The notes beneath the pieces are model-generated. The model was not told where the DNA came from. It saw nothing but the letters and a program-made list of their open reading frames with translations, and did not search any database. A DNA stretch of 64,000 nucleotides, taken from NCBI GenBank assembly GCA_025454375.1, contig JALOOO010000002.1, positions 1 through 64,000 on the forward strand, written 5' to 3'. Numbering within the stretch: position 1 is the stretch's first letter; the number at the start of each line of letters is the position of its first letter. This stretch comes from Leptolyngbya sp. Prado105. GTDB taxonomy: Bacteria > Cyanobacteriota > Cyanobacteriia > Leptolyngbyales > Leptolyngbyaceae. The translations under genes were made by a program, and so were the position numbers. Shown here in pieces: positions 1-64,000 of the stretch.

Positions 1-848
1 TCGCTGTTCAGCAAGGTCACTCGCTGAAAGGTCACAGTCCGGTTGAGTAACACTCTTCTCAAGCTCGTTTCCAACTGAGCTTGTCGCACCAATCTCGCAA
101 AACCAATTCCCAGTGGAATCATCAAGACCACTGTTAATGCAAGAGTTGAAAACAGCGGTTTGTGGGCACGTCGTAAGGGAGAACAACCGATCATCAGAAA
201 CGTTAGCATACAGGCAAGCGTGATGCCGAGCAGATTCGTTAAGTAGAGCAGTGTTGCGCCGAGACTGAGGGAGCCATCTAAGCGAGAAAGCCCCAATCCA
301 ATCACACAAATGGGAGGCATCAATGCAACCGCGATTGCAGTTCCTGCCAACGTGCCTGAAATCTTCGGCTGCCATTTTGCGTAGGCGCTGATTGCTCCGG
401 CTGCGATCGCAATGCCTAAGTCGAGCAAGGTGGGACGCGATCGCGCCAAGATTTCGGAGCCAAAATTGGGAAGATTGACCAGCACGCCTAACGTCATCGC
501 GATCGCAACGGCTCCAATGGTTCCAAAGATGACTGATCCCAAGCCGTGACGAAACAGCCGCACATCGCCTGTCAATGCCCCAAATGCTAACGCTCGAATC
601 GGTAACATCAGGGGAGCAACAATCATTGCACCAATGATGACGGCTGAGCTATTCGTTAATAAACCAAATGTTGCAATAATACAGGAGCCAACGATCAAAA
701 CGAAGTAAGGACGATCCGGAGTCGCTTCATCTAACAATTCAGTTTGCAGTTGTCGCAGGCGATCAGGCGGAACAGGCAGACGACGAAACTGCCGAAGCCC
801 TTTTCTCATAGACGTTTGACGCAACCACTTGCGAAAACTAATCAACAT
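1..848 (-). CDS. DUF389 family membrane protein (C-terminus cut by window edge)
   Basis: Reverse-strand reading from CAT at 846-848 gives MLISFRKWLRQTSMRKGLRQFRRLP...SSAVIIGAMIVAPLMLPIRALAFGALTGD..., typical of the DUF389 family; open to position 1. Not in the supplied ORF track. Confidence 0.85.
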   Translation of the reverse strand, partial: MLISFRKWLRQTSMRKGLRQFRRLPVPPDRLRQLQTELLDEATPDRPYFVLIVGSCIIATFGLLTNSSAVIIGAMIVAPLMLPIRALAFGALTGDVRLFRHGLGSVIFGTIGAVAIAMTLGVLVNLPNFGSEILARSRPTLLDLGIAIAAGAISAYAKWQPKISGTLAGTAIAVALMPPICVIGLGLSRLDGSLSLGATLLYLTNLLGITLACMLTFLMIGCSPLRRAHKPLFSTLALTVVLMIPLGIGFARLVRQAQLETSLRRVLLNRTVTFQRVTLLNS

Positions 849-1040
849 AGCATCCTCCCATCCCCAGGCTTGAATAAGCTCTTCACTGATTAGCTTCTAA
901 CCTGGGAAAGGGGTCATCTAGCGCAGGTCTGAATAGGCTGAACGCGCACTCCAAAGAGATAACGAGGGCAGCGTGAGGCGAGAAGTCGTTCTGAGGATCT
1001 CAATTTCCCGTTAGGATGATAGAAACCTCACCTATTCAAG

Positions 1041-2462
1041 TTGATGACCGACTCTGTGAACCCACTTCTAGCCCTCAACTACGAGCCTGCGTTTGAGCGT
1101 TTAGGAGATGATTTTTCCGATCGCGTTTCTGCCGCTAATTTTCCCCAGCACATTCTGAGATTTCGCAATGACGATATCTTGACGCAATTGGGCTTGAGCG
1201 ATGTCACAGACGAGCATTTCATCGAAGCATTTGGTAAATTTCAGGGGCGCGAACCCTTGCTTGCCATGCGCTACCACGGGTATCAGTTCGGAACTTACAA
1301 CCCGGCTTTAGGAGACGGGCGGGGGTTTCTATATGGGCAAGTTCGCGCTCAAGATGGCGAGTTGTATGATTTCGGAACAAAAGGCTCTGGGACAACGCCT
1401 TATTCGCGAGGGGGGGACGGTCGCCTGACCTTAAAAGGCGGAGTGCGCGAAGTATTAGCGGCGGAAATGCTGCACCGCTTAAAGGTGAGAACTTCGCGCT
1501 GTTTTAGCCTGATTGAAACGGGGGAAGGACTGTGGCGTGGAGATGAGCCTTCACCGACTCGATCCTCTGTGATGATTCGCTTTAGTCGATCGCATATTCG
1601 CTTCGGGACTTTTGAGCGACTTGATGCGATCAATCGCAAAGATTTGATTGCGATTTTGCTCGACCATGTGATTGAGATTTACTATCCGCACTTGATGAAT
1701 GAGCCAGATCGCTATGCTTTATTTTATGCAGAACTCGTTGAAAAAGTCGCCGAATTAGTTGCGCAATGGATGGCAGCAGGATTCTGTCATGCCGTGCTAA
1801 ATACCGACAACATGTCAATGACTGGAGAAAGCTTTGATTATGGTCCGTATGCTTTTATTCCGGCGTATCAACCTGAATTTACTGCGGCATATTTTGATTA
1901 CTATGGACGCTATGCCTATGCAAATCAGCCCGAAATTTGCTACTGGAATTTAGAAATGTTGCAGGCTCCGTTGAAGCGAGTCATTTCGGCAGAAGATCTC
2001 AAATCGGGATTGTCTAAATTTGCCGATCGCTATGAAAAATCTTATCGTCAGAGAATGCTATATCGGTTGGGATTCGATCAGTTAGAATCGGCGATCGCGG
2101 CAAATTTGATTCGAGAAACGGTGCTATTTCTCAAGGAATCTCAAATCGACTATCACGATTTCTTTGCTCAGATTGCTCAACAGTTCGATCGCAGTTGGAG
2201 CGAGAATGCAAGTCACATTTTCTCTCAGCATGAAACTTCTAACACGGATTTAGCAAAGCTGTTTGAGAATTGGCGACAGAGTTATTGCCAAGCCTTAAAT
2301 ACATTGAGCCATGCTGAACTCGAAGACGTTTCTACACGATTGAGCGCTTATAATCCTGACTTCGGCTTAGTGCGATCGCAAATCGAAGCGGTCTGGCATC
2401 CAATTGCAGATGACGATAACTGGCAACCGTTTTATGCTTTACTCACTCGAATTCGTAAATGA
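1041..2462 (+). CDS. SelO/YdiU family protein (pseudokinase-fold protein AMPylator)
   Basis: Full-length ORF with [78 protein letters not shown]. Confidence 0.93.
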
Positions 2463-2499
2463 TATCAAATCAATGGTTCCAGGTTAAACCTTCTTAGAG

Positions 2500-2545
2500 C
2501 GCTCCCCCAACCCCTTTCTAAGGGAGATTGAAGGGGGATCAAAGA
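2500..2545. repeat. G/C-tract imperfect inverted repeat in intergenic space
   Basis: ctcccccaacccctttctaagggagattgaagggggatc; CCCCC...GGGGG arms, a common type of cyanobacterial intergenic sequence. Confidence 0.4.
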
Positions 2546-2583
2546 TCTGTTCGATTTGGTATGCTCCCATCCAAAATTTAATC

Positions 2584-3162
2584 TTGCCTGAAATGATGCT
2601 GCAAACGCCTGTTCTATTAACTTCCAGATTAATTGTTCGGATGCTTCAGCAAAATGACACGAACGCGATCGTCAACTATTACAACGAAAATCGAGCGTTT
2701 TTAGAACCGTTTGAGCCATTTCGTCCTAAAAATTTCTACAGCCGTGATTTCTGGTCGCAACAGATCGAGAAAAGCCTGATCGAATTTGGCTACGATCGTT
2801 CTCTAAGGTTATTTCTATTTAAGAAAGATGAGCCGAGAAAAATCATTGGGGCAGTGAATTTTACCAATATCACTCAAGGCATTATTCACTCTTGTAGTTT
2901 GGGCTATAGCCTTGCTGAAACCGAACAAGGAAATGGCTACATGAATGAAGCATTAGAAGTTGCGATTCGCTATATTTTTCATGATTTGAATTTGCATCGA
3001 ATTACTGCAAACTATATGCCGCATAACCGACGCAGTGCAGGCGTTTTGAGACGACTTGGATTTACGATCGAAGGTTATTCTAGAGATTACTTACTGATCA
3101 ATGGCAAGTGGGAAGATCATATTCGCACGAGCTTAATTAACCCAGATTGGAGAGAGGAATGA
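2584..3162 (+). CDS. GNAT family N-acetyltransferase (RimJ/RimL-like)
   Basis: [14 protein letters not shown]..., [59 protein letters not shown]. Confidence 0.88.
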
Positions 3163-4517
3163 GCGATACAATTGCCGCGATCGCGACTGCAATCGTGCCT
3201 GAGCAAGGCAGTGTTGGAATTGTCAGGTTATCGGGATCTGACTCAGTTGCGATCGCCAAAACACTCTTTCAATCTCCCGGTGATCAAACCTGGGCAAGTC
3301 ATCGGATTTTGTATGGATTCATTCGTCATCCGGAGACGGATCGAATTGTGGATGAAGCTTTACTTTTACTCATGTTGGCTCCACGATCGTACACGCGCGA
3401 AGATGTCGTCGAACTGCATTGTCACGGTGGAATTATGGCAGTGCAGCAAGTTCTGCAACTTTGTCTCGAACAGGGTGCAAGACTGGCGCAGCCTGGAGAA
3501 TTTACGCTCAGAGCCTTTCTGAATGGACGCATTGATCTGACACAAGCTGAGAGTATTTCAGATTTAGTCGGAGCGCGATCGCCGCAAGCTGCCCAAACTG
3601 CTTTAGCTGGACTCCAAGGCAAACTTGCGAATCCCATTCGCCAACTTCGCACAACCTGTCTCGATATTTTGGCAGAAGTAGAAGCGCGAATCGACTTCGA
3701 GGATGATCTGCCGCCGTTAGATGAAGACTTAATTCGATCGCAGTTTGAGCAAGTGTTAGCAGAAGTAACGCAGATCCTAGCAACTGCCGATCGCGGAGAG
3801 CTACTTAGAACGGGGCTAAAAGTTGCGATCGTTGGTCGTCCGAATGTGGGTAAATCGAGCTTATTGAATGCCTGGAGCCGCAGCGATCGAGCAATTGTGA
3901 CGGATCTTCCAGGCACGACCCGCGATATCGTTGAGTCTCAGCTAGTCGTTGGGGGAATTCCGATTCAAGTTCTCGATACCGCAGGCATTCGAGAAACAGA
4001 GGATCAAGTAGAAAAAATTGGCGTTGAGCGATCGCGTTTAGCGGCTGAATCGGCGGATTTGGTCTTATTTACAATCGATGCTGAGGCAGGATTTACCGAT
4101 CTCGATCATGAAATTTACGATCGTGTCTGCGATCGACCTTTGATTCTAGTCATCAATAAAATTGATCTCGCTGAACCAACTTCAAAACTCCCGCCAGCGC
4201 TAAAAATTGTGAAAACGGCTGCGGCTCAAAATCAAGGGATTGATGCGCTAGAAATCGCAATTTTAGACATCGTTCAATCGGGTCAGGTTCAAGCCGCAAA
4301 TTTAGATTTAGCGATTAATCAACGTCAGTCGGCAGCATTAACCCGCGCAAAAACAGCACTCCAACAGGTACAAATGACGATCGCAAATCAACTGCCGCTT
4401 GATTTTTGGACTATTGATTTGCGAAGTGCCATTCAAGCATTAGGTGAAATTCTAGGCGAAGATGTGACAGAATCGGTTCTCGATCGTATTTTTAGCCGAT
4501 TCTGCATTGGTAAGTAA
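3159..4517 (+). CDS. mnmE: tRNA uridine-5-carboxymethylaminomethyl(34) synthesis GTPase MnmE
   Basis: [26 protein letters not shown]..., [44 protein letters not shown]-terminal FCIGK. ATG at 3159 preferred over the TTG at 3147. Confidence 0.97.
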
Positions 4518-4562
4518 ATCATTAGACTTCTTGCAGATTCGGTTCATCTCATTTGCGGCATT

Positions 4563-4622
4563 CACCCGCGCGTAAACGGCGGGTTAGCAGGACAACCCTG
4601 CTCAACCAGGCGGAATGCTCCC
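4563..4622 (+). repeat. Core fragment of the dispersed hairpin element (copy C)
   Basis: CACCCGCGCGTAAACGGCGGGTTAGCAGGACAACCCTGCTCAACCAGG matches the core of the elements at 17952-18154 and about 31828-32030; terminal repeats not found. Confidence 0.6.
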
Positions 4623-4654
4623 AGTCCAAATGTGAATTCGATTCAAATCACCTT

Positions 4655-5485
4655 CTAGTAATCTTTGTCGCTATTTTTGAAAGTTCGCCGCATCGCCCAT
4701 TGCAGGAAGTCGGGGAACAGTTTATTTGAAATCAAAGAAGCATTCGCAGAACCGACCATCACATCTGTCTTCTTGTGCTTCACCGCATTCCAAATTGCTT
4801 TCGCCACATCTTCGGGTTTCTCAACTACGGGAACATTCAAAACCTGCTCTAACTGCTTGCGCCGCGCGATCGCATCCTCCTGATCCTTGCCCGGAAAGAA
4901 CGCCCGCTCCATAAAGTTACTTTTGATCAAATTTGGATAGATGCCACAGACTGTAATCCCTTTGGGCGAAAGCTCAGACTGCAAACTTTGAGTCAAGCCC
5001 GTAATAGCAAATTTACTCGTTGTATAAGGGACAAGATAGGGAATCGGAACCTTTCCACTTGAGGAGGACACATTCACAATCATGCCGTGACCTTGAGCAA
5101 TCAGGTGCGGCAGCAAAAAATGAATCGTATGAATATATCCCCAAAGATTTGTGTCAAGCGTCGTATGCCATTCTGCTAATGAGAAACTATCAGCAGGCCC
5201 AGAACTATAAATGCCAGCATTATTGACTAAAACATCGATCGAGCCATACTGAGCGATCGCTTGATCGATCAATTTCCGCACCTGCTCTGGATCACGGGTA
5301 TCCGTTGGAATTGCCGTAACAGAGGGTGCAAATGCCTTGACTTCTTCAGCCGCTGCATTTAAGCGATCGACAGTGCGGGCAGCCATAATCACATTGTAAC
5401 CATTGTGAGCAAACTGAAGCGACGTTGCTTTACCAATCCCTTGAGATGCGCCAGTGATCAGAACTGTAGAAGCCATAACATTCAC
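4655..5485 (-). CDS. SDR family NAD(P)-dependent oxidoreductase
   Basis: TVLITGASQGIGKATSLQFA, NNAG, YTTSK; Rossmann SDR motifs. Start may be the internal MASTV. Confidence 0.92.
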   Translation of the reverse strand: MNVMASTVLITGASQGIGKATSLQFAHNGYNVIMAARTVDRLNAAAEEVKAFAPSVTAIPTDTRDPEQVRKLIDQAIAQYGSIDVLVNNAGIYSSGPADSFSLAEWHTTLDTNLWGYIHTIHFLLPHLIAQGHGMIVNVSSSSGKVPIPYLVPYTTSKFAITGLTQSLQSELSPKGITVCGIYPNLIKSNFMERAFFPGKDQEDAIARRKQLEQVLNVPVVEKPEDVAKAIWNAVKHKKTDVMVGSANASLISNKLFPDFLQWAMRRTFKNSDKDY

Positions 5486-5766
5486 AACTTTGAAACTTCT
5501 TTCAGTGTGCTTGAAACCGCATTCAATACCTCTGACTTCCGTTAGATTTTAGAAGTTTGAAATTTAATTTAACAAATATCAACCCTTGAGCAAAATCGAC
5601 CGTCTCTGCGATAGATAAGAGTTTCGCCCCGCAGAGAGATAGCTTTAATCCCCGCAATTTATAAATTAGGCTCAGCAGACAAAGCGGAAAGCAGAAATCA
5701 TTTTCGATCACTTTCCTCAGAAATGTTAAAATTTGTAAAGAAGGTTTTTGATAAACCTCGATCGTT

Positions 5767-6546
5767 TTGTGGAGTCCTCTCGTGGTTTCTTTTCGTTCAG
5801 CCCCTGTCCAGCCTGATCAAGATGCTCAAATCCAACTCGATCGAGGTGTATTTGTCGCATTGACGGTTTTAGGAATCTGGGCAGCTAGTTTATTTGTACT
5901 CTTAACTCTTGATATTACCTCCCTATCGATTCCGATCAGGATTGCAGGCGTTTTACTACAGACATTTCTCTATACAGGATTATTCATTACGGCGCACGAT
6001 GCAATGCACGGGGCTGTCGCTCCTAGCAATCGTAAATTGAATGACTTGATTGGATCGGTTGCGCTGTCTGTCTATGCTTTGTTTTCATTGAAATCGATGA
6101 TCAAAACGCATTGGGAGCATCATGCACATCCGGCTTCTGAGTTTGACCCAGACTTTCACAATGGCAAACATAAGGGACTGCTTGCCTGGTATTCCTACTT
6201 TATGGTGCGCTATTGGAGTTGGACGCGGATTATTTCTCTCGTGGCAATCTTCCACATTGCACATCGGTTGCTGCACGTCCCTGAGGCAAATCTCACCTGG
6301 TTTTGGGTAACCCCTTCGATTTTGAGTTCAGTACAATTGTTCTTTTTTGGGACATTTCTACCGCATCGTGAACCAGAGGGAGGATACCAAAACGAGAGTC
6401 GTGCGATGAGTACTCGCTGGTCGCCATTTTGGTCATTTCTAAGCTGTTACCACTTTGGCTATCACCTTGAGCATCACGAGCGTCCTGACCTCGCCTGGTG
6501 GCAACTTCCTGAACTGCATCAGCGAAAACTGCGAGAAGAAGGCTAA
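5767..6546 (+). CDS. crtW: Beta-carotene ketolase, CrtW-type (fatty acid desaturase superfamily)
   Basis: FLYTGLFITAHDAMHGAVAP, THWEHHAHPASEFDPDFH, CYHFGYHLEHHERPDLAWWQLP histidine boxes. Start uncertain (TTG 5767 or GTG 5782). Confidence 0.87.
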   Translation: MWSPLVVSFRSAPVQPDQDAQIQLDRGVFVALTVLGIWAASLFVLLTLDITSLSIPIRIAGVLLQTFLYTGLFITAHDAMHGAVAPSNRKLNDLIGSVALSVYALFSLKSMIKTHWEHHAHPASEFDPDFHNGKHKGLLAWYSYFMVRYWSWTRIISLVAIFHIAHRLLHVPEANLTWFWVTPSILSSVQLFFFGTFLPHREPEGGYQNESRAMSTRWSPFWSFLSCYHFGYHLEHHERPDLAWWQLPELHQRKLREEG

Positions 6547-6561
6547 GCTTAGAAATAAAGC

Positions 6562-7407
6562 TTGCAGGACTGGGTTATGGCAGATTGGGTGAAATTGCTC
6601 AATGAGTATTCAAACAGAGATTTAGAGCAGCGTAAGGTCTGGTACTCTCCGGTTGTCGAAGCTTACGATCGAGGAAGACCCGGATATCCAGAGGATCTGA
6701 TTCGCAAATCGATCGAAGCTGCTCATCTTGCTCCAGATGCCAAAATTCTCGAAGTCGGTTGCGGTTCAGGGACTGCAACCCTTGATTTTGCGAAGTTAGG
6801 ATATGAAATTGATGCCGTGGAGCCAAACCCAGAATTCTGTCGCATTGCAGCGCGAAATTTTGCCGAATTTCCGAAAGTAACTCTCTTCCAGCAATCTTTT
6901 GAAGAATGGCAAGTTAAACCCGCAGAATATCAGATTGTTCTAGCCGCAAATGCTTGGCACTGGATTGCATCAGATATTAAGTATGTCAAAGCATCAGAAA
7001 CTCTAAAAGAGGGTGGCGCTCTCGTCCTGCTGTGGAATATGTCACTGGAGCCAAGTATTGAAGTTTATCAGGCATTGAATCGGGTCTACCAACAATATGC
7101 ACCGACGATCGCACCCCAGTATGAAGGTCGGGATAAACAGCTTGAGATTTTGCGGGGTTTAGGTAGATTAATCAGAGATTCAGGATTGTTTGAGCCTCCA
7201 ATGATTGAGAGTTCGTGCTGCGAGAGAACTTACGACACAGAGCGCTATCTCGATCTGCTCAGTAGCTATTCACAATATGTCTCACTTGATCCACGAGTGC
7301 GAGAAGCATTGTTTTTAGGGTTAAGAACGACGATCGAGCAGCAGTTTCAAGGCAAGATTCAACTCTTTAACCTGGCAGCGTTTCAGATTGCTAGAAAGGT
7401 GGGCTAG
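6562..7407 (+). CDS. Class I SAM-dependent methyltransferase
   Basis: YDRGRPGYPEDLIRKSI, ILEVGCGSGTATLDFAKLGYEIDAVEPN; start uncertain. Confidence 0.88.
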   Translation: MQDWVMADWVKLLNEYSNRDLEQRKVWYSPVVEAYDRGRPGYPEDLIRKSIEAAHLAPDAKILEVGCGSGTATLDFAKLGYEIDAVEPNPEFCRIAARNFAEFPKVTLFQQSFEEWQVKPAEYQIVLAANAWHWIASDIKYVKASETLKEGGALVLLWNMSLEPSIEVYQALNRVYQQYAPTIAPQYEGRDKQLEILRGLGRLIRDSGLFEPPMIESSCCERTYDTERYLDLLSSYSQYVSLDPRVREALFLGLRTTIEQQFQGKIQLFNLAAFQIARKVG

Positions 7408-7428
7408 TCGTTCGTGGGGTCGCAGTCT

Positions 7429-7794
7429 TCATTGCCTGGGAGTCGCCCAAGAAAAGAACACTGCAATTCCAGCAAGATTAAAGAGCAGGGTTAGCACTGC
7501 CCCGATCACAACTCCCTTAACCAGGGAGTATCGACGATCGCGGAGCAAAATCAGGATGACTGGAATCACATAAAAAAGCTGAAACACTCCAATGCCAACG
7601 AGCATAAATACAAGCGATGTATAGCCATTGAGCAGAATAAACAGGGCTGGATTCTCAGATTGAGTTGAAAGGGTCACAACCAATAAGTAAATCAACAGCG
7701 CGATCGCAATTGCCAAGAGCAGGGCAATCCCATGCAGCCCGATGAGTAATAAAATACCGCGTAAAATTTTCCGACCTTGATTTGATTCTGCCAT
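7429..7794 (-). CDS. Small polytopic membrane protein, paralog of 9555-9887
   Basis: MAESNQGRKILRGILLLIGLHGIALLLAIAIALL...; several hydrophobic segments; resembles the 110-aa ORF two genes upstream. Confidence 0.7.
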   Translation of the reverse strand: MAESNQGRKILRGILLLIGLHGIALLLAIAIALLIYLLVVTLSTQSENPALFILLNGYTSLVFMLVGIGVFQLFYVIPVILILLRDRRYSLVKGVVIGAVLTLLFNLAGIAVFFSWATPRQ

Positions 7795-7808
7795 GCACTT
7801 TACCTGGA

Positions 7809-9533
7809 CTATCCTATACCGTTTCTAAAACCTGAGTTTGAAGTATTACTGATACATTTTGCGTCCAGTAGCGTGAATCGAGGAGTATTCAATGCAGCGC
7901 AATGCGTGAGTTTTGCCAAAGCAGGCGTTTTTTCTTGCTGGAGATGAGTCAGCGCGATCGTAAACTCTGGCTCGAAGCTTTTGAGCCAGCTTGCATTGGT
8001 GAGATATAGCGGCGTGAATGCAGTTTGTTCGATGAGCCAAAAGTTAATTTGATATTTCTCGATCGTTTGCTTGGCAGCAGTCAGATCTAAACTGTATTGC
8101 GCTTGAATCGTATCTAAAATTCGTTGGCGAATCTGACGGTAATAGCCCAAATGAAAGGGGAGCGCATGTTCTCGGCTAAATAAAACAGAGCGTTGCGAAA
8201 AGGTCGAAATATTGTTGGCTTCATCTGCAAGCGTTGCAATTAAGCTATTCTTGGGTTGAGCTTGCAGAAACTCATAGAGCGCGGTGTCTTGCCCGACTCG
8301 AAAATTTGTATTCGGAAATCCTTGCGAAAATTGAGGATAAGCAACCAGCGCGATCGTTATCAGAGCAACCATCGACAATCCTGCACCCATTGAAAACCAG
8401 CGATGCTGCGAAGCGAAAACTTCACAAGTTCGGCAGAGCGCATCGAGTAGCATCGTCAACACAATCCCGGCTGAAATCGCTAGCACAATCCGCAACGTGT
8501 GCGTGGTGTATCGAGTCGGGAAAAAGAGTCGCAGCAGCAATAAATGAGCCGCCGCAAATAATCCGAATGACACCCAAACCATTTGAGGTAAAAGCGCAAT
8601 TTTAGAATGGATCTGCCGCACTAATAAAAATCGTGATGGAGCGCGCATCACGATCGGCAAAAATACTCCAACCCAAATCAACGGCGGCATCAGGGGCGGA
8701 ATAATCCCGCTATGTTCGCCAATCAGCCAGAATTTCCAAGGATTCGGGTTAAAAAAAGGATGTCTACCTCCGGGGTGAAGCTCCGGCATTGACCAAGCTT
8801 GAGCGCGGGTAATTAAAGGCGCAAATTCTCGCGAACTGAGGGCATAAGGCAGCAATGTGATCGCGCTTAACCCAATACAGAGTCCGACAAATTTAAGTTG
8901 ACTAAAGTCAAGTCGTCTCGTTTTCCAATCCCAAAGTCGAAAACATAAAAGCACGATCGTAATAAATGCTAAAGGCGGATAAATTAGTGCTTGTAGCCCC
9001 AAAACGATGAGCATCCCCACTCGCTGATTACAGAGTAGAGCATAGAGAAATGCTAAAAACAAAGGCGTAACAAACGCTCTCGGAGTCGCAGAACTTAAAT
9101 CGTCTCGAAACCACAAGCTCTGATTAAGCATCAGCGTCGTGATAAATCCAGCGATCGGCAATGGAAAGAGCTTGAGACAAATCGCAAAACTATAAACCGT
9201 TGCAATCAGACCTAACCCAACAGGAAGGACTTTACTCAACCCAAGCGGCTGTACCCCAAACATTGCCATGACTTGATAAATTGCAGCATATCCTGGAGGC
9301 GTAATCGACTTAAAATACTGCACGATCAAGTCATTCGGAAGCAGCGTCGGATCGATAAATTGCTGCATCCAGAAGACATATTCTCTCGCATCATCTTGTA
9401 CCACATACTGCGATCGAAAGGCTTTTTGCAGTGCTAGGCTGCCATAGTATAGAGCGAATCCGATGCTGCAACCGAGCCAAAGCTTCGTCGTCTTAAGGCT
9501 AGTGAGAAATTGATGAACCCGTGAGATCAGCAT
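7809..9533 (-). CDS. Polytopic membrane protein, GT-C glycosyltransferase-like, unknown function; paralog of 20250-21863
   Basis: 574 aa, multiple TM segments, QDDAREYVFWMQQFIDP, SSREFAPLITRAQAWSMPELHPGGRHPFF, LPFHLGYYRQIRQ. Confidence 0.8.
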   Translation of the reverse strand: MLISRVHQFLTSLKTTKLWLGCSIGFALYYGSLALQKAFRSQYVVQDDAREYVFWMQQFIDPTLLPNDLIVQYFKSITPPGYAAIYQVMAMFGVQPLGLSKVLPVGLGLIATVYSFAICLKLFPLPIAGFITTLMLNQSLWFRDDLSSATPRAFVTPLFLAFLYALLCNQRVGMLIVLGLQALIYPPLAFITIVLLCFRLWDWKTRRLDFSQLKFVGLCIGLSAITLLPYALSSREFAPLITRAQAWSMPELHPGGRHPFFNPNPWKFWLIGEHSGIIPPLMPPLIWVGVFLPIVMRAPSRFLLVRQIHSKIALLPQMVWVSFGLFAAAHLLLLRLFFPTRYTTHTLRIVLAISAGIVLTMLLDALCRTCEVFASQHRWFSMGAGLSMVALITIALVAYPQFSQGFPNTNFRVGQDTALYEFLQAQPKNSLIATLADEANNISTFSQRSVLFSREHALPFHLGYYRQIRQRILDTIQAQYSLDLTAAKQTIEKYQINFWLIEQTAFTPLYLTNASWLKSFEPEFTIALTHLQQEKTPALAKLTHCAALNTPRFTLLDAKCISNTSNSGFRNGIG

Positions 9534-9554
9534 TTTAGTCGCTCCTTCGGCAAG

Positions 9555-9887
9555 CTAACTGAATTGGCTATTAAACCAGATGAAGCAACCTGCATTAAGC
9601 AAGGCTGTAATCGCTGCGCCGATCGCGACTCCTTTCATCACGGCAAATCGTTGATTGCGAAACAGTATCACCAAAATTGGAATGAGATAGAGAAATTGCG
9701 AAAGTCCAATTCCGGCAATCCCCATCAGCATCAAGACATTCAGGGGCGGAAACATACCGCTAACCATTGAAGCGATTCCGGCAAATAAAGCTGACAGCAA
9801 AAAGAAAAGAATGACTGCGGCAATATTTAATCCAGTGACCAGCAAAATGCCTTTGAATACATTCAGCCATTCATTTGATTCAGACAT
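9555..9887 (-). CDS. Small polytopic membrane protein, paralog of 7429-7794
   Basis: MSESNEWLNVFKGILLVTGLNIAAVILFFLLSALF... Confidence 0.7.
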   Translation of the reverse strand: MSESNEWLNVFKGILLVTGLNIAAVILFFLLSALFAGIASMVSGMFPPLNVLMLMGIAGIGLSQFLYLIPILVILFRNQRFAVMKGVAIGAAITALLNAGCFIWFNSQFS

Positions 9888-9892
9888 AGGAT

Positions 9893-11317
9893 CTACCTCG
9901 CACTCGCTGCCGACGGAGCGACTAAGTGATGTCCTTGGCTGCTTGATCGATAGAACATATTGTAAGTGTCAAAGGGAATGATTCGCCCATCTGGATCAGC
10001 GATGTGAATGCAAGATCGTTTCACCGATCGCACATCAAAATTAAATGGATCGAGAAATTGCATAATCATCACGCGAAATACATTCTCATAGGTCACGCCT
10101 GCTGGAACCGGAAGCATCGGCAAACAACACAAAAGCTGCTTCAAAGTTGCCGCAGAAGACACCGGGGAATGATTCGTCGAGAATAGCTTGAAAATCTTCT
10201 GTTTCAGGTCTTCATTTTGCTCATAGAGTACTGAATTTGGCATGACGTTGAGAAATGCAGTGGGATCAAGCAATCCGGTCAATGGAATCACCTGTCCATC
10301 GACTTTCAGCGCATATGCCATTGCTAAGCAATCAGGATGACAAGGCACAGGTAAAAGATCCTGCGGCTGAAAATAGGGACTCTGCTCCAGAATTGACCGA
10401 CGAACTTCGGTTAAAGTGTAGCGATCGCGGCTTGGCTCAAAATTTTCTAACCGTCCTGCTGCTTGAATCGGCTGGAATGTCACACCTCGAACACATTTTT
10501 GCTGAAGCCCGTATTCAATAATGCGCCCAATCTCATGGTTATTCAAGCCCTTCTTGACGGTCGCAACCAGAGTTGTAGAGATCCCAAATTCATTGAGATG
10601 CGCGATCGCTCTTTCTCGAATACTTCTTAGATCTGCCCCTCTGAGTTCTCGTAAAGCCTTCTCTTCAAAGCTATCAAACTGCAAATAGACCTCTATTCCA
10701 GGCATATAATCTTTGAGTCTTTGGCAAAAATTTCGGTCTTGAGCAATCTTGATGCCATTGGTATTGATCATCAAATGCTTAATCGGCTTACTTTTTGCAA
10801 GATCTAAAATTTGAAAAAACTCAGGATGAATCGTTGGTTCGCCACCGCTAATTTGCACAACATCCGGTTCCCCTTCATTTGCCACGATGTTGTCCAGCAT
10901 TTTTTCAATCGTGGCTAAATTACGATCGCGTCTCGGTTGATTCGAGTGTGTGAGGTCTTCCACTCCCGAATCAGCGTAGCAAATCGGGCAGGAAAGATTA
11001 CAGCGATCGCTGACTTCGACAAGTGTTAAACAGCTATGCTGCTCATGATCAGGGCAGAGTCCACAATCGTAAGGACATCCTCGATCGATAGGAGTGTTAA
11101 AGCGGCGAGGCATATCTCCGGGTTTGATAAATTCCTGACATTGCTTGTAGTATTCAATATCGTCTGCAATCAGAACTTCTTCACGTCCGTGGAGGGTGCA
11201 ATGTTTGGTGAGATAGACGCGATCGTTTTGGAAGATAATTTTTGCTTCTACTTTGTTGAGGCATTTTGAGCAGACGCTGTTGGTTAAGCCGTAGAAGAGA
11301 TAGGGACGGGTTGGCAT
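9893..11317 (-). CDS. Radical SAM protein, COG1964/MJ0619/Tes-like architecture
   Basis: N-terminal CSKC...CTLHG and GCPYDCGLCPDHEQHSC cysteine clusters, then CNLSCPICYADSG (Cx3Cx2C) and QISGGEPTIHPEF. Confidence 0.87.
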   Translation of the reverse strand: MPTRPYLFYGLTNSVCSKCLNKVEAKIIFQNDRVYLTKHCTLHGREEVLIADDIEYYKQCQEFIKPGDMPRRFNTPIDRGCPYDCGLCPDHEQHSCLTLVEVSDRCNLSCPICYADSGVEDLTHSNQPRRDRNLATIEKMLDNIVANEGEPDVVQISGGEPTIHPEFFQILDLAKSKPIKHLMINTNGIKIAQDRNFCQRLKDYMPGIEVYLQFDSFEEKALRELRGADLRSIRERAIAHLNEFGISTTLVATVKKGLNNHEIGRIIEYGLQQKCVRGVTFQPIQAAGRLENFEPSRDRYTLTEVRRSILEQSPYFQPQDLLPVPCHPDCLAMAYALKVDGQVIPLTGLLDPTAFLNVMPNSVLYEQNEDLKQKIFKLFSTNHSPVSSAATLKQLLCCLPMLPVPAGVTYENVFRVMIMQFLDPFNFDVRSVKRSCIHIADPDGRIIPFDTYNMFYRSSSQGHHLVAPSAASAR

Positions 11318-11377
11318 TGTTAAACCTAAAATGATTTTTGCGATGTTGTCAGCGGTTTCGCTTCGTTTGATCCGAAG

Positions 11378-12136
11378 TTATTCACAACTCACCTCTTGAA
11401 ATTGAAACAGTTTTGGAATGCTGCGATAGTAGTAAATCAATGCTAGAACACAAGCAATCTGAATCGCACTCAAGCCCAGAATCGGCTGAAACTCAGGCTT
11501 AATCGAATCAATTATCAGCCGAAAGCTCAAATAGCCAATCATATAGAACTTAAACAAATCGCCAGACTGAATCAAATAGCGCGATCGTACTTGCAAAAAA
11601 ACCATCCATAAAAACAAGAACCCAATCTCATAAAGCTGGGTTGGATGCCTGAGAATCCCATCGCCAAAATCAATTCCCCAGGGAAGACTTGTCGCAATCC
11701 CGTAAGTTCGATCGCTTAATCCAGTCAGAAAGCACCCAATTCTGCCAATCATCATGCCAAACATCAAAGGATAAACAAACGCATCCCCCGTCGATTGCTT
11801 CACCCCAATGATTTTTTTCGTCAGTTCTACTCCGATTAAAGCTCCGAGCAAGGCTCCAACGACCGTTTTTCCTTGAAGCAACATCAGCAAAAATAGCTCC
11901 TGCTGCTGCCACCAAAGATTAATATGTTGCAACATTACAAGAACTTTCGCCCCGATCAATGCCCCGATCATTCCCCCAACCACAATCGAGCTTCTTTGAG
12001 TCGGTTTGACAGTATCCCGTCGAAAATTCCGCAACGACAAGCGCAACGCTACCGCATACGCGATCGCTTCAAAGAAAACGTGCGGATGAATCTTAATTGC
12101 ACCAATGCCAATGTAAACAGGAAAGGTCACACCCAA
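11378..12136 (-). CDS. Prolipoprotein diacylglyceryl transferase (Lgt)-like membrane protein, divergent
   Basis: GRIGCFLTGLSDRTYGIATSLPWGIDFGDGILRHPTQLYE resembles the Lgt signature region; the usual HGG motif appears replaced by GKTVVGALLGALIG. Confidence 0.78.
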   Translation of the reverse strand: MGVTFPVYIGIGAIKIHPHVFFEAIAYAVALRLSLRNFRRDTVKPTQRSSIVVGGMIGALIGAKVLVMLQHINLWWQQQELFLLMLLQGKTVVGALLGALIGVELTKKIIGVKQSTGDAFVYPLMFGMMIGRIGCFLTGLSDRTYGIATSLPWGIDFGDGILRHPTQLYEIGFLFLWMVFLQVRSRYLIQSGDLFKFYMIGYLSFRLIIDSIKPEFQPILGLSAIQIACVLALIYYYRSIPKLFQFQEVSCE

Positions 12137-12191
12137 ATCTCACAACAGAGATTGCCACTATAACGAGTTCAGATTGTAAATCTCATTTTTT

Positions 12192-15059
12192 TTAGAACTT
12201 GTTTAGAATCTCAACAATTCCTAACTGCCCATCAATCCGAACTCTCTGCCCATCTTGCAAAATCTCAGTCGCATGTTGCACATCCATTACCGCAGGAATC
12301 CGATATTCTCTAGCAACAATCGCACCATGAGACAATCGCCCTCCCACTTCTGCAATCAGCCCTCCCACTCGTGCTAAAGCTGGCATCCAGCCCGAATCCG
12401 TATAAGGAACAACGAGGATTGTGTCTCGATCGAGATTGATCACGCCACCGAGCGATCGCATGACTCGAATCGTCCCTTCGACCTGTCCAGCACTCGCGCC
12501 AATCCCTTGAAGTCGATCAGAGACAGAGTGAGGCTTGAAATCAGGCAGAGGCGGATCGTCTCCATAAACGAGTTGTGGAATGGGGGCAAGTTGTCGATCG
12601 TGGTCAAATTGCGATCGACGTTGCTGAATTAATTCTGAGAACTCTGAAGTCGAGCCTTGGCGAATTTCAGCATAGGTGAGAAAAAAGAGGTCACCCGGTT
12701 CATGAAGAATGCCTGACGCGAGCCAATGTTGTTCGATCGCGATAAATTTCCAGCGCAGTTCAGCAAGTAATCGACTATAAATCTCGGTGACTTTGCCTTT
12801 TAGAGCTATACGACGTTGGACTTTTTGGTTCTTGATTCTGGGCGGAGTTGTCCCAGGAGTTGGATTTAAGCAGAACTGTATAAACAAATCTCGGATCGGT
12901 TCGGGTTGTTCTCGCCAGGTTGGAACGGCAATATCTGTCCCAACTTCGCTCAAGTAGCCATAGCGATCGAGCAGTTGATCAAACTGAGCTAAAATTGCTT
13001 GTCCTTGAGGCGTTTTCTCCAATTGAGCAAAGACATCATCTGAAAGATTAAGGAGCGATCGAGCAGAACTAGCAAGCGTCGAGAGCGATCGCATTACCGC
13101 AACTTCTGGAGTGTCAGAATTATCTACTTCATCGTCTTTGACTCGAAAGAGTGCTTTTCTCAACGCAGCACTCAAGGGAGCCAGAATACTATAGTAAGTT
13201 GCGCGTTCTAGTAACTCTAAAATCTGCTCGATTTGGGTCAGTAATGCCTTGATCGAATCTGATTTGTTGGTTGCATGAGTGCCTTCCGAATTCCATTTGT
13301 CACGGTGTTCAAACGATTCTAATGCTGCCAAAAATCGTTTTTCATCTCGCGCGAAGTCCTGCTCCAACTGCATTTCTCGTCCTAGCAATCGCAGCAATCC
13401 CGGCAAATTCTGAATCGTCGATCGTAAAGGCGGCTTACTAAACTTCGCCCCTCTGGTCAAAAACTCCAAACTCTCAGCAGGTAATCCCATTCGCCTGAAA
13501 ATTTGCCCCAACAATGACGCATTAAAGTACGCATGAGAATAATGGAGTGTAGCAGTTTCCTCAAAGTCCAACCCTTCAGCTCGATCGCCGAGTACGATCG
13601 TAAAAATCTTCCCCCAAACGCCACAAGTTAGCGGACGATTAATCGACCAAGTTAAAGGTCGGATCGCCCCTGGAATCACTTCTGCCGCGATCTTTCTCGT
13701 CCAGATTGGCGAAAGCGTCGTAATCGATCGAGCTTGCAACAACCACAGCTTTTCCCCGTCATAGCTCCACTCAATGTCTTGAGGAATTCCATGAAAATGC
13801 TCTTCTAAATGCCGTGCTAAGTAAGCCACTTGCTGAATTAATCGTTTTGGCACTTCGCCTTGTCCGGTTACTTCTAGCTCCTCTGATAAGTTCCAATCTT
13901 TACCCACTTCTCGGACATTCACACTGTAGCTTTCGGGTGTGATCTGTCCTGAAACCACTCGATCGGCATTTCCTGGTAAAGCTTCGATCAAAACTGCATC
14001 GCCCTGTCGCGAAATCGGATCGCGACTAAAAGCAACCCCTGAAAACACTCCTCGAATTTGATTTTGAACTAGCACAACCATCGACGCATCAGCAATTGCG
14101 CGATCGCGGCGATACTGCACTGCTGAGGTCTGCTCATACGATTCCAAGCATTGCATAATCGCAGGCAAAAGCAACTCTCGATGACGAATCCCTCCAATCG
14201 ATTCATACTGTCCTGCTGCCGAAGCCGACTCCGAATCTTCCCCGATCGCTGAAGATCTAACAATTAAAGGATGCTCCGGACTCGGCTGCATTGCTTGAAT
14301 CAATCGTTGCGGATCATCTCCTGGGAGTAACACCCAACCCTCTGGAACTGGATAACCCGATCGCTTTAATTTCGACAGTGTAGCCGCCTTTTGCCCTACT
14401 TTTTCTGGGTGCAATTCTTGATCTAATGAAATCAGCGATCGATCATCGCGAAGAAACTGAAACATAGATGACGATCCTCTCTGTACTGTATCAGGTCTAA
14501 GGTCTAAATCATCTGGAATCTGGTTATAAATCCACCCCAAAAAAGCTGCAAGCCCGATCGCGCTTAAAATCAACTTTGTCTCTTGTGAATGCCGCAATCC
14601 TGTAATCAGTGGAAATAAAATCAACACCCCAAATTTTCCCGTCTGCCGCTGCCGCAAAATCGTAAATCCAATTCCCCCAATCAAAAACACCAGAAACGAA
14701 GTCAGCGGATCATGCACGACATATCCCCAAACAACATTCGTCGTGCCTGCCCCTTTGCCAATAAAGTACCGCCCATACACGAGTGCGATCAGCGAGATAA
14801 GCTCCCACTCAGGACGATCAGGGAAAAACGAGCGAGCGAGCAAAACAGCGACAATGCCTTTCAATGCCTCAGACAACACGGCTAGAATTCCGGCAAATTT
14901 TCCCCCATGATAAAACGCTGCCGAAACGCTGATATTTCCTGTGCCAATTTCCTGCAACCTCCTTCCTGTCAGCCCTTGAGTCATCCAACGAATCAAAGGC
15001 AATCCGCCCAGAATCGGACACAATACAAAAATCAGCAGCGAACCCCAAACGTGCGTCAT
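12192..15059 (-). CDS. Fusion: N-terminal PlsY-like acyltransferase membrane domain + PEP-synthase/rifampin-phosphotransferase-like dikinase (ATP-grasp and phospho-His domains)
   Basis: N-term GTGNISVSAAFYHGGKFAGILAVLSEALKGIVAVLLAR (PlsY-like); VRSSAIGEDSESASAAGQYESIGG (PPDK_N); C-term GGRLSHGAIVAREYRIPAVMDV (PEP-utilising mobile domain His). Confidence 0.82.
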   Translation of the reverse strand: MTHVWGSLLIFVLCPILGGLPLIRWMTQGLTGRRLQEIGTGNISVSAAFYHGGKFAGILAVLSEALKGIVAVLLARSFFPDRPEWELISLIALVYGRYFIGKGAGTTNVVWGYVVHDPLTSFLVFLIGGIGFTILRQRQTGKFGVLILFPLITGLRHSQETKLILSAIGLAAFLGWIYNQIPDDLDLRPDTVQRGSSSMFQFLRDDRSLISLDQELHPEKVGQKAATLSKLKRSGYPVPEGWVLLPGDDPQRLIQAMQPSPEHPLIVRSSAIGEDSESASAAGQYESIGGIRHRELLLPAIMQCLESYEQTSAVQYRRDRAIADASMVVLVQNQIRGVFSGVAFSRDPISRQGDAVLIEALPGNADRVVSGQITPESYSVNVREVGKDWNLSEELEVTGQGEVPKRLIQQVAYLARHLEEHFHGIPQDIEWSYDGEKLWLLQARSITTLSPIWTRKIAAEVIPGAIRPLTWSINRPLTCGVWGKIFTIVLGDRAEGLDFEETATLHYSHAYFNASLLGQIFRRMGLPAESLEFLTRGAKFSKPPLRSTIQNLPGLLRLLGREMQLEQDFARDEKRFLAALESFEHRDKWNSEGTHATNKSDSIKALLTQIEQILELLERATYYSILAPLSAALRKALFRVKDDEVDNSDTPEVAVMRSLSTLASSARSLLNLSDDVFAQLEKTPQGQAILAQFDQLLDRYGYLSEVGTDIAVPTWREQPEPIRDLFIQFCLNPTPGTTPPRIKNQKVQRRIALKGKVTEIYSRLLAELRWKFIAIEQHWLASGILHEPGDLFFLTYAEIRQGSTSEFSELIQQRRSQFDHDRQLAPIPQLVYGDDPPLPDFKPHSVSDRLQGIGASAGQVEGTIRVMRSLGGVINLDRDTILVVPYTDSGWMPALARVGGLIAEVGGRLSHGAIVAREYRIPAVMDVQHATEILQDGQRVRIDGQLGIVEILNKF

Positions 15060-15180
15060 AGCAAAATCGGAAAAACTCCTCTCTGAAGTCTACCGAATTC
15101 GCTCTGTACCGAGAAAGAAAGTGAGATTTTATACAAGATGTCGGGTATAAGGGGAGGGCTGCACTCAGATTCAACCCCCG

Positions 15181-16986
15181 ATGTCTGAACTCAATACGAT
15201 CGCGCATCCCCCAGAAATGCCACCGTCATTGGTTGGGGCAAGAAAAACGATTCAAAATACCCAGGCGGTTCCGCTTCCTGCTGAAGCAAAGGTGGCGCGT
15301 CCAGAAGAAATACGATCGCCAGAATTTAGCGCAATCACATCTGAGATCGCTAAACCTCAAAATTCGCATTTTCTGAAAGAACTCGAAAAAGACCAGCCTT
15401 CAATCGAGCAGTCTCGGTCATCTGACGCTCGATCGATTGAGCAACCCACATCAGAATTGAGCGACCTTCCAAACTCAGACAGCATAGAGCAAGTCACCTC
15501 CGTCTCGCAGCTTTCGGATATCAATCCGACCGATTGGGCATTTCAAGCATTACAAACCCTCGTCGAACGTTATGGCTGTATTACAGGCTATCCAGACCGC
15601 ACCTTTCGCGGCAATCGTGCCTTGACTCGATCCGAATTTGCAGCCGGATTAAATGCCTGTCTCGACCGCATCCAAGATCTGATCGCCTCACAAACTTCTG
15701 AGATTGTCACCCGCAAAGACTTAGTAATCGCTCAAAGACTCCAAGCAGAATTCACCCCTGAGCTAGCTGACCTCAGAAGTCGAGTTGAGAGCTTAGACGC
15801 TCGAACCGCAAAGCTCGAAACACAACAGTTCTCAACCACTACCCGATTGTTTGGACAAGCGATCGCTTCGGTGCAAACGAGCAATCGAGTCGATGTCGAT
15901 CTCTTCCCCAGAGACGGCGTACCCGAACGCGAAGGCAAACTGCAAACGACCCTCGCTAGCAATATTCAACTCTCGCTAGCAACCTCATTTACAGGCAGAG
16001 ATCTACTCTTGACCACCTTACAAACAGGAAATCTGCGATCGTCCGCCCCCAACCTCTTCACGAATATGGGGCGATTCTCTTATGAGTCTGAGCAAGAGGG
16101 TCAGATTTTTGTCAGCGATCTTTCCTATCGCTTCCCTGTAAGTAGAAATTTCGGGGTTCTCGTCGGCGCATCGGGTGTGACTCCCTCAAACACATTTCGC
16201 GGGATCAATCCACTTGAAGGATCGGGTGAAGGCAGTCTTTCTCTTCTCGGACAGCGCAATCCAATTTTAGCGATCGGCAACGGCACAGGAGGCATCGGAT
16301 TCGACTGGCAAATCAACCCGCGAGTTAGTTTACAAGGCGTTTACAGCGCAGAACTCCCCTGGTTTCCAGGGAATTCTAACGCTGGAGGACTCATCGGCGG
16401 GCGCTATGCAGCAGGAGCGCAACTGACGATCGCGCCAACGAACCAACTTGACTTAGGCATTCATTACCTCTTCTCCCGCTCTCCAGACGGCTTTTTGGGC
16501 ACTGGAATCGGAGATTCTCAATTGCTTTCTCCCTTTGCTCCGACTCGTACAGCTTTTACAACTCATGCCGTCGGTGCAACGCTCGCTTGGCGACTCAATC
16601 GACAATTGACGATCGGGGGTTGGGGCGGTTGGACTTCTTCTCAAGCAACGGCTATATCCGGTTCGGTACAAACGACCAACTGGATGATTTTCTCAGCTTT
16701 CCCCGATTTATTTGTGCCGGGAAATCTCGGTGGCATTCTCTTCGGGCAGCCTCCTAAAATTACGAGTAGCAATCTACCTGAAGAGTACAATTTCCCTCGA
16801 TTTAGTGATACAGGGGGCAAAGGCGGACAGCCTGATACAGCCTTGCATTTAGAAGCGTTCTATCGGGCTAGAGTCAATCAATTTTTAGACATTACTCCCG
16901 GTATGCTTGTCGTCTTTAATCCCAATCACAATCAAGCGAATGATACGGTTGTCGTCGGAGCAGTGCGGGCGACTTTTAGATTTTGA
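15181..16986 (+). CDS. SLH-domain / OprB-type carbohydrate-selective porin family protein
   Basis: SLH: DINPTDWAFQALQTLVERYGCITGYPDRTFRGNRALTRSEFAAGLNACLDRI; C-terminal beta-barrel ending VVVGAVRATFRF. Confidence 0.85.
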   Translation: MSELNTIAHPPEMPPSLVGARKTIQNTQAVPLPAEAKVARPEEIRSPEFSAITSEIAKPQNSHFLKELEKDQPSIEQSRSSDARSIEQPTSELSDLPNSDSIEQVTSVSQLSDINPTDWAFQALQTLVERYGCITGYPDRTFRGNRALTRSEFAAGLNACLDRIQDLIASQTSEIVTRKDLVIAQRLQAEFTPELADLRSRVESLDARTAKLETQQFSTTTRLFGQAIASVQTSNRVDVDLFPRDGVPEREGKLQTTLASNIQLSLATSFTGRDLLLTTLQTGNLRSSAPNLFTNMGRFSYESEQEGQIFVSDLSYRFPVSRNFGVLVGASGVTPSNTFRGINPLEGSGEGSLSLLGQRNPILAIGNGTGGIGFDWQINPRVSLQGVYSAELPWFPGNSNAGGLIGGRYAAGAQLTIAPTNQLDLGIHYLFSRSPDGFLGTGIGDSQLLSPFAPTRTAFTTHAVGATLAWRLNRQLTIGGWGGWTSSQATAISGSVQTTNWMIFSAFPDLFVPGNLGGILFGQPPKITSSNLPEEYNFPRFSDTGGKGGQPDTALHLEAFYRARVNQFLDITPGMLVVFNPNHNQANDTVVVGAVRATFRF

Positions 16987-17061
16987 CAAGTTAGATTTTG
17001 ACAGGGTTGGACTGAAATTCTCAGGATCGAGTTGTGCCGTTTAGTTTCGGAAATCATCACT

Positions 17062-17934
17062 ATGTTTGCTAAATCTTGTTTTGCTGTTTCAATTGCAGTC
17101 GTGGCACTCACCGTTCAAAGCTCGATCGCTGTAGCTCAGATCGTGATCCGCAGTACTGGAGTCGTGACGGGCACAGTCGTTCCGCCGAGCCAAAATCCAA
17201 ATTTCAATCAAGGCACAACACGGGTCGATACTGATAGCCGGGGGCAGTACTTTCGCAATGGGCAACTGGTTTACTCGGCACAAGATTTTGACCCAAACTT
17301 AGTTCAAATCGATAGTACAGGTCGCTACTTTGTAGACTTCCGAGGCATTCCGATCGTGTCAACCGATGGAACGCTGACTTCTCCCGTTTTATCTAACGGT
17401 CAACTCCAACCCGTCCGTCGCAATCACAATGCCCCAACTCGCTTTCACGGCACGATTCAAGACGAGCTAGTCGTGCGCGGCAGGTATGAAGGCATTGCAA
17501 CCGACCCGCGCACGGGATTGCAATATCAAGGAGTTTTCGATATTAGTGGACAGGGACCGCGCTACAGCGATCGCAATGGCGGTACAAGTCCGACCGTTTT
17601 CGATTTTCGATCGCACTACAATTTTGCAGCCAATCCCCAAATCTCCCCCCGTCCAACGGTATCATCGTTCAGAATCGATGCCATGCCCGTGCAATTGCGC
17701 GTCACGATTCCCGCTGGACTTGCCCCAATTAGCAACCCCAATCCAATGGGTGGCAATCCGAATCCAATTGGCAATCCAACACCGATTACACCGCCTTCGT
17801 CGATCGGGATTGACCCAAATCTCAGCAGCATTCTGAGTAACAATCAACTTCAACAAGTCAGCCGCGTCGTACTCGAAGGCTCAAAAAATTCTGACGCTCA
17901 AATTGGACCGAGAAGCCGAATCCTGTTGCGTTAG
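17062..17934 (+). CDS. Secreted protein of unknown function
   Basis: ORF 17032-17934; likely start MFAKSCFAVSIAVVALTVQSSIAVAQ gives a signal peptide; N/P/G-rich linker near the C-terminus. Confidence 0.65.
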   Translation: MFAKSCFAVSIAVVALTVQSSIAVAQIVIRSTGVVTGTVVPPSQNPNFNQGTTRVDTDSRGQYFRNGQLVYSAQDFDPNLVQIDSTGRYFVDFRGIPIVSTDGTLTSPVLSNGQLQPVRRNHNAPTRFHGTIQDELVVRGRYEGIATDPRTGLQYQGVFDISGQGPRYSDRNGGTSPTVFDFRSHYNFAANPQISPRPTVSSFRIDAMPVQLRVTIPAGLAPISNPNPMGGNPNPIGNPTPITPPSSIGIDPNLSSILSNNQLQQVSRVVLEGSKNSDAQIGPRSRILLR

Positions 17935-17941
17935 ATCAAGA

Positions 17942-18164
17942 CTTCCGAGGGCTGATTGACTGACAAAACGTGAGCGCCAATTGCATGACCCACCCGCGCG
18001 TAAACGGCGGGCTAAGGGAGGCAACTGTGCTAAAGCACACTCAGAAGAATTTTCAGCCCAGTTCAGTGGGGTTATTCTGTTAGCCCGCCGTTCACGTGCG
18101 GGCGGACGGGACAACGAAGTGAGGAGGCTTTCAGGAGTTTTGTCAGTCAATCAGCTTCCGAGGG
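17942..18164. mobile_element. MITE-like non-autonomous element (copy A) with flanking 10-bp TSD
   Basis: TSD CTTCCGAGGG at 17942-17951 and 18155-18164; TIR CTGATTGACTGACAAAAC (17952-17969) / GTTTTGTCAGTCAATCAG (18137-18154), 18/18; internal hairpin arms CCCGCGCGTAAACGGCGGGCTAA and TTAGCCCGCCGTTCACGTGCGGG. Confidence 0.85.
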
Positions 18165-18197
18165 TTTGAGATCCTCGAAAGTTTTACAGGCTCGCAA

Positions 18198-18926
18198 TCA
18201 ACCTGCCGAAATTTTTACTAAATAGTACTTCCCATCCCGTTTGCCCTGAAACAAATAGGCTCCATTGCCCTGCTGCACCGAGTAAGCCACAGGCTCACAG
18301 CAGAAGGCAATAAAAATCTCGTCGAATTCATCGCCAATCTTCTGTCCGTCATACATGACAAAGAATCGATCGTCCTTTTGCCCGACAAAAATCAGCTTAT
18401 TGTAAATCCCATAAGGCTCATAGGCTTTCTGAACTTGAGAAGGCAAGCGCATATCCTTCTCCTCCACCAAGACAGCAAATGTCTCCGGCGCACCCGCAAA
18501 CTCCCAAACGGCTTGACCTCCGATATTTTGCAGCGATCGATTGGGAGAAAACGTCACCAGTTCACTGGTTAACTTCATGATCGGTTTGCCATTTCTGGTA
18601 AACACATAGCTTGCATCCACTTGGCTGGGAGCCGTTTTGTACAAGTCTTTGCCAATGCGGAGTTCGATGCTGTCCGTTTTGGAATTGTACGTCCCCTGTT
18701 TTTGCTGGTCATGAGGGGTAAACTGAACCGCATTTCTCCATTGACGGTAACACCCAGCAGGAGGACGAGTGAATTTCCCCTGATACACGGCTTGAGAAAT
18801 TTCGCATTCTTGCCAAATTAAATTGCCAATGTGTTTCGTCACCGTCGGCGGAGACTGGGCAAAAACACTAGAGCAAAAGAACACGATCGCAACCGCGATC
18901 CCGACAAACTTGAAAATTCGAGTCAT
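18198..18926 (-). CDS. Secreted protein of unknown function
   Basis: MTRIFKFVGIAVAIVFFCSSVFAQ signal peptide. Confidence 0.7.
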   Translation of the reverse strand: MTRIFKFVGIAVAIVFFCSSVFAQSPPTVTKHIGNLIWQECEISQAVYQGKFTRPPAGCYRQWRNAVQFTPHDQQKQGTYNSKTDSIELRIGKDLYKTAPSQVDASYVFTRNGKPIMKLTSELVTFSPNRSLQNIGGQAVWEFAGAPETFAVLVEEKDMRLPSQVQKAYEPYGIYNKLIFVGQKDDRFFVMYDGQKIGDEFDEIFIAFCCEPVAYSVQQGNGAYLFQGKRDGKYYLVKISAG

Positions 18927-19048
18927 AAGTCAATCTGAGTATCTACTACCTCCTTTATTCGCTGCGATTTGTCACAATCCTGAAAAGAAAAAAAGCCATT
19001 GCTGGAATTACTCCAAACAATGGCGATCGTGGATTTTGCTCGATCAAA

Positions 19049-20017
19049 TTAGCCAACCGCTGTTAGTTCAGGGGTTGATGCGGGTTCACTTTGAGCCGGA
19101 ATCAGCGAGAAATCAACCGCAGGATGCGGGGCAATGCCTGAAACAGCAGTGTGATACCGCTCTGCGATCGCATTGATAATCGGAGAATCACCATATACGG
19201 TCTTCTCGACCGATTTCACGGGTGTGATTTCAGCCAAAGTTCCGGCAAGTCCGACTTCATCGGCGATCATCAACTCAGTGCGCTCGATCGGGCGACGCTC
19301 AAATGGGATGCCCATCGATTGGCACAGGTTTTCAATAATATCAACAGTTAGGCTCTCTAACGCACCCTCCCAAGCTGGAGGCGTAAATACTTTGCCGTCC
19401 CGTACCATCAGCACACAGGTTTGAGTCGTTTCTGCGACTCGTCCGGCTTGATTCAGGATGATCATGTCGGAATATCCGCGATCGCGTCCTTCAATCTTGA
19501 CGAATCGTGCCACCTGGTAATTTGTGCTGGTTTTAACTCGGCAAGGCATTGCCAGATCGGTTCCTCGCTTCCAAGCGGTTACGCCCAAATCAATCGGCGC
19601 GGGACGAGTCATCGGCGTTTGATACGCGGTTAGGACTAAGTTACTCGTGCTGCCTTCACCCCAAAAGCCTTCATCTCCGTACAAGGTTGCTCTTACCCAC
19701 ATATTGCGATCGCGCTGATAGAGCAGTTTAATCAAGTCGTGATGCGCCTTCTCGAACTCTTCGTAGCTCATCTCAAAGGGAATGTAGAGAATCTTAGCAG
19801 AGCGAATTAAGCGATCGTAGTGTCTGCGCATCGCCACAATTCCGAAACTTCCATCTGGCTGCCAGTATCCTTTTAGACCTTCAAACACATTTAAGCCCCG
19901 AAGCACGGCTTCGCTGGAGATATGAAAATTTGCTTCTTCCCAGAGACAAATTTTGCCGCCGAAGTAAACGTATTTAGGTTTTTGCAGTTGAGTGATGGAA
20001 GGCATAGTAGAAGCCAT
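19049..20017 (-). CDS. Branched-chain amino acid aminotransferase-like class IV aminotransferase
   Basis: GLNVFEGLKGYW, KTSTNYQVARFVKIEGRDRGYSDMIILNQAGRVAETT, class IV PLP aminotransferase motifs. Confidence 0.9.
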   Translation of the reverse strand: MASTMPSITQLQKPKYVYFGGKICLWEEANFHISSEAVLRGLNVFEGLKGYWQPDGSFGIVAMRRHYDRLIRSAKILYIPFEMSYEEFEKAHHDLIKLLYQRDRNMWVRATLYGDEGFWGEGSTSNLVLTAYQTPMTRPAPIDLGVTAWKRGTDLAMPCRVKTSTNYQVARFVKIEGRDRGYSDMIILNQAGRVAETTQTCVLMVRDGKVFTPPAWEGALESLTVDIIENLCQSMGIPFERRPIERTELMIADEVGLAGTLAEITPVKSVEKTVYGDSPIINAIAERYHTAVSGIAPHPAVDFSLIPAQSEPASTPELTAVG

Positions 20018-20249
20018 AAGGATTCAAGGTTGACAGTGAAAGGGACAAATGGGAGTTAGAGATTTGGAGAACGGGGTCTCCCCTCACTCTTATCGTCAAT
20101 TATTGCCGCTCTGTCCAGCAATTTTACGGATATCTTTATCAAATCCTTGTATCTGTTGCCGATGTTTAAATTTTGAGCATTGAAGTCTTGGATGAATCAC
20201 GATCGCCAAGACCCAGTATTGTGAATAGGGCGCTACAGTCAATTTCAAG

Positions 20250-21863
20250 ATGGATACTCGTTCGACTCGCAAAATCTCTGTATGGCTGATTCTGACATTG
20301 GCGATCGCGGCTTTCTATTCTGGGCTGGCGATGCAAGAGGCATTTTCAGATCCAACGGTGATTCAGGATGATGCGCGAGTGTATTTGCTTTGGATGCAGC
20401 GATTTCTTGATCCGTCGCTGTTTTTGAATGATCCAATGGCGAGATATTTTCACTCGGTCACGCCTTGGGGGTTGGAAACGCTGTATTGGCTTGCATCAAG
20501 AGTTGGGATTTCACCGATTTTATTTAGTAAAATTTTGCCTGCAATCTTGACGCTCTTGGTCGGTTGGTATGGATATCGACTGACCCTGGCACTGTTTCCG
20601 GTTCCGATCGCTGGATTTTTCAGTAGTGTGATTTTGCTTCAGAGTTGCTGGCAGAGAGATGATCTGGCTTCAGGATCTCCGAGGTCATTTTGGGCAGTGT
20701 TGCTTGCTGCGTTTCTTTACTATCTTGTAAAGCGATCGTGGATTGCGATCGCGCTTGTTGTGATTTTGATGGCGCTATTTTGTCCGTTAGCAGCCATTCT
20801 GATTGTGATCTGGTTTGGATTGCGCGGACTTTGGGGATTAAAAACTCGATCGGTTCAACGTGCAGAATGGATGATTCTGACCGTGACGATCGCGATGTTA
20901 CTGCCCTATGTCTTCAGCCAATCGGAATTTGCTCCGACGGTCAATGCGGCTCAGGCAAGATTGATGCCGGAATTCCAAGCAGGTGGACGCTTGCCCTTTT
21001 TCTTTGAGAATCCGTGGCGGTTCTGGTTTGAGGGAACGGATAGCGGGTTTCAGGTTTCGTTTAATCCAGTGGCGATTGGGTTGGGGTTGTTATTGCCTGG
21101 ATTGGCGAAGTTTCGCAAGCCTGAACTGCTAAAGCCAGACTGGATTATTTTGCCGCAGATAGCAGGTGCGGGAATTGTTGGATTTTTTCTAGCTCATGCT
21201 TTGTTTGTAAAATTGCACTTCCCCAGTCGATATATTACGCATAGTTGGCGGATTGCGATGGCGGTTGCAGCGGGCATTGTGATTGCGATCGCGTTTGAGA
21301 AGTTGCGATCGCAGCGCTGGCTCTGTGCGATTTTGGCAACTGCGATTGTGCTATTTCCGCATGTTGCTTGGAAGGATTTTCCGCATACAGGCTATGGAGG
21401 GGGGAGAAATCCAGAACTCTATGCGTTTATCAAAGCCCTGCCCAAAACGACCTTCACCGCTTATCTGGGCGAAGATGCAAACAATTTGCCGTTGCTCTCA
21501 CAACGATCGACATTAGTTGCACAAGAATATGCGGTTCCGTTTCATTTAGGCTACTATTTACCCATGCGGCAGAAGGCGGTTGATTTGATCAACGCACAGT
21601 ATAGTGAATCATTAGAACCTGCTAAAAAATTAATCCGACAATATCAAGTGACGCATTGGCTCATTGATGCGAATGCCTTTACACTGAGTTACTTTGAGAG
21701 CTATCGCTGGTTGAGACTATTTCAAGATGAAAAGAAAAAAGCGATCGCGCTTCTTACCTCTGGAAGGTTTCCTGCACTTTATCGCGTCCTGCCAAATTGC
21801 GCCGTCACTACGATTTCAGGCACAACTGTAGTCGATGCTGTTTGCGTTTTAGCCCAGAAATGA
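20250..21863 (+). CDS. Polytopic membrane protein, GT-C-like; paralog of 7809-9533
   Basis: QDDARVYLLWMQRFLDPSLFLND, SEFAPTVNAAQARLMPEFQAGGRLPFFFENPWRFW, VPFHLGYYLPMRQ matching the 7809-9533 product. Confidence 0.8.
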   Translation: MDTRSTRKISVWLILTLAIAAFYSGLAMQEAFSDPTVIQDDARVYLLWMQRFLDPSLFLNDPMARYFHSVTPWGLETLYWLASRVGISPILFSKILPAILTLLVGWYGYRLTLALFPVPIAGFFSSVILLQSCWQRDDLASGSPRSFWAVLLAAFLYYLVKRSWIAIALVVILMALFCPLAAILIVIWFGLRGLWGLKTRSVQRAEWMILTVTIAMLLPYVFSQSEFAPTVNAAQARLMPEFQAGGRLPFFFENPWRFWFEGTDSGFQVSFNPVAIGLGLLLPGLAKFRKPELLKPDWIILPQIAGAGIVGFFLAHALFVKLHFPSRYITHSWRIAMAVAAGIVIAIAFEKLRSQRWLCAILATAIVLFPHVAWKDFPHTGYGGGRNPELYAFIKALPKTTFTAYLGEDANNLPLLSQRSTLVAQEYAVPFHLGYYLPMRQKAVDLINAQYSESLEPAKKLIRQYQVTHWLIDANAFTLSYFESYRWLRLFQDEKKKAIALLTSGRFPALYRVLPNCAVTTISGTTVVDAVCVLAQK

Positions 21864-21868
21864 ATCTC

Positions 21869-21895
21869 TTGTATTATTTGTATTATTTGTAGTAT
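21869..21895. repeat. Three tandem 9-mers TTGTATTAT / TTGTATTAT / TTGTAGTAT
   Basis: Direct sequence; lies 86 bp upstream of the ABC transporter start. Confidence 0.7.
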
Positions 21896-21981
21896 CATAG
21901 TTAGTCTAACGCGCTAAAGAGTGTCATCTTTGCGCTGAAGCCGCTTGAAATTAGGGACAATCGACCCTATCGGAGGAGGTT

Positions 21982-23799
21982 ATGGCTAAATTTTTAGACA
22001 TTCTCAAATACTTTCGCAACTACTGGAAGATTTCGCTATTCAGTATTGCGATGATGAGTCTGTTCGAGATTATTGATTTGTCTGTCCCGTATGCGATCGG
22101 ACAAATTTTGAACATATTGTCTGAGCAACCGTTGGATCAATTTGTGCAGCGGTGGGTGAATACGATCGGGCAAATCGGCAACTTCGAGATCACGCGAACT
22201 TCTACATTGTCCACACTGTTAATTTTAGTCGGACTCATTTCTGTAGGGCGTGCGCCGATTCAACCTTGGATTGGACCTTGGTTTGCTTGGGATACAGCAT
22301 TTCGAGCGCGTCGTGATAATGCTGAAGCAGCGTTGAAAAAAGTATTGACGCTACCTTTAGAATTTTATGACGAAAATAATGCTGGGAGAATTGCGGCTCG
22401 TGTTGCAAAAGGTTTATCAAATCATACCTGGACTTATCCAACTCTAACTTCGCAACTGTTTCCAAAATTCTTTCGAGTCATCGGAATTTTTGTCATCGTT
22501 TGGTTCATCGAATGGCGAATTGCCATGCTCTTGCTTGTTTCTTTTGTTGGGATTTTAGCGTTTGATCTTTCAGCTTTGAGACGATTGTCTCAGCAAGAAG
22601 AACGCTTAGACGAATATATGGAGGATACTGACAGCCGTACCTCCGAGATTATTACCAACATCAAAACTGTAAAAGCTTTCGCAACTGAAACGGCAGAACT
22701 CAAGCGACAGCAGCAACGCCTCGATCGAGAGTTCAAAGTCTTGGACTATCGGATTCACAAAGGCTACATCATGCTAGGCATGTATGAGCGCACGATCGTG
22801 CAGTCTTGTGTGTTTTTAGTCTTTGTGCTGACTGTATTTGCAACGGCGCGGGGTGACATTTCACTGGGTCATTTTATTACGACTTTTACCGTGTCGAGTA
22901 TGGCCTTTGCTGAAGTGGAACCGATTATCCAAGTTGCTGAATTTTTTGCTCGGCGATTTGGTCCAATGGTACGCTTCCATGAGTTTATGAAACTTCCCGT
23001 TGGATCGGATGCGAGTAGTTTGGCTGAGTCTCCTGAATCTGTTCCCCAATATCGCTTTACTGGGAAAGTCGAATTTTCTCATCTCAAGTTTGGCTATAAC
23101 CCAGAGCGTCCGGTTCTCAAAGACATCAACTTACTGATCGAGCCGTATCAGACGGTGGCATTGGTCGGTCGATCGGGATCAGGAAAATCGACGTTAGTCA
23201 AACTGCTGTTCCGCTACTTTGAACCGAATCAGGGCAAGATTTTGATCGATGGTCAAGATATTCGGCGATTAGATGTGAGCGGCTACCGGAAACGCCTCGC
23301 GATCGTTCACCAAGAAGTCGATATTTTCAATGGTACGTTGCTCGATAACCTCACCTATGGCAATCCGAATGCCACGATCGAGCAAGTCCGCGAAGCCTGT
23401 CGAATTGCACAAGCAGAGGACTTTATCAAGCAAATGCCTGCGGGATATTCTACGATCGTGGGAGAACGAGGAGTTCGACTTTCAGGCGGACAGCGACAGC
23501 GAATCGGGATTGCACGGGCGCTGATTGTTGATCCGGATGTGCTGATCTTTGATGAAGCAACATCGAGCTTAGACTATGAATCTGAGCGATCGATTCAGCT
23601 TGCCATGCGATCGATTTTGGGGACGAGAACCTTGATCATCATTGCTCACCGACTGAGTACAGTCCGCGAGGCGGATAAAATTGTGGTGCTAGACCAGGGC
23701 AATATTGTTGAGGTGGGCAGCCATGATCAACTGTTGCAGCAAGGGGGATTGTATCAACGGTTGCATTCACTCCAGGAAACGGGGGAATTGCTGGCTTAG
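21982..23799 (+). CDS. ABC transporter, fused permease/ATP-binding protein (multidrug/lipid exporter type)
   Basis: VALVGRSGSGKSTLVKL (Walker A), VRLSGGQRQRIGIARAL (signature), DVLIFDEATSSLD (Walker B), N-terminal TM domain. Confidence 0.95.
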   Translation: MAKFLDILKYFRNYWKISLFSIAMMSLFEIIDLSVPYAIGQILNILSEQPLDQFVQRWVNTIGQIGNFEITRTSTLSTLLILVGLISVGRAPIQPWIGPWFAWDTAFRARRDNAEAALKKVLTLPLEFYDENNAGRIAARVAKGLSNHTWTYPTLTSQLFPKFFRVIGIFVIVWFIEWRIAMLLLVSFVGILAFDLSALRRLSQQEERLDEYMEDTDSRTSEIITNIKTVKAFATETAELKRQQQRLDREFKVLDYRIHKGYIMLGMYERTIVQSCVFLVFVLTVFATARGDISLGHFITTFTVSSMAFAEVEPIIQVAEFFARRFGPMVRFHEFMKLPVGSDASSLAESPESVPQYRFTGKVEFSHLKFGYNPERPVLKDINLLIEPYQTVALVGRSGSGKSTLVKLLFRYFEPNQGKILIDGQDIRRLDVSGYRKRLAIVHQEVDIFNGTLLDNLTYGNPNATIEQVREACRIAQAEDFIKQMPAGYSTIVGERGVRLSGGQRQRIGIARALIVDPDVLIFDEATSSLDYESERSIQLAMRSILGTRTLIIIAHRLSTVREADKIVVLDQGNIVEVGSHDQLLQQGGLYQRLHSLQETGELLA

Positions 23800-23839
23800 A
23801 AGGGCGAATGGGAAGTAGGCTTCGCAAAAGGGGATTCTC

Positions 23840-24856
23840 CTAAGCAAGTGACTTGGCATCACATTTCTGCTCGATCGATCGCAAAATATCCGCTTCCTGC
23901 TGCGAAATTCCGCCCGTGCTTTCTGCAATGCGGCGACATTGAGCCAGGAGCGGAGCGGCAAAATCGCAGTTTAATTGTGCTAGTAGAGTTTCTAAGGGTT
24001 GAGGGGATTGTAGGTTTGTTGCGATCGTGTTTAATGAGGAGGGTTCTAATTGCAATTTTTTGAGGTTGGGGAGGATGTCTTCCCAGGTTTTCTCGGGATA
24101 GCTGACTAAGAGCATGTGGGCTAAAACTTGATCGACGATCGCTTGTTGGGCGATCGCAATATTCAGATAAGCCTCGCTCTCTTGCTGAATCGTTTTTAAG
24201 GTTTCAGTGTTTGGGATTTCGGAGGCTTCTTGGAGTTGAGCCGCATAGAATCGACTCGCGGCATAGCCCACTGAGTAAAGGATTGTAGCGTTTGTACTGG
24301 CTCCGATCGCGGCTCCGGCAAGGGGGATATTTCGTAAGAATTTCACGCCTGCTTTGAGGGCATTACCGCCACCGAGAGCCAGTCCAAAAATGGCTAGCAC
24401 TTCGCCTTTGCGGGCGGTATCGCGTAGATTTAAGCCATAGGCGGCGGCAATTTCGTAAACTAAAGCCGTTTGTAGCGCAGTCGTTGCAGCAATATCGAGG
24501 GCAAGAAATGCGACTGCAAATCCAGGCAAAATGCTGGTTACGAGACCTGTTCCGCCTGCTTGGATTGCTTTTTTGACAATCAATCGGTGAGAGATTTGAT
24601 CAGGCGTTTCGTGCGGATATTGCTGTTGCAGCTTTTTTACTTCCGCTTCGGCTCTTTCTAGGTTCACTTGACCGGTTAGACCGAGCAGCCATTCTAGCCT
24701 TAGCACTCCTGCAAATCGTCTGACAATTGGATTTTTTAACAATGGAATGTTGTCGATAAAATCTAAGGCATGTCCAACATTCGGCAAGATTTGCCTGATC
24801 CAACGGAGGGTGTTTTTGACGATCGTGCTTGGAAGCATGTTGCTAGGTTCTGGCAT
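23840..24856 (-). CDS. EcsC-family-like protein
   Basis: AIQAGGTGLVTSILPGFAVAFLALDIAATTALQTALVYEIAAAYGL...; EcsC-like hydrophobic helices. Confidence 0.6.
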   Translation of the reverse strand: MPEPSNMLPSTIVKNTLRWIRQILPNVGHALDFIDNIPLLKNPIVRRFAGVLRLEWLLGLTGQVNLERAEAEVKKLQQQYPHETPDQISHRLIVKKAIQAGGTGLVTSILPGFAVAFLALDIAATTALQTALVYEIAAAYGLNLRDTARKGEVLAIFGLALGGGNALKAGVKFLRNIPLAGAAIGASTNATILYSVGYAASRFYAAQLQEASEIPNTETLKTIQQESEAYLNIAIAQQAIVDQVLAHMLLVSYPEKTWEDILPNLKKLQLEPSSLNTIATNLQSPQPLETLLAQLNCDFAAPLLAQCRRIAESTGGISQQEADILRSIEQKCDAKSLA

Positions 24857-25004
24857 GAGTTTTGATTGAGTTCTATTTTCTAGGCGATCGCGCGTTTTTT
24901 CATCTTTCTGGATAGGTAAAGTGTTTAGATCCAGTGAATTTAGACCGCGCTACGCTGCTGTCCGAAACCGATGGTCTTTGCTGAAGTACTCCGGCAGATC
25001 ATCG

Positions 25005-26180
25005 CTAGCTCCCCGTCGGCTCTAACCGAATCAATCGCCCATTCGAGGCATCCGTAAGAACATACAGCAATCCATCCGGTCCTTGGCGCACATCTCTCAC
25101 TCGCTGACCGATTTTAATCGACTGCTGGCTTTTAACATTTCCAGCCTGATCCAACTCAATACGCCGCACATCTTGAGACACTAAACCCCCGGCAAAGAGA
25201 TTTCCTCGCCAAGCAGGAAAGCGATCGCCTGTATAAAATGTCAGCCCAGACGGAGCCGTTGCAGGAGTCCAATAGGTTTTGGGACTTACGAATCCAGGAC
25301 GCGATCGCTCCTGTGAAATTTCACCGCCAAAGTACTCCTGACTATAAGTTACGATCGGCCATCCATAGTTCTTCCCTGCTTCAACGAGATTCAATTCATC
25401 TCCCCCACTCGCACCATGCTCGGTTGACCAAACTCTCTTCGTATTGGAATCAAACGTCAGTCCTTGAATATTGCGATGCCCATAGCTCCAGATCGCTGAA
25501 TCGGCATTCGGATTCGTCGCAAATGGATTGTCACGTGGAATCGAGCCATCATCATTCAACCGGACAATCTTACCCAAACGACTGCGAAGGTTTTGAGCTT
25601 GCTTGCGAATCAGATCACCTTCTAGCTCAACCGGAGGATTGCCCCCATCTCCGATCGCAACGAGCATCGTATTATCCGGCAGCCAAACAATGCGCGATCC
25701 AAAATGCTGTCCGCCTGATTTTGCTTGCGTGACTTCAAAAATTACTTTCAGATCCCGCAACGCCTTGCCATCAAAAGTTGCCCTCGCCAACCGAGTTCGA
25801 TTTGAATCCGGTGTACCGTGCGAATAGGTGAGATAAATCAATCGATTCTGAGCAAAACGAGGATGAATCGAGACATCCATTAATGCACCTTGCCCGGTTG
25901 ACATAACTTCAGGCACACCTGCGATCGCGTTTGGATCTAATTTGCCATTGCGGACAACTCGAAGCTGACCTGTTTTTTCAGTAATGAGCATTGTGCTATC
26001 GGGAAGCCATGCCATACTCCACGGACGAGCTAATCCCGTTAAGACTGTCGTTTGGCGAAATCCTTGAGGACTCGCAGCGACGGCTTCAGGCACAGGGGGC
26101 ACGGTACTAACCGTTGGGGAAGAACAAGACGCGATCGCAATTCCAAGACAAGTAATTCCTAAAATTGAACGGTTGAGCAT
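25005..26180 (-). CDS. PQQ-dependent sugar (glucose/sorbosone) dehydrogenase, lipoprotein
   Basis: GLARPWSMAWLPDSTMLITEKTGQLRVV, YGHRNIQGLTFD, EHGASGGDELNLVEAGKNYGWP; likely start MLNRSILGITCLGIAIASCSS with lipobox. Confidence 0.92.
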   Translation of the reverse strand: MLNRSILGITCLGIAIASCSSPTVSTVPPVPEAVAASPQGFRQTTVLTGLARPWSMAWLPDSTMLITEKTGQLRVVRNGKLDPNAIAGVPEVMSTGQGALMDVSIHPRFAQNRLIYLTYSHGTPDSNRTRLARATFDGKALRDLKVIFEVTQAKSGGQHFGSRIVWLPDNTMLVAIGDGGNPPVELEGDLIRKQAQNLRSRLGKIVRLNDDGSIPRDNPFATNPNADSAIWSYGHRNIQGLTFDSNTKRVWSTEHGASGGDELNLVEAGKNYGWPIVTYSQEYFGGEISQERSRPGFVSPKTYWTPATAPSGLTFYTGDRFPAWRGNLFAGGLVSQDVRRIELDQAGNVKSQQSIKIGQRVRDVRQGPDGLLYVLTDASNGRLIRLEPTGS

Positions 26181-26225
26181 GGAGGTTAGACCATAGTTGC
26201 GGGTATTTGTGTTGTATCGCAAAAA

Positions 26226-26639
26226 CTAACTGGGTGACAACGATCTGGGTGCAGAAGATCTAACCATGCGCTGCATTAAATGCTCTAGCACATTGTCTAA
26301 ATCCTGACACAGACCTGTATGGACTTTAGAGGTTTGAATGATTGTGCTTCTGGGTGCGACAAGCCAGTGAAATCGCTCTCGATGGGGCAATTGTCCGATC
26401 ACTCCAGCTTCTTTTCCCCCTTTGCAGATTAGGGGGATTACTGCGAGATGTTCTCGAATCATTTCCAGGTCTAAGCAGGGGTCGATCGCCAGTAATCGCG
26501 ATTCGTCTAGCTCAATTTGCGCTGCTAAAAATCGCTTGATGCCGCAAGAAACGATCGCCCCAACATTAATAAATTCTTCGCGCTCGACCTTGGGAACAAC
26601 GCGAATGATCGCATAATCATAAGTAAAGTGACTGGGCAC
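26226..26639 (-). CDS. DUF3037 family protein
   Basis: YDYAIIRVVPKVEREEFINVGAIVSC...; overlaps the 3' end of the HipA-like gene. Confidence 0.85.
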   Translation of the reverse strand: MPSHFTYDYAIIRVVPKVEREEFINVGAIVSCGIKRFLAAQIELDESRLLAIDPCLDLEMIREHLAVIPLICKGGKEAGVIGQLPHRERFHWLVAPRSTIIQTSKVHTGLCQDLDNVLEHLMQRMVRSSAPRSLSPS

Positions 26640-27395
26640 GAATCGCTTCCTCCAAAAACACCGATGAGTTTAACCGCTTGAGTAAATATTCAACATAAGC
26701 TTCACGATGCTGCTCTGGGTTAGAAAACGTAGTCCCTTCAACCAACCAGAGATCGGGAATCAGATCAATAACGTGACGGATTATATCGGGTGTAATGCGC
26801 GCCGTCATCTTGATATGAGCCGCTTCGAGTGTGGTTGCAAACCGCAGGAGGACGTGATCTTTAACCGCAGGAAAGCGATCTAAAGCTCGATCCAAATAGT
26901 TGCTCCAAGTGTGATGAAAGTACAGTGCAGCCCCATGATCAATCAGCCAGAGCTTGCGATGCCAAACGAGCATGTTGGCATTTCGAGCCGTTCGATCGGG
27001 ATTCGTCACATAAGCATCAAACCAAACAATTTCGGAGGCAAGTTCGGCTTCAGCGTTCCCGGCTACAGGGTCAAAAGTAATTGAACCCGGCAGATAGTCT
27101 AAGGCAAGATTTAGCCCTGCACTGGCTTTGATCAAGTCTTGAATTTCTGGATCGGGTTCGGTGCGGGCGAGATCCGGATCAAGTTCGATCAAGACAATTT
27201 CTGGAACAGGCAAGCCGACGACTCGCGCAAGTTCGCCTGCAATCAGTTCTGCAATCAGGGATTTTACACCCTGTCCTGCACCGCGAAATTTAAGCACATA
27301 CATGCCGTCGTCGTCCGCTTCTACGATCGCAGGCAGTGATCCCCCTTCTCGCAAAGGCGTAACGTATCTTGTCGCCGTAATCGATCGCAGTTCCA
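26617..27395 (-). CDS. HipA-family kinase-like protein
   Basis: DGMYVLKFRGAGQG, LIAELIAGELARVVGLPVPE, NPDRTARNANMLVWHRKLWLIDHGAAL. Likely start MELRS at 27395. Confidence 0.87.
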
Positions 27396-27415
27396 TAAGG
27401 TTTTGGCTTCGTTCT

Positions 27416-28195
27416 CTACCGAGTGAGCTTCTCAAGCTGACAACAGGGAGTGACGGTTGTCGCTGTCTTGCTTTCTAGTTTTTGTTGTTTGAGCAATTCA
27501 TTCCAGGCTTCTAAGGTAGATTTATCTTGAGTTGCGCGAATTTCTGTGCCTAAAGTTGTTAAAGCATCATACCAAATGCCGTATTTGGCATAGAGTTTTG
27601 CTCGATCGAGTGAAGTTTTAGCCCCTGCTAATCCTTGCTGTAATGCGGCAGTCGGGGCGACTCTCTGAATTCGACCTTTTCGGACTAGAGGTAAGTCAAG
27701 CGTGATTTCATCCTGACTCGTCGGATTATCGTTAGCGCTGCCACAATAGAGGGCTAAATCCCATTGATAGGTCGAAACCGCTAACGGGGCAACGCTGTTT
27801 GGAATTGCAAAACTCACTACGCCGGGATTGGTTTTTGGCAGTCGAGCGGTCGTGCGATAGATGACTTTATTGTTTGAATTGCGTAACTTCCATTCAACTA
27901 ACGTTCCAGCTTCGACTCCGGTTGGAATATTCACCCAGATTGTCGGTCGATCGCTCACTGTTAAGCCCCATTGATCATTTGATCGTGGAGAGGGAACTAA
28001 TACTTTTAAGCCTGGAAATTCTTGATCACAACCGCGAGCGCCTGCACCTGTTCCGCGATCGGAGGGTGTGCCTGTGTCGGGAGGCGGAGGCGGAGAAAAG
28101 CGAATTCGCGGCTGGGCATTTGCAAAATGAGAAGAGAGTGAGACAACTGTGAGCAATGAGAGACTGACTGCAATGTGAGAGAGTTTGAAATTCAT
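27416..28195 (-). CDS. DUF928 family secreted protein
   Basis: Signal peptide, then GLKVLVPSPRSNDQWGLTVSDRPTIWVNIP... and a C-terminal helical repeat; start overlaps the upstream stop (ATGA). Confidence 0.83.
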   Translation of the reverse strand: MNFKLSHIAVSLSLLTVVSLSSHFANAQPRIRFSPPPPPDTGTPSDRGTGAGARGCDQEFPGLKVLVPSPRSNDQWGLTVSDRPTIWVNIPTGVEAGTLVEWKLRNSNNKVIYRTTARLPKTNPGVVSFAIPNSVAPLAVSTYQWDLALYCGSANDNPTSQDEITLDLPLVRKGRIQRVAPTAALQQGLAGAKTSLDRAKLYAKYGIWYDALTTLGTEIRATQDKSTLEAWNELLKQQKLESKTATTVTPCCQLEKLTR

Positions 28196-30522
28196 GATGG
28201 CTCCTTAAGAAGACGATAAGCAACTAATCCGCTATTGAGTAAAAATCCTAAAAATGCTGGGACTAAAGGAATCCAACCCCCTTGAGTCAAAGTCAGCCAG
28301 CACCCTCCAATCAGTAAGACAACACAGCTTGAACCGATGATTCCAATCCATTTCAATTGACGAAATCGCCAAATCAGTAAGCCTCCAAGTAATGTCCAAC
28401 TCCCAATCCAAAGAATCTCGATCGCGCTTGACCAAACCCACAACAATGGACGTTTATCTAAGACCGCACTGATGATCTGACTGACCATATGTGCCTGGAC
28501 GGTTACGCCCGGAAGTTGTTGCGGAAAGCCTTTGCCATAAGGAGTTGAGAAATAATCTTTGGTACTAGGAGCCGTCACACCGATTAGAACAATCCGATCT
28601 TTGATCGCACTGAGATTCATTTCTCCATTGAGCAATTGGCGGACGGTGACTTGTTGTGCAATTTCAGTCGGGGATTTTGTCGATCGATAGTTGAGTAAAA
28701 TCTGACTCCCGCGCGAATCAAATCGTTGATAGCCACTCGTTCGCTCTGTTAAGGCTGGGAAAATAGTCCCTCCAAGCTTCAAATGTTTGTCAGGGGTGAA
28801 CTCGGGCAAGATTGCAGCAGGTTGAGTGCCGAGATAGCGAAAAGCAAGCTGGAGATTGAGTGAATAAGGAGCAGCACAGGCTCCAACCTCATTCGCACTT
28901 GCAAAAAGCAAATGCCGCCGCAACACTCCGTCGCGATCTTGGACAACATCGCTAAATCCGATCGCGTCAGGACTGACTCCAGCAGGAGGTGCAATTCCCT
29001 TCGGATCATTCGCATCTGGATCAGGACGTTTGCAAATCGCGACGAGTTGAGCATTTTGCGCCATCTGTTCCATGCGCTTTTTTAAGCTCGGGCGCTGTGT
29101 GGGAAAGTCGCGGTAGAGGTCAAGTCCAACGACGCGAGCTTGATTGCGTTCGAGCGTTTCTAAGACTCGATCGAGGGTTTCATCTGACAAAGAGCCACCA
29201 TTTTGCGGCTGTCGCTGGATGTCTTCTTCTTCGACTTTGACAATCAGGAGTCGCGGATCACGCGGTTCGATCGGGCGATGCTGCATTAAGAGATCAAAGG
29301 CTTGCAGTTCTAGCGGTTGCATCGCTCCAAACCCGCGAATGCCCGTGATTAGGCTTGTGATTGCGAGCGTGCTAAGCGCGATCGTTTGCAACTGCGATCG
29401 CGACATGGGAGGCAAAAGCGGACGTTTCTGACCGCACCAATCTTGCCAGGTGGGAGGGATTTCTGCTGGATTTTGGCAAATGACTGGGAGCCAAGTCGCG
29501 CAAGGAAAATTTGATTCTAATGCTTGCAGTTTCTCTCTGGCTTCTCGCACTGAACCATACAGTGATTGTCCATTCGAGAACGCATGTAGAAATGATTTGA
29601 GAAATTCTTGAGCAATCTGATCGCTCACAGGCTCACGCATCACAATCACCTGCGGGATCTGCAAATCTGCTAAATCTTGAGCGAGTCCTAACCCATCACA
29701 AGAGTTAAAAATTGCAAGCTTCAGACCTTTAGAAATCGCATGGCGCAAACTATACTTTAATTGCTCGATCGTTAAGGTTTCGCTCTGATTGATTTGAATG
29801 TAGCCTTTGACATCTGTAGAACTATGTCCTGCAAAAAATAGCACATCCCAATCGGATTGCCAGAGCTTATCTTGTAATGCTTGTGGGGTTGGCTCGACGA
29901 GGAAATGTACTTCTGCATTGGGTAACTTTTGCAGTAATTGACGATCGCGCTCGATATCAATGCCTTGAGAATTGCCAAGAATGCTGAGAATTCGGACTTT
30001 CTTACGGCGATTTGAACTCGGCAATTGCAGCGATCGGGCAAATTCTGGCAAGCTCAAAGCAATTTCCGCATGAGGATAGTCAGAGAGAAAATCCCATAAG
30101 CTCCAGGGCAATTGCAGAATTTGTCGATCGTTGGCAACTACGATGAGACGAATCGAATCTTTGGGCGAAAGGCGGGTGCGAAGTTGTCGATCGATTGCCC
30201 GAAAGGAGCTTGCACTGAGCCAGAGGTTGAACTGACTCTGTACCTCTCGTGAAAGTTGATGAAATTCTGCAATGGAAATATGGGTTGGCTCGTCATCGTC
30301 GAGTTCAAATTCCGCAGCACGGCGCAAACCCAGATGAGCATAGAGCGCAGTATAGATTGAACGCCAACGAGTTAAGCGATCGCATAGGGTCGGAATCGCA
30401 GGTAAGCCGCCTGTAAACTGCATGGGAGTCGATCGCCCAACTTCCCACAGTTGAGCAATCACTGTCGGAAATCCATCTTTCCAATTCCCTTGCCCTAGAT
30501 TGAGAACAATTAGATGATCCAT
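28192..30522 (-). CDS. CHAT (caspase-like) protease domain + CHASE2 sensor domain membrane protein
   Basis: WDVLFFAGHSSTDV (His) and LAIFNSCDGLGLAQDLADLQIPQVIVMREPVSD (Cys); CHASE2 region DPRLLIVKVEEEDIQRQPQNGGSLSDETLDRVLETLERNQARVVGLDLYRD; C-terminal TM helices. Confidence 0.9.
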   Translation of the reverse strand: MDHLIVLNLGQGNWKDGFPTVIAQLWEVGRSTPMQFTGGLPAIPTLCDRLTRWRSIYTALYAHLGLRRAAEFELDDDEPTHISIAEFHQLSREVQSQFNLWLSASSFRAIDRQLRTRLSPKDSIRLIVVANDRQILQLPWSLWDFLSDYPHAEIALSLPEFARSLQLPSSNRRKKVRILSILGNSQGIDIERDRQLLQKLPNAEVHFLVEPTPQALQDKLWQSDWDVLFFAGHSSTDVKGYIQINQSETLTIEQLKYSLRHAISKGLKLAIFNSCDGLGLAQDLADLQIPQVIVMREPVSDQIAQEFLKSFLHAFSNGQSLYGSVREAREKLQALESNFPCATWLPVICQNPAEIPPTWQDWCGQKRPLLPPMSRSQLQTIALSTLAITSLITGIRGFGAMQPLELQAFDLLMQHRPIEPRDPRLLIVKVEEEDIQRQPQNGGSLSDETLDRVLETLERNQARVVGLDLYRDFPTQRPSLKKRMEQMAQNAQLVAICKRPDPDANDPKGIAPPAGVSPDAIGFSDVVQDRDGVLRRHLLFASANEVGACAAPYSLNLQLAFRYLGTQPAAILPEFTPDKHLKLGGTIFPALTERTSGYQRFDSRGSQILLNYRSTKSPTEIAQQVTVRQLLNGEMNLSAIKDRIVLIGVTAPSTKDYFSTPYGKGFPQQLPGVTVQAHMVSQIISAVLDKRPLLWVWSSAIEILWIGSWTLLGGLLIWRFRQLKWIGIIGSSCVVLLIGGCWLTLTQGGWIPLVPAFLGFLLNSGLVAYRLLKEPS

Positions 30523-30535
30523 TGCTTCGTCTCAC

Positions 30536-31660
30536 CTAAGCTAGAAAGTTTTCTGTGAGTTGATCGGCATCAAATGCAATCTGCACCCTAAATTCAGTCC
30601 CTGTCGAGCAGCGGAAGCGCCGAAGCTGAATCAAATTATCTTGCTCTCGTGCTTCAACCGCTTGCACGATGTCTCCTGCACTCGAAAGCATGGTGAGCAT
30701 TAATCCACTGGGCAAAATGCCATCCCGCTCTGCCGATCGCAGTTGCACTCGAACGGATAAGCGATCGTTGTCTTCTTGCTCTAACACAACCGATAGCCAG
30801 AGGGTCTGTTCTCCGAGTTCTAAGACTTTGACTCGCTGAATCGAATTTTGCTCAAGCGTTTGGCGGAAGCTATAGGCGAGAGAAGGCTCGTTCCCCAGTA
30901 AGCTTTCTAAGGTTTGCCAACCTTCTGCGATCGTATTCTGGAACCACTGACTGAGCGACTCGGTTCTAGAACCGAGTCGCAATTGCCCAAGTTGATTCAG
31001 CCATTGGGATTGCTCAAGTAATGCGCCCCAGAGTTGAAACGGGATTTCTAAGCGAGGTTGGAGAACTTCGGGATTGGCTAAGCGTTGCAGAAGATTGTCA
31101 GCCTGAGTTGCAGGAACAGGCGCAAGAGAAGCAATTTCGGCACGAGTTACAGCTTCAGGAGCCACTTCTCGCGTCACTGTAAAGACGGCAAAATCTTGAA
31201 TCATCTGTTCTGCTGCTAGGGTATAAGTCCGATCGTCGGAATCATACTGAGCGAAAGCTTTTAGCTGAGCATGAGTGGTGTATCCCCAAATTAAAATTGA
31301 AGCATCGTCGGGGTTCACCTGTGCTGCAAAATAGTAGTCTCCTGCCCAGCTTGGAATATCTACCCACTCCTGCGGTACTTTCAATTCGCTTGTGTCGATC
31401 GTTTTATCTGGAATCAAAATGACTCGATGCGCTCCCAGCGTAAACGGGGTTCCCGTGACCAATTGCCAGAGATTTTGTAAGGCTGTTTGCTCCAGAGTTT
31501 CGCTGTCTTGCAGCCAGGTGAGAACGGGCTGAAGGCAAACTTGATTAAGATAGGTATTCCAGCGAGCGGGAGCAAAGCGCGATCGATTTTGCCAAGCGCT
31601 AAGATTAGACTGCGGCGAAATCTCTAGACAGGGTTGGGTTGGAACATTGAGGTAAGACAT
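30536..31660 (-). CDS. DUF1822 family protein
   Basis: WVDIPSWAGDYYFAAQVNPDDASILIWGYTTHAQLK, RVKVLELGEQTLWLSVVLEQEDNDRLSVRVQLRSAERDGILPSGLMLTML; gene-neighbour context. Confidence 0.8.
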   Translation of the reverse strand: MSYLNVPTQPCLEISPQSNLSAWQNRSRFAPARWNTYLNQVCLQPVLTWLQDSETLEQTALQNLWQLVTGTPFTLGAHRVILIPDKTIDTSELKVPQEWVDIPSWAGDYYFAAQVNPDDASILIWGYTTHAQLKAFAQYDSDDRTYTLAAEQMIQDFAVFTVTREVAPEAVTRAEIASLAPVPATQADNLLQRLANPEVLQPRLEIPFQLWGALLEQSQWLNQLGQLRLGSRTESLSQWFQNTIAEGWQTLESLLGNEPSLAYSFRQTLEQNSIQRVKVLELGEQTLWLSVVLEQEDNDRLSVRVQLRSAERDGILPSGLMLTMLSSAGDIVQAVEAREQDNLIQLRRFRCSTGTEFRVQIAFDADQLTENFLA

Positions 31661-31827
31661 AAGAATAAAGGTTTGGAGTGCGCGATGAATCTATTCACGA
31701 TGGAAATTTTGAACTTATGCAGATCATTCAGTAAAATGGTAACTTTGCCAAATAAAAGAAATTGAGCCATTGCGACACTAAACTAGAAGCGAAACATTGC
31801 ACGAACAGCAACCTGATGGTTTTACTC

Positions 31828-32030
31828 CTGATTGACTGACAAAACTCGTGAAGCTCCCTCCGCTACGTTGCCATTCCACCCGCGCGTGAACGGCGGGCTA
31901 ACAGAAATAACCCCACTCAACTGGGCTAAAAACATTCCTGAGTATGCTTCAGCATAGTTTCCTCAATTAGCCCGCCGTTCACGTGCGGGCGGGATACGCA
32001 ATCACGAAGAGATTTGTTCAGTCAACAATG
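31828..32030. mobile_element. MITE-like element (copy B), inverted and diverged relative to copy A
   Basis: CTGATTGACTGACAAAAC at 31828-31845 matches the copy A TIR; core CAGAAATAACCCCACTCAACTGGGCTAAAAA... equals the reverse complement of the copy A core with substitutions; right TIR degenerate (ATTTGTTCAGTCAAC). Confidence 0.75.
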
Positions 32031-32046
32031 ATTCTACTCACACAGA

Positions 32047-33396
32047 TCACCAAGGATTGCCAATTAGCGTAAACGCTGCCCAGTGATAAGGATGCGCCAA
32101 ATTCTGATCGGCTAAGGCTCTCACCTCTTCGGGGAAGCGTCGATCGCGAACTTGCGCCCGAATGCGATCGGAATTGCGAATCATCTCAAGCTGCGCCTCT
32201 CTCAACGCATCCGCTTTCATTGGAGCCGATTTTAATGCTCGATAAAACTCCTTCATCAGCATCAAAGTACTGGCATCACCCACCGACCAGAGCGACGCGA
32301 TCGCGGCTTTACTACCCGCCTTTACCGCCAATCCGGCAAATCCCATTTCTGCTTTCGTATCTCCTAATGCAGTCCGGCAAGCACTGAGAACTAACAATTG
32401 CACAGGCGGATTCTGCAAGCCCAACTCCTGAAGCTGACCCAATTTCAACTGCTGATCCCAGAATTGGATATAAGACTGATTCACATCGCCTGATGTGAAT
32501 TCTGCATGAGTTGCTAAATGCACAATGCCGTAAGGCGTTTTCTGCCGATGCGCGACCAGATTCTTCAGTGTGAATTCTTGATTGAGCAAAGATGTCCCTT
32601 GCCAGGGCGTTTGGGTAATCGACGAAATCTCTAACGGAACTCCTGGCAGCGGCGGCTTATTGCTAAACGTCGAAGCTCCCATCGCGAGAATCTCAGTATT
32701 AGCAGAAGTGCGCGATTGTCGATCGAGCAAATTAAAGGCAGGAATAATCGCCAGATTGTACTTTTCAATTAAAAACTTTTGTCCATCGTGCAAAGCTGCT
32801 AACGGTAAGCTTCGTAACCCACTCCCTAAGCAAAAAATAATTTGATTGATTCCTTCAGCTTGAAGTTGCGCCTCTAGGGGTGTGATGATCCAGCGATAAA
32901 GTTGCTGTCCGGGGACTAAGTAATCATCAGGATCAGAATCGTCTCGCACAACACCCATCCGAAAAGCTCGAATTCGTTGATTCAGCGCAGGTCGATTGGC
33001 AGCAGTAATGCGACGATGAATCGGCTGACCCTGAGCCGTGACCAACATCAAATCTAAATGCTTCGCACCCGGAATCGCATAGAATAAAGCCGATTTTCTC
33101 CCGGTGCGCTGATTGATCTGCGCTAAGGATTGAGCAATCTCCGCAGCAGGCAAGACTTGAGTTGTAAACTTCCCTTGAAAGTAGTCTTCGTATTGTTTTT
33201 TCCAGCGTAGTTCAATTTGGCGAACCGCTTCAGCGACATCTGAGCGATCGAGGGCTTGAGCCACAAGATCTGGAGCAGGCTTAACAAGAGGCGCTTGAGC
33301 GACTGCAAGATTGGGCGAGACATTGGAACGCGAACATCCAACTGTAATCAGAAACGCAATCAAGACAATCGGCAGGAACCATTGCGGGTATTTCAT
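32047..33396 (-). CDS. CHAT domain protein, predicted lipoprotein
   Basis: YGIVHLATHAEFTSGD (His), LLVLSACRTALGDTKAEMGFAGLAVKAGSKAAIASLWSV (Cys); N-term MKYPQWFLPIVLIAFLITVGCSRS lipobox. Confidence 0.93.
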   Translation of the reverse strand: MKYPQWFLPIVLIAFLITVGCSRSNVSPNLAVAQAPLVKPAPDLVAQALDRSDVAEAVRQIELRWKKQYEDYFQGKFTTQVLPAAEIAQSLAQINQRTGRKSALFYAIPGAKHLDLMLVTAQGQPIHRRITAANRPALNQRIRAFRMGVVRDDSDPDDYLVPGQQLYRWIITPLEAQLQAEGINQIIFCLGSGLRSLPLAALHDGQKFLIEKYNLAIIPAFNLLDRQSRTSANTEILAMGASTFSNKPPLPGVPLEISSITQTPWQGTSLLNQEFTLKNLVAHRQKTPYGIVHLATHAEFTSGDVNQSYIQFWDQQLKLGQLQELGLQNPPVQLLVLSACRTALGDTKAEMGFAGLAVKAGSKAAIASLWSVGDASTLMLMKEFYRALKSAPMKADALREAQLEMIRNSDRIRAQVRDRRFPEEVRALADQNLAHPYHWAAFTLIGNPW

Positions 33397-33800
33397 GACT
33401 GTCTAACCAAGACATTTGAATAGAGCAAATTGACAACAGATTTGAAATGGGAGCGTTTCAGTCTTTCTAGCATCAAACCTTGCGAGATTGAAAAAGATTA
33501 AGAAATTGATCATGGAGGGCAATGGAATGAGGGCATCTGATTCGCTTACACGCTTGAGCATGAAAAATTATGCAGAGTCGCTCATACTAATAATCTTTCT
33601 CAATTAACTTGATCTTCTGTGCCAGGTCTTGTAAATTAAATTCGCGACCTATAAAACCGATTTCGACAGCAAGAGTATCCATTAAAACATTAGAAGTTGG
33701 TAGGTCCAAAGCCTTTGCTTTAGACCCGATTGCTATGTGTAAAAATGCGACATTTAGAATATTTCGCCAAGCTTTAAACGTGAAGGTCAGGGAGTCTACT

Positions 33801-34895
33801 ATGTTTTATTTTGGAATTGAGCATGAAGTTGCTTTTTTGAATCGAGACGGAAGATTTGCCGATTTTTCCTGTACTCATTTTGAGGATTTTAATCAAATTA
33901 TCGAAGCCTTACCCGTTTACCCAGATGATTATGCTCACTTGCGAATTGGAGATGCCGGAATTAAACAAAAGCGATGGTATATCGAAGGATTTGAAAGGCT
34001 GAGCGATTCGGATAAAGTGATCGATTGTATTCCGAAAGGTATTGAGATTAGAACGACGATTCATTCTGATATTAGAAGTACGATTGCCCAACTGAGAGAA
34101 AGTTTTAATCAACTGATTAAAACCGCCGAGCAATTTGGATTTTTTCCAGTTCTCACAAGCTTCAATCCAACTCAGACTCTATTCAATCCAGTCTTAAATC
34201 AATACGAAGCCGAGCGCCAGCAGACCTCTCCTGAAGAGCGAACAGAGAATATCGCAATGCTGACCTATGGGCCTGATTTGAATTTATCAAATCCCTCTTT
34301 TTCAACTGATGACTTAATTGATATCGGTCGAAAACTCACTTTTTACAGTCCTTTTATTGTGCCATTTAGTTTTAGTTCTCCGTTTTATAACCTTGAGCTT
34401 TGGTCGGGATTTTCTGTCCGAACTTTTGAGCGAACGGGTGCAAGACCTGCCGCTCTAATTTTTCTAGAAAATCCAGAAGAAATGATCAGAAGTAATCCCT
34501 CTTTAACGAAAGTCGCTCGACTCCCTGCGGAGATTGGCAGAATCGAATTCAAAGCCTTTGATAGCTGCGCCGATTTCGATCTTTATGCTGCACTTTTTAC
34601 AGTATTAAAAGGGCTAATTCTAGATAAAACTCTACAGGGTCGATCGACAATTCCCGATGCCAAACTTCACCAGATTTCTGCGATCGCTGGATTTAACGAC
34701 CCTGATATTTTCTCAACTGCTCAACAGATTTTAGCAGCTGTTGACACAGCACTAGAGGGAGATTGCGATCTCGAACTTCTTACGCCACTTAAAACCGCAT
34801 TAAAAAGCAGAACAACGCCTGCCCATCAGATGATTGAACGATTCAAATCGATCGGAAATCTCGAAGAATCACTGAGACAAATGTATCCTAAATGA
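33801..34895 (+). CDS. Glutamate-cysteine ligase (GCS2)-like family protein
   Basis: From ATG 33801: MFYFGIEHEVAFLNRDGRFADFSCTHF, SVRTFERTGARPAALIF, GRIEFKAFDSCADFDLYAAL. Upstream part of the ORF (33609-33800) probably non-coding. Confidence 0.6.
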   Translation: MFYFGIEHEVAFLNRDGRFADFSCTHFEDFNQIIEALPVYPDDYAHLRIGDAGIKQKRWYIEGFERLSDSDKVIDCIPKGIEIRTTIHSDIRSTIAQLRESFNQLIKTAEQFGFFPVLTSFNPTQTLFNPVLNQYEAERQQTSPEERTENIAMLTYGPDLNLSNPSFSTDDLIDIGRKLTFYSPFIVPFSFSSPFYNLELWSGFSVRTFERTGARPAALIFLENPEEMIRSNPSLTKVARLPAEIGRIEFKAFDSCADFDLYAALFTVLKGLILDKTLQGRSTIPDAKLHQISAIAGFNDPDIFSTAQQILAAVDTALEGDCDLELLTPLKTALKSRTTPAHQMIERFKSIGNLEESLRQMYPK

Positions 34896-34999
34896 TAATT
34901 AGTTGCATTAGTGGTCAGACCGGGGTATGTTGTGGATAAGGCGCATTCAGGATTAGGGATACGCTCAAACGGTTTTCAGCACACCTCACAGGAGCAAGT

Positions 35000-35980
35000 A
35001 TGAGTCATGCTTTCTGCGCGATGATGTCTCGCGAATCGGGAGAAGATCTGATTGGAACGGCTCCAACTTTTTCAACCTATGTCTTGATCGAATGCCCTCA
35101 TCCTTGGGCAGAGCGCGAGTTTGAATCGAAAGCCGTTCCGTCAAATTTAAAAGCATTCGTTGAGCATGTCCGACAAGCGAAACTCTCGATTCGATTTCTC
35201 CTATTTAAGGGTGAACCGTCTGAGCAGACGCGCGTGATGATTTTTCGTAAGTCGGAAGGGTTGATGGCAGGCTATCGCAAGCGGCAGTTTCAACTCGACT
35301 CGATCAAGCAAGTTGCGCCGCTCCTAGAATCTTATTGGAGCGAGACGGGACTCGAAATTGACACTCACGATAGTCCTGACTCGGATATTTTCGTCTGTAC
35401 TCATGGCAGTCATGATAAGTGCTGTGCCAAGTTTGGCTATCCATTTTATCGAGAGGCTAGCAAACTTGCGACCTCTTCCAATGTTTGGCAGGTGAGCCAC
35501 ATTGGAGGACATCGATTTGCGCCGACGATCGTTACTTTTCCAGATGGGCGCTACTACGGCAGGCTAGATGCAGAGAGCTTTAGCGCGATCATCAATTGCT
35601 CCGGAGAGATTTGCCATTTGGAAAGAGTCTACCGAGGGTGGGGAGTATTGCCAAAACCTGTCCAAGTGATAGAACGCGCCATTGCACTAGAGCGAGGATG
35701 GGAATGGGTTGGCTACCAGATTGACTATCAGATTTTGCTCGCTGACTCGGAATCGATGCAGATCGAATTGCGCGGCGAGAAGGAAGGAGAACGATCGCTG
35801 ATTTATACTGCGACGATTGGGGTCAGTGAGATCAAGGATGTGATTGGCTCTTGTGGGAATGAAGCAGCCATGAAGGTCGTAAAATTCTCGATCGAGCAGA
35901 TTCAGCAAGTGACCCAGTCCCAAAGTTGGACAATTCCGCGTCGAACTATTTCTCAGAGCAATCTTGCTATTTCGTCCTAA
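35000..35980 (+). CDS. Sucrase/ferredoxin-like family protein (thioredoxin-like ferredoxin fold)
   Basis: DIFVCTHGSHDKCCAKFGYPFYREA, WQVSHIGGHRFAPTIVTFPDGRYYGRL. Confidence 0.9.
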   Translation: MSHAFCAMMSRESGEDLIGTAPTFSTYVLIECPHPWAEREFESKAVPSNLKAFVEHVRQAKLSIRFLLFKGEPSEQTRVMIFRKSEGLMAGYRKRQFQLDSIKQVAPLLESYWSETGLEIDTHDSPDSDIFVCTHGSHDKCCAKFGYPFYREASKLATSSNVWQVSHIGGHRFAPTIVTFPDGRYYGRLDAESFSAIINCSGEICHLERVYRGWGVLPKPVQVIERAIALERGWEWVGYQIDYQILLADSESMQIELRGEKEGERSLIYTATIGVSEIKDVIGSCGNEAAMKVVKFSIEQIQQVTQSQSWTIPRRTISQSNLAISS

Positions 35981-36031
35981 GCTAAACTAAACTATTTCTC
36001 AACAAACTGCTATCTAGATCGGATAATCCAG

Positions 36032-36080
36032 TCCAGTTCTTGCTCGACCAAACCCCTGCAAGAACTGGATTTTTTCTTTT
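36032..36080 (+). terminator. Rho-independent terminator
   Basis: TCCAGTTCTTGC (36032-36043) pairs with GCAAGAACTGGA (36058-36069), followed by TTTTTTCTTTT. Confidence 0.85.
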
Positions 36081-36128
36081 GTATTCAACTCTACAAGCAG
36101 TTCGCAACATTATTTAACGATCAATAAG

Positions 36129-36143
36129 TGAGAATCTATATCA
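36129..36143. promoter_or_regulatory. Candidate Fur box (7-1-7) upstream of the isi genes
   Basis: TGAGAATCTATATCA against TGATAATNATTATCA: 11 of 14 specified positions match by eye; 80 bp upstream of the flavodoxin start. Confidence 0.5.
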
Positions 36144-36225
36144 ATAACCTGCTAAACTTTGTTCTAGCTTATTGAGACTATTAATCAATAAGTGTGATGA
36201 TAACCCACAGAATGAAGGATCAATG

Positions 36226-36738
36226 ATGGCAAGAGTCGGCTTGTTTTACGGAACGCAAACTGGCAACACAGAGACAGTCGCAGAAGCGATTCAGACCCAA
36301 CTCGGAGGAGACTCGATCGTGGAGTTGAACGACATCGCAGATGCGAGTTCTGAAGATTTTGAACCGTATGAGTACATCATTATCGGCTGTCCAACTTGGA
36401 ACATAGGAGAACTACAAGCGGATTGGGAAGGCTTCTACGACGAGCTAGACAACATCGACTTCAAGGGCAAAAAAGTTGCCTACTTTGGCTGTGGCGATCA
36501 GATTGGCTACGCCGATAACTTCCAAGATGCCATGGGAATTTTGGAAGCAAAAATTTCTGAACTCGGAGGAAAAACGGTTGGATTGACCTCAACCGCAGGC
36601 TACGAGCATCAGGAATCGAAAGCTGTTCGCGGCGATCAATTTTGCGGACTTGCAATTGATGAAGACAATCAATCTGATCTCACAGACGAACGAATCAAAG
36701 CTTGGGTGGCTCAACTCAAAAGTGCCTTTGGCATCTAA
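36226..36738 (+). CDS. isiB: Flavodoxin
   Basis: MARVGLFYGTQTGNTETVAEAIQ, IIIGCPTWNIGELQADWEGFYDELD, YFGCGDQIGYADNFQDAMGILE. Confidence 0.96.
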   Translation: MARVGLFYGTQTGNTETVAEAIQTQLGGDSIVELNDIADASSEDFEPYEYIIIGCPTWNIGELQADWEGFYDELDNIDFKGKKVAYFGCGDQIGYADNFQDAMGILEAKISELGGKTVGLTSTAGYEHQESKAVRGDQFCGLAIDEDNQSDLTDERIKAWVAQLKSAFGI

Positions 36739-36774
36739 TTTTTAAGCAGTCTAAAAACTTGGAGAAAATCAACC

Positions 36775-37806
36775 ATGCAAAGTTACGGAAATCCAGAGGT
36801 GAAATACGATTGGTGGGCAGGGAATGCTCGATTTGCCAATCAATCCGGACTATTCATTGCAGCCCATGTTGCTCAAGCCGCCTTGATTACGTTTTGGGCA
36901 GGAGCTTTCACATTATTTGAGATTTCTCGCTATTCGCCCGATCTGCCCATGGGCGCACAGGGGCTAATTTTACTTCCTCATCTCGCAACTTTAGGTTTAG
37001 GAGTCGGCAAAGGTGGACAAATTGTTGATACTTATCCTTACTTTGTGGTTGGAGCAGTTCACTTGATTTCATCGGCGGTTTTAGGGGCGGGAGCTTTGTT
37101 CCACACCTTTAGAGCGCCTGAGAATTTAAAAGATGCAACTGGGCAAGCGAAAAAGTTCCATTTCGATTGGGAAAAGCCTGAAACTTTGGGATTTATCTTA
37201 GGTCATCATCTGCTGTTTTTGGGTGCAGGAGCTTTGCTGCTGGTTGCGAAAGCAATGTTTTTTGGCGGACTTTATGATCCCAACATTCAAGAGGTCCGAA
37301 TGGTTACTAGCCCAACCCTCGATCCCTGGGTGATTTACGGGTATCAAACGCATTTTGCCAGTGTGAATCATTTAGAAGATCTCGTCGGTGGGCATATCTA
37401 TGTCGGCTTGATGCTGATTGGAGGCGGGATTTGGCATATTCTTGTGCCGCCGCTGAAGTGGGCAAGAAAGGTGCTGATCTTTTCAGGTGAAGCGATTCTC
37501 TCGTATTCGTTAGGTGGAATTGCTTTAGCTGGGTTTGTGGCGGCTTATTTCTGTGCCGTGAATACATTGGCTTATCCGGTTGAGTTTTATGGTCCGGTGC
37601 TTGAGGTGAAGTTGGGCATTACGCCTTACTTTGCCGATACGGTGCAGCTTTCAATGGGCGCTCATACGCCTCGTGCTTGGTTGGCTAATGCTCATTTCTT
37701 CTTAGCGTTCTTCTGCTTGCAGGGGCATCTGTGGCACGCGCTGAGAGCGATGGGATTTGACTTTAAGCGAATTGAAAAGGCATTGGATTCGATGCAGCAG
37801 GTTTAG
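36775..37806 (+). CDS. isiA: Iron stress-induced chlorophyll-binding protein (CP43')
   Basis: [61 protein letters not shown]; ~343 aa, lacks the large CP43 lumenal loop. Confidence 0.95.
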
Positions 37807-37839
37807 AGGATGCTTAACCAGAATTCTTAAGTCGTCTTC

Positions 37840-37864
37840 AGCCCCCTTAAATAAGGGGGCTTTA
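37840..37864 (+). terminator. Hairpin between isiA and the hydrolase gene (terminator/attenuator)
   Basis: AGCCCCCTTA AAT AAGGGGGCTTT. Confidence 0.65.
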
Positions 37865-37896
37865 TCAATTTTTCAACAGATGTTTAGGAGAGTGCA

Positions 37897-38622
37897 ATGA
37901 ATGGTGTAGTAGTAGATGTGGTTTGGGTCGGTGCAAGCGCTGGGGTAATCGCCTTCGATCGACCTTTGATCAAGTACCTTTCTCGACACAAGACGATCGC
38001 ATTCTGGCAGTACGAACAAACACTTGATGAAGCCAGTTCTTTCACAGGTGCGCTCGAGCTTTTACACAAATATTTAGAAGCTCAAGAACCGATTCATCTG
38101 ATTGGACATGGGGCGAGTGGCGTGGTTGCGTTGCTGTATGCTCGTCTCTATCCTGACAAAGTAAAATCCTTAACCTTGCTTAGTGTTGCGGCACAACCTG
38201 CGATTACTTGGCACACCCATTACTACACTCAGCGCAAACTCTTACCCTGTAGTCGGCAGCAAATTTTAGGGCAAATGGTCCGAACCTTATTTGGGACTCG
38301 TCTGCCTTTTCACACTCAGGCGTTTGTAGCATTGCTCGATCGAGATTTAGAAACTTCTCCCAATCCGCATTCGCTTTATGAATTGGTGCGCGTGCCAAAA
38401 GGTGGGGTGAACATGCCTTTACTCGTCTGTGCTGCCAATGATGATGTGATCATTGATAGGCGTTCTCATGCGCAATGGAGCCGTCTGTTGAAGTTAGACG
38501 ATCGCTTGTGGCGTTGTCCAGATGGAAAGCATTTTTTCCACTTTTTCTATCCTGAACAGGTTGGAGATGAATTGCTGCAATTCTGGCAATCGATTGTGCC
38601 TGCAATGAAACTGACAGCTTAG
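37897..38622 (+). CDS. Alpha/beta hydrolase (IsiC-like position)
   Basis: IHLIGHGASGVVALLYARLYPDKVKSLTLLS, LLVCAANDDVIIDRRSHAQW. Confidence 0.85.
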   Translation: MNGVVVDVVWVGASAGVIAFDRPLIKYLSRHKTIAFWQYEQTLDEASSFTGALELLHKYLEAQEPIHLIGHGASGVVALLYARLYPDKVKSLTLLSVAAQPAITWHTHYYTQRKLLPCSRQQILGQMVRTLFGTRLPFHTQAFVALLDRDLETSPNPHSLYELVRVPKGGVNMPLLVCAANDDVIIDRRSHAQWSRLLKLDDRLWRCPDGKHFFHFFYPEQVGDELLQFWQSIVPAMKLTA

Positions 38623-38632
38623 GTTGAGAAAA

Positions 38633-39019
38633 ATGACTCCACAATTTAGACAGATTTTGCTCATGGTCGAGGATCTGCCTGCCTCGGTTGAGTTTTATCG
38701 CCAAGGACTGGGATTAAAAGTAAAAGTTGCCACTGCGACCTGGGCAGAACTAGAAGCGGATGGCACGATCATTGCCCTTCATGCGACGACTGAGCCATGC
38801 CAAATTGGAGGCTCCCCAATTTTGAGCTTTCATGTTGTTGATATTTATACAACGATCGAGGATTTGGAAGCGATGGGCGGCAGGTTAGAGGGAACGGTTC
38901 GTCAACCGCCTTTTGGCAAAGTGGCTTTAGTCAGAACTCCAGACGGGCATTTGCTCAATTTGTTACAGTCTGTCGAGGATAGCCAACTGCGAGAACTGTT
39001 GAGACATAAACCGATCTGA
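38633..39019 (+). CDS. VOC family (glyoxalase-like) protein
   Basis: MTPQFRQILLMVEDLPASVEFYRQGLGLKV..., KVALVRTPDGHLLNLLQ. Confidence 0.88.
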   Translation: MTPQFRQILLMVEDLPASVEFYRQGLGLKVKVATATWAELEADGTIIALHATTEPCQIGGSPILSFHVVDIYTTIEDLEAMGGRLEGTVRQPPFGKVALVRTPDGHLLNLLQSVEDSQLRELLRHKPI

Positions 39020-39155
39020 TCCGCGATCGCGCTTCAACTATTCATCTAAATCAGGACGTGGATCAGATCCGGAATAAGACGGATGAAAAGTGTGTAAATG
39101 ATTGAGCGCACAAAACGATTTTTAGTCGCTCAATCCTTAATTTCTTGTTCTCAAT

Positions 39156-39560
39156 ATGATGAAACCTTGGTTGTGGTGTGCGGCGCTAGTGGGTGTGACT
39201 TCTTTGGGTTCGATGATGGCGATCGCAAAAACTCCGGTTCCGACTCAGACTGCAAAAAGTCCGGTGAGTGAGTTTATTGTGCGGGGAAATGAACCGTTTT
39301 GGAATGTGACGATCGGCAAAAAAGGAATTGTCTACACGACTCCAGATACAAAGCCGCAAACGTTCCCTTATGTTGCGCCGCTTAGCGCACAGGGTCGTCC
39401 AGTCGATAATGTGCGAGTTTACCGTCTACGCGGCAACAACACGTTAGTGCTGAAAAAGGTGAATTCTTGTAGCGATACGATGTCTGATAAAAACTATCCC
39501 TATTCGGCGACGCTGATTATGGGAAATACAGTGCGCGAGGGGTGTGCTGAGGCGAAATAG
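39156..39560 (+). CDS. Periplasmic protein, COG3650-like
   Basis: Signal peptide, then FIVRGNEPFWNVTIGKKGIVYTTPDTK. Confidence 0.65.
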   Translation: MMKPWLWCAALVGVTSLGSMMAIAKTPVPTQTAKSPVSEFIVRGNEPFWNVTIGKKGIVYTTPDTKPQTFPYVAPLSAQGRPVDNVRVYRLRGNNTLVLKKVNSCSDTMSDKNYPYSATLIMGNTVREGCAEAK

Positions 39561-39563
39561 TTT

Positions 39564-39598
39564 CAGACCTCCAAGAGTTCGCAAACCTCGGAGGTCTG
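39564..39598. terminator. Hairpin between convergent genes
   Basis: CAGACCTCC (39564-39572) / GGAGGTCTG (39590-39598). Confidence 0.6.
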
Positions 39599-39601
39599 CT
39601 C

Positions 39602-40606
39602 CTAAGCGATCGCATCCGTTGATTTGACAATCTTCATCCCCGCCGCCGCAAATCGCTCATAGGCTTGCTCTGCTTGCTCTGTGTAGTCTACAACGCCCGG
39701 TACAACCACCGCAGAAGTGCAATCTTCAAGCAGATAAACCTTCTGAGCTAAGCTCGAATCATAGGCTTGAATTTCAGTCAGCAAATCATCGATCGTCCAT
39801 GCGACACAATGACTTTTTGCTTGACCTGCAATAATTACAGCATCAAACTTGAGTAATTTCTCAATCAATCGGCTATTTTTCTGAGCCAACAATTCACCTC
39901 CAACGCTCGTTAACACTTCAGGACGCAAGGCAGAATAGTTCTCTGTTAACGGATGGTTGCCTTTGATTTCAAAATGGGTCTGACTGCTACGGACGATGCA
40001 ATGAAAGAACATTGCTTCTTCAACTGCTGAAACTAACGCATGTCCAATTCCCCCTAGCATTGAGTGGTAAGGCCATACGGTCAAAGGATATTTCCCTTCG
40101 TCGGTCAATTGCTTCGTGTAATGTAGAGCGTGATTATTTAGCGTGTCCTCGCTTGCTTGTAAACTTGCTGCAACGGCTGGATTGACGCGCCAAATTCCTT
40201 GCTGCACATCCTCAAACTGAATCAATGTCGCGGCTGGAATTGGATGTTCACCCGCTTCATTCACCCAGAAAATTGGGTGAAAAATTTGCATTGCTGTGTG
40301 AGTATCCATTGTGGGAGCAATTTCGCTGATCACTCCCAAATTTCGATAGATAAACTCACACAGGCGAATATTATCTTCAACTGCACCCTGACCCGATCGA
40401 CCGCCGACAAATAACTCAAAATCGGGGAGACAGAACGTATTCTGAACATCGATCGCGAGTAAACAAATTCGTCTCGAATCTTCAGAAGCGGGTTTAATCT
40501 GATGTTCTTTTGCCCAAGCTTCCGCGTCTGTAGCGCGTTGTTGATAAGGAACCCGCCAGACAGAACTGACAGCAGCACGATCGAAGAAAGCAGGAATCGG
40601 GTACAT
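39602..40606 (-). CDS. Isochorismatase/nicotinamidase-family cysteine hydrolase
   Basis: [52 protein letters not shown]. Confidence 0.82.
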
Positions 40607-40702
40607 AGGTTTCGACTGTTTTTTTACGATCGTAGGTGAACTTGATTCAATCGATCGACTAAAATTCGGTTATTCTAAGCTGCTGACGAAAGGAAGACTC
40701 TG

Positions 40703-41164
40703 ATGAATGCTGATGTCAAGGCGAAACTGGACTCTTTGTATGATACAGATTATCAACGTTGGATTCATCAGACCGTTGCACAGCTAAAAGCACAGGATTT
40801 TGGCAAGCTTGACCTGGAGAACTTGATTGAGGAGATTGAGAGTTTGGGCAAACAGGATAAGCGATCGCTTTCGAGCGATTTGACACGATTGTGTGAACAT
40901 CTCCTTAAGATTAAGCATTGGGAACCTGAACGCGAAAGATGTCTGAAAGGCTGGATCTCAGAGGTTACTAATTTTCGCTCAGAAATCGAGTTGATTCTGG
41001 AAGATAGCCCTAGCCTTAAACCTTTTCTGAGTGAGATTTTCTTGTCTTGTTATCAAAGAGCCAGAAAAAATGTGCTTAAAGTAGTCGAGCTATCTTCTGA
41101 TTCGATCTCTGAAGAACCGAGTTTTACCCTAGAGCAAACTCTAGATGAAGACTGGCTTCTCTAG
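40703..41164 (+). CDS. DUF29 family protein
   Basis: LYDTDYQRWIHQTVAQLKAQDFGKLDLENLIEEIESLGKQDKRSL... Confidence 0.92.
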   Translation: MNADVKAKLDSLYDTDYQRWIHQTVAQLKAQDFGKLDLENLIEEIESLGKQDKRSLSSDLTRLCEHLLKIKHWEPERERCLKGWISEVTNFRSEIELILEDSPSLKPFLSEIFLSCYQRARKNVLKVVELSSDSISEEPSFTLEQTLDEDWLL

Positions 41165-41173
41165 CGACAGGAA

Positions 41174-42457
41174 TTAATCGATAGGTGATGCAGCTTGTTC
41201 TAGTTGTTCTGCTCCACAGTTGCGACAGTAGGGTAGATGCTGATAGGTCGGCTGATGACAGTTGTGGCACTCGTGATCTTGGTGATAGCCGCAGTGAGGA
41301 CAGTAACTCTCGCCATTTTTTAGAACTCTGGTGCAGTTGAGACAGCGAGATTGTTGGACTAAAGCTGAAGGTTGAGGTTTCGATTTTCTTACAACTCGCT
41401 GGAACAGTTTGATCAGCGCAAACCCAGCGATCGGGATAATCAAAATGTAGGCATAGCTGACGAGAAAGACTAGTCCTCCAAAAATTGTACCAATCAGATC
41501 AAAGAGAACTTTGAACAGGACACCGACTTGTAAGAATTCAAAGACTTTTAGAATCAACGGAATGAAGAAAATGATCAGCAAGTGCCAGCTAATCAGCGCA
41601 ACTAATCCGTAGCGTTTGCGATCGGCAAATCGATTGACGATCGCGGCTCCAATCAAGAGCGGGACGAGAAAGAGCGCTTGTAAGGCGAGTTGAATGCTGG
41701 GATACCAGAAGGCAGAGTGTTTGTAGCTTTTTTCAACTTCCCCAAAGGCGTTACCGTCATTTAGAAGGGTGAGAAATGCAGTACTTTCTGGCTTTGCTAA
41801 CAGATCAGCTTTGAGTTTCTCGATTTCTTGTTTTAGTTGCGCGATTTGCTGATTATTGTTGTCGAGTTGTTGTTTCGCTTTTTCTGCGCCGACATTGTTG
41901 ATCGATTGCTCTCGATTTTGACCTGCAATTTTTTCCAGCAGAGTCGAGTCATATTGAGCGCGAATATTTCGATTACTATTTTCAAGTTTCGCGATCGACT
42001 CTTGTTTTTGAGCGATCGACTTCACCAGCTTTTCGTTGTCTGTCGTATCGACTTTATCAGCAGCGGTGATAAAACTTTGACAGGTCGGCGATACAGTGCC
42101 TAATTGTCCGCTTAAGTTCTGTCGATCGTACTCTTGTACGGGTTGAGGGACTGAATTGGGTGGCAAACTAGAAATCGGAGGGTAAAAATCTTTAGCGGCG
42201 GCCGCACGGACGATATTGAAGTCTTTGTTTTTGTCTTTGGACTCTCGATAGTTTTGCCATTCGGTGTAGCAAGGATTCGCTTGAGTTGGGCTGAGAACCC
42301 AATTGCTAATATCATTTAGTCCAGTAAAGACATTCACTAAGATAAAAATGTCGATCAAAATCAGCACGATCAAGCTTGCCGGGTTTAGGGGCTGTTTATT
42401 AATCGTTCTGGTTCTCGTAAAAAATTGTCGAATGATTCGTCGAAGTCTGGAAAGCAT
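41174..42457 (-). CDS. Zinc-ribbon membrane protein of unknown function
   Basis: TM segments, coiled-coil, C-terminal CLNCTRVLKNGESYCPHCGYHQDHECHNCHQPTYQHLPYCRNCG. Confidence 0.75.
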   Translation of the reverse strand: MLSRLRRIIRQFFTRTRTINKQPLNPASLIVLILIDIFILVNVFTGLNDISNWVLSPTQANPCYTEWQNYRESKDKNKDFNIVRAAAAKDFYPPISSLPPNSVPQPVQEYDRQNLSGQLGTVSPTCQSFITAADKVDTTDNEKLVKSIAQKQESIAKLENSNRNIRAQYDSTLLEKIAGQNREQSINNVGAEKAKQQLDNNNQQIAQLKQEIEKLKADLLAKPESTAFLTLLNDGNAFGEVEKSYKHSAFWYPSIQLALQALFLVPLLIGAAIVNRFADRKRYGLVALISWHLLIIFFIPLILKVFEFLQVGVLFKVLFDLIGTIFGGLVFLVSYAYILIIPIAGFALIKLFQRVVRKSKPQPSALVQQSRCLNCTRVLKNGESYCPHCGYHQDHECHNCHQPTYQHLPYCRNCGAEQLEQAASPID

Positions 42458-42754
42458 AGGTTTATTCTCACTGCCTGAATCGGGGATGCTTCAGGGCGCG
42501 TCTGTGTCGATCGTATCCCCGTGATTATTCTTCTATTAAGCCGTGATCTCAGTGGTTTGAAGCATCTAATTTGTGACAGGTCTTCAACCTGCCTAAGCAA
42601 CTTAAATTTGAAGAGATCTTGCTGCATTTTACCCGTCAAACGCTCTTCAGCATTTTTTCTCGCGATCGCTCATCTATTGCCTGAATGAGCTACCTCATAG
42701 ATTAATTCATCTGAGTCTAATACTTTGTGAAAAGTGAACAAGAGGAAGCGCTGT

Positions 42755-43198
42755 ATGCCTTTAAATGTTGAATTGTTAGAGTCCAGTTTTTCGCAGATTA
42801 AAGAACAGGAGCTTGAGTTTACGAAGCACTTCTACACAAATTTATTTGCCGACTATCCAGAGGTCAAGCCGCTTTTTGCAAACACCCATATGGAAGACCA
42901 AGCCAAGAAGCTCTTTCAATCGCTTGTCCTAGTTGTAGAAAGTCTCCGTCATCCTGATCGCTTGGCTCACCCACTTCAGGGTTTAGGCACTCGCCATATC
43001 CAATACGGGGTGCTGCCCGAACATTATCCGATGGTGGGCAGAACGTTGTTGAAAGCACTTGCCCTTTGTCTAGGAGAGGCTTGGACTCCTAGCGCTGAAC
43101 AGGCATGGAGCGAAGCATATTCAGTTGTGACAGAACTGATGTTAAGTGGTGCAGTCTATTCCACTGAAATCCTGTCTCCTGACCTTCAGAAACGTTAG
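42755..43198 (+). CDS. Globin family protein
   Basis: MPLNVELLESSFSQIKEQELEFTKHFYTNLFADYPEVKPLF..., LGTRHIQYGVLPEHYPMVGRTLLKAL. Confidence 0.9.
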   Translation: MPLNVELLESSFSQIKEQELEFTKHFYTNLFADYPEVKPLFANTHMEDQAKKLFQSLVLVVESLRHPDRLAHPLQGLGTRHIQYGVLPEHYPMVGRTLLKALALCLGEAWTPSAEQAWSEAYSVVTELMLSGAVYSTEILSPDLQKR

Positions 43199-43288
43199 AA
43201 GCTTGGGGATGCGAGATACTGATGGATTTAGTTCGCTCAAATTGAGTGATGAGTTGCGATCGCAGAGGCTATCCCCCGTGAAGATGGA

Positions 43289-43320
43289 GGCCTACACTAT
43301 ACCGAAAGTTAGTGTAGGCC
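43289..43320. terminator. Perfect 11-bp stem hairpin between convergent globin and sigma-like genes
   Basis: GGCCTACACTA (43289-43299) / TAGTGTAGGCC (43310-43320), 2 bp from the sigma gene stop codon. Confidence 0.65.
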
Positions 43321-43322
43321 GT

Positions 43323-44477
43323 TCACGAATAATGCTTCTGTAACCATTCTTCCAAAACTAGACCCATACTCTTAATCACTTCTGGGTCAGTTTCAGGATT
43401 GATCGCTTGACTCCATCGCACTAATTTCAACAGTAATGTCTCGCGCGCTTTCGATAACTTTCGGGATACTGTGTACTGCTGCACCTCAAGCTGTTTCGCA
43501 ATCTGCTGCTGAGTGAGTTGTTGCTGATAATAAAGCTGTAACAGTTGTTGCACAGACGTATCGAATTCGGCGATCGCAGTTTCCAACACCTGATTCAAGC
43601 GCGATCGCTGATCCAATCTTTCCTGTTGTTCTTCCTGCTCGATCAATTCTGCTAAGAGTGAATTTCTTGAATCTGTTACATCATCTTGCAATTCGCCCTC
43701 ATCTTGTCCAATTTTCGGTGCATTCAATGAACCGACCGACGGAAAAGACTGCTCTCTTGCTCGATTTGCACAATCAGTAAGCCAGCGCTCCAAAGTTGCA
43801 GGACTGACTGTTTCGCCTGTTGCTTTTGTATATTGCGTTGCGATCGCGCTCCAAACTTCTGCACTCGGAGCGTTACTTTGTCTCATTCCTAGCGTTTTTG
43901 CTGGAACATAACACAATTCAAAACATTTCCAAGCCGTGAGATATTGCTCGATCGTCTGGGGAGTTAATCCTTGCAAAACTTCGATCACTCGTTTTCGGCT
44001 GAGCTTTAAAAGCAAGCCCCAATGACTACATAAATCAATTTCACGTTTCTGGCGTAACCAATCGCGAACCACGTTACCAAAAGCAGAACTGGCATAAGTC
44101 TTAAGGCTTGCTCGTTCGTCTGGATCGCAGGCTTTGAGAATTTTGGGAACGGATGCGATCGCAACTTGAAACAGATCGGCAAGCTGAAATTGGATCGATT
44201 GCGTTTTGGGCACAACCTTCTGCACACTCCAGTAGCAAGCTTCTTGCAAGTAAGCTGAGATATGTCCTGTCGCAAGAGCCTGACGAGTTTCGTCTTTTAT
44301 CCAAGCCCGATGCCAGTACATGACCCAAAAGCGATCGGCAGTTTCTTCGGGCGTTTGTGCGAGATGCTGCTGAATGCTGCGATGCAATCTCGAATCCCGA
44401 ATCCAACTGGTGACTTGATCTGATTCAAATCGCAAAAAAGTTGAAAATAGTTCGGGAATGCTTTGACGGACACGCAT
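43323..44477 (-). CDS. Sigma-70 family RNA polymerase sigma factor-like protein
   Basis: C-terminal region-4-like LNQVLETAIAEFDTSVQQLLQLYYQQQLTQQQIAKQLEVQQYTVSRKLSKARETLL; mid region SSAFGNVVRDWLRQKREI. Confidence 0.78.
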   Translation of the reverse strand: MRVRQSIPELFSTFLRFESDQVTSWIRDSRLHRSIQQHLAQTPEETADRFWVMYWHRAWIKDETRQALATGHISAYLQEACYWSVQKVVPKTQSIQFQLADLFQVAIASVPKILKACDPDERASLKTYASSAFGNVVRDWLRQKREIDLCSHWGLLLKLSRKRVIEVLQGLTPQTIEQYLTAWKCFELCYVPAKTLGMRQSNAPSAEVWSAIATQYTKATGETVSPATLERWLTDCANRAREQSFPSVGSLNAPKIGQDEGELQDDVTDSRNSLLAELIEQEEQQERLDQRSRLNQVLETAIAEFDTSVQQLLQLYYQQQLTQQQIAKQLEVQQYTVSRKLSKARETLLLKLVRWSQAINPETDPEVIKSMGLVLEEWLQKHYS

Positions 44478-44582
44478 ATCGCCAACATCCTAGATCATTG
44501 CCGTTCTCATCATGACCTGTTGCCCAATTCGAGTCAAATCTTGTTTGTTAACATAAGTTTATAGTCCTCACTTGAATGAATC

Positions 44583-45230
44583 ATGCTGCTCAACCCAAAC
44601 CAACGCGAGAAACTGGATGCGACCGATGACAAGCTATTTTATGATCAACCTCGATTTGTCACGCATGTTGATGAAGGATTTATTCAACAGTTAACAGATT
44701 TGTATCGCGATCGTTTAAAGCCGAATTCACGAATTTTCGACATGATGAGTAGCTGGATATCGCATCTGCCGGATGATGTGCAGTTTGATCATGTGGAAGG
44801 ACATGGCTTGAATGAGAAAGAACTCGCAAAGAATCCTCGGTTCAATCATTACTTTGTGCAGAATTTGAACTTAGATCCGAAGTTTCCTTTGCCGGATCAG
44901 TCCTTTGACGCAGTTTTGAATACTGTCTCAGTTCAGTACGTCCAATATCCTGAAGCAATTTTTACTGAGATTCATCGAGTATTAAAGCCAGGTGGAATTG
45001 CAATCATTAGCTTCTCGAATCGAATGTTTTATCAAAAAGCGATCGCCGCTTGGCGAGATAGTTCAGAACGCGATCGAGTGGAGCTAGTTAAAAAATACTT
45101 CAAAGCTGTGCCGGGATTTTCAGCACCAGAAGTGATCGTCAAACACTCTCAAGTTCCGCCTGTGTTTCAAATGCTAGGAATGGGCGGCGGCGATCCGTTT
45201 TATGCCGTGATTGCAAGTCGGATCGATTAA
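44583..45230 (+). CDS. SAM-dependent methyltransferase (methyltransf_11-like)
   Basis: RIFDMMSSWISHLPDDVQFDHVEGHGLNEKELAKNPR, FDAVLNTVSVQYVQYPEAIFTEIHRVLKPGGIAIISFSNRMF. Confidence 0.9.
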   Translation: MLLNPNQREKLDATDDKLFYDQPRFVTHVDEGFIQQLTDLYRDRLKPNSRIFDMMSSWISHLPDDVQFDHVEGHGLNEKELAKNPRFNHYFVQNLNLDPKFPLPDQSFDAVLNTVSVQYVQYPEAIFTEIHRVLKPGGIAIISFSNRMFYQKAIAAWRDSSERDRVELVKKYFKAVPGFSAPEVIVKHSQVPPVFQMLGMGGGDPFYAVIASRID

Positions 45231-45340
45231 AATGAAGAAATCGCTAAATATTGATCGGCAGTTGTTGTGAGTGGAACTTGTCGCATCAGAATGCCCTCGA
45301 TTTCTACTCTCAATTCTACGGGGTAGATTCCTAAAATCAT
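45227..45340 (-). CDS. Small ORF, 37 aa, start overlaps the upstream stop (ATGA)
   Basis: MILGIYPVELRVEIEGILMRQVPLTTTADQYLAISSF; below the ORF-track length cutoff; unknown. Confidence 0.35.
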   Translation of the reverse strand: MILGIYPVELRVEIEGILMRQVPLTTTADQYLAISSF

Positions 45341-46185
45341 GCGCGATCGATCTCTGCTAAAAGTTCGATCGCGCTGTGGCACAATTGCCCATGCACCTGC
45401 CCATTACTGGCTAAAATTCCGCCCCACTGACTGACATCTTCTCGATTATATTGAACCGGAGACTGATCAAAGTAAGTAAACTTCCCGCCTGCCTCTGTCA
45501 AAATTAACTCCGGAGCCGCAAAATCCCAATCTTTTGCAGCAGATTTACCAGAGAGAGAAAGGTACAAATCAGCATTTTGTTCGACGATCGCGGCAATCTT
45601 ACAGCCCACACTGCCAATTTGCTTTTGCTGGCTGACGGGAAAACGCTCCATCAATTGATTAAATCTCACGTCGCGATGGCTGCGACTGGCAACGACAGTT
45701 AGATCAGCAAATTCAGTTCTATTTGAAACTTGTAAGCGGTGTCGATCGCCATTTTTGCTCTCAACCCAAGTTCCGCCTCTTAAAGTTGCTGAGTAAAGCT
45801 TGCCAAATCCTGGACATGCGACCACTGCAACCACCGGACGACCTCGATAAGCGAGGGCAATGTGCATTGCATACTCACCCGTGCGATTGATAAAATCCTT
45901 CGTCCCATCTAATGGATCAATGATCCAAACCCAATCTCGCCCAATTCGAGATTCTAGCGGTTCAGATTGATAGGTTTCTTCGCTCAAGTAAGCAAATACC
46001 TGCGGATCAAAGACAGCTTGTAATTTCTCTAAAATATAGTGATTTGCAGCCAGATCCGCCGAAGTAACAGGACTATCCCCAGATTTCTCAATCTCAAAAC
46101 TCTGAGCTTGGTTTGCTAAAATCTTGGCGGCTCCCCAACCGACTGAACGAACAATTGCACAAATGCCTTCAAAATTTGGTTCCAT
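45337..46185 (-). CDS. 3'(2'),5'-bisphosphate nucleotidase / inositol monophosphatase family (CysQ-like)
   Basis: VWIIDPLDGTKDFINRTGEYAMHIAL, DWDFAAPELILTEAGGKF. Confidence 0.92.
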   Translation of the reverse strand: MEPNFEGICAIVRSVGWGAAKILANQAQSFEIEKSGDSPVTSADLAANHYILEKLQAVFDPQVFAYLSEETYQSEPLESRIGRDWVWIIDPLDGTKDFINRTGEYAMHIALAYRGRPVVAVVACPGFGKLYSATLRGGTWVESKNGDRHRLQVSNRTEFADLTVVASRSHRDVRFNQLMERFPVSQQKQIGSVGCKIAAIVEQNADLYLSLSGKSAAKDWDFAAPELILTEAGGKFTYFDQSPVQYNREDVSQWGGILASNGQVHGQLCHSAIELLAEIDRA

Positions 46186-46229
46186 TGGTTTCGATCCTAA
46201 ATTTCCCTACCTCCTACTCCCCACCTCTT

Positions 46230-46718
46230 CTACCTTTCTCCTTCAAACGAAGCCACCCAATACCGCCGACAACTCCACAATAATGCTGCGCCAACAGCCA
46301 AATAAATCAAGCCTCGAATCTCAAAGCTCACCCCTGCTATTCGCAACCCCAATCCGATCAACATCATCGCAGCAATCAACGCGATCGTCTTTCCGCCAAA
46401 CATCTGAAATACACTCTTAAACGGATTCGGCTCTTGCAAAGTATCGACTCGTTCGATTACACGATTTGCAGTGCGATCGAGAATCACTTTTCCTTTAATC
46501 AAGCCGACTGCCAAAGCAACCGAGCCAAATCCTAAATGTTCAGCATCGAGAAAACCAAGATACGGCAGATGAAACCAGAACAATAGTCCCATTGTGAGCA
46601 ATCCGGCTCCCACAAACGTCCAAATCACAGCAGCAATCCAAAGATGCTGTTTGCGGGATAACCCCACAGTCGGTTGAGTACTTTCCATGTCCATCGAGTT
46701 GTCAACGAGTTTCATCAT
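46230..46718 (-). CDS. Membrane protein of unknown function
   Basis: Several TM helices after MMKLVDNSMDMESTQPTVGLSRKQHLWIAAVIW; start uncertain. Confidence 0.65.
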   Translation of the reverse strand: MMKLVDNSMDMESTQPTVGLSRKQHLWIAAVIWTFVGAGLLTMGLLFWFHLPYLGFLDAEHLGFGSVALAVGLIKGKVILDRTANRVIERVDTLQEPNPFKSVFQMFGGKTIALIAAMMLIGLGLRIAGVSFEIRGLIYLAVGAALLWSCRRYWVASFEGER

Positions 46719-47559
46719 TATACGAGTGCGCTGATTGCATCCATTGCCTCGTGCCAAAGAATTCACACGAATAAGATGCAACCTTCGCCGCTTCTGCTAA
46801 AGCGGTTGCAAAGTCGTGCTGCAAAATGAAATGACAGAAAGCTCCATGAAAAATATCGCCTGCTCCTAATGTGTCAATGACTTTCACTTGAGGAACAGTA
46901 ATTTTTGCATGATTGAACACCTCGATCGCATTTCCTCCCTGTGTGATCGCAATGTTCTCAATCCCGTAACAATATAAATAGTCAAAAACAGATTGCTCGA
47001 TCGGCGCTCGAAAGTTGGCAGAACAGATCGCATAGTCCACATTAGGAAAAATTTGATCAAAACCAGGCTTCCAACTTCCTGCATCAAGCACGACTGGAAT
47101 GTTACCTTTTGCCATTTTTGCCAGCTTTGCTCCAACTGCCATTTGATGACCATCGATTAATAGAATGTCTACTTCATCTAGGAGCTTGGATGAAATGCAG
47201 TCTGGAGAAATCTGAGTCCGAACTGCATTTACAGAAATGACAGCCCGATCTCCCGTAGACTTCGTAACAATGATAGATGAAACAGGGGGAGAGTCTTGAC
47301 GATCGCAATCGAGATCCACAACATTGATCGCACTCAAGTCTGCCTCGATTAACTGACAGATAGGATGACGACCCACAACACTTAATAAGGTCGAGAAATT
47401 GCCTAAATGTTGAAACGCGATCGCCGCATTTGTCGCTGGACCTCCGGCTGCACTGGTCATCTCTTGTGCCACAATTTTTTGATTTGCGTCTGGAGGTGCA
47501 TCTGCAAGATAAATTAAATCTAGCGTTACCAAACCCACAAACAACCCACGATTTGCCAT
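46702..47559 (-). CDS. PfkB-family sugar kinase
   Basis: AAGGPATNAAIAFQHLG, VIDTLGAGDIFHGAFCHFIL. Confidence 0.93.
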   Translation of the reverse strand: MANRGLFVGLVTLDLIYLADAPPDANQKIVAQEMTSAAGGPATNAAIAFQHLGNFSTLLSVVGRHPICQLIEADLSAINVVDLDCDRQDSPPVSSIIVTKSTGDRAVISVNAVRTQISPDCISSKLLDEVDILLIDGHQMAVGAKLAKMAKGNIPVVLDAGSWKPGFDQIFPNVDYAICSANFRAPIEQSVFDYLYCYGIENIAITQGGNAIEVFNHAKITVPQVKVIDTLGAGDIFHGAFCHFILQHDFATALAEAAKVASYSCEFFGTRQWMQSAHSYNDETR

Positions 47560-47568
47560 AATTCACAC

Positions 47569-48402
47569 ATGAGCGCAACTCTATATATTGTGGGCACACC
47601 CCTCGGCAACCTGGAAGATATGACCTTTAGAGCCATCAAAACACTGCAAACAGTGGACTTGATTGCTGCCGAAGACACACGCCACACTGGCAAACTGCTG
47701 CAACACTTTCAAATCAAAACGCCACAGATTAGCTATCACGATCACAATCGCCATTCTCGAACAGCAGACCTGATCGATCGACTTCAACAAGGCAGTTCGA
47801 TCGCACTGGTCACGGATGCCGGAATGCCTGGAATTTCCGATCCCGGTTACGAACTCGTCAAAGCCTGTGCCGAATTAGGCATTCTTATAGTTCCAATTCC
47901 GGGCGCAACCGCCGCGATGACCGCTTTGAGTGCGTCAGGACTAAAGAGCGATCGATTCGTGTTTGAGGGCTTTTTGCCAGTGAAAGAATCTGAACGTCGA
48001 TCGCACCTCCAAACTTTGGCGACGAATGAGCGATCGCTGATTTTTTACGAAGCTCCTCATCGAATTCAAAAAACGCTGCAAGACATTGCCACTGTTTTAG
48101 GCGCAGATCGGCAGATTGTCTTGGCGCGTGAGTTAACCAAACTGCATGAAGAATTTTGGCGTGGCACACTCAAGGCTGCGATCGAGCATTACAGCACACG
48201 TGAACCGAAAGGAGAATTCACGCTAATTGTGTCGGGTGCAGAACCAAATGAAGTGCCTCTTACGGAGGATGTCTTAAAAGCTGAATTGCTTTCATTAATG
48301 CAACAAGGTGTTTCGCGATCGCAAGCCAGCCGACAACTGGCTGAACAAACCGCACTTCCCCGCCGACAACTCTATCAACTTGCCTTACAAATTGAGATAT
48401 GA
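47569..48402 (+). CDS. rsmI: 16S rRNA (cytidine(1402)-2'-O)-methyltransferase
   Basis: LYIVGTPLGNLEDMTFRAIKTLQTVDLIAAEDTRHTGKLL, SLIFYEAPHRIQKTL. Confidence 0.97.
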   Translation: MSATLYIVGTPLGNLEDMTFRAIKTLQTVDLIAAEDTRHTGKLLQHFQIKTPQISYHDHNRHSRTADLIDRLQQGSSIALVTDAGMPGISDPGYELVKACAELGILIVPIPGATAAMTALSASGLKSDRFVFEGFLPVKESERRSHLQTLATNERSLIFYEAPHRIQKTLQDIATVLGADRQIVLARELTKLHEEFWRGTLKAAIEHYSTREPKGEFTLIVSGAEPNEVPLTEDVLKAELLSLMQQGVSRSQASRQLAEQTALPRRQLYQLALQIEI

Positions 48403-48938
48403 ATGAATCCGACCTAGATGCTCTACTTGATGTCGCTTTCCAGCAATGTGACTCGCTGGGACATGCGTTAACTGAGGAGCAAAAATGGATTCTTCGCACG
48501 ACTTTGAGACAGGCGACTCGCACCAATCCACTTGAACAATTAAAGCCTGAGCAGCGGCAAGCTTTACTGCGATTTGTCCAAGACCATGCGGAATGGAAAA
48601 CTGTGATTTTGAATGATTGGTTTCAAAGTCGAGATTCGGGCAGTGTTCAATTTATTCGAGACGAGTACGGCATGGAGTGGCTAAATTCAATCACCGCAGA
48701 CGATTTAGCTGCTTACCGAGACTCAGAAGCAGTCCTGAAGATCGGCGATCGCATCGAAGTCTCCAATGCGCTGTGGGAATGGGTACAAGGTGATGACAAT
48801 GAATGGTTCTCCTGCACAGTGATCGGACTCAGCGAAGCAGAAAATCCTCAAGAAACAAGCTGTATGATCCGCTTTGACACTGGACAGGAGTATGAAATTC
48901 AAGGTCTATATGACTGGAATCGCCCCAACTGGCGTTGA
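48399..48938 (+). CDS. Hypothetical protein, ATGA overlap with rsmI
   Basis: 179 aa ORF beginning inside the rsmI stop; acidic C-terminus. Confidence 0.7.
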   Translation: MNESDLDALLDVAFQQCDSLGHALTEEQKWILRTTLRQATRTNPLEQLKPEQRQALLRFVQDHAEWKTVILNDWFQSRDSGSVQFIRDEYGMEWLNSITADDLAAYRDSEAVLKIGDRIEVSNALWEWVQGDDNEWFSCTVIGLSEAENPQETSCMIRFDTGQEYEIQGLYDWNRPNWR

Positions 48939-49016
48939 CTCCCTCAAGGGAGTTTGCATTGCTCGCGTTGGGCGCGTGAATCTGATGCGAGACAGAAACG
49001 CAGCTAGGGCATTGAA

Positions 49017-49895
49017 CTATTTCCGAGTACTGAGCGAAATCAGCAGAACTAATGCCCCTAAAACACAACCCATTCCAATCCATTCACTCAATTGTGGTCG
49101 CTCCCCAAGCTGCAACGCTGCAAATACAACTCCCAACACAGGCGTGAGCAACATTCCCAACCCCGACATTCCAGCAGATAACTGAGTCAGCACATACAGC
49201 CACAACAACATCGGAATCGCAGTCCCCGGCAAAATGTTATACAACAAAGCACCGATAAAAGCAGGTGTCCATTGAATCGGCTGCTGCGGGAGAAGCAGCG
49301 CGATCGCCATCAACGGTAAAGACCCAAAAAAAGTCTGCCAAGCTGTCAAAGATAATAGATTCATCTTAGTTTTGGCATTAATCTTCTTTGCCATAATCGA
49401 GCCGCAAGCCCAACTCAGCCCCGCTAACACTGCTAAAACTCCACTCAACAGCGAACCTTGCATCCGAAATGGATCAAGAATGATCAACAATCCAGAAAAA
49501 GCAATCGCGATCGCGATCCACTGCACTCCTTTCACCCGTTCTCCTAGAAAGTATCCCGCCAATAACACCGTCCAGAATGGCATTGTATAGACCAGAACTG
49601 AAGTTTTCCCAGCCCCACCACTGACCAATGCCCAAGATGCCAATCCATACACTCCAGCCGTCTGAAACACTCCCAACCAGAATGTCATGCCAACTTCTTT
49701 CGGCTTAAAAGGCTGTCTGAGGATCAACATTCCACCAAACAATGTCAGCCCGCCGCAGAGTGTTCGTAAGGCTGCGAAAGTGAAAGGCGACGAATACTGA
49801 ACTGCAATCTTCATCTGTGTCCAGTTATAGCCCCAGAGAACTGCGATCGCGAGCAGTGCCAAAATTGCCAACTTTGGAAAACGAGCTTGAGTCAT
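49017..49895 (-). CDS. EamA/DMT family transporter
   Basis: Ten-TM pattern; AVLWGYNWTQMKIAVQYSSPFTFAALRTLCGGL, LTPVLGVVFAALQLGERP. Confidence 0.92.
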   Translation of the reverse strand: MTQARFPKLAILALLAIAVLWGYNWTQMKIAVQYSSPFTFAALRTLCGGLTLFGGMLILRQPFKPKEVGMTFWLGVFQTAGVYGLASWALVSGGAGKTSVLVYTMPFWTVLLAGYFLGERVKGVQWIAIAIAFSGLLIILDPFRMQGSLLSGVLAVLAGLSWACGSIMAKKINAKTKMNLLSLTAWQTFFGSLPLMAIALLLPQQPIQWTPAFIGALLYNILPGTAIPMLLWLYVLTQLSAGMSGLGMLLTPVLGVVFAALQLGERPQLSEWIGMGCVLGALVLLISLSTRK

Positions 49896-49997
49896 TGTGA
49901 TTGATCAGAATTTCGGATCAACCTTAGTCCTAAAAATTAGCGCTGGCAATCTATCAAGGGCGTTACAAAGCTTAAAATAGAAAAAAAGCCTTGAACC

Positions 49998-50465
49998 ATG
50001 TCTAATTCAGTCAGCAACTCCTCACAATCGACCTGGAAAATTAAGCTGCTCTACGACAGTGAGTGTCCGCTCTGTATGCGAGAAGTGAATTTCTTGAGAA
50101 AGCGAGATCACGATCGAGGCTTAGTCGCCTTCGTAGACATTGCCGATGAGAACTATTCACCTGAAGCCAACGGCGGCATTGACTACGAAACTGCAATGGG
50201 TCGAATTCACGCGATTTTGCCAGATGGAACTGCGATTCAGAACGTCGAAGTCTTTCGTCGAGTGTATGAAGTGTTAGGCATGGGATGGGTCTATGCAATT
50301 ACCAAAATTCCCATGTTTGAATGGCTTGCCAATAAGCTGTATGAGATTTGGGCAGATTGGCGCTTACAACTGACGGGCAGACCGGATTTAGCAGCGATCG
50401 TCACTGAGCGACAAAAGCAATTAGACTGCTCAGATACAAAATGTTGCCGAGTTGAGAAGAGCTAA
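49998..50465 (+). CDS. DCC family thiol-disulfide oxidoreductase (DUF393)
   Basis: KLLYDSECPLCMREVNFLRKRD. Confidence 0.92.
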   Translation: MSNSVSNSSQSTWKIKLLYDSECPLCMREVNFLRKRDHDRGLVAFVDIADENYSPEANGGIDYETAMGRIHAILPDGTAIQNVEVFRRVYEVLGMGWVYAITKIPMFEWLANKLYEIWADWRLQLTGRPDLAAIVTERQKQLDCSDTKCCRVEKS

Positions 50466-50697
50466 ACGGATGAATCTTAAGAATCTCTAGTTGCTGCTTA
50501 TCAAGTGACTGGGGAACCCTTGCCTGAGCCGAATACCGTTTGTACTGCCGCTTGAGCGATGCGCGATGCGATCGCCAAACTGAAGCGGCTGAGTCAGTAG
50601 AGCAAATTTGCGGAGGTGAGTCGATCGTAAACGCTCAACCCTAAGTTCAAGAATTGCTCTAGGATAGACCTTTGTTTGCAGTGCGAGGACTTGAACG

Positions 50698-52062
50698 TTG
50701 AGCATCGAAGCACAAGCCTGGGAATTGTTAGAAAAATCGATTTTGACCTATCAGGGACGAGAAATTGGCACGATCGCCGCAAAAGATCCCGATGTCGTTG
50801 CATTGAACTACGACCAATGCTTCGTCCGAGATTTCATCTCATCTGCACTCCTGTTCCTGATGCGAGGCAGAACAGAGATTGTCCGCTATTTTCTCGAAGA
50901 AACCCTCAAACTTCAGCCCAAAACCACCCAGTTCGACTCCTCAAAACCCAGTCGGGGATTGATGCCTGCTAGTTTTAAAATCATTGCCTACGAAGGGGGT
51001 GAATACCTCAAAGCAGACTTTGGGGATCATGCGATCGGGCGAGTCGCCCCAGCAGATTCTGGACTGTGGTGGATTATCTTGCTGAGAGCTTACACGATCG
51101 CGACAAACGACTTCAGCTTGGCACATCGACCCGACTTTCAAGAAGGCATTCGCTTCATCCTCGAACTCTGCCTCGTCACTCGCTTCGATATGTATCCCAT
51201 GGTGCTGGTTCCCGATGGAGCCAGCATGATCGATCGTCGCATGGGCATGTATGGTCATCCGCTTGATATTCAGTCCCTGTTCTATGGCGCACTCAGAGCC
51301 AGCTTAGAACTGCTCGTTGAAGATGATGACAACCAGAAAATGATTCAAGGGATTCATAGCCGCCTCATTCCTCTCAGACGGCAACTGAGAGAGAATTATT
51401 GGCTCGATCCAGAGCGCTTGAATGTGATTTACCGCTACCGGGTCGAAGAATACGGCGAAGAGGCTTTGAATCAGTTCAACATCTATTCTGATTCGATTCC
51501 CTTCTACCGACTGGCAAAATGGCTGCCTGAAGCAGGCGGATACATGGCAGGTAATTTAGGTCCGTCTCAAATGGATGTCCGCTTCTTCACCCTAGGGAAC
51601 TTAATGTCGATCGTGTCGGCTCTTGCCACAGAACGACAATCCCATAAGATTTTGAACCTGATCGAACTGCGCTGGACTGATTTAGTCGGACAGATGCCGA
51701 TGAAGCTCTGCTACCCCGCACTCGAAGATGCTGAATGGCGAATTGTTACCGGAGCCGACCCCAAGAATCGTCCCTGGTCATACCACAATGGCGGAAGCTG
51801 GCCTGTCTTGCTGTGGATGCTGACTGCTGCTGCGAAAAAGCTGAATCGTGGAGAACTTGCCCACCATGCGATCGCAGTTGCCGAACGTCGTCTCGCTGAA
51901 GATCAGTTTCCTGAATACTACGATGGTCCTGATGGTCGATTGATCGGCAAAGAAGCTCGTCGCTATCAAACTTGGACGATCGCAGGTTATCTGCTGGCAA
52001 AAGAACTACTCGCCCATCCCGAACACCTCCAGTTGATCAGCTTCGACTGGGAGCCAAAATGA
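50698..52062 (+). CDS. Alkaline/neutral invertase, glycoside hydrolase family 100
   Basis: [72 protein letters not shown]. Confidence 0.95.
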
Positions 52063-52082
52063 TCACAGTTCGGATCGGCTGA

Positions 52083-52141
52083 AACACTTGCCGCTGGACT
52101 TACAGGCAAATTTTATCAAGTCGGCGGCAAGTGTTGTTTTT
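52083..52141 (+). terminator. Rho-independent terminator downstream of the GH100 gene
   Basis: AACACTTGCCGC (52083-52094) / GCGGCAAGTGTT (52124-52135), then GTTTTT. Confidence 0.85.
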
Positions 52142-52318
52142 ACAGTCAAAAATGGTTGAAAGACATAGAGATCGGGCATTGTACCCTCTGATAGTTCACG
52201 AACATTGCAGACTTTTAGCTTGAAATTGCTAAATTAAACATACAAAATTGCAAAAATAGTGTGCTACTTGATCCAACTAGGACTACAATCAAAAACATTT
52301 ACTAGTGAGGTTTTCACA

Positions 52319-52969
52319 ATGCCCTACGCAATTCTCGACAACTCTGTTCGGAGCAATCTCGAACAAGAGCGCGATCGTTTGAAAAAAGATAGAGCTTCCA
52401 TCATTGAAGCGGCTGTTTCTTCTGCCACTTCCGAAATTGACAAAACCTTGCAGCATATCAATGAGTTGCTTGGCGGTGCGGTTTCATCCAATGGCTCTGC
52501 TGCTGCTGTAGAAGCTGCTGCCCCTGCTAAGAAGCCTCGTGGCAAAGGTAAAGCGCCTGCTGCTGCGCCTGCGCCTGCACCTGCACCTGCTGCCAAAGCT
52601 GCGACCAAGGCTCCTGCCGCTAAAGCTGCAAAATCTCCTGCTGCCAAAGCCACAAAATCTCCTGCTGCCAAAGCTAAAAAAGAAGACAAGCCGAAACGCA
52701 ATGTGAAGCCTTCTGTTCCGTTTGATGCAACACTCAAACGCGACTTTAAGGGAATGACTCAAGCTGAAGCAGTGCTGAAAGTGCTAAGTGATTCGCCCAA
52801 AGAAACCTTCACCACAGACGAAATGATCCAAGTCCTCTACGGATCGCTCGAAAGTGAAAAGATGCCCGAAGCTCGCAAGCGGGTTGCTCTAACGATGGCA
52901 CATGGCATGAGAAAGGGAACCTATGAGAAGGTCGGTGACAATCCTAGCCGATTCAAAATCTCAGGGTAG
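52319..52969 (+). CDS. Ala/Lys/Pro-rich (histone H1-like linker) protein with C-terminal globular domain
   Basis: MPYAILDNSVRSNLEQERDRLKKDR...APAAKAAKSPAAKATKSPAAKAKKEDKPKRN... followed by LKRDFKGMTQAEAVLKVLSDSPKETFTTDEMIQVLYGSLESEKMPEARKRVALTMAHGMRKGTYEKVGDNPSRFKI. Start MPYAIL at 52319. Confidence 0.82.
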   Translation: MPYAILDNSVRSNLEQERDRLKKDRASIIEAAVSSATSEIDKTLQHINELLGGAVSSNGSAAAVEAAAPAKKPRGKGKAPAAAPAPAPAPAAKAATKAPAAKAAKSPAAKATKSPAAKAKKEDKPKRNVKPSVPFDATLKRDFKGMTQAEAVLKVLSDSPKETFTTDEMIQVLYGSLESEKMPEARKRVALTMAHGMRKGTYEKVGDNPSRFKISG

Positions 52970-53114
52970 TCCGATGGGATTAAATCAACTCTGGTTTAGT
53001 CCTGCTCAAGCTCTTTCCTGATTGCAATCAGGAAATTGTAATGATGACAACAGCGCGGGGGTGTTCGGAGCATCCTCTAAACAGGTGGTTGACTCGAATG
53101 CAAAAAATCAATGA

Positions 53115-53146
53115 GGCGAAGCTGACCTTGAGTTTTCAGCTTCGCC
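53115..53146 (+). terminator. Hairpin, possible transcription end of the upstream gene
   Basis: GGCGAAGCTGA (53115-53125) / TCAGCTTCGCC (53136-53146); no strong T-run. Confidence 0.45.
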
Positions 53147-53157
53147 AATTTGGGATC

Positions 53158-53204
53158 AAAAAAGCCCGGATTCGGCTGATGGTTCAACTCAAACAAACCG
53201 GGCT
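53158..53204 (-). terminator. Candidate minus-strand terminator for the DUF427 gene
   Basis: AGCCCGG (53163-53169) / CCGGGCT (53198-53204); minus-strand reading ends in TTTTTT. Confidence 0.6.
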
Positions 53205-53230
53205 GTGCTTAATTTATTGAGCAGCACTGA

Positions 53231-53515
53231 TCAGGCTTCAACTTTCACGCCTTTCCAAAAGGCAATGTAGCCTGTGATGTTTTTGGCTGCATCTTTAGGG
53301 GTTGGGTAGTACCAAGCCGCATCTTTGTTTGTTTGTCCCTCTACGACGATGCTGTAATAGCTGGCAACTCCTTTCCAACCGCAGGTGGTATGAGTGCTGC
53401 TGTCCTGAAAATATTCTGAATGAATCGAATCGGGTGGAAAATAGTGATTTCCCTCGACCACTTCTGTCTGGTTACTTTCCGCTAAAACGGCTCCATTCCA
53501 AACGGCTTTCGGCAT
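53231..53515 (-). CDS. DUF427 domain protein
   Basis: MPKAVWNGAVLAESNQTEVVEGNHYFPPDSI...CGWKGVASYYSIVVEGQTNKDAAWYYPTPKDAAKNITGYIAFWKGVKVE. Confidence 0.95.
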   Translation of the reverse strand: MPKAVWNGAVLAESNQTEVVEGNHYFPPDSIHSEYFQDSSTHTTCGWKGVASYYSIVVEGQTNKDAAWYYPTPKDAAKNITGYIAFWKGVKVEA

Positions 53516-53553
53516 TTTTTCTTTCTAAACGCAACCTTCAAAGCCTAACATTT

Positions 53554-53715
53554 CTACTCCCCTTGCGGAACGTAACAAGCTCGATCGCTGAAGCGAAAGA
53601 CTTCTGAAGGCGCACAGGTTGGATCTTGAGACTCAGAAGCAGTCGAGGTGTAATGCAGTGTGACTGCACCGATTGTCAGTAGGAGTGTGACAATTCCAGA
53701 AATTGTAGAAGTCAT
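53554..53715 (-). CDS. Small secreted/TM protein, 53 aa (not in ORF track)
   Basis: MTSTISGIVTLLLTIGAVTLHYTSTASESQDPTCAPSEVFRFSDRACYVPQGE; 38 bp upstream of the DUF427 start. Confidence 0.4.
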   Translation of the reverse strand: MTSTISGIVTLLLTIGAVTLHYTSTASESQDPTCAPSEVFRFSDRACYVPQGE

Positions 53716-53976
53716 GGAGCCAAGGGAACGCAGGTGTACTGTCTTCTATTGGACAAGAATTTCCCAAAAAATACGGAGAAAAGCGCGATTCGTTTATAAA
53801 GTCTTTACAGATTTTCGGTGATTAGCCTAGAGAACCTTTAAGGTTTTTCAGACAATTTCTGAACAATCACACCGAATCTCAGACAAAATGAATTCTGTCT
53901 GCCCTCAGTGGTTGAATACAGCGACTGAGGAATACTGTGTTAAGTAATCCCGCTTTCTTCAACAGGAGTCCCCTCT

Positions 53977-55860
53977 ATGAGTCTCGCGTATCCCTCCCAT
54001 CCGCTCTATTCCACAGTGCGATCGTTGCCAGAGGTATGGTCGATCGCAGCAAAGCAGTTTGCAAATGTTCTCGCGGTACATGACCCCCATAGCAGCCCTG
54101 AAGTCAAATTGACCTATGCAGAACTCTACGACCAGATGCAGACCTTTGCAGCAGGGATTCAAGCCTTAGAGTTTCGAGTTGAGGAAGAGGAGAGCGTGCC
54201 GCCTCGGATTGCGTTGTTTTCTGATAACTGTCCAAGATGGTTGGTTGCGGATCAAGGAATTATGCGATCGGGTGCGGTTGATGTGGTTCGAGGAGCGCAG
54301 GCTGATCCGCTAGAGTTACGGTACATTTTGGAGCATAGTGGGTCGGTTGGAGTCGTCCTGCAAGATGCGGAACTCCTGAAAAAGTTAAGAGGCATTCTTT
54401 CAGAAGTGCCGATTCAGTTTGTGATTTTGCTTTCAGATGAAGCCGTAACTTCAGACACCTACAAAGTCATGACTTTTTCGGAACTGATGGAACTCGGTCG
54501 ATCGCATTCCCTTCAACCTGTGCAGCAAGACCGCAGTACGTTGGCGACATTGATGTATACCTCTGGCACATCAGGAATGCCAAAAGGCGTGATGCTCAGC
54601 CATGGAAATTTAATCTATGAAATCAATGGTGCTTATGCGGTCGCCCAACCGCAAGCTGGAGAAAGAGTGTTGAGCATTCTGCCGATTTGGCATTCTTATG
54701 AGCGATCGTTTGAGTACTTTATTTTCTCTAACGGCTGCACTCAGATTTATACAAACATTCGCTTTGTGAAAAAGGACTTAAAAGACTTCCAGCCGCACTA
54801 TATGGTTGGGGTTCCGCGTTTGTGGGAGTCCATTTATGAGGGGATTCAGAAACAATTTCGCGATCAGCCTGCGAAAAAGCAAAAATTGGTCAAATTCTTT
54901 CTAGAACAAAGCCAGAAATACATTCTGGCGCAACGGACTGCGAAGAATTTGAACTTAGACAACCTGAACCCGTCAGCCACTGAAAAGCTAACAGCGCGTG
55001 TGAAAGCAGCCTTGAGATTTCCGCTGCATCAGTTGGGCGATCGCTTAGTCTATCAAAAGGTAAGAGCGGGCACAGGCGGCACGTTGAAGTTTGTCGTCAG
55101 TGGTGGCGGCTCGATCGCGGATCACTTAGAAGACTTTTTCGAGATTGTTGGGATTAACATTCTCGGCGGGTATGGACTGACCGAAACCTCTCCGATCACT
55201 CATGCGCGTCGTCCCTGGCGCAATGTTCGCGGAGCAGATGGCGAGCCTTTACCCACGACTGAAACGCGAATTGTTGATCCAGAGACGCGCAAAGATTTAC
55301 CCGTTGGGCAGAGAGGGTTAATTTTGCTCCGAGGACATCAGATTATGCAGGGCTATTTCAAGAATCCTGAAGCCACAGCAAAAGCGATCGACTCAGAGGG
55401 CTGGTTTGACACAGGCGATCTGGGAATGCTAACGCCTCATGAGGATTTGATCATTACGGGACGCGCAAAAGATACGATCGTGCTAACCAATGGCGAGAAC
55501 ATCGAGCCACAGCCGATCGAGGATGCCTGTCTGCGCAGTCCTTATATTGACCAGATCATGCTGGTTGGACAGGATCAGAAAGTCCTGGGTGCGCTCGTGG
55601 TTCCAAACATGGAAGCGTTAGAACAGTGGGGAAGTAACGATCTCAGCAGTTCATCGGTGCAGGATTTATTCCGAGGGGAACTGGCGAAACTGGTGAAAGA
55701 GCGTCCGGGATATCGTCCAGACGATCGTATTGGAACGTTCAGACTGTTGAGTGAGCCGTTCTCAATGGAGAATGGATTATTGACGCAGACGTTGAAAATT
55801 CGTCGCAATGTTGTGATGGAGCGTTACCAAGGTATGATTGACGAGATGTTTTCGCAGTAA
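53977..55860 (+). CDS. AMP-binding long-chain fatty acid CoA/ACP ligase
   Basis: LMYTSGTSGMPKGVMLSHGN, GGYGLTETSPITHARRP, GWFDTGDLGMLTPHEDLIITGRAKDTIVLTNGENIEP. Confidence 0.95.
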   Translation: MSLAYPSHPLYSTVRSLPEVWSIAAKQFANVLAVHDPHSSPEVKLTYAELYDQMQTFAAGIQALEFRVEEEESVPPRIALFSDNCPRWLVADQGIMRSGAVDVVRGAQADPLELRYILEHSGSVGVVLQDAELLKKLRGILSEVPIQFVILLSDEAVTSDTYKVMTFSELMELGRSHSLQPVQQDRSTLATLMYTSGTSGMPKGVMLSHGNLIYEINGAYAVAQPQAGERVLSILPIWHSYERSFEYFIFSNGCTQIYTNIRFVKKDLKDFQPHYMVGVPRLWESIYEGIQKQFRDQPAKKQKLVKFFLEQSQKYILAQRTAKNLNLDNLNPSATEKLTARVKAALRFPLHQLGDRLVYQKVRAGTGGTLKFVVSGGGSIADHLEDFFEIVGINILGGYGLTETSPITHARRPWRNVRGADGEPLPTTETRIVDPETRKDLPVGQRGLILLRGHQIMQGYFKNPEATAKAIDSEGWFDTGDLGMLTPHEDLIITGRAKDTIVLTNGENIEPQPIEDACLRSPYIDQIMLVGQDQKVLGALVVPNMEALEQWGSNDLSSSSVQDLFRGELAKLVKERPGYRPDDRIGTFRLLSEPFSMENGLLTQTLKIRRNVVMERYQGMIDEMFSQ

Positions 55861-55937
55861 TGTAAAATCATCGGGGCTAAACGATCTCAGAGCTTAAGTT
55901 TAGCCCGCTTTTACGTTCCCCCTCTCTAACTCACCGT

Positions 55938-56387
55938 ATGGAAATCTCTAAGTCTCATTTGCTCCTTCAGCGCAATGTTAATGTCAAAGCGATCGTCACT
56001 CCCCGCTGGAAGGAAGAGGCACAGCAAACGCTGCAAGCACAGTTGAATCAGACGGATACGCAGTTGCAGCAGCTTGAAATGCAGATGCAGCAAGTCTTAA
56101 CAGAAGTGCAGCGGCAGACGATCCAACCGGGAAGCCCTGAGGCGTTGCAGCAGAGTGAGAATATTCGGATGCAGTTTAATCAGCGCAAGAGTGAGCTACT
56201 AGAACAAAAGAATCAAAGCTTGCAGCAGCTTCAGCAGATCCAACTGTTGGAGTTAAATGAGGAGGTGCAGCAGGGTCAGATTGGCAGTGTGTTTCAGATT
56301 CAGCCCGGAGACAATTTGATTGAGATGATGAACGTTGAGATTCTCTTGCGCGATGGCGTGGTGGAAGAGATTCGCGGCATTATCTAG
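55938..56387 (+). CDS. YlqD family protein
   Basis: LLLQRNVNVKAIVTPRWKEEAQQTLQAQLNQTDTQLQQLEMQMQQ...IQPGDNLIEMMNVEILLRDGVVEEIR. Confidence 0.85.
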   Translation: MEISKSHLLLQRNVNVKAIVTPRWKEEAQQTLQAQLNQTDTQLQQLEMQMQQVLTEVQRQTIQPGSPEALQQSENIRMQFNQRKSELLEQKNQSLQQLQQIQLLELNEEVQQGQIGSVFQIQPGDNLIEMMNVEILLRDGVVEEIRGII

Positions 56388-56423
56388 ACTGAAGGATAAC
56401 GCGATCGTATTTTGGGAGGTCAG

Positions 56424-56996
56424 ATGACAGTCGTTGTGAAAAATGCTGGACAATGCACCATTTACTACGATCGCACCTGGACGCATTTTAAGCTGATGCA
56501 GCAAAGCTTAGAAGGGGTTTCGGGAGTGCGTCTGTCCTACTTTAAGGGTGAGATTGAGCTTTTTATGCCGGGACGAGAACACGAATTTTTCTCGCGGATC
56601 ATTGGTTTTTTGATCATGCTGTTTTGCGTCGATCGTGGAATTCGGTTCTTTCCAACAGGTTCAATGAGGCAAGAGAAAGAAGGCGAATGTGCGCTAGAAG
56701 CAGACGAGTCATATTGCATTGGCGATCGCAAAACGACTCCTGATTTATCGATCGCAATCATTTTTACCAGTGGCAGTGCGGCTAAGCTTGCTCAGTATCA
56801 AGTGTTAGAAGTGCCTGAAGTTTGGTTTTGGGAAGATGGGGTATTTTCGCTCTATTGCTTTGTGAATGGGAGGTATCAACAGATTTCCCGCAGTCAAATC
56901 TTTGAAAATTTGGACATCGATTTGTTGACTCGATGTGTGTTGATGGCAGCGACGAATGAACTTGACGCGATCGCAACTTTTCGACAAGGATTATAG
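56424..56996 (+). CDS. Uma2 family endonuclease-like protein (DUF820)
   Basis: GVRLSYFKGEIELFMPGREHEFFSRIIGFLI, DRKTTPDLSIAIIFTSGSAAKLAQYQVLEVPEVWFWEDGVFSLY. Confidence 0.9.
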   Translation: MTVVVKNAGQCTIYYDRTWTHFKLMQQSLEGVSGVRLSYFKGEIELFMPGREHEFFSRIIGFLIMLFCVDRGIRFFPTGSMRQEKEGECALEADESYCIGDRKTTPDLSIAIIFTSGSAAKLAQYQVLEVPEVWFWEDGVFSLYCFVNGRYQQISRSQIFENLDIDLLTRCVLMAATNELDAIATFRQGL

Positions 56997-57031
56997 TCCA
57001 GTATCTATCAACACTTCTTTGATACTGAACT

Positions 57032-57403
57032 ATGAAATGGATGACAATGGCTCTGCTGACGGGATTGCTAGGACTCTCGATCGTGCAAGCACCAGCATTT
57101 GCTCAAACTTCGACATTTGAAACGCGAGTGAGAGAAATTGAAGCGTTGAGTCGGGCGAAGAATTTGGCGCGGCAGGCAGCAGAGACGGTAAATGGAGGTT
57201 TAGCGCAATATCGAGCAGAACTTTCAATGCACGGATTCGCTGCAAAATCACCTTTTGTCGATCGAGGAGATCACTGGATTTTTACCTTTAAAGGAAATGT
57301 TCCGGGTGTAGCGGAGCCTTCGATCGAGAGCGAAATCCGAGTCGATAAAGCAGATTTTAAGACAACAGTGCTTTACAATGGCGCGATTCGGTCAGAACGT
57401 TAA
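57032..57403 (+). CDS. Secreted protein of unknown function
   Basis: MKWMTMALLTGLLGLSIVQAPAFAQ signal peptide; ARNLARQAAETVNGGL-like helical segment. Confidence 0.75.
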   Translation: MKWMTMALLTGLLGLSIVQAPAFAQTSTFETRVREIEALSRAKNLARQAAETVNGGLAQYRAELSMHGFAAKSPFVDRGDHWIFTFKGNVPGVAEPSIESEIRVDKADFKTTVLYNGAIRSER

Positions 57404-57483
57404 GATATTTCCGGTCGATTCTCCAATTGCCTTGGTAAATTGGAGAATAGTACAACCTCTCAACGCGATCGGGCACCTTTTCT

Positions 57484-59469
57484 ATGCGTCATCAGACTAT
57501 GCGTAATCAGAATCAATCAGTGTTTGCCTTTTTATTGGGGAGCTTGCTTGTCTGTTCTGTTCCGGTTGGCGCAGAGGGGGTACAGGCACAACAGTCTGTT
57601 TCGCAACAGCAAGAATTAGCCCAACTCCGCCAAGAACAACAACTGCGATCGCAAGTTCAATCCGAAATTGATCGAGCATTCAGCCGTTCGAGCTTGCTGC
57701 TGAATGTTGCGCTGATTACCTTAACGCTATTCCCGATCGCGATTTTGGCGGCACTGTGGCGATTTCGGCAGGTGATTGTGCGAGAAATTGTCGATCGTGG
57801 AATGCACCAGCTTCAGAATTTGACAGAAGTCGAACACCAATTGCAAGATGTGCAGCAAGAAGCAGAGCGCAAAATTCAACAGTCGCGCCAAATTATTCAA
57901 CAGCTTGAAACAGAAGTTCAAGCGTTACAAACAAGAATTTCAGAAGATGCAGAAAGCTTAACAGGCATGACGACCCAGCTTTCTCGGGCGCAATCAGAAT
58001 TACTTGCTGGACTCGAAACTCAGGTCAATCTCTCGAAGCGAGAATTAGAGAGATTGACGAATGAATTTGCCTCTCATTTATCCGTGTTACAAACGGATGT
58101 GGATCAGCAAAATGCGATCACCCAAACGAGCTTTAGCGAACTGAACCATCAATTAATGTCGCAAGTAGATGGAATCGAAGCATTTGCGGCACAGCAGCAG
58201 CAACTGGCTCAAGAACACCTCACTCGATCGCAAGAGCACATTGCGACCCATCTCGAACACCAGCACGCTGACCTAATTCAACGCTTACAGCAGATTGAAC
58301 AAGAGTACACCGTTCGCCTGAATGAATCCGAATTGCAAACGGATCAAAAACGCAGCGAACTTTTAGAAAGCTTAGGACAACTCAAAACCGAATTTGCAGC
58401 ACAACTTTCGATTCTGCATTCTGACACCCAACAACAACGCGATCGCGTTCGTGAACGGATTGATCAGCTTGAAGTCGAGTTTGCAGAATCGCTCTCAGAA
58501 AAGCAATCTGATCTAGAACAGCATCAGCAATCCGTGAAAGACTCGATCGTATCCAAGCAGTCTGATTTTGTGACTCAAGTTTCCGAACTAGAGTCCAGTG
58601 CAATTCAAGGCAGAACCAACTTCCTCGACAAGCTAAGACTGCTAGAATCCGATGCAACTCAGCAGAAGCAAGCCATTTTCAATAAGTTGCAGAGCTTAGA
58701 AATTGAATTCGTCTCACAGCTTTCTGGACTGCGCGAACAGGCTCAAAATCGTCGTCCGGCTGAATCCTTCTCTGGTTCTGAATCGGATGATCTTGAACAG
58801 GCAGATTCACTGTTTAAATCAGGACAGTTTGAAGCCGCGATCGCCCATTACGACCAAGCACTCAAACATCAAGCGAACAATCCTGAAATCTGGCTCAAAC
58901 GAGGGTTAGCCTTGGGACGATTGAAGCAATACAAGGATGCAATTTTCTCTTACGATCGCGCGACGCAACTTGACCCAGATTATTCTGAAGCCTGGTGTGA
59001 TCGTGGGGTTGCGCTCGGAAAGCTGCAACGGCATGAAGAAGCCTTTCGTTCTTTTGATCAAGCCGTAAAAGTCCGTTCAGAAAATGCGATCGCCTGGTTA
59101 AATCGCGGCTTAGCTTTGCAAATGTTAGGTCGTGATGCGGAAGCCTTGGCATCGTTTGATGAAGCCTTGAGAATTGATTCGGAAGCTTACAAAGTTTGGA
59201 ACTATCGCGGGTATTTATTGATTCAGCTAGAGCGCGATCGTGAGGCCTTGGAGTGTTTTGACAATGCGATCGACATTCAGCCAAAATATTCTCCTGCGTA
59301 CTATAACAAAGCGATTTGTTATGCACTTCAGGGACATACCCAGGCAGCGATCGAGAATTTAGAAGAAGCGATCCGATTGAATCCGCGCTATCGAGAGGAT
59401 GCAAAAAATGACCCAGAATTTGAGCAGATTATGAGCGATCAGCGTTTCCGAGAATTAGTTGAACATTGA
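57484..59469 (+). CDS. Membrane-anchored coiled-coil and TPR protein
   Basis: Signal and TM segment, ~350-aa coiled coil, then TPRs such as AEAWCDRGVALGKLQRHEEAFRSFDQAVKV. Confidence 0.88.
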   Translation: MRHQTMRNQNQSVFAFLLGSLLVCSVPVGAEGVQAQQSVSQQQELAQLRQEQQLRSQVQSEIDRAFSRSSLLLNVALITLTLFPIAILAALWRFRQVIVREIVDRGMHQLQNLTEVEHQLQDVQQEAERKIQQSRQIIQQLETEVQALQTRISEDAESLTGMTTQLSRAQSELLAGLETQVNLSKRELERLTNEFASHLSVLQTDVDQQNAITQTSFSELNHQLMSQVDGIEAFAAQQQQLAQEHLTRSQEHIATHLEHQHADLIQRLQQIEQEYTVRLNESELQTDQKRSELLESLGQLKTEFAAQLSILHSDTQQQRDRVRERIDQLEVEFAESLSEKQSDLEQHQQSVKDSIVSKQSDFVTQVSELESSAIQGRTNFLDKLRLLESDATQQKQAIFNKLQSLEIEFVSQLSGLREQAQNRRPAESFSGSESDDLEQADSLFKSGQFEAAIAHYDQALKHQANNPEIWLKRGLALGRLKQYKDAIFSYDRATQLDPDYSEAWCDRGVALGKLQRHEEAFRSFDQAVKVRSENAIAWLNRGLALQMLGRDAEALASFDEALRIDSEAYKVWNYRGYLLIQLERDREALECFDNAIDIQPKYSPAYYNKAICYALQGHTQAAIENLEEAIRLNPRYREDAKNDPEFEQIMSDQRFRELVEH

Positions 59470-59538
59470 TGGTTCGCTCTCGTTTCTCACCTGCACGGGA
59501 TTTAAATCTCGTGTGGGTCATTGAATGGGTTGCGTTTC

Positions 59539-59961
59539 TTAGGGGTTAAAATCTCCTGCCTTGATTCCTTCTCGGATATCATTTGCTAGATCTAGCATGA
59601 CTTGTGCTTTAGAAAGTTCTCCTTGGATTTTAAAGAGATCAGCCGCTTTCTCTGCATCTACGATCGCAGCTTCAGGTTGATTAATGCTCGCAAAGACATT
59701 ACTACGATACCAATAGGCTTCAATGTAATTAGGCTCAAGCGAGATTGCCTTTGTCAACTCAATGATTGCCTCTTGCCGTTTATTTGCAATTGCTAACTGC
59801 TGCCCACGTTCCAAGAAATACTTAGCATCCATAGTCAATTGTGAAATCAGATTTGTTCGAGTCTTTAAACATAGTCCATCGTTAATGCGATTAATGTTAT
59901 CTGCAATCAAGCAATTGGGGGAGTGCGTTTCAGCACCAGCCTCCTGAACAGGTGCCATCAT
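59539..59961 (-). CDS. TPR-repeat protein (functional start probably at MDAKYFLERG, about 59831)
   Basis: MDAKYFLERGQQLAIANKRQEAIIELTKAISLEPNYIEAYWYRSNVFA... Confidence 0.7.
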   Translation of the reverse strand: MMAPVQEAGAETHSPNCLIADNINRINDGLCLKTRTNLISQLTMDAKYFLERGQQLAIANKRQEAIIELTKAISLEPNYIEAYWYRSNVFASINQPEAAIVDAEKAADLFKIQGELSKAQVMLDLANDIREGIKAGDFNP

Positions 59962-60049
59962 TGAAAAAACAGTGACAACTGTCTATATAGAGAGACTCCA
60001 TAGCAAATACTTAGATACTTGATTCATTTTTTGATCACTCCAGATTAAC

Positions 60050-60685
60050 TTAAAGATTCGTTAAGTAGTCCATCCGCTCAAGTTCTTCTGGAAAAAGATT
60101 ACCGATTTCCAAAATAATAGATTGATCTGAGCCAAAAACTCCATCGTCCACGACTAGGGCAGGGATATAAGCATCTTGCGATTGAAGAAAATTCAAAGTG
60201 AAAAGATACGCATTGTGAATAGGTTGTTCGATCTGTGTGAGGTCTGATTGAAACTCAATCTGGTCGCCTGTATCTGATGCCTCAGAGTGTAATCTTTCTC
60301 TCAGGATTCCAGCTTGATAAAAGTGGTATTGCAGCCATCCACCGGTATCACTATTAACATAGGAAATCACAGGAACCTTGAGGATAGCGGAAATTGTAGA
60401 CGCATCAGATTTACCTAACCACATTTGCTGAGTTTGTAAATGTAATTGGTAAACCAAAGCCCAAGGATGACCCGATAGGGAAAACACTAATGTGCTTTCT
60501 CTCGCATCGACTGTCAGACCGGAAGCATTAGGAAACCAGTTCCATTGCTTGAGTTGACTGAGAGTTTGAGCTACGGTGGCAACCGGGGCTTTAATTAAGA
60601 GAAATGCAAGATTGAGGTCAATCGATTCAATTCCTCGACGAGTTGCGAGCGATTCATGATCAGGTCTAACAAGGAAAATAGTCAT
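60050..60685 (-). CDS. Hypothetical protein, partner of the nuclease-like gene (candidate immunity)
   Basis: 211 aa, 20 bp downstream of the 60706-61359 ORF; no recognised family. Confidence 0.65.
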   Translation of the reverse strand: MTIFLVRPDHESLATRRGIESIDLNLAFLLIKAPVATVAQTLSQLKQWNWFPNASGLTVDARESTLVFSLSGHPWALVYQLHLQTQQMWLGKSDASTISAILKVPVISYVNSDTGGWLQYHFYQAGILRERLHSEASDTGDQIEFQSDLTQIEQPIHNAYLFTLNFLQSQDAYIPALVVDDGVFGSDQSIILEIGNLFPEELERMDYLTNL

Positions 60686-60705
60686 GTGATTGTAGTTTTC
60701 ATGCG

Positions 60706-61359
60706 TTACAAACGCCCAAGTCTGCCTGGTCCAACAGGTAACGGAGCAGCGAGCGAAAAGAAATATACCTCGGGATTTGCGATATTCGCCGCGCCCAATT
60801 GCAAATTATCCAGCACTGCTGGAGTACTAGGAATTTCGCAAGCAATAGTGTGTAAAATAGCAACCCGCTTAATGCTAGCCTCAAAGCGAGTTTTGCGACT
60901 AATTGAGGTGACATCAGATGTAGTCATGAAGACAATCGCCGGAACTCCACTACCATTGCCTGCGGGACTATTCCGTAGGGCATCAAGAAATCCTAGAACT
61001 TGGTAGTTTTGATAGCTTGGTGGTAGCCGTGTAGGGTGTACAGCTTTCGATTCGTAAAATACACTGTTTGCAAAAGTTGCAATTCCTCCCGGCGTTACAA
61101 CAATTAATGGCATAACTCCATCAGGCTGTACATTTGAAATCCTCGCTCTTGTCAATCGATCTTGGGAGAAAAACTTGACTGGATTTCTTGCAATTCGCAT
61201 ACTCGGGATAATAGTATTTAGCGCAAATGCTTCAAACCTCAACTCAACTTGAGTTGGTGGAATGTTGAGATTGGTGGCAATAGCTTCTAGCCTAACTTTA
61301 GTCAAGGGTGTTTGGTTAGAGTTAACACAACTTTGCGCCTGTACTAATATTTGAGGCAA
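60706..61359 (-). CDS. Candidate PD-(D/E)XK nuclease-fold protein
   Basis: QPDGVMPLIVVTPGG...FYESKAVHPTRLPPSYQNYQVLGFLDAL: PD...ExK arrangement. Confidence 0.6.
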   Translation of the reverse strand: MPQILVQAQSCVNSNQTPLTKVRLEAIATNLNIPPTQVELRFEAFALNTIIPSMRIARNPVKFFSQDRLTRARISNVQPDGVMPLIVVTPGGIATFANSVFYESKAVHPTRLPPSYQNYQVLGFLDALRNSPAGNGSGVPAIVFMTTSDVTSISRKTRFEASIKRVAILHTIACEIPSTPAVLDNLQLGAANIANPEVYFFSLAAPLPVGPGRLGRL

Positions 61360-61474
61360 AACGAAAGTTATCCTTGACGGAAATCGGAGTTTCAGAAGCT
61401 AAAACTCCTCCTGCGATAGAGTTCAAATTCAATCGATCGTGTCAAGCTAAAAATAAGCTCTACTTATTACTGTT

Positions 61475-61552
61475 ATGAACCAAGCAAAGTTATGGATTGG
61501 TGTCATTTCCGTACTAGTTTTGTACTGGGTCTTAGCCAACTCACTCGTTTAA
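61475..61552 (+). CDS. Single-TM microprotein, 25 aa (not in ORF track)
   Basis: ATG 61475 to TAA 61552: MNQAKLWIGVISVLVLYWVLANSLV. Confidence 0.45.
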   Translation: MNQAKLWIGVISVLVLYWVLANSLV

Positions 61553-61610
61553 CCTGTACAGTCATTCAAAAACATGAGATAAACAGCATTGCAGTCAATC
61601 GGCAATCCTG

Positions 61611-61961
61611 ATGAGTCTCCAAATTTATGGAATTCCTAACTGTGGAACCTGCAAAAAAGCACTGTCCTGGTTAGATAGCAAAAAAATCGCTTACGAATTC
61701 ATCAACACTAAAGAACATCCTCCCGCCAAAACCACGATCGCAAAATGGGTCGCCGAACTGGGAGCAAAACCGATGCGAAATACGTCAGGGCAATCTTACC
61801 GCGCCATAGGTGACGAAAAGCAAACTTGGAGCGATGCCGAATGGACAGAAGCCTTTGCCAAAGATGCCATGTTGCTCAAGCGCCCTCTGTTTGTCAAAGA
61901 CCAAACCGCGATCGCGGTAGGCTTCAAAGCAGATCAAATCGAAAAAGCCCTCAGCCAATAG
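61611..61961 (+). CDS. Spx/MgsR/ArsC-family protein
   Basis: IYGIPNCGTCKKALSWLDSKKIAYEFINTKEHPP (CxxC), RNTSGQSYR, LFVKD. Confidence 0.93.
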   Translation: MSLQIYGIPNCGTCKKALSWLDSKKIAYEFINTKEHPPAKTTIAKWVAELGAKPMRNTSGQSYRAIGDEKQTWSDAEWTEAFAKDAMLLKRPLFVKDQTAIAVGFKADQIEKALSQ

Positions 61962-61980
61962 ACCCAGGGAGACACAAGTT

Positions 61981-62355
61981 ATGATCATGAGTCGCGCCAG
62001 AAATGTCCTCGGTGGAGAACTGCAAAGCTGTTGTCGATCGCCGATCACCGGATACTACCGCGATGGATTCTGTAGTACTGGAGCCGGAGACGTTGGTATC
62101 CATGTCGTCTGCGCTCAACTGACCCAAGAATTTCTCGAATTCAGCAAAGCGCAAGGCAATGATCTGATCACGCCGATGCCGCTCTACGACTTTCCAGGAC
62201 TAAAACCAGGCGATCGCTGGTGTCTCTGCGCCTCTCGTTGGAAAGAAGCGCTCGACGCAGGCGTTGCCCCCCCGGTCGTCCTCGATGCCACTCATGCCGC
62301 TGCCCTCGAATATGTCTCACTGAGTGACTTAAAGCAACATGCAGTTACCGAGTAA
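61981..62355 (+). CDS. DUF2237 family protein
   Basis: NVLGGELQSCCRSPITGYYRDGFCSTGAGDVGIHVVCAQLTQEFLEFSKAQGNDL. Confidence 0.93.
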   Translation: MIMSRARNVLGGELQSCCRSPITGYYRDGFCSTGAGDVGIHVVCAQLTQEFLEFSKAQGNDLITPMPLYDFPGLKPGDRWCLCASRWKEALDAGVAPPVVLDATHAAALEYVSLSDLKQHAVTE

Positions 62356-62443
62356 AAAATAATCTAATAAAGCTGTGTTCAAGAAATAAAATCTCGCAGT
62401 ACCTTAGATTGCTTGAGACGGTGATCTAAGGAGATGCGATCGC

Positions 62444-63628
62444 ATGGTATTACCCGGAGCTTGTCACGCTACCGCTGCGGCTGGAATGGCTGCACTACAA
62501 GTTTTTTATAGTTCTGCGACTGGACTTTGGAACTCGACCGGCTGGTGGAATTCAGCCAATGCGTTAGAAACGACGATCGACTATTCTCGCCTGACGAATC
62601 AGAAAAAATATCATGCGGTGATTGCCAATACCTATCAAAAGCAGAAGGCAAAAGGCTTTCTTGAGGCAGAGGTCTATGACGATCAAGGCTGGTGGGCGCT
62701 AACTTGGATTAAAGCTTACGATCTCACAGGAGAGAAACGCTATCTCGACACCGCAAAGTCCATCTTTAAGGACATGACAAAAGGGTGGGATTCTAAATGC
62801 GGGGGCGGCATGTGGTGGCGCAAAGATCGCTACTACAAAAACGCGATTACCAACGAGCTATTTTTCACCGTCGCGATTCGGCTGCATCAGCGGACGGTCA
62901 ATGACTACGGGAAAGGAAGTTACATCGACTGGGCAAAGCGCGGCTGGAATTGGTTTAAGAAATCCGGCATGATTAACAAGCAGAATCTCGTCAATGACGG
63001 CTTAACCGATCGCTGTCGCAACAATAAAGATGTAACCTGGACTTACAATCAGGGCGTTGTGATTGGCGGTCTAGTGGATTTCTATAAAAGTACAAAAGAT
63101 CAGGCTTACTTAAAGCAGGCACATGCGATCGCATCCGCTACGATCAAAAATCTCTCGCGCAATGGCATCTTGTTAGAAGTCTGTGAGCCAAACTGTGGCG
63201 ATGACGGTCCTCAGTTTAAGGGAATTTTTATGCGGAATCTCGCTTATCTGCAAGAAACCGCCCCTGATCCGAAATACAAAGCATTCATTCTAAAAAATGC
63301 AGATACCCTTTGGTCAAAACGCAACCAGCACGATCAGTTTGGTCTGAGTTGGTCAAAACGAGTCGATCGAGCGGATGCAGCGCGTCAAAGTTCCGCGATC
63401 GATGCTCTGAATGCGGCAATTCCGTTGAAAAATCCGGCTTGTGTGGTTCAGCGAACTCCACCCCATAAACAATCTCGATTAGAGAACGCTCCTGCACTCA
63501 CTTATCCATTGTTCTCTCTAAAGCTGGACTCGAATCAGATTCACTTTGAGTTGCCCAATCTCACCTTTGAAATGCAGCACATTCCGTTGATTGGATTATT
63601 TGATGTGCAAAACATGACTCAAAGTTGA
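62444..63628 (+). CDS. Glycoside hydrolase family 76-like (alpha-1,6-mannanase-like)
   Basis: GWWNSANALETTIDYSRLT, YDDQGWWALTWIKAYDLTGEKRYLDTAKSIFKDM, GGMWWRKDRYYKNAITNELFF, WTYNQGVVIGGLVDFY. Confidence 0.88.
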   Translation: MVLPGACHATAAAGMAALQVFYSSATGLWNSTGWWNSANALETTIDYSRLTNQKKYHAVIANTYQKQKAKGFLEAEVYDDQGWWALTWIKAYDLTGEKRYLDTAKSIFKDMTKGWDSKCGGGMWWRKDRYYKNAITNELFFTVAIRLHQRTVNDYGKGSYIDWAKRGWNWFKKSGMINKQNLVNDGLTDRCRNNKDVTWTYNQGVVIGGLVDFYKSTKDQAYLKQAHAIASATIKNLSRNGILLEVCEPNCGDDGPQFKGIFMRNLAYLQETAPDPKYKAFILKNADTLWSKRNQHDQFGLSWSKRVDRADAARQSSAIDALNAAIPLKNPACVVQRTPPHKQSRLENAPALTYPLFSLKLDSNQIHFELPNLTFEMQHIPLIGLFDVQNMTQS

Positions 63629-63706
63629 ATAGGACTCGCGATCGTTCCCTGATTACGGCATAATTAGGAGGTTTTCAAATTTTTTAAGCCCTTCAATTTC
63701 TGCGAT

Positions 63707-64000
63707 ATGCGTACCCAGTACTGTGGTCAACTCCGAGCAAATAACATTGGTGAAACCGTTACCCTTTTCGGATGGGTAGATCGACGACGTGACCATGGGT
63801 ATGTCATTTTCATCGACTTACGCGATCGCGATGGCATCGTGCAAGTCGTCAGCGATCCAGAACGCACGCCCAATTCTTACAAAATTGCAGGCGACTTGCG
63901 CAATGAGTTTGTGATCAAAATCGTCGGACGAGTCACCAAACGCCCTGATGAATCGCTGAACCCGAAAATTCCAACGGGCGAAGTTGAGATCTACGCCGAT
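63707..64000 (+). CDS. aspS: Aspartyl-tRNA synthetase, N-terminal part (runs off window)
   Basis: [52 protein letters not shown]... Confidence 0.96.

Follow-up and report, generated by a model that had tools for sequence, protein, structure and literature searches.

A row of six minus-strand genes in Leptolyngbya sp. Prado105 (positions 7429-15059 of the window, the whole 64,000-nucleotide stretch of DNA that was analysed) contains a conserved unit of three genes, coding for an Lgt paralogue, a radical SAM enzyme and TMb, a small membrane protein (9555-12136); the combination suggests that a membrane protein or lipid is modified in a manner not described so far. Our favoured interpretation, plausible while falling somewhat short of probable, is that the three proteins form a system that modifies, or lipidates, a cysteine located near the C-terminus of TMb. 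The six open reading frames were all found where a previous, sequence-only reading had placed them, and the gaps it had reported between them (55, 60, 5, 21 and 14 bp, from upstream to downstream) are exact. No promoter or terminator signal stood out above chance level across the row.

The sequence-only reading had assembled the six genes into a single envelope-lipid pathway, and the presence of six close genes on the same strand in Leptolyngbya sp. Prado105 speaks in its favour. The most upstream gene (12192-15059, minus strand) does code for a PlsY-dikinase fusion as had been claimed, with Pfam matches to G3P_acyltransf (60.1 bits, residues 14-176), PPDK_N and PEP-utilizers. The fifth gene (7809-9533, minus strand) codes for a 574-aa polytopic protein, for which the proposed label “GT-C-like” was unsupported: no Pfam, NCBIfam or PDB-profile match was found, and the structural model (pLDDT of 55) had too low a confidence to be searched by fold. 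Of 40 relatives, 33 have the fusion and 25 the 574-aa protein, irrespective of the radical SAM gene and including genomes free of it, and both are missing from all other radical SAM loci examined. In a genome of the same genus (G002), the three-gene unit is missing at one site, where the fusion and the 574-aa protein genes lie side by side, meaning that the two are linked to each other and not to the module. The six-gene operon was rejected on this synteny and on the independent spread of the two genes, and a pathway including them is scarcely credible. Judging from gene order and distribution, they encode ordinary neighbours, uninvolved in the module.

The link between the radical SAM enzyme and the Lgt paralogue that had been drawn from this one locus proved, on the other hand, real and ancient. 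Of 97 radical SAM loci fetched, 86 contained the Lgt paralogue, encoded on the same strand as the radical SAM enzyme and in most cases next to it or overlapping it; of 12 checked genomes in which no adjacent copy was found, 9 had one at another site. Among cyanobacteria, it was found in 9 of 10 genomes bearing the radical SAM gene versus 0 of 378 genomes free of it (P 2e-17, phylogeny being ignored). Conservation of gene order beyond close relatives was therefore observed for the Lgt paralogue, radical SAM enzyme and small membrane protein, not for the fusion and the 574-aa protein; as to the cyanobacterial scope first given to the gene set, the unit does occur in cyanobacteria, but this was too narrow, as it was found in at least 8 bacterial phyla. 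The module clade includes cyanobacteria, Bacillota, Bacteroidota and others, with culturable hosts in Paenibacillus, Flavobacterium, Mucilaginibacter and Hymenobacter. A translated search of two odd long loci revealed no Lgt-radical SAM fusion. At some loci, varied genes separate the Lgt paralogue from the radical SAM gene, with no shared family seen among them. The open-licence literature, searched for Lgt-like proteins or lipoboxes in combination with radical SAM enzymes, contained nothing relevant.

The radical SAM enzyme (9893-11317, minus strand) combines the Pfam Radical_SAM domain with an HMPTM Zn ribbon, and its membership of the Tes/MJ0619 superfamily, as first read, is clear. Its closest solved relative is Tes, the tetraether synthase of archaea (GDGT-MAS, MJ0619; PDB 7tol, 7tom; NF045702), with homology over the whole length (E 2.7e-67 by sequence with 7tol, which is also the top fold match, TM 0.79) and 33% identity over the aligned part. 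We nevertheless rejected its assignment to Tes proper: the Tes model of NCBIfam gave 288.5 bits, for a cut-off of 450, the enzyme and its homologues form their own clade, apart from Tes (support 100/99), and the C-terminal ligands are lost (see below). The best NCBIfam model, TrsS, a radical SAM (seleno)protein (NF045646), was also discarded, with a score of 327 bits, far under the cut-off of 490 that none of 20 module genomes exceeded. Unlike the module enzyme, TrsS retains three C-terminal cysteines. The TrsS loci of Bacillota that we read carry what we take, by eye, to be a methyltransferase and a C-GCAxxG-C-C-like protein, with no Lgt, whereas module loci carry an Lgt paralogue and a small membrane protein.

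In all 98 radical SAM sequences, the rubredoxin-like site (C16/C19/C40/H43), the N-terminal auxiliary cluster (C81/C85/C88/H91) and the CX3CX2C SAM cluster (C106/C110/C113) are kept, as are R226, Q282 and R289, which correspond to the 5′-deoxyadenosine-binding residues R210, Q268 and R275 of Tes. The C-terminal cluster, where the carbon-sulfur intermediate of Tes forms, was found to be remodelled. Its three [4Fe-4S] ligands, as deduced from the columns invariant in every Tes and TrsS row, are Cys in 25 of 25 Tes sequences and are all replaced in the module family, by A45/C40/S9/T4 at C330, by S, T or A only at C435, and by D or E only at C450. The position of Tes Tyr459 is occupied by Ile in 94 of 98 sequences, and the labile Met of Tes is not fixed in the module enzymes, which also differ from Tes in travelling with the Lgt paralogue. 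Four new cysteines (C326/C397/C398/C436) are invariant in the 98 sequences; they could not be placed in the model, because residues 355-403 mostly have a pLDDT below 50.

These data bear on an alternative that we consider unlikely, in which the radical SAM enzyme would modify or couple the tails of free phospholipids in the manner of Tes, the paralogue would supply, bind or transfer the lipid, and TMb would be structural. Such tailoring would fit with the kinship to Tes in both sequence and fold, the conserved 5′-deoxyadenosine-binding residues, the phosphatidic acid bound in the tunnel of Tes (PMC9433317), the binding of phosphatidylglycerol by Lgt folds, and the synthesis of membrane-spanning lipids proposed for bacterial Tes homologues (PMC8941075). 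It is difficult to reconcile with the replacement of all the deduced cluster ligands and of Tyr459, and with the separate clade, and it offers no explanation for the near-invariant cysteine in the small protein (see below). Bacterial Tes homologues are often taken as evidence of membrane-spanning lipids and of brGDGT producers (PMC8941075, PMC11868695), and the module enzymes, devoid of the Tes C-terminal cluster cysteines, make up a large clade of bacterial proteins that lies near or inside the published limits of Tes searches. Given this loss, and the tie with an Lgt paralogue and a cysteine protein, their genes are probably not markers of membrane-spanning lipids. Mss, a bacterial membrane-spanning lipid synthase that couples lipid tails and has been modelled as similar to Tes (PMC13274423), is known from gene contexts other than that of the module.

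The Lgt paralogue (11378-12136, minus strand) is an integral membrane protein, rightly recognised at the outset as Lgt-like, which matches Pfam LGT (PF01790) with 87.6 bits for a cut-off of 24.9, and PDB 5azb/5azc by profile search. Translation starts at TTG 12136, or at GTG 12127 as in relatives. The RHPxxLYE region of Lgt, the prolipoprotein diacylglyceryl transferase (5azb), is kept, together with residues contacting the phosphatidylglycerol head group: Arg143, Glu202 (24 of 25 sequences), Tyr235, Arg239, and Arg246 in the form of Lys (24 of 25). In contrast, Tyr26 of Lgt is a His in the paralogue, and in 25 of 25 paralogues His103 is replaced by V, I, M or L, and Asn146 by Cys. His103 and Asn146 are essential to ordinary Lgt activity, and roles have been described for the residues of the phosphatidylglycerol pocket (PMC8689077). 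New invariant residues were found in the 25 sequences: His19, Glu23, Glu104, Lys107 and Cys135. We rejected the idea that the paralogue is the sole Lgt of the cell, since a separate, ordinary Lgt is present in most module genomes checked, and conclude that the paralogue has another job.

The proposed acceptor, TMb (9555-9887, minus strand), has Cys101 close to where its last helix ends (RNQRFAVMKG-VAIGAAITALLNAGC-FIWFNSQFS). A near-C-terminal cysteine was present at 67 of the 67 loci where the small protein was found, and in 86 of 90 such proteins, versus 71 of 134 background open reading frames used as a control; at about a quarter of the radical SAM loci, no small cysteine protein was obvious nearby. 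A K/R-rich loop is located 16-25 residues before the cysteine and is followed by some 15 uncharged residues, a layout reminiscent of a lipoprotein signal, which is also kept by small proteins of unrelated sequence, and the cysteine is predicted at the level of the outer leaflet. The likeness to a lipobox resides in this succession of a K/R-rich segment, about 15 hydrophobic residues and a cysteine; the difference is that it comes at the C-terminus of a protein with several helices. The context of the cysteine, [FLN][GSA]xC, moreover departs from a genuine lipobox in frequently having Thr, Ile or Val at position -1, and a [LVI][ASTVI][GAS]C motif following an N-terminal signal helix was not found, the cysteine ending the last helix instead. 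A Pfam search on the small proteins gave nothing over cut-off.

In our favoured interpretation, the most likely target of the module is the cysteine of the last TMb helix, close to its C-terminal end. The near-invariance of this cysteine, together with the loss of the Tes C-terminal ligands, points to a reaction different from that of Tes, perhaps on a protein cysteine. We infer the substrates, the order of steps and the product as follows. The cytosolic radical SAM enzyme would first cleave SAM and abstract a hydrogen from an unactivated carbon, probably in the tail of a membrane lipid, as for Tes, and its re-ligated C-terminal metal site would handle the carbon radical otherwise than Tes does. 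The Lgt paralogue would then bind this modified phospholipid (or an ordinary one) and transfer its diacylglyceryl moiety onto the cysteine, with the role of base played not by His103 but by another residue, such as the new invariant His19, and the product would be a small proteolipid. The absence from the paralogue of His103 and Asn146, both required by ordinary Lgt, does count against lipidation. Other points against the proposal are the departure of the cysteine context from a lipobox, the loci without an obvious small cysteine protein, the Phe-bearing copy beside the radical SAM gene of genome G003, the paralogy of most cysteine-less copies, and the predicted position of the cysteine in the outer leaflet, which makes direct contact with the cytosolic radical SAM enzyme doubtful. 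Whether the scheme extends across many phyla to a protein lipidation dependent on radical SAM and separate from Lgt/Lsp/Lnt, in which the radical SAM enzyme prepares the lipid and the paralogue joins it to the cysteine, is more doubtful. If the chemistry is true, cyanobacteria, Bacillota, Bacteroidota and other groups would conjugate lipids to proteins by a new route.

Two other explanations also involve the cysteine. The radical SAM enzyme might form a radical thioether or cross-link directly on TMb, like a sactipeptide maturase, with the Lgt paralogue as a membrane scaffold: the near-invariant cysteine and the position of the small open reading frame directly after the radical SAM gene, as for precursor genes beside radical SAM peptide maturases, would suit it. 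However, the substrate would be a hydrophobic protein of 2-4 transmembrane segments without a leader, no RRE or SPASM model was matched in the Pfam search, and the cysteine is predicted to sit in the outer leaflet; we hold this explanation to be improbable. Slightly more improbable still, the cysteine could be a cluster ligand or a redox link, TMb being a membrane anchor that holds or reduces the rebuilt metal site. This would account for a remodelled C-terminal site accompanied by a near-invariant cysteine, but the cysteine is some 15 residues into the helix, away from the cytosolic loop, and the same signal-like arrangement recurs in small proteins unrelated in sequence.

Of the cyanobacterial genomes that encode a homologue of the small protein, 11 of 12 with the radical SAM gene, versus 0 of 9 without it, were found to have a copy bearing the cysteine. 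Most of the cysteine-less copies from radical SAM-free genomes form a separate paralogous clade, so that the clean case of cysteine loss is a single genome (G006), which has lost the module and where a copy nested among cysteine-bearing ones has Phe/Leu at the cysteine site. We retain the association between the cysteine and the radical SAM gene at the genome level, though it is weakened by this paralogy. In another genome (G003), the copy adjacent to the radical SAM gene has Phe, and a second copy located elsewhere has the cysteine.

The last gene of the row (7429-7794, minus strand) codes for TMa, and the two small proteins, TMa and TMb, are homologous to each other, a relationship absent from the sequence-only reading. 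TMa lacks the cysteine and reads LLFNLAGI at this position. The module-free genome G002 still has an orthologue, and TMa is associated with the module without being a core part of it.

Six minus-strand open reading frames, which a sequence-only reading had proposed to form an envelope/lipid-modification operon, were found in place: a PlsY-PPDK fusion (12192-15059), an Lgt paralogue (11378-12136), a Tes-superfamily radical SAM enzyme (rSAM, 9893-11317), a small membrane protein, TMb (9555-9887), a 574-aa protein (7809-9533) and a second small membrane protein homologous to TMb, TMa (7429-7794). The gaps between them are 55, 60, 5, 21 and 14 bp, as first described. Domain searches upheld three of the proposed labels, namely the LGT family, radical SAM, and PlsY fused to PPDK-N and PEP-utilizer domains (respectively an ATP-binding domain resembling that of pyruvate-phosphate dikinase and a mobile domain), and detected an HMPTM zinc ribbon in the rSAM. 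The label "GT-C-like" for the 574-aa protein is unproven, because family and PDB-profile searches gave no match and its structure model was poor. A paralogue of this polytopic protein (40% identity) lies 5 kb away on the opposite strand (20250-21863, plus), past a divergent OprB/SLH porin gene.

Conservation of the gene order was then found to hold for part of the row. At the rSAM loci examined in relatives, the enzyme was accompanied by genes for an Lgt-like protein and for small membrane proteins, and neither PlsY-PPDK nor the 574-aa protein was present beside it. Homologues of these two occurred in 33 and 25 of 40 cyanobacterial relatives, respectively, whether rSAM was present or not. No rSAM was found in G002, a genome of the same genus, whose region is collinear with the window save that no Lgt-rSAM-TMb separates PlsY-PPDK from the 574-aa gene. 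We concluded that these three genes are a unit, hereafter the module, that comes and goes independently.

When the GTDB genome collection was scanned, at least 80 rSAM loci were recovered (55-79% identity, nearly full length), the matches listed including Cyanobacteriota, Bacillota, Bacteroidota, Acidobacteriota, Planctomycetota, Pseudomonadota, Elusimicrobiota and Myxococcota. Of 388 cyanobacterial genomes drawn evenly, 10 carried the rSAM clade, and these came from photosynthetic and other classes. The Lgt paralogue was found within 86 of 97 fetched rSAM loci, encoded on the strand of rSAM and in most cases directly beside or overlapping that gene, and elsewhere in the genome in 9 of 12 whole-genome searches where none was adjacent. 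Among the 388 genomes it was present in 9 of the 10 with rSAM and 0 of the 378 without (P = 2×10−17 before allowing for shared ancestry). Most genomes checked also had an ordinary Lgt.

Lgt residues are numbered on what we take to be the E. coli sequence, and the PDB profile match agrees on the motif positions. In all 25 paralogue sequences His103 is replaced by V/I/M/L and Asn146 by Cys, so that the paralogue departs from an ordinary Lgt at two residues that the E. coli enzyme requires (PMC8689077). Arg143, Tyr235, Arg239 and Glu202 (24/25) are kept, as is Arg246 in the form of Lys (24/25); these residues are part of the phosphatidylglycerol head-group network. Newly invariant are His19, Glu23, Glu104, Lys107 and Cys135.

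The closest solved relative of the rSAM is the archaeal tetraether synthase Tes, both by sequence (E = 2.7×10−67) and by fold (TM 0.79, rSAM model pLDDT 78). The 24 module enzymes sampled formed a single clade (support 100/99) in a tree that also contained 16 sequences of TrsS (another radical SAM family), 25 of Tes and further homologues. Compared at the Tes site positions (PMC9433317), the rubredoxin-like site, the N-terminal auxiliary cluster, the radical SAM cluster and the 5′-dA contacts are kept in 98 of 98 module sequences. Three columns with cysteine in every Tes and TrsS row are A/C/S/T, S/T/A and D/E in the module family, which instead has invariant C326, C397, C398 and C436; residues 355-403 were mostly modelled unreliably. 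Judging by their invariance and the adjoining labile Met439, the three columns probably hold the ligands of the Tes C-terminal cluster. This cluster is the proposed site where a carbon-sulfur intermediate forms, which makes it likely, on sequence grounds, that the chemistry of the module rSAM differs from that of Tes. The module rSAM stands apart from Tes by cut-off, clade and C-terminal cysteines, and from TrsS by cut-off and gene context; the module parts may still work like Tes and Lgt.

Three further Tes-superfamily genes in a Bacillota genome, G618 (loci L200, L204 and L206, two in tandem), branch just outside the module clade and keep the C-terminal Cys columns. Long Tes-like proteins were also seen (L233-L236 and many Acidobacteriota matches); the four aligned lack the N-terminal auxiliary cluster cysteines and keep the C-terminal ones. 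Bacterial Tes homologues have already been noted, and proposed for brGDGT synthesis (PMC8941075; PMC11868695). A homologue from the Acidobacterium Edaphobacter aggregans cited in brGDGT work (32% identity) could belong to the module clade. No description of the module gene set was found in the open-licence literature searched.

The gene directly downstream of rSAM is a short ORF, for which 2-4 helices are predicted; these ORFs fall into several families, none with a Pfam match. In 67 of 67 loci with an ORF of this kind, and in 86 of the 90 proteins, the C-terminal 32 residues include a Cys, versus 71 of 134 background membrane ORFs of the same loci (P = 3×10−13). This Cys lies at a median of 9 residues from the C-terminal end, in the context [GL][FLN][GSA]xC, with a K/R-rich loop 16-25 residues ahead and almost no charges in between. 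The layout is like that of a lipoprotein signal helix and would put the residue within the outer half of the membrane, but it is not accompanied by a true lipobox. In five Bacillota loci without the downstream ORF, a zinc-domain protein with a similar terminal motif is encoded upstream of the Lgt gene; about a quarter of rSAM loci had no clear small Cys-protein candidate nearby. In Paenibacillus relatives (L065, L066, L067, L069, L073 and L201) an upstream small protein, with a Cys-rich N-terminal part in L073 and L201 and a final helix ending ICG, apparently replaces the downstream one.

The observations are of gene set, conservation and residue changes alone, and the reading they best support is a system of three parts whose target is the small protein's cysteine. 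The radical enzyme would activate a carbon, most likely in a lipid tail, and the Lgt paralogue would bind the phospholipid and join it to the Cys via its rebuilt active site. The main rival is that the module tailors a free lipid; after it rank a radical cross-link inside the small protein, and a role of its Cys as a cluster ligand.

Among cyanobacterial genomes having a small-protein homologue (G008, with its copy cut off, was excluded), a Cys-bearing copy was present in 11 of 12 with rSAM versus 0 of 9 without (Fisher, 3×10−5), an association to be read with care since the Cys-less copies of rSAM-free genomes mostly form a separate paralogous clade, and since TMa, with its orthologue in G002, is itself a Cys-less paralogue of TMb. 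The clean case is genome G006, where the module is absent and the Cys lost from a copy that groups with the Cys-bearing ones and adjoins the same methyltransferase and desaturase genes. Genome G003 is a counter-case, with Phe in the copy beside rSAM and Cys in another copy.

Elsewhere in the window, a CP43-like/IsiA-type chlorophyll protein (36775-37806, plus), recognised by eye, fits the cyanobacterial source, and a minus-strand group with CHAT/CHASE2-like proteins, also assigned by eye, spans 28192-33396.
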